A stretch of 34,062 nucleotides of DNA, from contig JAAZVX010000006.1 in assembly GCA_018623095.1 (NCBI GenBank), forward strand, positions 1 to 34,062, in the 5' to 3' direction. The notes below the pieces were generated by a model. It was given only the letters and a program-made list of their open reading frames with translations, ran no database searches and had not been told where the DNA came from. This document shows, in pieces, positions 1 through 34,062 of this stretch. Each line of letters begins with the position of its first letter. Position 1 is the first letter of the stretch. The translations under genes were made by a program, and so were the position numbers. Origin of the DNA: Marinobacterium sp. Its GTDB lineage: Bacteria; Pseudomonadota; Gammaproteobacteria; Pseudomonadales; Balneatricaceae.

Positions 1-2
1 AT

Positions 3-674
3 GATCGTGCACAGACACTGAATCAACGGGGTAATTTGGGTGACGATGCTTTGCAACAGCGTGAGACAGCGCTGACCTCATTAGATGCTCGCATCGATGT
101 ACAGAACCGCCAGATTGAACTGGCTCGTATCGCGACTGAAAATTGTGCTCTAGTCGCGCCGTTTGATGGCGTTATCTCTGCACGTATGGCTCAGTTAGGT
201 GCCTTAGCAGCGCCTGGGATGCCACTGCTCCAGTTGGTTCAAACCGAAGGAGCCGAACTGGAAGCCAAAGTTGCACCGGGTAGAGGGGTGTCACAGAGCA
301 AGGTATGGTTCGAGGCCAATGCCCAATCTTATGCGGTTGAGCTAAGAGCTAAATTACCGATCATTGATCGCCGTGAACGCACTCAGACTTACCGTTTTAC
401 CTTTACTGACAACTCTCCCGAGATCGGTGCAACGGGTCGTTTAACCTGGACCGCTAATCAACCGCATATCTCTTCTGAACTGCTAGTAAGACGCAAAGTC
501 GATGGTGAATGGAGGCTCGGTCTGTTGATAGAAGAGCAGGGTGTCGCGCAATTTGTTGTAGTAGATAGCGCTATAGAGGGTCAGCCTGCGGCGGTTGATC
601 TACCTGAGGGTACGAAGATCATCACCGATGGTCGACTGCTTGCCGTTGAAGGCGAAGCGGTAGAGGTACGCTGA
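3..674 (+). CDS. RND efflux system periplasmic adaptor (membrane fusion protein, HlyD/AcrA-like), 5'-truncated by window edge
   Basis: The frame is open upstream of the listed start (DRAQTLNQRGNLGDDALQQRE...). Typical coiled-coil then lipoyl motif (ALVAPFDGVISARMAQLGALAAPGMPLLQL). Followed 1 nt later by an RND permease. Confidence 0.85.
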   Translation, partial: DRAQTLNQRGNLGDDALQQRETALTSLDARIDVQNRQIELARIATENCALVAPFDGVISARMAQLGALAAPGMPLLQLVQTEGAELEAKVAPGRGVSQSKVWFEANAQSYAVELRAKLPIIDRRERTQTYRFTFTDNSPEIGATGRLTWTANQPHISSELLVRRKVDGEWRLGLLIEEQGVAQFVVVDSAIEGQPAAVDLPEGTKIITDGRLLAVEGEAVEVR

Positions 675-675
675 T

Positions 676-3600
676 ATGTGGCAACGCTTCATTACGAACC
701 ATGTGCTGGCTAACCTGACTTTCTTGCTAGTACTGGCGGTCGGCCTGTTGAGTTATCAAGGGCTGCCACGTCAGCAAGATCCGACGATCAACTTTAACTG
801 GATCATTGTCACCACACCACTACCCGGTGCTACTGCACTTGATGTTGAGAGTAAGGTGACAGACCCGCTTGAGGATGCGTTACGATCACTGGCCGATGTG
901 AAATTTGTATCGAGTAATTCACGCGAAGGTATCTCCAGCATTCTTGTCCGGTTTGAAGATATCGATGATCGCACCTTCGATAAGCGCTTAGCGGATCTGC
1001 GACGTGAAATACAAAATACCGAGTCTGAATTACCCGATGCTGCTCTGGATTCGTTGATTCTAGAGATTACGAGTTCAAATGCCTTTCCTGCAGCGACTGT
1101 CGCCGTTACCAGCTTGGCGGATGATGAGAATCTGCGCCTGCAAGCGACTCGGATTGATAAAGACTTAGCACAGCTCAAAGGCGTGTCACGCATCGACCCA
1201 GTGGCTCTGCCTGATCCAGAGCTGCAGGTGAATTTGAATGTGTCTGAGCTAGAAGCCCTAGGCATTACCCCACAGCAAGTTGCCAATACAGTCTCGGCCT
1301 TCTTCCAAGACGAGGCGGCCGGTAACTTGGTTCAAGGCGATCGTAACTGGTTGGTACGTGTTGTCGGTACAGCCTCTGATCCTAGCTATCTGGCTAATCG
1401 CCCTGTATTGGGTGCGTCTGGCGAAGTGCCATTATCACGTGTCGCCAGTGTCGAGCGTGCTCGTGAAGACTCCAGTTTCTTGGTGCGTGTCGATGACAAA
1501 CCGGCCGTTCTGTTGGCTGTGATGAAGAAAGAGGGCGCCAATACTCTGGAGTTAGTCGAGCGTGTGCAGAGCTACATGGACGAGCGGAATGCCTTATCCC
1601 TAGAGACCGGTGTCGAGATGGTATTGATTGATGATCAGACCATTGCAACACGCAAGTCTATTCAAATCATGGAGAACAACGCACTGATCGGTCTGATCCT
1701 AGTGTTGGTGGTGGCTTGGCTTTTCTTGGGTACACGCATCGCGCTGCTCACAGCGATCGGCATACCCTTCATTTTGGCTGCGACCTTTTGGGTGTTGGCG
1801 GGTCTGGGCGAGACATTGAATGTCACCGTACTGTTGGGTGTGGTGATTGTATTGGGAATGTTGGTCGATGACGCCGTTGTCGTGGTTGAATCGATCTACT
1901 ATCGATTACAGCGTGGCTTTACTGGCATTGCAGCCGTGCAGGGATCGCTCAAAGAGGTTGCCGCTCCCGTGACGGCGGCGGTACTGACGACCATTGCCGC
2001 CTTTTTGCCGTTGATGCTGCTGCCCGGTATTTTGGGCAAGTTTATGAAGGTCATCCCGATGGTGGTATCGATCGCTCTTGCGATCAGCTTGATTGAAGCC
2101 TTCTGGATGCTACCCGCTCACATATTGGCGGCTAAAGTTGGCTTTGATAAGCCGAGCCGTATTCAGCGTTTTCGCGAGTTAATGACGCATCGAATTCAGA
2201 TCGTCTATGTCCGTCTATTGATAAAGGCACTGCGCCGTCCGATTTTGGCTTTGATCGTCGCGGTTTTACCGTTAATTGGCGCAGTCGGGGCACTGGGTAA
2301 TGGCTACATTAAGATGGACTTCTTTGCGGCCGATCCTGTTCGTCTTTTCTATGTGAACGTCGAAATGCCAGCAGCGACACCCGTTGCTAAAACGATGGAA
2401 GTGGTCTCTCGTGTGGAAGAGCGCGTCCGTCAAAACGTCCGCGCTGGGGAAGTGCGTGCGATCGCCAGTTATGCAGGCCAAATGTTCACCGAAACAGAGC
2501 CGCGCATAGGTGAGCAGTATGGGCAGATTCTTGTCGGTCTAAACCCTAAAACACCTGATTTGCGCACGGTGGAAGAGATGACCGATGCGGTGCGTGAGGA
2601 TTTAGGAGACATTGCGGGTCCGATTCGCATCTCATTCTTACGCCTGTCGGGTGGCCCTCCAGCCTCTAAACCGATCTCGGTGAAGGTGCGTGGTGATGAT
2701 TATCAGGAGATTCGAGACGCGACTAATATTCTGATTGAGATTCTTAACAGTAACGACGACTTCGTGGACATTGAAGACGATGCCGCACGTGGCCGTTACG
2801 AATTGAGTCTGGAGTTAGATAGTGATGCGATCAATCGTACCGGCCTAAACCCAGCGGATGTTCGTCGTACTTTGCGTCTATTGGTCGACGGCGAAGTGGT
2901 TGCAAGCATGCGTGATGCCGGTGAGCGCCTAGATGTCCGCGTCCGTGCGAATCCTGAGTCGCTGCCTTCTCTTGAACGTCTGCTCAGCTACCGTATACCA
3001 GTACCGGCCGGTGGTGCCATTCCACTGTCGGAATTGGTGATCGAAGAGCGCAAACAGTCGTTGGGTAACATTCGCCACTACAACTTCCGTCGTGCGATTA
3101 CCTTAGAGGCAGACCTTCGCTCCGGTGGCATGGACACCGTACAAGCGAATGCCTTTTTGTCAGAGCGTTGGAAAGAGTATGAAGCGCAGTATCCTGCAAT
3201 TGATCTCGACTTCTCGGGTGAGTTAGATGATATCCAAGAGAGTTTGGATTCGATTGCGATTCTATTCTTGGTTGGCGTTGGCTTGATGTATCTGATCTTG
3301 GGAACACAGTTCCGCAGTTACTGGCAGCCTCTGATGATATTGGCGACAGTGCCACTAGCATTTACTGGTGTCGTATTAGGTTTGATCGTGACGCAAAACC
3401 CGCTCAGCCTCTATACCATGTACGGTGTTGTGGCATTGGCCGGTATTGCTGTTAATGCGGCGATCGTACTGATATCGGCTGCCAATGACCGAATTGGTAA
3501 TGGCATGAGTCTGATGCATGCAACACTCTATGCCGCGCGTCGACGCGTTATACCAGTACTGATTACCACGTTGACCACGATGGCAGGCCTATTCTCCCTT

Positions 3601-3756
3601 GCGGCGGGTCTGGGCGGTAAGTCACTGATCTGGGGACCTGTAGCGACCTCGATTGTATGGGGCTTGGGGTTCTCGTCGATACTGACGCTGTTTGTGATTC
3701 CGCTTCTTTATCGTCTGTCGATGCGTAGGGCGGTGAAGCGGATTGCTGAAAAGTAG
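676..3756 (+). CDS. RND family efflux permease (AcrB/MexF superfamily)
   Basis: 1026 aa; N-terminal TM followed by PRQQDPTINFNWIIVTTPLPGATALDVESKVTDPLEDAL; TM motif VVIVLGMLVDDAVVVVESIYYRLQRG; two-fold repeated RND architecture. Confidence 0.95.
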   Translation: MWQRFITNHVLANLTFLLVLAVGLLSYQGLPRQQDPTINFNWIIVTTPLPGATALDVESKVTDPLEDALRSLADVKFVSSNSREGISSILVRFEDIDDRTFDKRLADLRREIQNTESELPDAALDSLILEITSSNAFPAATVAVTSLADDENLRLQATRIDKDLAQLKGVSRIDPVALPDPELQVNLNVSELEALGITPQQVANTVSAFFQDEAAGNLVQGDRNWLVRVVGTASDPSYLANRPVLGASGEVPLSRVASVERAREDSSFLVRVDDKPAVLLAVMKKEGANTLELVERVQSYMDERNALSLETGVEMVLIDDQTIATRKSIQIMENNALIGLILVLVVAWLFLGTRIALLTAIGIPFILAATFWVLAGLGETLNVTVLLGVVIVLGMLVDDAVVVVESIYYRLQRGFTGIAAVQGSLKEVAAPVTAAVLTTIAAFLPLMLLPGILGKFMKVIPMVVSIALAISLIEAFWMLPAHILAAKVGFDKPSRIQRFRELMTHRIQIVYVRLLIKALRRPILALIVAVLPLIGAVGALGNGYIKMDFFAADPVRLFYVNVEMPAATPVAKTMEVVSRVEERVRQNVRAGEVRAIASYAGQMFTETEPRIGEQYGQILVGLNPKTPDLRTVEEMTDAVREDLGDIAGPIRISFLRLSGGPPASKPISVKVRGDDYQEIRDATNILIEILNSNDDFVDIEDDAARGRYELSLELDSDAINRTGLNPADVRRTLRLLVDGEVVASMRDAGERLDVRVRANPESLPSLERLLSYRIPVPAGGAIPLSELVIEERKQSLGNIRHYNFRRAITLEADLRSGGMDTVQANAFLSERWKEYEAQYPAIDLDFSGELDDIQESLDSIAILFLVGVGLMYLILGTQFRSYWQPLMILATVPLAFTGVVLGLIVTQNPLSLYTMYGVVALAGIAVNAAIVLISAANDRIGNGMSLMHATLYAARRRVIPVLITTLTTMAGLFSLAAGLGGKSLIWGPVATSIVWGLGFSSILTLFVIPLLYRLSMRRAVKRIAEK

Positions 3757-3780
3757 AAGGTGAATCGCGTCGCCTATTAA

Positions 3781-3820
3781 TGCTAGCTCCAAGGTATGAC
3801 ATGTGCCGCAGGGGCTAGCA
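3781..3820. repeat. Inverted repeat TGCTAGCTCC-N20-GGGGCTAGCA between convergent genes
   Basis: Arms 3781-3790 and 3811-3820 are complementary over 10 positions with one G.U/mismatch; no T-tract follows. Confidence 0.6.
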
Positions 3821-3849
3821 CGCAGTGCGACGTGAATCTTACTCGCACA

Positions 3850-4578
3850 TCAAAGATCAAAGTTAGTTGGAATAATCACCATGTCCCGTACCGTCATATG
3901 ACGTGGCCTAGTCAACATAAACAGCAACGCTTCTGCAATCTCTTCAGGCTCGATCAAGCTGCCATTGGCATGAGCCTCTTTTAATTTATCTTCCGGCCAG
4001 TCTGAGAGTAATCCCGTTGCCACAGGCCCAGGTGATACCGATCCAATACGAATGCCGTGCTTAAACATCTGACGTCGGGTCGTCTGAACAAAACAGTCGA
4101 TCGCCCATTTTGATGAGGCATAAACGGGTTCCCAGGGGGTCGGATAGTGAGCGGCTAGGGAACTGGTGACCAATATGTCGCCCGTCTCACGCTCAATCAT
4201 ATGCGCTAATACAGCTTGAACGTTTTTCATCACCACATTGATATTTAAATTCAGCATACGATCAATCTGATCAGCGTCAGACTCCATGAGATCGCCACCG
4301 ACATAGAGTCCAGCGTTGGCGTGAAAGATATCCAGTTTTCCTGTCATCTCAAGAATGCTCGGAACCATCTGTTTGCACTGGTCAGGGGCGAGCAGATCAA
4401 TGACCAGTGGAATTGCTTGATCTCCAAGCCTGGTACAGATTTTAGTCAGCGCTGCCTCATCTCGGTCGATAAAGACAACAGTAGCGCCTATGTCCAGCAT
4501 CGCTTTAGCACTGGCATACCCAATGCCAGAAGCAGCCCCTGTAACGGCGGCAATTTTGCCTTTTAGTTGTTCTGTCAT
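3850..4578 (-). CDS. SDR family oxidoreductase, ribitol 2-dehydrogenase-like
   Basis: 242 aa; TGAASGIG cofactor motif, YASSK active site; strong recalled resemblance to Klebsiella ribitol dehydrogenase (KLDIFHANAGLYVGG, WEPVYASSKWA, TTRRQ, DWPEDKLKEAHANGSL, MTVRDMVIIPTNFDL). Confidence 0.82.
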   Translation of the reverse strand: MTEQLKGKIAAVTGAASGIGYASAKAMLDIGATVVFIDRDEAALTKICTRLGDQAIPLVIDLLAPDQCKQMVPSILEMTGKLDIFHANAGLYVGGDLMESDADQIDRMLNLNINVVMKNVQAVLAHMIERETGDILVTSSLAAHYPTPWEPVYASSKWAIDCFVQTTRRQMFKHGIRIGSVSPGPVATGLLSDWPEDKLKEAHANGSLIEPEEIAEALLFMLTRPRHMTVRDMVIIPTNFDL

Positions 4579-4607
4579 ACCGATTTCCTATGTCACGTCG
4601 CGCAAGC

Positions 4608-5660
4608 TTAGAAGGGTTGTGGATACCGTTTGAATACCGCCGCTAGTTCGCTTTGTAACTCGTCAGACAGTGGCATATCAAAAGCGGCAATGTCCTCTTT
4701 GAGTTGTGACATCGATGTGGCGCCAATAATGGTAGAGGTTACGCCATCAACCTGGTCACACCAAGCGAGTGCAAGCTGTGACGGGGTGTAATCAAATTGT
4801 TTGGCTAACTTGACGTACTCTGCAACAGCTTCATGAGCCTGGGGTGTATTCCGGTGCAGGGCAGCGGGGTTGGATATACTCCAGCGACTACCTACCGGCA
4901 TGGCCCCATCAGCGTATTTGCCAGAGAGTAATCCTGATGCCAGAGGTGACCAGGGTAGATACGCGACCTCTTCGTGAATGCAGTTCTCGATCAGGTAGGG
5001 CCAATCTTTAGCATGCAGAAGACTAAATTCATTCTGAATCGAGACGGGTTTGGGGAGGTCATATTGTCGGCTAAGCTTTAAGTAGGTGTTGATTCCCCAC
5101 GTCGTATCGTCAGAGAGACCATAATGACGGATTTTGCCCTCTTTGATGCATTGAGCTAAGCCTTTGAGGATATCCAACATTTGCGCTTCATGTTCAGCCG
5201 CTTTGAAGTCACTGAATTTAAAGAAGTTCGGCGTATGTTTGCCAAAATGAGGTGAGGTGCGGTTCGGCCAGTGCAGTTGATAGAGATCGATGTAGTCAGT
5301 CTGAAGACGCTTTAGCGAGTTATCGACCGCTTCAATGACCGCTTTGCCAGTTATAGGACCGCCATTTCTGACCCAAGGCAACCCGATTCCAGCGATTTTG
5401 GTGGCGATAATCATCTCACTGCGACGGGATGGGTTTCGAGCAAGCCAGTTGCCGATGATCTCTTCTGTTTTGCCGTAAGTGTCTGGTGTTGGCGGCACCG
5501 CGTACATTTCAGCAGTATCAAAAAAGTTAATGCCGACCGATAACGCATGTTCGATCTGTTCGTCGGCCTCTGCTTGGGTATTCTGTTTACCCCAGGTCAT
5601 AGTGCCTAAACAGACTCTTGATACGTCTAATTCACTGCTTCCTAAACGGCTGAACTGCAT
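4608..5660 (-). CDS. Aldo/keto reductase, Tas-like
   Basis: 350 aa; LGTMTWGKQNTQAEADEQ, DTAEMYAVPPTPDTYGKTEEIIGNWLA, SLKRLQTDYIDLYQLHWPNR resemble E. coli Tas. Confidence 0.88.
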   Translation of the reverse strand: MQFSRLGSSELDVSRVCLGTMTWGKQNTQAEADEQIEHALSVGINFFDTAEMYAVPPTPDTYGKTEEIIGNWLARNPSRRSEMIIATKIAGIGLPWVRNGGPITGKAVIEAVDNSLKRLQTDYIDLYQLHWPNRTSPHFGKHTPNFFKFSDFKAAEHEAQMLDILKGLAQCIKEGKIRHYGLSDDTTWGINTYLKLSRQYDLPKPVSIQNEFSLLHAKDWPYLIENCIHEEVAYLPWSPLASGLLSGKYADGAMPVGSRWSISNPAALHRNTPQAHEAVAEYVKLAKQFDYTPSQLALAWCDQVDGVTSTIIGATSMSQLKEDIAAFDMPLSDELQSELAAVFKRYPQPF

Positions 5661-5726
5661 ACTTACCCCTTCTAAGCGATCTCTAACTCTAAGTTGGTGA
5701 AGCCAATCTTTACGCTAACACACTCT

Positions 5727-7190
5727 TTATAGATTCAGTGATTTAATTGCTGGATACAAAGAGCGGTAACGTTGATAGGCTGCTTCATATTGATTCAACA
5801 GTTTAGTGTTTGGCTCAATACGAGCTTCAATCTTAGGCTGAGTCAGCAGTGATTCGGGATGCGTTTTTTGATCGGCTAGCATAGCCAGACGAGCGGCTCC
5901 ATAGGCGGCACCAAAATCTCCATCTGCAGGTAATAGCAACGTGCGATTCAGAGTATTGGCCAGTGTCTGCAACCAGAATTGCGAGCGTGCCCCCCCTCCT
6001 ACAGCGATTATTTCATTAACGTTTGAGCCCGCTTCAATCAGTGCTTCAAGGTTATCACGAATCGCAAAGGCGACCCCTTCCATAACTGCCTGTGTCAGCA
6101 CTTTTTGATCAGAGCTGTGATCTAATCCGGTGAACATGCCTCCTACCTGCGCATCGTTATGAGGTGTTCGTTCACCAGATAGGTAGGGCAGAAAAGTGAC
6201 GTTGGCAGGCCCCTTGGGTTCATCATCCAGAGCTGCATTAAGCTCTGCAGCTGAGCAGTCCGTTAGTTTAGCGTACCAGTTAAGAGCGTCGGTGGCTGAG
6301 AGTATTACCCCCATTTGATGCCAAGTGTCAGGTATCGCATGGCAGAAAGCGTGTACCGCACTCTCGGGTAGCGGATTGTAACCTTCTGTTGCTGCAAAAA
6401 TAACACCAGACGTACCTAAAGATAGAAACGCTTGGCCCTCTTTTATGACCCCCATACCAATAGCAGATGCTGCATTATCTCCAGCACCTCCACCAATAAT
6501 GACCTGACTTTGCATGCCCCATTGGGCGGCCAGCTCTGGTTTTAAATAGGCGGCTTGATCACTGCCCTCAATAAGACGCGGCATTTGATCCAGCCTCATG
6601 CCGCTCAGAGATAAAAGAGTTTCAGACCAACAACGATTTTTAACATCAAGCCAGCCGGTGCCTGCTGCATCAGACATTTCCGACACATATTCGCCACTCA
6701 GCCAGTAAGCAATGTAATCCTTGGGCAGTAAAACTTTTGCGACTCGTTTGAATAGGTCAGGCTCATTATTGGCTACCCAGCAGAGTTTGGGTGCGGTAAA
6801 GCCTGGAAAAACAATATTGCCGGATATCGCCCTGAACTCGGGCATAGCGTCTAGTTTAGCCGCCTCTTTATAGCTACGAGTGTCGTTCCAAAGAATAGAC
6901 GGACGAAGTGCCTCGCCATTGAAGTCCATCAGTGTTGCCCCGTGCATCTGGCCTGAAAACGAAATAGCACGGGTTGCCGCGAGTGCTTCAGGGTAAAGAT
7001 CCTTCATTTTCGTAATGGCTTGATCACAGGCTGCAATCCAATCAGCAGGGTTCTGCTCTGACCAACCTGGGTGAGGTCTTGAAACAGTGATTGACGTTGT
7101 TTCACTGCCCACAATTTTCTGAGATTCATCCATCAACAGGGCTTTAACCCCAGAGGTCCCTATATCGAGTCCTAGATACATTTTGGCCAC
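5727..7190 (-). CDS. xylB: Xylulokinase (FGGY family)
   Basis: 487 aa; YLGLDIGTSGVKALLMDE, SGQMHGATLMD, PSILWNDTRS, FLPYLSGERTPHND, AVGGGARSQFW match XylB/DalK/MtlY-type kinases. Confidence 0.9.
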   Translation of the reverse strand: MAKMYLGLDIGTSGVKALLMDESQKIVGSETTSITVSRPHPGWSEQNPADWIAACDQAITKMKDLYPEALAATRAISFSGQMHGATLMDFNGEALRPSILWNDTRSYKEAAKLDAMPEFRAISGNIVFPGFTAPKLCWVANNEPDLFKRVAKVLLPKDYIAYWLSGEYVSEMSDAAGTGWLDVKNRCWSETLLSLSGMRLDQMPRLIEGSDQAAYLKPELAAQWGMQSQVIIGGGAGDNAASAIGMGVIKEGQAFLSLGTSGVIFAATEGYNPLPESAVHAFCHAIPDTWHQMGVILSATDALNWYAKLTDCSAAELNAALDDEPKGPANVTFLPYLSGERTPHNDAQVGGMFTGLDHSSDQKVLTQAVMEGVAFAIRDNLEALIEAGSNVNEIIAVGGGARSQFWLQTLANTLNRTLLLPADGDFGAAYGAARLAMLADQKTHPESLLTQPKIEARIEPNTKLLNQYEAAYQRYRSLYPAIKSLNL

Positions 7191-7453
7191 CTACTATTTT
7201 TATTCCAAAAAATGCTTTAGTTATATCCTATGTCGAAACTTTGCATTATTTGACGAATATATAAACTATATTGCATCTATTGCTTCAAACTTAAAATATA
7301 ATTGCATTAAAATATAATCATTGAGTTTTTCTGTATAAGTGTTTGAAAAAAACTAATGCTACTGTATTGCTCAGATGCTAAAGGTTATATTCAAATTTGC
7401 GAATAAAAGTACATTTGGTATCAAAACAAGAAAAAATTCGACAGGAGTTCGAC
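7191..7453. promoter_or_regulatory. Divergent AT-rich promoter/operator region between xylB operon and polyol ABC transporter operon, with phased TTGCAT repeats
   Basis: 263-bp AT-rich gap between divergent operons; TTGCAT at 7241, 7271 and 7302 (30/31-bp spacing), plus TTGC at 7280 and 7367. Confidence 0.55.
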
Positions 7454-8770
7454 ATGAAAGTAAAAATGCTCTCGGCTGCCGTTGCAGGTGCCGTAATGCT
7501 CTCAACTCAGGCTTTCGCTGGTTCACACGGCGGTACTGAGCTAGTAATTGCTACTGTAAATAACGGTCATATGATCGAGATGCAGAAGCTAACGCCTAAG
7601 TTCGAAGAAGAGACTGGTATCAAAGTTAAGTGGGTTACTCTTGAAGAGGGTGTCCTACGTCAACGTGTTACTACTGACATCGCAACTAAAGGTGGTCAGT
7701 TCGATATCATGACTATCGGTATGTACGAAGCACCAATCTGGGGTGAGAAGGGTTGGCTAGAGCCTCTTAACTTCTCTGCTGAGTACAATGTAGACGATAT
7801 CCTGCCAGCGATGCGTGGTGGTCTGTCTCACGAAGGTAACCTTTACGCAGCACCTTTCTACGGTGAATCTTCTATGGTTATGTATCGTAAAGATCTCCTA
7901 GATAAAGCAGGTATCACTCTCCCATACAACCCAACTTGGGCTGACATGGAGCAGGCGATCGCTGCAATGCACGATCCAGAAAACGGCGTATACGGTACTT
8001 GTTTGCGCGGTAAGCCAGGTTGGGGTGATAACGCTGCATTCATCACAACTATCGCAAACTCTTTCGGTGCGCGTTGGTTCGATGAAAACTGGAAACCACA
8101 GCTAGACTCTCCAGAGTGGAATGCTGCAATCACTTTCTACGTTGATCTGATGAATAAGTACGCGCCTCCAGGCTCTACTGCAAACAGCTTCAACGAAATC
8201 CTAGCGCTTATGAACGAAGGTAAGTGTGGTTCGTGGATCGACGCGACTATCGCTGCCTCTTTCGTATCTGACCCAGAGCAGTCAAAAGTGGCTGACTCAA
8301 TTGCATACGCTCAAGCGCCTGTGCAGAAGACTAAGCGCGGTGCAAACTGGCTATGGGCTTGGGCTCTAGGTATCCCTGCATCATCTGAGAAGAAAGATGC
8401 AGCGATGAAATTCCTAGAGTGGTCAACGTCTGAAGACTACATCAACCTAGTTGGCGAAACTAATGGTTGGGGCCGTGTACCAACAGGTACTCGTGCATCG
8501 ACTTACGCTAACGAGAAGTTCCAAGCTGCAGCAAACTTTGCTGATGCAGAACTTGATGCAATTTTCAGCGCGAACCCATACGACTCTACGTTTGAGAAAA
8601 CTCCATACACCGGCGTTCAGTTCGCTGCCATTCCTGAATTCCAGGCAATCGGTACTGCAGCTGGTCAGCAGTTCGCTGCGGCACTTGCTGGTGAGAAGAG
8701 CGTAGAAGATGCGCTAGCTGCGGCACAAGCTGCGGCGGATCGTGAAATGCGTAAAGCACGTTACTACTAA
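7454..8770 (+). CDS. Polyol ABC transporter, periplasmic substrate-binding protein (SmoE/MtlE-like)
   Basis: Start reassigned to ATG 7454, preceded by AGGAG (7443-7447) and giving a signal peptide MKVKMLSAAVAGAVMLSTQAFAG; body typical of family 1 solute-binding proteins (GTELVIATVNNGHMIEMQKLTPKFEEETGIKVKWVTLEEG). Confidence 0.92.
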   Translation: MKVKMLSAAVAGAVMLSTQAFAGSHGGTELVIATVNNGHMIEMQKLTPKFEEETGIKVKWVTLEEGVLRQRVTTDIATKGGQFDIMTIGMYEAPIWGEKGWLEPLNFSAEYNVDDILPAMRGGLSHEGNLYAAPFYGESSMVMYRKDLLDKAGITLPYNPTWADMEQAIAAMHDPENGVYGTCLRGKPGWGDNAAFITTIANSFGARWFDENWKPQLDSPEWNAAITFYVDLMNKYAPPGSTANSFNEILALMNEGKCGSWIDATIAASFVSDPEQSKVADSIAYAQAPVQKTKRGANWLWAWALGIPASSEKKDAAMKFLEWSTSEDYINLVGETNGWGRVPTGTRASTYANEKFQAAANFADAELDAIFSANPYDSTFEKTPYTGVQFAAIPEFQAIGTAAGQQFAAALAGEKSVEDALAAAQAAADREMRKARYY

Positions 8771-8781
8771 TACGTAACGAT

Positions 8782-8801
8782 GGGTGAGGCTAGCCTCACC
8801 C
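8782..8801. other. Perfect palindrome/hairpin GGGTGAGGCTAGCCTCACCC
   Basis: 20-nt perfect palindrome just after the substrate-binding protein stop codon; no T-tract. Confidence 0.8.
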
Positions 8802-8812
8802 CATACGACACA

Positions 8813-8845
8813 ACCCCTGGCATAGCGATATGTCAGGGGTATTTT
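8813..8845 (+). terminator. 12-bp GNRA-capped hairpin (ACCCCTGGCATA-GCGA-TATGTCAGGGGT) followed by ATTTT; likely leaky terminator or 3'-end stabiliser
   Basis: Arms 8813-8824 and 8829-8840 pair fully (one G.U); tetraloop GCGA; short T-run follows. Confidence 0.65.
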
Positions 8846-8872
8846 CCTCTGATTTAAAATCGGTATTTGATT

Positions 8873-9751
8873 ATGTCATCTCAATCCCGAAGCAGTCGAT
8901 TTATGCCTCGCCTGCTACTTAGTCCGGCTGTGATCACTCTGTTGATCTGGATGGTCGTGCCACTGGCTTTGACGATCTATTTCTCGTCAATCTTTTATAA
9001 CTTGATGCAGCCAGATGTTACCGGCTTTGCAGGTTGGATGAACTATGAGTTCATGATTACTAACCCTGCATTCACTGATGCTATTTGGAATACATTGGTG
9101 CTCTTGGCTTCAACCGTAGCTATCACCGTCATTGGTGGTTTAGCGATCGCGTTGCTCATTAATGAGGCTTTTCCGGGTCGTGGCATTGTTCGTCTTCTAC
9201 TGATTTCGCCATTTTTCGTCATGCCTACAGTGAACGCGCTGTTGTGGAAACACATGATGATGAACCCAATTTACGGTGTGTTAGCTCAAATTTGGACGTT
9301 TTTTGGTCTGACACCCATCAACTGGCTACAGGACTTGCCTCTTTTCTCAGTCATTCTAATGATTAGTTGGCAGTGGCTTCCTTTTGCCTGTCTGATTCTA
9401 ATGACATCACTACAGTCTATGGATCGTGAACAGCTAGAAGCGGCCGATATGGACGGCGCCAACTACTGGCAGAAGTTCCGTTACATGTACCTACCTCATC
9501 TGGCGCGCCCAATTTCGGTCGTCATTATGATTGAGGTGATCTTCTTGCTGTCTGTATTTGCGGAAATCTTTACAACCACGAACGGTGGTCCAGGTACACA
9601 GAGCACAAACCTTGCTTACTTGATCTTTAACGAAGCGTTGCAATCTTTCGATATTGGTGTCGCATCTGCGGGTGCTGTATTTGCCATCATCTTGGCTAAC
9701 ATCGTTGCGATCTTCCTGGTTCGCATCATCGGTAAGAACCTGGAGAAGTAA
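8873..9751 (+). CDS. Polyol ABC transporter permease (SmoF/MtlF-like)
   Basis: ATG at 8873 preferred over TTG 8867; six-TM permease with EAADMDGANYWQKFRYMYLPHL motif. Confidence 0.92.
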   Translation: MSSQSRSSRFMPRLLLSPAVITLLIWMVVPLALTIYFSSIFYNLMQPDVTGFAGWMNYEFMITNPAFTDAIWNTLVLLASTVAITVIGGLAIALLINEAFPGRGIVRLLLISPFFVMPTVNALLWKHMMMNPIYGVLAQIWTFFGLTPINWLQDLPLFSVILMISWQWLPFACLILMTSLQSMDREQLEAADMDGANYWQKFRYMYLPHLARPISVVIMIEVIFLLSVFAEIFTTTNGGPGTQSTNLAYLIFNEALQSFDIGVASAGAVFAIILANIVAIFLVRIIGKNLEK

Positions 9752-9753
9752 TC

Positions 9754-10587
9754 ATGAGTACTAAAAAATCTAAATTGACAACCAGCCTGATCGTGAGAAC
9801 GATTGCGGCTTGGGGAATAGCGCTAATGCTCTTTTTCCCGTTGATCTTTATGGGCATTACCGCCTTCAAAACAGAGCTGCAGGCGATAGCCGTACCAAGT
9901 CTTTGGGCATTTGAGCCGACACTGGAAAACTTCCATGTTGTGAACGAGCGCTCTGACTACATGCAGTTCGCTTGGAACTCAGTGGTGACTTCTGTTGTTT
10001 CAACTGTACTTGGTCTGCTAATAGCGGCCCCTGCTGCATACAGCATGGCGTTTTCGCCGACTAAAGGCACTAACGGACTGTTGCTATGGATGCTTTCAAC
10101 GAAATTTATGCCAGCGGTCGGTGCACTGCTTCCGATCTACATCATCTTCCAACAGTTTGGTCTGCTGGATACGAAAACGGCTTTGGTCATCATCTTTACC
10201 ATGATGAACCTGCCGATCATGGTTTGGATGCTATACACCTACTTTAAAGATATCCCACACGAGATCCTTGAAGCCGCGCGTATGGATGGTGCTTCGGTTT
10301 GGCAGGAGTTCCGCCACGTGTTGCTCCCATTGGGTATAGGTGGTTTGGCTTCTACCGGTTTGCTTTGTCTAGTGCTTGCATGGAACGAAGCATTCTGGGC
10401 GCTGAACCTAGGTGCTGCAGAAGCGGGCACCCTAGCAACCATGATGGTCAGCTATTCAAGTCCTGAAGGTCTGTTCTGGGCGAAGCTTTCAGCAGCGTCT
10501 CTAATGGCCATTGCCCCAATCGTTGTGATCGGTTGGTTCTCACAGAAACAGTTGGTTCAAGGCCTGACTTTCGGCGCCGTGAAGTAA
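9754..10587 (+). CDS. Polyol ABC transporter permease (SmoG/MtlG-like)
   Basis: 277 aa; EAARMDGASVWQEFRHVLLPLGIGG permease motif; tightly linked to the upstream permease. Confidence 0.92.
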   Translation: MSTKKSKLTTSLIVRTIAAWGIALMLFFPLIFMGITAFKTELQAIAVPSLWAFEPTLENFHVVNERSDYMQFAWNSVVTSVVSTVLGLLIAAPAAYSMAFSPTKGTNGLLLWMLSTKFMPAVGALLPIYIIFQQFGLLDTKTALVIIFTMMNLPIMVWMLYTYFKDIPHEILEAARMDGASVWQEFRHVLLPLGIGGLASTGLLCLVLAWNEAFWALNLGAAEAGTLATMMVSYSSPEGLFWAKLSAASLMAIAPIVVIGWFSQKQLVQGLTFGAVK

Positions 10588-10605
10588 GTATTTGGAGTTT
10601 TAAAC

Positions 10606-11619
10606 ATGTCCTATTTAGAATTAAAAAACGTCGATAAGTACTACGGCGATGTGCACGCGATCAAAGGGGTTAACCTGACGATCAACAAAGGCGAATTTAT
10701 TGTATTCGTGGGCCCTTCTGGTTGTGGTAAGTCAACGCTGCTTCGCATGATTGCAGGTCTAGAAGAGATCAACGACGGTGATCTTGTATTGGATGGCAAT
10801 GAGATCACCCATCAGGCACCCTCTAAACGTGATTTGGCGATGGTGTTCCAGTCATACGCTCTCTACCCACACATGACTGTTGAAGAGAACATGTCCTTCG
10901 CTTTGCGTATCAAAGGCGAAGATCAGTCTGTGATTGATCAAAAAGTTGCTAAGGCTGCAGAGACACTGAACCTGACGCCTTACTTGAAGCGCACGCCTAA
11001 GGAGCTTTCCGGTGGCCAGCGTCAGCGTGTTGCGATTGGTCGTGCGATTGTTCGCTCACCAAAAGTGTTCTTGTTCGACGAGCCGCTTTCAAACTTGGAT
11101 GCCGCTCTTCGTGGTCAAACGCGTGTTGAGATTGCAGAACTTCACCGTGATTTGAATGCAACCAGCATTTATGTAACACACGACCAGGTAGAGGCAATGA
11201 CTCTGGCCGATCGCGTAGTCGTTCTTCAGGGTGGTGTGATTGAACAAGTTGGAACGCCGATGGAACTGTACGAAGCACCTGCAAATAAGTTTGTCGCTCA
11301 GTTTATCGGTCAGCCCCAGATGAACTTGCTCTCGGCTAGTTACTTTAGTGGTATCTCACCAGAAGCAGTCGACGTTGGGATTCGTCCAGAGCACTTTACC
11401 ATTGTTGAAGCGGGCCAGGGTGCTATTTCGGGTCAGGTCGAATTGGTTGAAGCGCTAGGCAACGAAACACTTATTCACGTCTGTCTAGAAGGCGCTGGCG
11501 AGAAGTTGATTGTTCGTCAGTACGAGCAACCTACTGTTAAAGTTCGTGACACTGTCTCTATCAATTACGACGTTTCTCACCTGCATCAATTCGATGTGAA
11601 AGGTGAGGCGATTCGCTGA
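10606..11619 (+). CDS. Polyol/sugar ABC transporter ATP-binding protein (SmoK/MtlK/UgpC-like)
   Basis: Walker A GPSGCGKST, signature LSGGQRQRVAIGRA, Walker B VFLFDEPLSNLD, C-terminal TOBE-type region. Confidence 0.95.
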   Translation: MSYLELKNVDKYYGDVHAIKGVNLTINKGEFIVFVGPSGCGKSTLLRMIAGLEEINDGDLVLDGNEITHQAPSKRDLAMVFQSYALYPHMTVEENMSFALRIKGEDQSVIDQKVAKAAETLNLTPYLKRTPKELSGGQRQRVAIGRAIVRSPKVFLFDEPLSNLDAALRGQTRVEIAELHRDLNATSIYVTHDQVEAMTLADRVVVLQGGVIEQVGTPMELYEAPANKFVAQFIGQPQMNLLSASYFSGISPEAVDVGIRPEHFTIVEAGQGAISGQVELVEALGNETLIHVCLEGAGEKLIVRQYEQPTVKVRDTVSINYDVSHLHQFDVKGEAIR

Positions 11620-11628
11620 GGAGTCGTT

Positions 11629-13032
11629 ATGAGTGATACACAACCTTACGTAAACCTGCACCTAGGTCTGGGCTCATTTCATCGAGCTCACCAGGCTCTC
11701 TATTTGCAGTGGTTACATGATTTAGGTGATCAATCGTGGGTGCTTGCAGGCGGTAATATTCGTCCTGACATGGCCGATACGATAGCCGCTCTTCAAGCCT
11801 CGTCGGGTGCCTACACACTTGAGACAGTAACGACTCAGGGTAAGCGTGAATACAAGCGCATTGAAGCAATTAAGCAGATCATTCCGTTTGATGCAGAGTT
11901 AAATAATCTGACAGCGGTTGCCGTTAATGAGAAGACAAAGATCATCTCATTCACTGTTACGGAAGCGGGCTATTACTTAGACTCACAAGATCAGTTGGAT
12001 CAGAGTTACACAGATCTTGTATCCGATCTTAAAGGGGAAACCGTTTCAACCCTGTACGGTGCGCTGACACGTATGCTCAAGGCGCGCGCTGAATCCGGTG
12101 CTGGCCCTGTGACGCTTATGAACTGTGACAACCTGCGCTCTAACGGCGAACGTTTTATGAAGGGTTTTTTGCAGTTCCTTCATCTTAGATGCGAAGACGA
12201 CCTTAAGGCGTGGGTGTTAGAAAATACTTCAGCACCGAATGCTATGGTTGATCGAATTACACCACGTCCTACTGCGGATGTGGCAGAGCGTGTAAAAGCT
12301 GCGACGGGTATAGATGACAAGGCCGCTCTCATGGGTGAGTCATTTATTCAATGGGTTATTGAAGATCACTTTATTGCAGGACGCCCCGCTTGGGAAAAAG
12401 TCGGTGTGGAGATGGTTGACGACGTAGGCCCCTATGAGGAAGCTAAAATTCGTTGCTTGAACGCGACACACAGTTGCATTGCATGGGCAGGTACTTTGGC
12501 GGGAATGGAGTTTATTCATGAGGGAACTCAGGATGAAGAGATTCGACAGTTAGGGTACGACTACGTAACTAATAATGTCATTCCTGCCTTACCAGATTGC
12601 CCATTGGACTTAGCAAAATACCGTGATGTAGTGTTGGATCGATTCTCAAACCCTAATGTTGAAGATACGAACGCACGCGTGGCAATGGATGGATTTTCGA
12701 AGGTTCCGGGGTTCATCCTACCAACGATTCGAGATGGCTTAGAACGTGGATTGGATTTACAATCAGTGTCGGTACTACCTGCGCTTTTCTTAGCTTTTCT
12801 AGTACGTGAGCGCCAAGGAAACATTCCTTTTCCGTACGAAGATCAGCTTATGGATATCGTCGTTGCAGACGCCATCGTTGAGTCCGATGATCCGGTCAAA
12901 GCCTTTGTTGCGGAGCGACTGCTCTTTAACGAGTTGGCTGGCAATGAGACGCTACTGGCTGCAATGCGACGAGCTTACCAACAAGTGAATGAGTTTATCG
13001 AGCGCCGTGAGGAGATGTTGATAACAGGCTAA
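11629..13032 (+). CDS. Mannitol-dehydrogenase superfamily, D-arabitol 4-dehydrogenase (DalD)-like
   Basis: 467 aa; LHLGLGSFHRAHQALYLQWLHDLGD, SFTVTEAGYYL, MNCDNLRSNGERF, NAMVDRITPRPTAD, GESFIQWVIEDHF, KIRCLNATHSCIAWAGTLAG. Closer in recalled sequence to Klebsiella DalD than to Pseudomonas MtlD. Confidence 0.85.
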   Translation: MSDTQPYVNLHLGLGSFHRAHQALYLQWLHDLGDQSWVLAGGNIRPDMADTIAALQASSGAYTLETVTTQGKREYKRIEAIKQIIPFDAELNNLTAVAVNEKTKIISFTVTEAGYYLDSQDQLDQSYTDLVSDLKGETVSTLYGALTRMLKARAESGAGPVTLMNCDNLRSNGERFMKGFLQFLHLRCEDDLKAWVLENTSAPNAMVDRITPRPTADVAERVKAATGIDDKAALMGESFIQWVIEDHFIAGRPAWEKVGVEMVDDVGPYEEAKIRCLNATHSCIAWAGTLAGMEFIHEGTQDEEIRQLGYDYVTNNVIPALPDCPLDLAKYRDVVLDRFSNPNVEDTNARVAMDGFSKVPGFILPTIRDGLERGLDLQSVSVLPALFLAFLVRERQGNIPFPYEDQLMDIVVADAIVESDDPVKAFVAERLLFNELAGNETLLAAMRRAYQQVNEFIERREEMLITG

Positions 13033-13055
13033 CTAGGTTAGCTATTGAGGTGCAT

Positions 13056-13979
13056 ATGCAATCAAGTGAATTAAAGGTCATTAGACCACCAGAAAAAGAG
13101 AGTGATTTCCATCGTCATCCCGAGCTCGGTTATGAAGAGCAGATCGATGAGGGGTTTATTCGTTTTTTGGAGCATGGTGCACCTCACCAGCTGATTCGTT
13201 GGCATTGCCACGAAGAGTATGAACTGCATCTAATAACCGAGACACAGGGTAAAGTCTTTGTGGGCGATTACATTGGGCACTTTCAGCCTGGTCAGCTCGT
13301 CATGACGGGCCCTCACCTCCCTCACAACTGGATCACTACGGAATACCCTGACGGCCAAGATCATGTTGAAGTGCGTGACAAGGTATTGCAGTTCCGTCGC
13401 GAACCCCTTGTGCGCAGCGCTGAATTGATTCCTGAGATGCGTTCTTTAATGAATTTCTTGGATCGTGCAGCTAACGGTGTTGAATTCTATGGCATCAGTG
13501 CTCAAGTTGAAGCGATGATGGACCGTATCAAAGTCAGTTCCGGTATGGATCGTTTGGCCAATTTTGTTGAGCTGATGGCTGTCCTGGCCAAACATGAAAA
13601 CTATCGCCTGCTCTCTTCTGTGCAGTTGCAGAGCCGTGATGACCAACACCACCTTGACGAGATTAGTGAAATCGTTGGTTACGTCTCAGAGCACTACTCA
13701 ACCAACTTCAATATGGCGGAAGTCGCTGAAAAGTTTGGTATGAGTGAGAGTCGATTCTCTCGCTACTTCCGTAAAGCGACCGGCAACACCTTTACTGACT
13801 TTGTCACTCGCATGCGTATCAACAAGGCCAGTCAACTGCTTCTCGATACGGATCAGTACATCTCTACGATCTGTTACAGCGTTGGTTTTAATAACGTCGC
13901 TAACTTTAACCGTAGGTTTATGGAAGTGCGCGGCATGACGCCGAGTGAATTTCGCAAAAACGGTAAGCTACGTTACTGA
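13056..13979 (+). CDS. AraC family transcriptional regulator with cupin N-terminus
   Basis: ATG 13056 (GTG at 13050 also possible); HCHEEYELHLI cupin and C-terminal AraC HTH (MAEVAEKFGMSESRFSRYFRKATGNTFTDFVTRMRINKASQLLLDTDQYISTICYSVGFNNVANFNRRFMEVRGMTPSEFRK). Confidence 0.92.
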   Translation: MQSSELKVIRPPEKESDFHRHPELGYEEQIDEGFIRFLEHGAPHQLIRWHCHEEYELHLITETQGKVFVGDYIGHFQPGQLVMTGPHLPHNWITTEYPDGQDHVEVRDKVLQFRREPLVRSAELIPEMRSLMNFLDRAANGVEFYGISAQVEAMMDRIKVSSGMDRLANFVELMAVLAKHENYRLLSSVQLQSRDDQHHLDEISEIVGYVSEHYSTNFNMAEVAEKFGMSESRFSRYFRKATGNTFTDFVTRMRINKASQLLLDTDQYISTICYSVGFNNVANFNRRFMEVRGMTPSEFRKNGKLRY

Positions 13980-13990
13980 TCTATCCCTAA

Positions 13991-14686
<696 letters not shown>

Positions 14687-14727
14687 CGCCTGTTCGAATT
14701 TGTTACTACTCTCTAAAGAGGTTACTC

Positions 14728-14940
14728 ATGGCACGTGTTACTGTGGAAGATTGCCTAGACAATCTTGATAACCGTTTTGAACTTGTAATGGTTGCGTCTA
14801 AACGTGCGCGTCAGATCGCTACCGGTGGTCAAGATCCTAAAGTTGAATGGGAAAACGACAAGCCAACTGTCGTTGCGCTTCGCGAGATCGCGGATGGCCA
14901 CACCACTCGTTCCGTTCTTGATGAGCCAGTTCTGGACTAA
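14728..14940 (+). CDS. rpoZ: RNA polymerase omega subunit
   Basis: [57 protein letters not shown]. Confidence 0.98.
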
Positions 14941-14963
14941 CTCTTCCAACTCTCTTCAAAGTG

Positions 14964-15009
14964 GGGCATCATCCTTATCATATTGTTTGTTAAGCGATAA
15001 CTGATGCCC
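14964..15009 (+). promoter_or_regulatory. Predicted hairpin enclosing the spoT initiation codon
   Basis: GGGCATCA (14964-14971) pairs with TGATGCCC (15002-15009, containing ATG 15004-15006); inner TTATC (14975-14979) pairs with GATAA (14996-15000). Confidence 0.5.
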
Positions 15010-17130
15010 ACTATTGACGCTCTATCTGGACGCCTTACCGAATATTTGGACTCTGATGAGATCCGCAAGGTAAGGCGTGCTTATTTCTATGCGGAACAGG
15101 CCCATGATGGCCAGCGCCGTAAGAGTGGTGAGCCCTACGTTACCCACCCCCTAGCGGTCGCCAGTGTGCTTGCCGAAATGCACATGGACCGCGATTGCCT
15201 GATTGCAGCGATGTTGCATGATGTTATCGAAGACACTGAAATCGACTTTGAAGGTATCTCGGGCCAGTTTGGTGAGACGGTCGCACGCGTTGTGGATGGT
15301 GTCTCAAAACTGACGCACCTTGAGTTTGAGAGTAAAGCGGAAGCGCAGGCAGAAAACTTCCAGAAGATGGTTTTGGCGATGGCGGAAGATATCCGCGTCA
15401 TCATCGTTAAGCTCGCCGACCGTCTGCATAACATGCGCACCCTGGGTGCGATGCGTCCTGACAAACAGCGTCGTATCGCTAAAGAGACACTTGATATCTA
15501 TGCACCCATCGCAGCACGTTTGGGTATGCGTGATGTACAAGTTGAGCTTGAAGACCTGGCGTTTAAATCTTTCCACCCGATGCGTGCCAAGTACATTCGT
15601 CGTGCAGTGGTGCAAGCACGTGGTCAGCGCAAAGATATTATCTCTGAAATCCAGGAAGCGATTAATCGACGCTTAAAGCAAGAGGGGCTGGACGGCGAGG
15701 TGAGCGGTCGCGAAAAGCACCTTTACTCCATCTACCGTAAAATGAAGAGTGAAAACCGCAGTTTTGCCAGCATCATGGATGTGTTCGCTTTTCGCATCGT
15801 TACGACGTCGGTTGATAATTGTTACCGAATTTTGGGTGCTGTGCATAACCTCTTTAAGCCGGTACCGGGTCGCTTTAAAGATTACATTGCGATCCCTAAA
15901 GCGAATGGTTATCAATCCCTACATACCGACCTGTTTGGCGCTCGTGACATTACCATTGAGGTTCAGATAAGAACCCATGAAATGGATGCTGTCGCCGCAC
16001 AGGGCATCGCCGAGCACAGTCACTACAAACAGAGTGGCGATGGCAGTAGTGCCGAAGGTTCATACAACCGTGCCCGTAAATGGCTTCAAGGCTTGCTTGA
16101 GATGCAACAGGCTGCCGGTGACTCGATGGAGTTTATCGACAGCGTCAAGAAAGAGCTGTTCCCTGATGAGGTCTACGTCTTTACGCCGAAAGGACGGATT
16201 CTCGAACTGCCAAAAGGGGCCACACCGGTCGATTTCGCCTATGCGGTTCATACGGATGTCGGTAACTCCTGTATCTCTTGTCGAGTTGATCGCCATCTCT
16301 CTCCTCTGTCTGAACCCCTCAAAACAGGTCAAACGGTTGAGATCATTACGACACCTCGTGCCCAACCCAATATGGCGTGGCTCAACTTTGTCGTCACGGG
16401 TAAAGCGAGAACGTCCATTCGCCACTTCCTGAAAAATCAAAAGCAGCATGAATCCATTGAGTTGGGTCGCCGTCTTCTGAATCAATATCTGGCTCAATAT
16501 GAGATCAGCGATACACAGCTTGATCAGAAGAGAGTGAACCAACTGTTAGGCGAATTGAAATTCGAGAGCTTCGATGATCTGTTAGAAGATATCGGATTGG
16601 GCAATCGTATGGCGTATGTTATCGCACAGCGTCTGCAACCGATGGCCGGTGAATCTGACGAGGCGGAGTCGCTCATTGGAACGGATGGTAAACCGATTTC
16701 GATTCGCGGTGCTGATGGCATGGTGATGCACTTCGCACGCTGTTGTTACCCGATACCTGGCGATAACATCGTCGGCAATATTTCCGCTGGCCGTGGTCTA
16801 GTGGTGCACCGCTCTGATTGTCGTAATCTTAACGGCAAACGTGATGAGAACACTAACCGTAACATCTACATCGAGTGGGGTGATACCGGTGAAGATGAGT
16901 ACACTACCGTGTTAGAGGTTCAGGTTGAATCTCAGCGAGGTATCATTGCTCAGCTGGCCATGGCGGTCTCTTCGGTGGGTGGTAACGTCAATCAGTTATT
17001 GTCAGGCGAGAAAGATGGCCAGATGAATGCAGTGACCATTGAGTTGACCGTCACTAACCGAGTTCACCTAGCCCGTGTTATGAAGAAATTGCGTGCTATT
17101 AAGCAAGTGACCCGAGTAAGTCGAGCTTAA
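15004..17130 (+). CDS. spoT: Bifunctional (p)ppGpp synthetase/hydrolase
   Basis: 708 aa; HD domain HDVIEDTEIDFEGI, synthetase FRIVTTSVDNCYRILGAVHNLFKPVPGRFKDYIAIPKANGYQSLHT, TGS and ACT domains; gmk-rpoZ-spoT order. Confidence 0.97.
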   Translation: MPTIDALSGRLTEYLDSDEIRKVRRAYFYAEQAHDGQRRKSGEPYVTHPLAVASVLAEMHMDRDCLIAAMLHDVIEDTEIDFEGISGQFGETVARVVDGVSKLTHLEFESKAEAQAENFQKMVLAMAEDIRVIIVKLADRLHNMRTLGAMRPDKQRRIAKETLDIYAPIAARLGMRDVQVELEDLAFKSFHPMRAKYIRRAVVQARGQRKDIISEIQEAINRRLKQEGLDGEVSGREKHLYSIYRKMKSENRSFASIMDVFAFRIVTTSVDNCYRILGAVHNLFKPVPGRFKDYIAIPKANGYQSLHTDLFGARDITIEVQIRTHEMDAVAAQGIAEHSHYKQSGDGSSAEGSYNRARKWLQGLLEMQQAAGDSMEFIDSVKKELFPDEVYVFTPKGRILELPKGATPVDFAYAVHTDVGNSCISCRVDRHLSPLSEPLKTGQTVEIITTPRAQPNMAWLNFVVTGKARTSIRHFLKNQKQHESIELGRRLLNQYLAQYEISDTQLDQKRVNQLLGELKFESFDDLLEDIGLGNRMAYVIAQRLQPMAGESDEAESLIGTDGKPISIRGADGMVMHFARCCYPIPGDNIVGNISAGRGLVVHRSDCRNLNGKRDENTNRNIYIEWGDTGEDEYTTVLEVQVESQRGIIAQLAMAVSSVGGNVNQLLSGEKDGQMNAVTIELTVTNRVHLARVMKKLRAIKQVTRVSRA

Positions 17131-17136
17131 CCTCGA

Positions 17137-19044
17137 TCAGGCCAGCGCTTGTTCCAGCGCTTCGAGCTGTTCCTGAGTTTCAAACCACTCCAGTTCAACA
17201 CCCTCTAATTCACTTTTAGCTTCGGCCTGCTGGCTGAGTAGAGCTTTTAACTCATCTTTACGCTGATCAGTGTAAAGATCCGTGTCGGCAAGTTGTGACT
17301 CTAGGGCTTCTAGCGATTGATTGAGCGCTTCCATTTTTGCATCAAGCTTCTCAAGTGCCTTTCGCATTGGGCGTAATTTGGAGCGTCTTTCAGCCTCTAT
17401 GCGTTTCTGCTCTTTACGATCAGCGGCGCGTTGTGACCGACCTTCGGATGTAATAACAGGGGATGAATCCTCCTGTCGTTGTGTCGCGAGCCATCGGTGG
17501 TAATCATCGAGATCACCGTCGAACTCAGTCACTTTGCCGTCAGCAACCAGCAGGAACTGATCGACCGTGTTAGCCAGTAGGTGGCGATCGTGGGATACTA
17601 ATATGATCGAGCCTTCAAAGTCTTGTAGGGCTAACGTCAGTGCGTGGCGCACTTCCAGATCCAGGTGGTTAGTCGGCTCATCCAGTAGTAGTAAATTCGG
17701 TTTGTGCCATGCAATTAACGCCAATGCCAGACGGGCCTTTTCCCCGCCAGAGAAACGCCCTATGGGATCCAGTGCATCGTCGCCACTGAAACCAAAAGAG
17801 CCGGCAAATGAACGCAGTTGGGCCTCTGTCGCCTTAGGCGCGATACGCTGAAGGTGCAGTAGAACCGAGGCGTTCATATCCAGTGCTTCTAGCTGGTGCT
17901 GTGCAAAGTAGCCGATCTTCAAATGCTCACCGCAAGAGCGCTCACCACTAATCAATGGCAGATCACCCACTAAGCTTTTCACAAGGGTCGATTTACCAGC
18001 ACCATTTCGACCCAATAGACCGATTCGTTGCCCCGGCACGAGACCCAATGACACACCGTCCAGTATTTTGTTCTGCTCGTTGTAGCCCAATTCACTGTTG
18101 TAGAGGGTTAACAAAGGTGATGAGAGCTTCTCTGAGCAATCGAATCGAAAGCTAAAAGGGGAGTCGATGTGCGCCGCCGAGATCATCTCCATGCGCTCAA
18201 GCTCTTTAATTCGGCTTTGAGCCTGCTTAGCTTTACTCGCTTTCGCTTTGAAACGACGCACAAAGCTTTCGATGTGCGCGATCTGTGCTTGCTGCTTGTC
18301 GTATGCGGCCTGTTGCTGCGCTAGTCGTTCAGCACGCATGCGTTCAAACGCGGAGTAGTTACCTTTGTACAGAGTGAGCTGTTGCTGATACAGGTGTACC
18401 ACCTGATTAGCGGTCGCGTCGACAAAAGCTCGGTCGTGCGAAATCAGAATCAGGGTGCCTAGATATTGATTTAACCACTGCTCTAGCCAGATGGTTGCAT
18501 CTAAATCTAAGTGGTTGGTCGGCTCATCGAGCAGCAGTAGCTCAGAGCGGCACATCAACGCCTGGGCAAGATTGAGACGAATGCGCCAGCCTCCTGAAAA
18601 GCTCTGTACCGGCTTGCTGGCATCATCAGCCGCAAAGCCCAAACCATTGAGTAGGGTGTGCGCCCGCGATTCGGCACGGTAGCCGTCGATGGCCTCTAAT
18701 TGCGCATAGATCTCACCAAGTTCTGGGCTATGCTCCTGCTCAGCGATAGCCAGTCTGCTTTGAAGCTGACGAAGCTCTTTGTCACCATCGAGCACATAAT
18801 CCAAAGCACATCGGTCACTGCTAGAGACCTCTTGGGCCATATGGGCAATCTTATTGGATGCAGGCTTATGGAGCTCACCGGTATCTTGCGATAACTCGCC
18901 CAGTATCAGTTTGAACAGACTCGATTTACCCACACCATTGGCACCAATAAGGGCAACTTTCCAACCAAAATGAATATTTAAGTCGGCGTGATCAATTAAG
19001 CGCTGCGCGCCACGTTGTAAACTGAGTTGTTCAAGTCGTATCAT
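17137..19044 (-). CDS. ABC-F family ATP-binding protein (YheS-like)
   Basis: Two ABC cassettes (GANGVGKSS; GRNGAGKST; two LLLDEPTNHLDL motifs), no TM; start MIRLEQLSLQRG at 19044 preferred over 19062. Confidence 0.92.
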   Translation of the reverse strand: MIRLEQLSLQRGAQRLIDHADLNIHFGWKVALIGANGVGKSSLFKLILGELSQDTGELHKPASNKIAHMAQEVSSSDRCALDYVLDGDKELRQLQSRLAIAEQEHSPELGEIYAQLEAIDGYRAESRAHTLLNGLGFAADDASKPVQSFSGGWRIRLNLAQALMCRSELLLLDEPTNHLDLDATIWLEQWLNQYLGTLILISHDRAFVDATANQVVHLYQQQLTLYKGNYSAFERMRAERLAQQQAAYDKQQAQIAHIESFVRRFKAKASKAKQAQSRIKELERMEMISAAHIDSPFSFRFDCSEKLSSPLLTLYNSELGYNEQNKILDGVSLGLVPGQRIGLLGRNGAGKSTLVKSLVGDLPLISGERSCGEHLKIGYFAQHQLEALDMNASVLLHLQRIAPKATEAQLRSFAGSFGFSGDDALDPIGRFSGGEKARLALALIAWHKPNLLLLDEPTNHLDLEVRHALTLALQDFEGSIILVSHDRHLLANTVDQFLLVADGKVTEFDGDLDDYHRWLATQRQEDSSPVITSEGRSQRAADRKEQKRIEAERRSKLRPMRKALEKLDAKMEALNQSLEALESQLADTDLYTDQRKDELKALLSQQAEAKSELEGVELEWFETQEQLEALEQALA

Positions 19045-19111
19045 GGGCGGCAAGTTTATCACAGCAAGGTGTGTAATCCTCTCAGCTAGACGCCTTAAAT
19101 TTGGAGATAAT

Positions 19112-19579
19112 GTGGTTCCCGCAGGATTAAAACTCGATAATCCCCTATGGGCTTTCGCTTTAGAAATCTATCCGTCAGTATCTGAACCGATGCTGTCGAT
19201 TCAGTCGAAAGGGGGGCGGGTCAATTTGATGTTGGCTGCGCTCTGGTCTGCCTCAGAACAGATCGAGTGGCCTGGTGCGATCCCCGACTCTATTGAGGCG
19301 TGGCACCAGCAGATATTGCCCATTCGCTCGCACCGTCTCTCTTTGAAAACACAACTGAATGACTACCCTGAACTTGAACCGCTTTATAAACACTTAAAAG
19401 GGGTCGAGTTGAATATGGAGCGCGTCGAGATAGCGATGCTCTATCAGTGGTTAACACCCCAAAGTAGGGCCATTAACCCCATCGCAGCTCAATCCAATTT
19501 GGCTAGGGTATTAACCGGTATCAACAGTATCGATCAGGAGAAGGGCGTCATTCTTCAACTCTTCGAGCGACACTCATAA
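19112..19579 (+). CDS. TIGR02444/DUF2390-type conserved protein
   Basis: LDNPLWAFALEIYPSVSEPMLSIQ...GGRVNLMLAALW family pattern. GTG 19112 with GGAG (19103-19106) is a better start than the listed 19043, which overlaps the divergent gene. Confidence 0.7.
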   Translation: MVPAGLKLDNPLWAFALEIYPSVSEPMLSIQSKGGRVNLMLAALWSASEQIEWPGAIPDSIEAWHQQILPIRSHRLSLKTQLNDYPELEPLYKHLKGVELNMERVEIAMLYQWLTPQSRAINPIAAQSNLARVLTGINSIDQEKGVILQLFERHS

Positions 19580-19672
19580 TGGGTTTTAATCCCTTGATGT
19601 ATGGGTTTTAATGTTTCTTTCATCTCAATCAGAGACACTTGTCTCATCGATAACACGAATAAGGATTTTCCA

Positions 19673-20365
19673 ATGAAAAAAGCGGTATTAGCGCTTGCTC
19701 TATCTTCTGCAATGCTAGCGGCACCCTCTCAGGCAACTGAGTTAACGACCGATGATCAAAAGTTGAGTTACGGAATGGGTTTGGTGCTTGGTGAGCGTCT
19801 AATGGCTGATTTCGATTCTCTTGATTACGACCTACTGAGTCAGGGCGTTAAAGACATGTTCGAAGGCAATAAACCTTTAATGACAATGCAAGAGCTCTCT
19901 GATGTGATGATGGCGTTCCAAGCGAAAAAGCTAGAAGCTGAACAGGCTAAAGAGCAAGCGTTAGCTGATGCCAACCTCAAAAATGGTCAGGATTTCATGG
20001 CAGAAAATGCCAAACGTGACGGTGTTGTCACCACGGATACAGGCCTTCAAGTTGAAATTTTGGAAAAAGGCACAGGCCCAACACCAACGGCGGAAGATAG
20101 CGTTAAAGTTCACTACAAAGGTATGTTGATCAATGGCCAGGAGTTCGATAGCTCTTACGGTCGCGGTGAGCCAGTTACCTTCCCACTGTCTGGTGTCATC
20201 AAAGGTTGGACTGAAGGTCTGCAGATGATCAATGAGGGCGGTAAAGGGCGCCTAGTTATCCCGTCTGATCTTGCCTACGGACCAGGCGGTGCTGGCGGTA
20301 TGATCGGACCAAACGCGACTCTCGTGTTTGAAGTAGAACTACTGGCGATCAATCCTGCTGAGTAA
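19673..20365 (+). CDS. FKBP-type peptidyl-prolyl cis-trans isomerase (FkpA/FklB/Mip-like), exported
   Basis: Start reassigned to ATG 19673 (MKKAVLALALSSAMLAAPSQA signal peptide, AAGGA upstream); VKVHYKGMLINGQEFDSSYGRGEPVTFPLSGVIKGWTEGLQMI. Confidence 0.93.
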   Translation: MKKAVLALALSSAMLAAPSQATELTTDDQKLSYGMGLVLGERLMADFDSLDYDLLSQGVKDMFEGNKPLMTMQELSDVMMAFQAKKLEAEQAKEQALADANLKNGQDFMAENAKRDGVVTTDTGLQVEILEKGTGPTPTAEDSVKVHYKGMLINGQEFDSSYGRGEPVTFPLSGVIKGWTEGLQMINEGGKGRLVIPSDLAYGPGGAGGMIGPNATLVFEVELLAINPAE

Positions 20366-20379
20366 TCAACAAAGATTGA

Positions 20380-20407
20380 AAAGGCTGCCAATTGGCAGCC
20401 TTTTTTG
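20380..20407 (+). terminator. Rho-independent terminator after FKBP gene
   Basis: AAAGGCTGCC-AATT-GGCAGCCTTTTTT. Confidence 0.92.
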
Positions 20408-20435
20408 TATCTGATGCTTATTACAGAGAGGGGCG

Positions 20436-20903
20436 TTAGCTCACCGCTTCACGATGGTTCTCATGCAGCATGGCGATCATCTGATCTTCTAACTCAAATC
20501 GATCAGCCAGTGCCTCACCCAGTTTCGAGACCTGTTCGCTGAAATAACGGATATCCTCTACGGTTGCTGCAGGTAGATCAGAGAACCGGTCGTTGAAATC
20601 GAGCGAGAGGTCGGTCGAAATCTGAATTTTAGGAAGGAGTGCTTGGGCTTCTTCCAATTGCGAATCGCTGAAGGCTTCTCCCTCTTCAACCAGCTGTTGG
20701 TACACTTCAAAGTGCCCTGATGAAAGGTAATCGACTAGCAGTTGGCAGAACTCACCCAATCGTGCATCCAACTCCTCACCCACTTGAGTGTGTGGAATTT
20801 CGATTAGAATACGAATGAGTTCGGCTCGTTCATCTAGCCAATGATCAATGATGGTGCTGACACCACCCCAGCGTTCACGAGCATCTTTGCAGTTCTCTAA
20901 CAT
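20436..20903 (-). CDS. Rsd/AlgQ family anti-sigma70 factor
   Basis: 155 aa; LxxFCQLLVDYLSSGHFEVYQQL and GEALADRFELEDQMI resemble Rsd/AlgQ. Confidence 0.85.
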   Translation of the reverse strand: MLENCKDARERWGGVSTIIDHWLDERAELIRILIEIPHTQVGEELDARLGEFCQLLVDYLSSGHFEVYQQLVEEGEAFSDSQLEEAQALLPKIQISTDLSLDFNDRFSDLPAATVEDIRYFSEQVSKLGEALADRFELEDQMIAMLHENHREAVS

Positions 20904-20975
20904 AATAAAACCTCCAAGAGAGATTTCAGTCTATGCCGATCGGTAGAGTGCTGGCAAGTGATATCTAGGCTTTAA

Positions 20976-22541
20976 CTAAGACGCTAGGTAGTGCTGAAGG
21001 AATTGATCAAAGGGTGCTTCATCTTGCGATTCGGCATCACGCTGCTTGGCTAGTGACTGCTCTGCCTCTTCAACGAAGCGCTGTTTGATGGTTGGATCGA
21101 GTGGCTCTTTAGACAAGGTATCTCGGTGTACCTGCCCCATTTTTAGCGTCCACTCTTGGAAAGTGAGTTGGCTAGATTTCAACTCCATGAGGATCTTGGC
21201 CGAGGGTGTTAGTTGAGGATCGGTTACCAACTCATACTGTTTACTCACAGCTTGTTGATAAGCATATCCACCATGAATGCTATCGAGCAGCTCAGCGACT
21301 AGCGTCACCTGATCAAGAATGTCTGTTGCATACTGTTCAAGGGAGATTTCACCCTCAAGCGTTTTAAGCATCAGGCCTGGACGACGCCCTTCAGAAACCA
21401 CTTTATCCTTATTCTCTGCCACCATGGCGCACTCAGTGCTAGTAAGTAGTTGCTCACCTGCAAATAGGCAGGTCAACAGGAATGCGTCCATAAAGAGGCT
21501 CTGCTGCAGATCGATTCCGATAGGCAGCAGTGGGTTGATATCGGTGTTGCGAACTTCGATGTACTGAACCCCACGCTCCATCAAAGCATGGACCGGCTTT
21601 TCACCGCTATTAGTGACTCGTTTAGGGCGGATGTCACTGTAGTATTCGTTTTCAATCTGCAAAACATTGGAGTTGAGCTGACGATAGTGGCCATCGACCT
21701 TTATGCCGATCGCCTCATAAGGCTGATGCGGTTGGTGAATTGCAGCCTGTAGAGACTCTGAGTAGGTATTAAGGTGATTGAAGCAGACGTTCAGCCCCTC
21801 TTGAGCTCTGTTGGAGTAGCCTAGGTCACTCATTCGCAGTGATGTTGCGTAAGGGAGGTAGTAAGTATCCTCATCAAGTGGTTCTAAACTGTGCTCAACC
21901 GATTGTAAGAAGTCTTTGCTAACCGCTGGTGATGCCCCAAACAGATAGAGTAGCAGCCAGCTGTACCGACGGAAGTTGCGAATCAGTGTAAAGTAGCGAT
22001 CAGAGGCAAAATCTTTGTCACTGAGTTCTGAACCATTCGCCAGCTTCCAAGCAGGCCAGAAGGCCTCAGAGATTGAGAAGTTGTAGTGAATGCCGGCAAT
22101 GGTCTGCATCATTTTTCCGTAACGATGCTCTAGACCAACACGATAGATGTGTTTCAACTTCCCGATGTTGGAGCTGCCGTACTCAGCAATGCGAATATCA
22201 TCAACTGATTTGATCGAGCAAGGCATGCTAGCACACCAGAGCGATTCATGACCAAGCATCGAATAGGTGAACTGATGAAGCTCGGTCAGCTCTTGAAGTG
22301 AGTCGCGCACATCAGTGCTGACACCGGTAATAAACTCCACAAGCGCTTCAGAGTAATCGGTGGTGATTTGTCCGTGAGTTAGAGTAGAACCCAGAGCCGC
22401 TGGATGATCGGTTTGGGCAATCTGACCTAAACGGTCAACGCGCAGCGCCTCTTTTTCGATGCCGTGGCCCAGCTCGCGCAACAGATGTTGTTTATCGCTT
22501 GCGATAAGGCGATCCAGATTTTCCTTGACTGCTTGTAACAC
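20976..22541 (-). CDS. gshA: Glutamate-cysteine ligase
   Basis: 521 aa; GIEKEALRVD, TDYSEALVEFITG, IAGIHYNFS, YIEVRNTDINPLLPIGI. Confidence 0.96.
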   Translation of the reverse strand: MLQAVKENLDRLIASDKQHLLRELGHGIEKEALRVDRLGQIAQTDHPAALGSTLTHGQITTDYSEALVEFITGVSTDVRDSLQELTELHQFTYSMLGHESLWCASMPCSIKSVDDIRIAEYGSSNIGKLKHIYRVGLEHRYGKMMQTIAGIHYNFSISEAFWPAWKLANGSELSDKDFASDRYFTLIRNFRRYSWLLLYLFGASPAVSKDFLQSVEHSLEPLDEDTYYLPYATSLRMSDLGYSNRAQEGLNVCFNHLNTYSESLQAAIHQPHQPYEAIGIKVDGHYRQLNSNVLQIENEYYSDIRPKRVTNSGEKPVHALMERGVQYIEVRNTDINPLLPIGIDLQQSLFMDAFLLTCLFAGEQLLTSTECAMVAENKDKVVSEGRRPGLMLKTLEGEISLEQYATDILDQVTLVAELLDSIHGGYAYQQAVSKQYELVTDPQLTPSAKILMELKSSQLTFQEWTLKMGQVHRDTLSKEPLDPTIKQRFVEEAEQSLAKQRDAESQDEAPFDQFLQHYLAS

Positions 22542-22644
22542 CTTGAAGCTTCCTTACTCTTGGTTGGCGAAGTATATCAGAGAGCCTTCAGAAACCACGA
22601 GGATTGAAGACATTTAATTACATATTTAACGTCGGGGTTGTGGG

Positions 22645-24972
22645 ATGCCACTCAAGGTGGAAAAATCGATGCCTGTATTTACATGCCCAACAGGAAAGTC
22701 GATGCCAGAGCGTTATTCGCCCAGACAGTTCTTCCCCTTCCGTCCCGAAGTGATTCTGGGTGTGCTTACGCTGTTTGTTGTCTCCTTGATCTACCTGACT
22801 CTTTTCACTCGTCAGCAAGCGCTTGAAGAGTTGCATCAACAAGCGTCTAGTGAGCTTGATCGTTATCGAGTGTCTGTGGAGCAGCGGTTAGATCGCTTTC
22901 GTAGCTTGCCCGAGCTACTGTCCGATCATGAATTACTAGTGGATGCTGTTACCGGTGCTGAAGAGGAACGTGTTGGGCAAGCCAACCTTTATCTGCAGCG
23001 AGCGGTCGATCTTGTCAATGCGTTGGACATCTATGTGATGGACAGCGCGGGTTTTACCAGGGCATCCAGTAACTGGTTTAAAGAGACCAGTTTTATTGGT
23101 CGAAATTTCTCTTTTAGACCCTATTTTACTGATGCAATGAAAGGTCAGTCAGGGCGCTATTTCGCTTTGGGGAGCACCACGAACAAACGGGGTTACTACT
23201 TCAGCCACCCGATGCACCGCAACGGTGAGATCATTGGCGTTGTGGTGGTCAAAATCGACCTGGATCAGATCGAAGAGCGATGGAATAACGCGGCCTCGGA
23301 AGTCATGGTATCGGATGAAGATGGCGTTATCGTGATCAGTACCGAGCCTGACTGGATGTTCAAGACGCTTAGCCCACTATCAGACGAGCAGTTGAAGCGA
23401 ATAGCCGAGAGTCTTCGATATGGAGACCAACCGCTCAATTCACTTAATATTGCTAAGCGTAGTGTCGAAGATGAACAGTTTGAGGTGATTACGGTACTGC
23501 AAAATGAGAACGACAGCGCTTTGCAGACGGCCGAATTTGAGACTCGTCAGTATCTACTGTTAGCCGACCAAATCTCCGATACGGGGCTGACGGTCCGTCA
23601 TCTGGCTAATCTTCAAACTGTTGAAGATCGTGTACTGGTTGTGCAGCTGATCACGACCATAATGGGTGTGTTGATCGTTCTAGCTAGCCTTGTGGCATTT
23701 CAACGCCGCCGCATACGTATTGAGCGTGAACGCTATACTGAGCGTGAGAATCGCGTTCGAAAAGAGCAGGAAGCGCGGATTGAAGGGGTCATTAACAATA
23801 CTCAGGTTGGTCTCTCTCTGATTGATACAGAGGGTAGGATTGAGTATTTCAACCCAGTGCTTGAGAGGCTGCTGGGGTATCGCTTGGATCAGATCATTGG
23901 TAAGCCATTTCATGAACTACTGTCGTTCCAAGATCAGTTGCTACTGAAACGCTACATTGAGTTAGAAGTCGCAACTCGTGAGCAGCATTTGAAGCTGGAG
24001 GTGGAGTGTCTCAATCCTAATGGCCGCACAATTCCAGTTGAACTGACACTCAGTAATATGGAGCAGAGTGGTCGTTACCACTTAATCGTAACGCTGGTTG
24101 ATATTACCGAGCGTCGCGAGCATTTACAGGCCTTGCAGCAGGCACAAAACGAACTTGAGCAGCGTGTTGCAGAGCGAACCCAGGACCTTCAGGCCGCGAA
24201 CAATAAGCTATTGTCCGAGATCGAAAATCACCAGTTAACTCAGAATGAGTTGGTACAGGCGGCTAAGTTAGCGACCATCGGTCAGATGTCAGCTGGTATA
24301 AACCATGAGTTGAATCAACCGTTGACGGCGATTCGCAACTACGCCGACAACGCACTGAAGTTTCAAACGTTGAACAATGCTGAGCGCGTCACCAGTAATC
24401 TGCAGCAGATCGCTAATCTTACTCAACGCATGGCCAGTATCCTGCACCCCCTCAAGGAGTTCTCTCGCAAACAAGATCCACAGCAGAGTAGCGTGTCGTT
24501 GCGCGATTTGCGTGATGGTGCAATGTCTATTCTGTATGGTCAGTTAGAGCGGCAGCAGGTTGCCATTAGTTGGCCAGAAAACGCCGATAAGATCTGGTTG
24601 AAGGCGGATCTGCTGCGAATAGAGCAGGTGATGGTCAACCTGATCAATAATGCGGCGCAAGCGATGGAGCATAGCACCCACAAACAGATTCAAATTCGTG
24701 CTGAGTCGTTAGGGGAACAGGTCGCTATCTCTGTCTGTGATACGGGACCTGGATTGAGTACTGAGGCGCTTGATCAGATATTCACACCGTTTTTTACGAC
24801 CAAAGAGCAGGGTCTTGGATTAGGCCTTGGCCTATCGATATCGCAGCGGATTGTCGAGTCGCTTGGTGGTATGCTTAGCGCCCATAATTTACCCGAGGGT
24901 GGCGCTGAGTTTCGAATTCTTCTCAACAGCTCGCAACCACCCAGTGTGCATACAGCTAAGGAGTCCGTGTGA
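22645..24972 (+). CDS. Sensor histidine kinase, DctB-like (dicarboxylate-type sensor with extra PAS domain)
   Basis: Periplasmic DIYVMDSAGFTRASSNW...GRNFSFRPYFTDAM...GRYFALGSTTNKRGYYFS; PAS (LSLIDTEGRIEYFNPVLERLLGY); kinase H-box GINHELNQPLTAIRNYADNA. Confidence 0.88.
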   Translation: MPLKVEKSMPVFTCPTGKSMPERYSPRQFFPFRPEVILGVLTLFVVSLIYLTLFTRQQALEELHQQASSELDRYRVSVEQRLDRFRSLPELLSDHELLVDAVTGAEEERVGQANLYLQRAVDLVNALDIYVMDSAGFTRASSNWFKETSFIGRNFSFRPYFTDAMKGQSGRYFALGSTTNKRGYYFSHPMHRNGEIIGVVVVKIDLDQIEERWNNAASEVMVSDEDGVIVISTEPDWMFKTLSPLSDEQLKRIAESLRYGDQPLNSLNIAKRSVEDEQFEVITVLQNENDSALQTAEFETRQYLLLADQISDTGLTVRHLANLQTVEDRVLVVQLITTIMGVLIVLASLVAFQRRRIRIERERYTERENRVRKEQEARIEGVINNTQVGLSLIDTEGRIEYFNPVLERLLGYRLDQIIGKPFHELLSFQDQLLLKRYIELEVATREQHLKLEVECLNPNGRTIPVELTLSNMEQSGRYHLIVTLVDITERREHLQALQQAQNELEQRVAERTQDLQAANNKLLSEIENHQLTQNELVQAAKLATIGQMSAGINHELNQPLTAIRNYADNALKFQTLNNAERVTSNLQQIANLTQRMASILHPLKEFSRKQDPQQSSVSLRDLRDGAMSILYGQLERQQVAISWPENADKIWLKADLLRIEQVMVNLINNAAQAMEHSTHKQIQIRAESLGEQVAISVCDTGPGLSTEALDQIFTPFFTTKEQGLGLGLGLSISQRIVESLGGMLSAHNLPEGGAEFRILLNSSQPPSVHTAKESV

Positions 24973-26330
24973 CAGAGTCTAGAGGTGAAACGGTTCAAGT
25001 ATTACTGGTTGATGATGATACCTACATCTTGGATTCGGCTGGGCAAACACTAGAGCTTGAAGGTCACACTGTGGTGACCTGTGACCGTGCCGATAAAGCC
25101 TTAGAAATGATCAGCCCGGGTTGGTTGGGCATCGTAGTGACCGATATCAACATGCCGGGTATGACCGGTCTAGAGCTGCAGGCTAAGATCAAAGCGATCG
25201 ATTCTGATATCCCGGTCATCATCATTACTGGGCATGGCGATATCTCTATGGCGGTGACGGCTATCCGTGATGGTGCCTATGATTTTATTGAAAAACCCTT
25301 TGCCTCTGAGTTGCTGATCGACGTTGTGCGCCGTGCGATCGAAAAACGCTCTTTGACACTTGAAAACCGAGCCCTTAAAGAGGAGCTAGCCACGCACAAT
25401 GCGGCAGGCCCGCGTCTTATCGGTTCCAGCCCGAGTATTCAACAGCTACGTAACATTGTTCGTGCGGTAGCCGATACCCCGGCCGATATCCTCATCCACG
25501 GAGAGACAGGTGCTGGTAAGGATCTTTTAGCGCGTTATATCCATGAAAACAGCAACCGTCGCGGAGCCAATTTTGTCGCGATTAACTGCGGTGCCGTTCC
25601 AGAAAACCTGATTGAGAGTGAGCTGTTTGGTCATGAGGCTGGCGCATTTACCGATGCCAAAACACGCCGAATAGGTAAGTTAGAACACGCACAAGGTGGA
25701 ACACTTTTCTTAGATGAGATCGAAAGTATGTCGATCGCTTTGCAGGTTAAATTGCTGCGTGTTTTAGAAGAGCGTGTCATTGAGCGTCTAGGTTCAAACA
25801 ACCCGATCTCATTGGATTTAAGGGTCATTGCAGCCTCTAAAGTGGATCTGCGCGAGGCCGCCGACCGAGGTGATTTCCGTGAGGATCTCTACTATAGACT
25901 GAACGTCGTTCGGGTTGACCTACCGTCACTCAGAGAGCGGCGCGAAGATATCCCACTGCTGTTTAAACACTTCGCTCTTGTGGCCTCCGGTCAATTCGGT
26001 CGTGAGGTCGAACCGTTGACCCCCGAGCAGATTCAACAGTTAGTCGCTTACGACTGGCCGGGTAACGTTCGTGAACTGCGCAATGTGGCAGAACGTTTTG
26101 TATTACTTGGTGAGCTGAATTGTGGCGACACAGGGGGTCAGAAGAGCAATCTGAACACCTCCATGAGTCTACCGGATCGAGTTGAGTATTTTGAGAAGAC
26201 CTTGATTCAAACCGAGTTAGCTCGACATGCAGGCTCGATCAAAGAGACACTGGCTGCGTTGGGACTGCCTAGAAAAACGCTGTCCGATAAAATGCGTAAA
26301 TACGGTCTTGATAAAGCGGACTACAAATAA
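24969..26330 (+). CDS. Sigma54-dependent response regulator, DctD-like
   Basis: Receiver domain, AAA+ domain (GETGAGKDLLARYIH, GGTLFLDEIESMS), C-terminal Fis-type HTH; GTGA overlap with the kinase stop. Confidence 0.9.
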   Translation: MTESRGETVQVLLVDDDTYILDSAGQTLELEGHTVVTCDRADKALEMISPGWLGIVVTDINMPGMTGLELQAKIKAIDSDIPVIIITGHGDISMAVTAIRDGAYDFIEKPFASELLIDVVRRAIEKRSLTLENRALKEELATHNAAGPRLIGSSPSIQQLRNIVRAVADTPADILIHGETGAGKDLLARYIHENSNRRGANFVAINCGAVPENLIESELFGHEAGAFTDAKTRRIGKLEHAQGGTLFLDEIESMSIALQVKLLRVLEERVIERLGSNNPISLDLRVIAASKVDLREAADRGDFREDLYYRLNVVRVDLPSLRERREDIPLLFKHFALVASGQFGREVEPLTPEQIQQLVAYDWPGNVRELRNVAERFVLLGELNCGDTGGQKSNLNTSMSLPDRVEYFEKTLIQTELARHAGSIKETLAALGLPRKTLSDKMRKYGLDKADYK

Positions 26331-26399
26331 CCCGTCTGTTTGTCAGAGCCTCTCTATTCGTTATACTTGCCCGCTCGTTTGATTATAAGGCGACTCTCT

Positions 26400-26909
26400 A
26401 TGTTAGGTTCTATTGCTGCCGTTTGGGGCATTTTGGGTGTTGTTGCTCTGTTGAGCAGTGCGATCTATCGCCTTGCGCCAATGGCTTTGGAGCTTCCGTT
26501 TGCTGAATTGGGCTTTGGTCACTGGGTGGCACTGCTTTTCTCTTTAGTGTTTATGGGGTTTGCTGAGGGTTATCGAGGCTTTCAGCAGAACTTTTCACCG
26601 CGTGCCGCCGCAAGAGCTCGTTACTTGCGTCATCATGTGACGCCTGTTCGCTTGATACTGGCACCGCTTTTTTGCATGGGATTTTTCCACACGACCAAGA
26701 AGCGCAAAATCGTTAGCTATGCACTGACCAGCTTTATCATCGTGTTGATCATTGTGGTGCACTCTATACCGCAACCCTGGCGAGGCATTGTCGATGCAGG
26801 TGTTGTACTGGGTCTGACGTGGGGAACCGTCTCGTTGCTGATCTACGGAATGAAAGCGCTAACCAAAGAGGTGTTCGATGTCTCACCAGAGACACCAGAA
26901 CACCGCTGA
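26400..26909 (+). CDS. Conserved multi-pass membrane protein of unknown function
   Basis: ATG 26400 (MLGSIAAVWGILGVVALL...) preferred over TTG 26340; about four hydrophobic segments. Confidence 0.65.
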   Translation: MLGSIAAVWGILGVVALLSSAIYRLAPMALELPFAELGFGHWVALLFSLVFMGFAEGYRGFQQNFSPRAAARARYLRHHVTPVRLILAPLFCMGFFHTTKKRKIVSYALTSFIIVLIIVVHSIPQPWRGIVDAGVVLGLTWGTVSLLIYGMKALTKEVFDVSPETPEHR

Positions 26910-26917
26910 TTGTTCGC

Positions 26918-28432
26918 CTAGCCTAGGAACAGTTGGTAGGCAGGGTTGTTGGTTTCATCGAACCAGATGTAGCCTAGATCGTTCAAATATTTGCGCACAT
27001 CAGCGCGCTCTTTTTTAGGTACTTCCATCCCAACTAATACTCGCCCATAAGCGGCACCGTGGTTGCGGTAATGGAACATAGAGATGTTCCAACGCCCGCC
27101 AAGCGTGTTTAGGAACTTCATTAAAGCGCCTGGTCGTTCTGGGAACTCAAATCGGAAGATGGCCTCGTCACCACAGGCGTCAGGCTTGTGACCGCCAACC
27201 ATGTAGCGAATGTGGCTCTTCGCCATTTCGTTATCGGTTAGGTCTGTGACCTCATCCAGAGCGTCGTTTAACTCGGTTAATAGCTCTTCACGGCCATCGT
27301 TGTTTTTGCGAATTTGAACACCGGCAAAAACGACGGCAGCATCGCTGTCACTATAACGGTAGTTGAATTCGGTGATGTTACGATTACCCAGTGTTTTACA
27401 GAACTGCTTAAATGCACCTGGTCGCTCTGGAATTTTAGCTGCAATTAATAACTCACGTTTTTCGCCAATCTCTGAACGCTCTGCAATGTGACGCAGACGA
27501 TCAAAATTAACATTGGCCCCCGAGTTAATCGCGATGAGTGTTTTACCTGAGCACTGTTCACGCTCTACATAGCGCTTAAGGCCAGCCACAGCCAGAGCGC
27601 CGGCCGGTTCAGAAACGGCTCGAGTATCGTCAAAGATATCTTTTACGGCTGCACATATTTCATCCACGCTGACGGTGATCACCTCATCGACATGATCTTT
27701 ACAGATATCCCAGGTGTGTTTGCCGATCTGAGCAACGGCGACACCATCAGCAAAGATGCCGACCTGTGGTAGCGTCGCTCGACGGCCTTTCTCCAGTGCC
27801 AGAGCAAGGCAAGCAGATTCATTCGATTCAACACCAATGATCTTAGTGCTGGGACGAAGATATTTTACGTAAGCCGCAACACCGGCAATCAATCCGCCAC
27901 CGCCAACCGGTACAAAGATCGCCTCAATGGGTCCCGTATGCTGGCGTAACATCTCCATAGCAACCGTGCCCTGTCCCGCAATGACATCAGGATCATCGTA
28001 CGGTGGAATGTAGGTTAAGCCTTTCTCTTCCTCAAGTTTGGCAGCATGCTGGCGCGCATCGTCAAACGCATCACCGTGCAGAACCGCTTTGCCGCCTAAA
28101 CGACGTACGTTGGTGACTTTGACCTCAGGCGTGGTTTTCGGCATCACAATGGTCGCTTTAATGCCAAGGTACTTGGCTGCATTGGCCACGCCTTGCGCAT
28201 GGTTGCCAGCCGATGCTGTGATGACACCACGTGCCTTCTCTTCATCAGACAACTGAGCCATACGGTTGTATGCACCGCGAATTTTGAACGAGTAGACAGG
28301 TTGCTCATCCTCACGCTTGAGAAGGACTTTGTTACCTGTGCGCTCGGACAAACCGGGGGCGTCGTCCAGTGCGGTTTCGACGGCTACGTCATAAACACGC
28401 GCTTCGAGAATTTTTCGTATGTATCGCTGCAT
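26918..28432 (-). CDS. ilvA: Threonine ammonia-lyase, biosynthetic
   Basis: KREDEQPVYSFKIRGAYNRM PLP motif, SAGNHAQGVA, two C-terminal ACT-like regulatory repeats; start MQRYIRKIL at 28432. Confidence 0.97.
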   Translation of the reverse strand: MQRYIRKILEARVYDVAVETALDDAPGLSERTGNKVLLKREDEQPVYSFKIRGAYNRMAQLSDEEKARGVITASAGNHAQGVANAAKYLGIKATIVMPKTTPEVKVTNVRRLGGKAVLHGDAFDDARQHAAKLEEEKGLTYIPPYDDPDVIAGQGTVAMEMLRQHTGPIEAIFVPVGGGGLIAGVAAYVKYLRPSTKIIGVESNESACLALALEKGRRATLPQVGIFADGVAVAQIGKHTWDICKDHVDEVITVSVDEICAAVKDIFDDTRAVSEPAGALAVAGLKRYVEREQCSGKTLIAINSGANVNFDRLRHIAERSEIGEKRELLIAAKIPERPGAFKQFCKTLGNRNITEFNYRYSDSDAAVVFAGVQIRKNNDGREELLTELNDALDEVTDLTDNEMAKSHIRYMVGGHKPDACGDEAIFRFEFPERPGALMKFLNTLGGRWNISMFHYRNHGAAYGRVLVGMEVPKKERADVRKYLNDLGYIWFDETNNPAYQLFLG

Positions 28433-28559
28433 AGTGATCAAGAGCTGTTTTGCTTAAGAAATATGGATGCAAATGGTATAGACTCACTGCTATTGCGTCT
28501 AGATAGCCAGGCAAATGGCTGCTAAAACACCCGAAAATTGACTGTTTAGAGATGAATTG

Positions 28560-29231
28560 ATGACTCAAGACGAAATGAAACAGGCGGTCGCACAAGCGGC
28601 ACTGGATTATGTACTGCCAAAATTGAAAGCGGATTCGGTGATTGGTATCGGAACCGGCTCTACGGCGAACTGCTTTATTGATGCATTGGCAGCACACAAA
28701 GGTGCATTCGAGTCGGCCGTGGCCAGCTCAGAAGCATCGGCAGAGCGTCTTCGCTCACATGGCATTGAAGTCGTTGATTTAAACTCGGTCTCAGGCATCG
28801 AAGTCTACGTCGATGGCGCTGATGAGTTCGATCCACACCTCAACCTTGTGAAAGGCGGTGGTGGTGCGTTGACTCGTGAAAAGATTGTGGCTGCTGCGTC
28901 TAAAGAGTTTGTTTGTATTGTCGACCAGACCAAACAGGTCGATGTGTTGGGCGCCTTCCCGCTACCAGTAGAGGTGATTCCGATGGCGCGCTCTTACGTG
29001 GCACGCGAACTGGCTAAACTCGGTGTCCAGCCTGAATATCGCCAAGGTTTTGTGACCGATAATGGCAACATCATCTTGGATGTCCACGATATGGAGATCC
29101 TAAACCCTAAAGGTCTTGAGCGTGAATTGAACGATTTGGTCGGTGTTGTGACCAATGGCCTTTTTGCGTTGCGCCCTGCGGATATTGTTCTTATGGCGAC
29201 GCCGGACGGTGTCGAGACACTGACGGTTTAA
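28560..29231 (+). CDS. rpiA: Ribose-5-phosphate isomerase A
   Basis: [61 protein letters not shown]; divergent from ilvA. Confidence 0.97.
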
Positions 29232-29250
29232 ATCGGAAAAGTGCAGACAC

Positions 29251-29278
29251 AAAAAAGGAGCCATTAGGCTCCTTTTTT
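29251..29278. terminator. Bidirectional Rho-independent terminator between rpiA and convergent 40-aa ORF
   Basis: AAAAAAGGAGCC-ATTA-GGCTCCTTTTTT, symmetric with T-runs on both strands. Confidence 0.93.
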
Positions 29279-29292
29279 ATTGGTTGAGTGGT

Positions 29293-29415
29293 TTACCACT
29301 GAACAACCTGAGTAAGTACGATGCTAACTGGCATTGTGATCCAAGCAAGAGCAACTAGGTTGATTGCAATCCAGCCCCAGCCAGATTTGTCACGGAAGTT
29401 TTCGTCGTGTGCCAT
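29293..29415 (-). CDS. Putative 40-aa single-TM microprotein (MAHDENFRDKSGWGWIAINLVALAWITMPVSIVLTQVVQW)
   Basis: Read directly on the minus strand; GAGGG Shine-Dalgarno with 9-nt spacing to ATG 29415; hydrophilic N-terminus then about 25-residue hydrophobic helix; ends just before a bidirectional terminator. Absent from the supplied ORF track, whose shortest entries are 60 aa. Confidence 0.75.
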   Translation of the reverse strand: MAHDENFRDKSGWGWIAINLVALAWITMPVSIVLTQVVQW

Positions 29416-29426
29416 GGTCTTAAACC

Positions 29427-29458
29427 CTCAAATTTGTTGACGTAGATCAAAATTTGAG
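29427..29458 (-). promoter_or_regulatory. 5'-leader hairpin and embedded Anr/FNR-like box upstream of 40-aa ORF
   Basis: CTCAAATTT (29427-29435) and AAATTTGAG (29450-29458) form a 9-bp inverted repeat; between and overlapping the arms TTGACGTAGATCAA (29437-29450), reverse complement TTGATCTACGTCAA. Confidence 0.5.
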
Positions 29459-29520
29459 CGAATTCTACACATCTTTAATCAAAAATAACACTACTCTAAT
29501 AGTGGAATTAAACCTTGTGG

Positions 29521-31998
29521 TTACCCATTGTTTTTAAGAATGGCATAGCACTGCTCTATCTTAAGTGGAGCACGCAACAGACTGGCTATCGCAATAAACG
29601 CGAAGCTGGCCAGTGCTGGCAGAGTGAACCACAGCTCCCAGTGAGCAGAGAGCGGTATCTTCAACAAAAACTCATTCATTGCCGCCAAAGTGATCTCTGC
29701 ACTGAACACAGCGAGTGAGCCACAGACCAGTCCCAGCAGACCAAACTCTAAGAGATCAAGGTGTTTAGTCTCAGTCGCTCTTGCTCCTAGAGTTTGCAGC
29801 AGAGCTACCTCGGTTTTACGCTGTTCTAAAGCTTGGAGCAGAGTGATAGTGACCAAAATAAGTCCGGTCGCCAGTGTCATGATTAAAACAAAGGCCGAGC
29901 TTTCCGCCAGCCGTTCTAGCCAACCGGCGAGTTGTTTCATCAGTTGATCGATGTCGATCAGAGTTAATGATGGAAATTCACGCAACAACTCGTTTGCTTG
30001 TGCTTTGCGCTCCTCAGCCAGTTTGAAACTGGTAATCCAAGTGCCTGGGTAAGATTGCAGTGCTGCAGGCGAGAAAATGACGTAGAAATTGGGCTGGAAA
30101 GATTCCCACTTCACCTCTCGTACACTGGTAATGACACCGCTGACGGGTTGTCCTCCGACGTCAAAACCTAATCTGTCGCCCAACTCCAATCCCAGATCCT
30201 CCAGCATGTCCCGCTCGATTGAGATTTGGTGATCGTTCGATTCTGGATCCCACCACTCACCTTGAATGATTTGATTTTGAACGGGTGGTTGCTCACGCCA
30301 GGTCAGGTTTAATTCACGGCGCAGAGAGTTATCCTTTAACTGCTCTTCGTTTAACTGAGGTCTGATCGGCGCATCGTTTAGATCCACTAATCGTCCACGT
30401 ATCATCGGGTAGAGTTCGGTATCAATCTCTCGATCAGCCAAGAACTGATCGACTCCCGGCTTTTGCCACTCCTGGATGTTAATTAAAAAGTAGTTTGGGA
30501 CATCCTCTGGGAATTGCGCTTGCCACTCTTTGACTAGATCCTGACGAGCTACCCAGATCACGCTCAGTAACATCAGCAATAGCACCATGACACCCGCTTG
30601 AAGCCGATGCCATTTACGTTGTTGGCGCAAACGCATGATCAGCAAACGTCCAAGTGCTAGGCGGTTTGCTAAAAAATGCCCAAGGCTATGAAGAATCAGC
30701 TGTGCCAACCAGCCAAACAGAAGACCGCTGATACCGAGCATGACCAGTAACACCGCCGCGGCAGCTGGTGCCGCCAAAAATAGCAGCAATACCGCGCTAA
30801 GAAGGACTAAACTCACGGCATAAAGTCCCCAGCTCGCTTTCTGGGTGGTGCTGCTCTGGTCGCTTCTGAGCAGTTGAGCAACCGGCACCTTAGCCTGTTC
30901 CAGGGCGGGAGGCATGCCAAGTAACAGCAGCATCGCATAGCCCAACGCAGGACCGATGATGTAGCTACTCCACTGGGCATTAGGCAGTGCTTGCGGCAGC
31001 AGACCCGATAACCACAGATCAGCTAAGCTAGCCAGAAGGGCGCCTGCCGTTCCGCCAAGCAAAGCAATGACGGTAGCGGCTATACCGAGCTGCCAAAAAT
31101 AGAGGGTAACCAGTGCCTTAGGTGTAAGACCCATGCTTAGAAAGAGGGCGCTTCGACTCTGTTGTGCATGACCAAAGCGGCGTAGTGCCAACAGAATGGT
31201 CAGTGATGCCAGCAATAGAGTTGTCAGTGAACTCAGGCGAACATAAGAGAGACCGTTAGCCAGTGCATTGCCGGTGACCGGTTGATCGTTGATCAGTGAC
31301 AGTATCCGCTCGTGGCTCTCTAATGTTGGTTTTAACTGCGTTTCAAAGGATTTTAGCGCACTATTTTCACCGCTAATGAGTAGACGAAACTCAGCTCTAG
31401 AACCAGGTCCAAGCACCGCGCTCTTCTCTAGGTCTTGCTTATTCACCAGTAGATGAGGGTTCAATGTATTGAAACCGCTGCCTCTATCGGGCGACTGTTT
31501 CAGTGTGGCTGTTAGCACCAGATCGGCATAACCAAATTGCAGTGTATCGCCTATCGAGAGCCCCAGCTGATCAATAATACGCTCCTCTGCCCATGCCGTT
31601 CCGGGCTCCGGTACGGTGGCTGACATAGGTGGGTCAGTAATGACCTCGCCCCTAAGTGGGTAAGGTGCCGTGATCACTTTAGCTGAACTTAGAATCAAAT
31701 TGTCGCCAGCACCAACCATGGTTGGAAATTGAATAACCTGAGTGGTGGTTAACCCGAGCTCTTTAGCCAATTCTGTGCGTTGTTCGTGAATAGGGCGACT
31801 GGATCGAACGACTAGATCGGCTCCTAACACCGACGCGCTCTCTCTTAGTAATCCACTCTCTAAACGATCACTGACAATCGATAGGAAACTGGTGAGGGTA
31901 ACGGCGAGCAGAGCAGCAAATATTAAGACGCGCCACTCAATGGTTCGCAGTTGCATCCATAGCTGGCGCCTTGCGATACGAGGAATGGCAGAACTCAT
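29521..31998 (-). CDS. ABC transporter permease, FtsX/MacB-like (YbbP type)
   Basis: Start [14 protein letters not shown] at 31998, ATGA overlap with the ATPase gene; large extracytoplasmic domains and repeated FtsX-type TM blocks. Confidence 0.88.
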   Translation of the reverse strand: MSSAIPRIARRQLWMQLRTIEWRVLIFAALLAVTLTSFLSIVSDRLESGLLRESASVLGADLVVRSSRPIHEQRTELAKELGLTTTQVIQFPTMVGAGDNLILSSAKVITAPYPLRGEVITDPPMSATVPEPGTAWAEERIIDQLGLSIGDTLQFGYADLVLTATLKQSPDRGSGFNTLNPHLLVNKQDLEKSAVLGPGSRAEFRLLISGENSALKSFETQLKPTLESHERILSLINDQPVTGNALANGLSYVRLSSLTTLLLASLTILLALRRFGHAQQSRSALFLSMGLTPKALVTLYFWQLGIAATVIALLGGTAGALLASLADLWLSGLLPQALPNAQWSSYIIGPALGYAMLLLLGMPPALEQAKVPVAQLLRSDQSSTTQKASWGLYAVSLVLLSAVLLLFLAAPAAAAVLLVMLGISGLLFGWLAQLILHSLGHFLANRLALGRLLIMRLRQQRKWHRLQAGVMVLLLMLLSVIWVARQDLVKEWQAQFPEDVPNYFLINIQEWQKPGVDQFLADREIDTELYPMIRGRLVDLNDAPIRPQLNEEQLKDNSLRRELNLTWREQPPVQNQIIQGEWWDPESNDHQISIERDMLEDLGLELGDRLGFDVGGQPVSGVITSVREVKWESFQPNFYVIFSPAALQSYPGTWITSFKLAEERKAQANELLREFPSLTLIDIDQLMKQLAGWLERLAESSAFVLIMTLATGLILVTITLLQALEQRKTEVALLQTLGARATETKHLDLLEFGLLGLVCGSLAVFSAEITLAAMNEFLLKIPLSAHWELWFTLPALASFAFIAIASLLRAPLKIEQCYAILKNNG

Positions 31999-32678
31999 GA
32001 CAACTCCTCGATCGCCCCGTTGCTTAATTGAATTCGACGCTGACACCGTTTAGCCAGTTCAAGATCATGTGTAATTAGGATCAGTGTTGTGCCCTGTTGT
32101 TCGTTCAAGGAGAAGAGCTGTTCGACGATCTGCTGGCCGGTCGCTTCGTCTAGGTTGCCGGTAGGTTCATCGGCAAAGAGCAGGGCTGGGTTGCCGGCAA
32201 AGGCACGGGCTATCGCAACACGCTGCTGCTCGCCGCCGGAGAGTTGTGACGGGTAGTGATCCGTTCGATCGCCTAACCCTACATTCCTTAGCCACTCAGA
32301 TGCCTTTGATTCAGCCCCAGCTTGCTGGCGAATCTCAAGGGGTAGGGCAACGTTATCCTGGGCGGTGAGTTCTGGGAGCAGATGAAAGGATTGGAAAATA
32401 AAGGCGATTTTATCGGCTCTGAGTTTGGCGCGTTCTGCATCTGTTAGTGATTCTAACGGTTTTCCTTCAAACTCGACTGTGCCTGAAGTTGCCGTATCCA
32501 AACCGGCCAGAAGACTGAGGAGAGTCGACTTGCCGGCACCCGATTTACCGATGATGGCGATGGTTTCACCGGCATGAATGGTTAAGTTGAGATTGACGAA
32601 CAGATCCAGTGTTCCGCTTCCGGTCTTAAACTGTTTACCCAGTTGCTTTGCTTCTAGTAGAACGGAGCCGCTAGTCAT
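31995..32678 (-). CDS. ABC transporter ATP-binding protein (YbbA/LolD-like)
   Basis: [50 protein letters not shown]; between YbbP-like permease and divergent tesA. Confidence 0.92.
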
Positions 32679-32772
32679 GTTGTCCTCTTAATGATCCAAT
32701 AGTCTTCAGTTATCCTTACGACTGTTATGAATATTAGGTTCGTTTTGTCGTTTTTAAAGGTTCGAAGTCGTT

Positions 32773-33381
32773 ATGTTTAAATATGTTATCTTTCGGTTAC
32801 TCATCGCGTTTTCGTTGTCACTGCCAGTTAAAGCCGCTGATGTACTAGTACTCGGTGACAGTCTCTCGGCCGGTTATGGGCTGACACCGGGTGAAGGGTG
32901 GGTGGAGTTGATGGAACAACGAATCGAAGCATTCGACCTAACGCTACTCAATGCCAGTGTCAGTGGAGAAACAACAGCGGGGGGACTTGCGCGTCTCCCA
33001 GATCTGTTAGAGCTGCACAAGCCAAAGTGGGTCTTGCTTGAGTTAGGCGCCAATGATGGCTTACGCGGTACCCCTTTGAATATTATTCAAACCAATCTTG
33101 AAGCCTTGGCCGGTAAGATTAACGAGTCAGGTGCAAAGTTGGTTGTCATTGGTATTCAGTTACCGCCTAACTATGGACCAAGATACACTCGCGCTTTTTT
33201 TAATCTGTTCCCCGAACTTGCTGAGACCTTTGATGCACCACTTGTGCCTTTCCTTTTAGAAGGAGTGGCGACGGATTGGGATCTAATGCAGTCAGATGGC
33301 TTACACCCCAAGGCGGTGGCTCAGCCGATCATTCTTGAGACGGTGATGAAAGTGGTGGGGCCCGAGATAGGCGTGCAGTAG
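32773..33381 (+). CDS. tesA: Arylesterase / thioesterase I (SGNH hydrolase)
   Basis: Signal peptide, VLVLGDSLSAGYGL, ELGANDGLRG, SDGLHPKAVAQP; divergent from ybbA-ybbP as in E. coli. Confidence 0.93.
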   Translation: MFKYVIFRLLIAFSLSLPVKAADVLVLGDSLSAGYGLTPGEGWVELMEQRIEAFDLTLLNASVSGETTAGGLARLPDLLELHKPKWVLLELGANDGLRGTPLNIIQTNLEALAGKINESGAKLVVIGIQLPPNYGPRYTRAFFNLFPELAETFDAPLVPFLLEGVATDWDLMQSDGLHPKAVAQPIILETVMKVVGPEIGVQ

Positions 33382-33387
33382 ACAATA

Positions 33388-33413
33388 AAAAAGAGAGCCG
33401 AAGCTCTCTTTTT
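33388..33413. terminator. Bidirectional Rho-independent terminator between tesA and sodB
   Basis: AAAAAGAGAGC-CGAA-GCTCTCTTTTT. Confidence 0.93.
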
Positions 33414-33429
33414 AAAGTTTGGCTTTCGA

Positions 33430-34014
33430 TTACGCCGCTAGGTTTGCGTTTGCAAAGTCCCAGTTCACGAGTGACCAGTAACCGTTAAGGTAGTCTGGAC
33501 GAACGTTGCGGTAATCGATGTAGTAAGCGTGTTCCCAAAGGTCAACTGTTAGGATCGCAGTCTGACCATTAGTCATTGGCGTACCAGCGTTGCTAGTGTT
33601 TACGATCTCTAGTGAACCATCAGCATTTTTAACCAACCAAGTCCATGAAGAACCGAAGTTGTTAACCGCTTTGTCGTTAAGCTCTTCTTTGAACTTCTCG
33701 AAAGAACCCCACTGAGCGTTGATCGCGTCAGCAATCGCGCCAGTTGGCTCACCACCACCGTTCGGAGATAGGCAGTTCCAGTAGAAAGTGTGGTTCCAAA
33801 CCTGCGCTGCGTTGTTGAATACGCCACCAGCTGGTGCAGTTTTGATGATCTCTTCTAGAGATTTACCTTCAAACTCAGTACCAGGTACTAGGCCGTTCAG
33901 CTTAACCACGTAAGTGTTGTGGTGTTTGCCGTGGTGGAAATCTAGTGTTTCAGCAGAGATGTGTGGTTCTAGTGCATCTTTTGCGTATGGCAGTGCTGGA
34001 AGTTCAAAGCTCAT
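33430..34014 (-). CDS. sodB: Superoxide dismutase [Fe]
   Basis: MSFELPALPYAKDALEPHISAETLDFHHGKHHNTYV; NNAAQVWNHTFYWNCL; VDLWEHAYYIDYRN; start reassigned to 34014. Confidence 0.96.
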   Translation of the reverse strand: MSFELPALPYAKDALEPHISAETLDFHHGKHHNTYVVKLNGLVPGTEFEGKSLEEIIKTAPAGGVFNNAAQVWNHTFYWNCLSPNGGGEPTGAIADAINAQWGSFEKFKEELNDKAVNNFGSSWTWLVKNADGSLEIVNTSNAGTPMTNGQTAILTVDLWEHAYYIDYRNVRPDYLNGYWSLVNWDFANANLAA

Positions 34015-34062
34015 TGTATGCTCCAATCGTTTCAGTTAATCAGGGTACATAAACCCTGGCGG

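Follow-up and report, generated by a model that had tools for sequence, protein, structure and literature searches.

A conserved 40-residue single-helix microprotein encoded beside rpiA in Marinobacterium co-occurs with the cbb3-type cytochrome c oxidase

The window analyzed here, a stretch of 34,062 nucleotides of Marinobacterium DNA taken at its full length, contains a short reading frame between rpiA and the gene for an FtsX-like ABC permease, and this locus raises the question of whether the frame is a gene and, if so, with what its product works. The original prediction proposed a 40-residue protein with a single transmembrane (TM) helix, encoded from ATG to TAA on the minus strand, preceded by GAGGG at 9 nt and followed by a symmetric terminator common to rpiA. 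Translation reproduces this frame exactly, with its ATG at 29415, its TAA at 29293-29295, and the 40-aa product MAHDENFRDKSGWGWIAINLVALAWITMPVSIVLTQVVQW, and the accompanying signals were found where they had been described. The features of the locus are as follows.

28560-29231, plus strand: rpiA (PF06026), the convergent neighbor
29251-29278, both strands: bidirectional intrinsic terminator common to the microprotein gene and rpiA, from a fold computation
29293-29415, minus strand: HDENF-family 40-aa single-TM microprotein gene, from translation, homologues, pN/pS, and AlphaFold2
29425-29429, minus strand: Shine-Dalgarno sequence GAGGG, 9 nt before the ATG
29437-29450, minus strand: Anr/FNR-type box TTGATCTACGTCAA, one mismatch to TTGAT-N4-ATCAA
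29462-29467, minus strand: predicted -10 hexamer TAGAAT, from sequence and its recurrence in homologues
29521-32046, minus strand: FtsX-like ABC permease of the YbbP type (PF02687), the upstream neighbor

The terminator region is a symmetric array of A-tract, hairpin, and T-tract, in which the hairpin AAAAAAGGAGCC-ATTA-GGCTCCTTTTTT occupies positions 29251-29278 between the stop codons of the microprotein gene and rpiA, and a folding energy of -25.4 kcal/mol (z = -4.9) was computed for its minus strand. This hairpin is absent from the list produced by a simple terminator scan, and an Rfam search of the region found no element. Elsewhere in the window (22645-26330, plus strand), a gene for a dCache/PAS sensor histidine kinase is followed by one for a sigma-54-type response regulator, together forming an ordinary DctB/DctD-like two-component pair.

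The length of the frame by itself tells little, because when this intergenic stretch is shuffled, 16% of the results have, on the same strand, an ORF that begins with ATG and reaches 40 aa or more. Its codon score (+0.18 per codon, vs -0.18 to -0.60 in the other five frames) corresponds to the 40th percentile among 40-codon chunks of the window's genes. This usage is average, and therefore the proposed resemblance to strongly expressed genes receives no specific support. The original prediction had also named conservation of the frame, the codon positions of substitutions, and the occurrence of frameshifts as points on which it could be refuted, and these checks it passed. Homologues occur within the genus and as far away as other orders, the pooled pN/pS across 22 close pairs is about 0.12, and the differences in these pairs at codon positions 1, 2, and 3 number 52, 23, and 184. 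The frame is thus under strong purifying selection and, given conservation over this range, is a real coding gene. That it is a spurious ORF of the kind yielded by the shuffles can be dismissed in view of the conservation of the protein across orders, the bias of substitutions toward third positions, and the conserved start and Shine-Dalgarno sequence, an SD-like motif preceding 95 of 97 homologues.

Homologues are single copy in 82 of the 117 genomes, and 12 of the 16 genera, of the window's family, to which Marinobacterium, Neptuniibacter, Neptunomonas, and Amphritea belong, and the gene is also present in Halomonadaceae (42/81 genomes, 14/24 genera). Named homologue records belong to Marinobacterium, Neptunomonas, Neptuniibacter, Pontibacterium, Amphritea, Aliamphritea, Pseudidiomarina/Idiomarina, and Halomonas. 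A broad class-level sample gave any match in only 6 of 370 genomes, of which the genuine-looking ones are the window genome, one Halomonadaceae genome, and a further genome, G527. In this sample, the recognizable family is rare outside the families listed.

The homologues share the consensus MA-x-HDENFRDxSGxGWIxINLxALxWITMPxSIA..., and we refer to them as the HDENF family. Pro29 is invariant across orders, and His3, Phe7, Asp9, and Gly12 are nearly so. Residues 1 to 12 form the N-terminal motif MAHDENFRDKSG, a conserved arm with one widely conserved His and no Cys. An AlphaFold2 model based on 23 homologues (mean pLDDT 77) consists of this arm, which is disordered, and one helix spanning residues 14 to 39, and hydropathy peaks at 2.2 over residues 16 to 34. 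Conservation together with the predicted single helix supports the earlier description of a real single-TM membrane microprotein. A Pfam search with the microprotein returned zero families at E ≤ 10, including the CcoQ, CydX, and COX4_pro_2 families of small subunits, and searches of NCBIfam, Pfam, and PDB with single proteins and with profiles gave nothing credible. The literature was likewise searched for the motif or for another small subunit of cbb3 oxidases, with no match. The HDENF family is new: it is conserved across several gammaproteobacterial families of marine and halophilic bacteria and absent from Pfam and NCBIfam.

The distribution of the gene was compared with those of ccoN, scored as present when TIGR00780 exceeded its cut-off, and of A-type oxidase genes (TIGR02891). 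All 95 carriers tested encode ccoN (42 Halomonadaceae, 52 members of the window's family, and G527), where one copy cut by contig ends (G820, of the window's family) is counted as present. Among Halomonadaceae, ccoN occurs in 42 of 42 carriers vs 3 of 39 non-carriers (Fisher p = 7e-20 by genome, with relatedness ignored), and by genus in 14 of 14 vs 0 of 10 (p = 5e-7). The three discordant genomes, which have ccoN and no microprotein gene, are G901, G902, and G913. A loose genome-wide search of non-carriers recovered a single candidate, the divergent look-alike MAPPKEYHDESGPLWLLALLAVLALNLLPLFLGVSRAVLA encoded in G902. The association holds even within one Halomonadaceae genus (g65), where two genomes (G278 and G908) have neither gene and keep A-type oxidases, and five (G074, G156, G218, G332, and G919) have both. 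Three genera of the window's family (g3, g5, and g149) have ccoN and no recognizable microprotein gene, and inspection of the rpiA site in ccoN-positive non-carrier genera disclosed no divergent homologue. The microprotein is therefore dispensable for cbb3.

An assignment to A-type (aa3/bo3) oxidases was considered and rejected, since seven carrier genomes, including the window genome itself (G000, G392, G384, G393, G178, G298, and G870), lack a TIGR02891 match, and two of these (G392 and G178) are complete.

Some further observations concern the oxidase genes themselves. In the window genome, ccoN is located at 15433-16815 of contig C99, and the cbb3 enzyme is the sole heme-copper oxidase found there and in the complete relative G392, neither of which has a CtaD or CyoB match. 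In both of these genomes and in G178, ccoN is preceded at about 310 nt by an Anr-type box. In the Halomonadaceae genome G074, two CtaD-family matches, each of half length, lie side by side in different frames (contig C1, 2868419-2869932; open frames of 298 and 498 aa). The pair may reflect a sequencing error or a broken oxidase gene, and intact copies are present elsewhere in that genome.

A functional link between the HDENF protein and the cbb3 oxidase is well supported. The original prediction had mentioned a small respiratory subunit of the CcoM or CydX type as a formal possibility, which gains support from the near-perfect co-occurrence with ccoN and from the Anr-type promoter boxes discussed below. 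Note that co-occurrence fits a subunit, an assembly factor, or some other constant companion of cbb3 alike. The likeliest single mechanism, to which we give somewhat more credence than doubt, is that the HDENF protein serves as a single-TM accessory, structural subunit of the cbb3-type (C-family) cytochrome c oxidase. Encoded away from the ccoNOQP operon under its own promoter, it would, like CcoM, pack against the CcoNO(Q)P core, with the acidic and His-containing arm (HDENFRDxSG) and the Pro-containing helix docking on the complex. Once docked, it would affect the stability or tuning of the oxidase rather than catalysis. In several lineages, an Anr/FNR box covers the predicted transcription start, by which the protein would be made in the presence of oxygen and its synthesis stopped in anoxia.

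Comparison of the loci revealed no fixed genomic partner, the neighbors being lineage specific. Apart from rpiA (PF06026) and the FtsX-like permease (PF02687), the names of neighbors were read off the sequence. In the window's family, the upstream neighbors are ABC genes of the YbbAP type or a gene resembling AsmA, and downstream stand rpiA-ilvA, a MerR gene, or both. Most Halomonadaceae have rho-ubiD-reductase upstream and the DAHP synthase gene (aroF) downstream. In Pseudidiomarina, the gene is near a response regulator gene and apt-dnaX, with apt-dnaX downstream, an arrangement of apt-dnaX also seen in G527. Adjacency to ccoNOQP was never seen in the loci read. Because the neighbors differ by lineage, the microprotein gene looks like a stand-alone unit that probably has its own promoter and whose product may act on something encoded elsewhere.

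Two of these settings keep a role in copper-dependent assembly under consideration. Many members of the window's family have a MerR-family metal sensor gene directly downstream on the same strand, with a conserved start 31 to 65 nt after the microprotein stop codon; a strict pattern detects it in 16 of 96 loci, most with a C-x7-C loop (MerR-bearing loci: L085, L088, L091, L094, L101, L103-L106, L110, L118, L123, L124, and L126). The best NCBIfam match of this sensor is CueR, although the match falls below the CueR cut-off. In Pseudidiomarina, the gene is preceded by a bufferin-like, metal-buffering operon (L137-L140; about 3970-5956 in L137 coordinates) that encodes a Cys-rich repeat peptide and proteins judged by eye to be of the DUF692 and DUF2063 types. 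Together with the same co-occurrence with ccoN, these neighbors would suit a factor for the assembly of cbb3, or for copper delivery to it, whose His/Asp/Glu arm helps insert metal into CcoN. However, the MerR neighbor is missing from Halomonadaceae, from Pseudidiomarina, and from the clade of the window itself, in which the terminator takes its place. The sensor does not reach the CueR threshold, and an arm that lacks Cys and has only one His of wide conservation would make a poor Cu(I) site. We therefore retain this explanation as a rival that is rather unlikely, though the strongest of those considered.

Co-occurrence might also be indirect, such that the microprotein belongs to another part of cytochrome c-dependent respiration, serving, for example, the bc1 complex or an electron-donating cytochrome c. 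Genes for bc1 and for cytochrome c maturation accompany those of cytochrome c oxidases, and CtaD is more common in Halomonadaceae carriers of the gene (19/21) than in non-carriers (6/16). Against this, four Halomonadaceae genomes (G858, G867, G278, and G908) encode CtaD and have neither ccoN nor the microprotein gene, and no CtaD match reaches the cut-off in two carriers (G868 and G870). This alternative is accordingly doubtful.

Promoter sequences may bear on control by oxygen. The box in the window, whose first nucleotide lies 11 nt past TAGAAT, is a predicted operator that would cover transcript positions of about +5 to +18. Same-genus relatives have three perfect boxes, one with a single mismatch, and one weaker match, TTGACCTACATCAT, in the same place. 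Boxes with at most one mismatch are present in 16 of 97 homologue promoters vs about 0.4 expected (from shuffles, summed over the groups scanned), and 15 of the 16 begin 0 to 14 nt downstream of a TATAAT, TAGAAT, or TAAAAT hexamer. The box-bearing lineages are the window's genus, the M. stanieri-halophilum group, g148, and three Halomonadaceae genera (g419, g420, and g433). At this stringency, none of the 43 other members of the window's family has a box, and most homologues are without a recognizable one. Because a box just downstream of the -10 hexamer would block transcription, we infer that Anr/FNR represses the microprotein gene in anoxia in the lineages that carry the box.

Control of this type indicates oxygen rather than one enzyme, and would equally suit a stress or redox membrane microprotein of oxygenated growth that has no respiratory partner and merely shares its lifestyle with cbb3. 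Single-TM microproteins are often regulatory, and a stand-alone gene in lineage-specific places is in keeping with such a role. Nevertheless, co-occurrence within single Halomonadaceae genera is too tight for lifestyle alone, and we regard this as the least probable of the functional alternatives. A structural subunit of the cbb3 oxidase remains our preferred reading, and it is best judged against the small oxidase proteins already described.

Subunit IV of aa3-type oxidases (COX4_pro_2) has a polar, His- and Asp-containing N terminus followed by one helix. The HDENF protein resembles it in this plan but has no Pfam match, and the complete genomes G392 and G178 carry the microprotein gene without an A-type oxidase. 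CydX, YnhF, and other small subunits of cytochrome bd are, like the proposed HDENF subunit, accessory single-TM microproteins of a terminal oxidase; they differ in that the HDENF peptide lacks a Pfam match and its distribution follows ccoN. CcoQ/FixQ is a small single-TM protein of cbb3 itself, but is encoded within ccoNOQP, and the HDENF peptide again has no Pfam match; the cco operons of G392 and G178 contain a separate CcoQ frame.

The closest parallel is CcoM of the Pseudomonas stutzeri cbb3 oxidase (PDB 5djq chain N; NF041600). Both proteins have 36 to 41 aa and one TM helix, and both are encoded outside ccoNOQP and tied to ccoN-bearing genomes; an Anr-type promoter box is a further parallel in those HDENF lineages that have one. 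CcoM has a five-residue N terminus and a Lys/Arg-rich C-terminal tail, whereas the HDENF family has the 12-residue HDENFRDxSG arm and almost no tail. Orthology was rejected: the CcoM model NF041600 (cut-off 40 bits) does not match the HDENF protein at E ≤ 10, whereas the same search recovers CcoM itself at 74.5 bits, and many Halomonadaceae genomes have both genes. Genomes with CcoM over the cut-off together with the HDENF gene include G074, G156, G198, G218, G297, G332, G366, G383, and G103. The lack of a model match and this coexistence indicate that the two are distinct proteins. CcoM itself was found in many ccoN-positive Halomonadaceae and in two genomes of the window's family, G104 and G397 (loci L190-L199 and L255-L268).

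In CcoM promoters of Halomonadaceae and G397, an Anr-type box precedes a -10-like hexamer by about 22 nt, an activating position, sometimes with a second box further upstream, whereas HDENF boxes are downstream of the -10. These opposite positions suggest that CcoM and HDENF, the latter a putative small cbb3 protein, may be under opposite oxygen control. A more speculative extension, which we consider unlikely on present evidence, is that they are unrelated subunits used alternately, HDENF in oxygen and CcoM at low oxygen, so that exchange of a single-helix subunit would retune the oxidase. The cbb3 oxidases carry out high-affinity oxygen respiration in bacteria, but genes as short as those of their small subunits are skipped by gene callers, which has left these subunits poorly catalogued. 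The HDENF family offers a testable partner, the cbb3 oxidase, and an apparent oxygen switch that works in the reverse sense to CcoM's.
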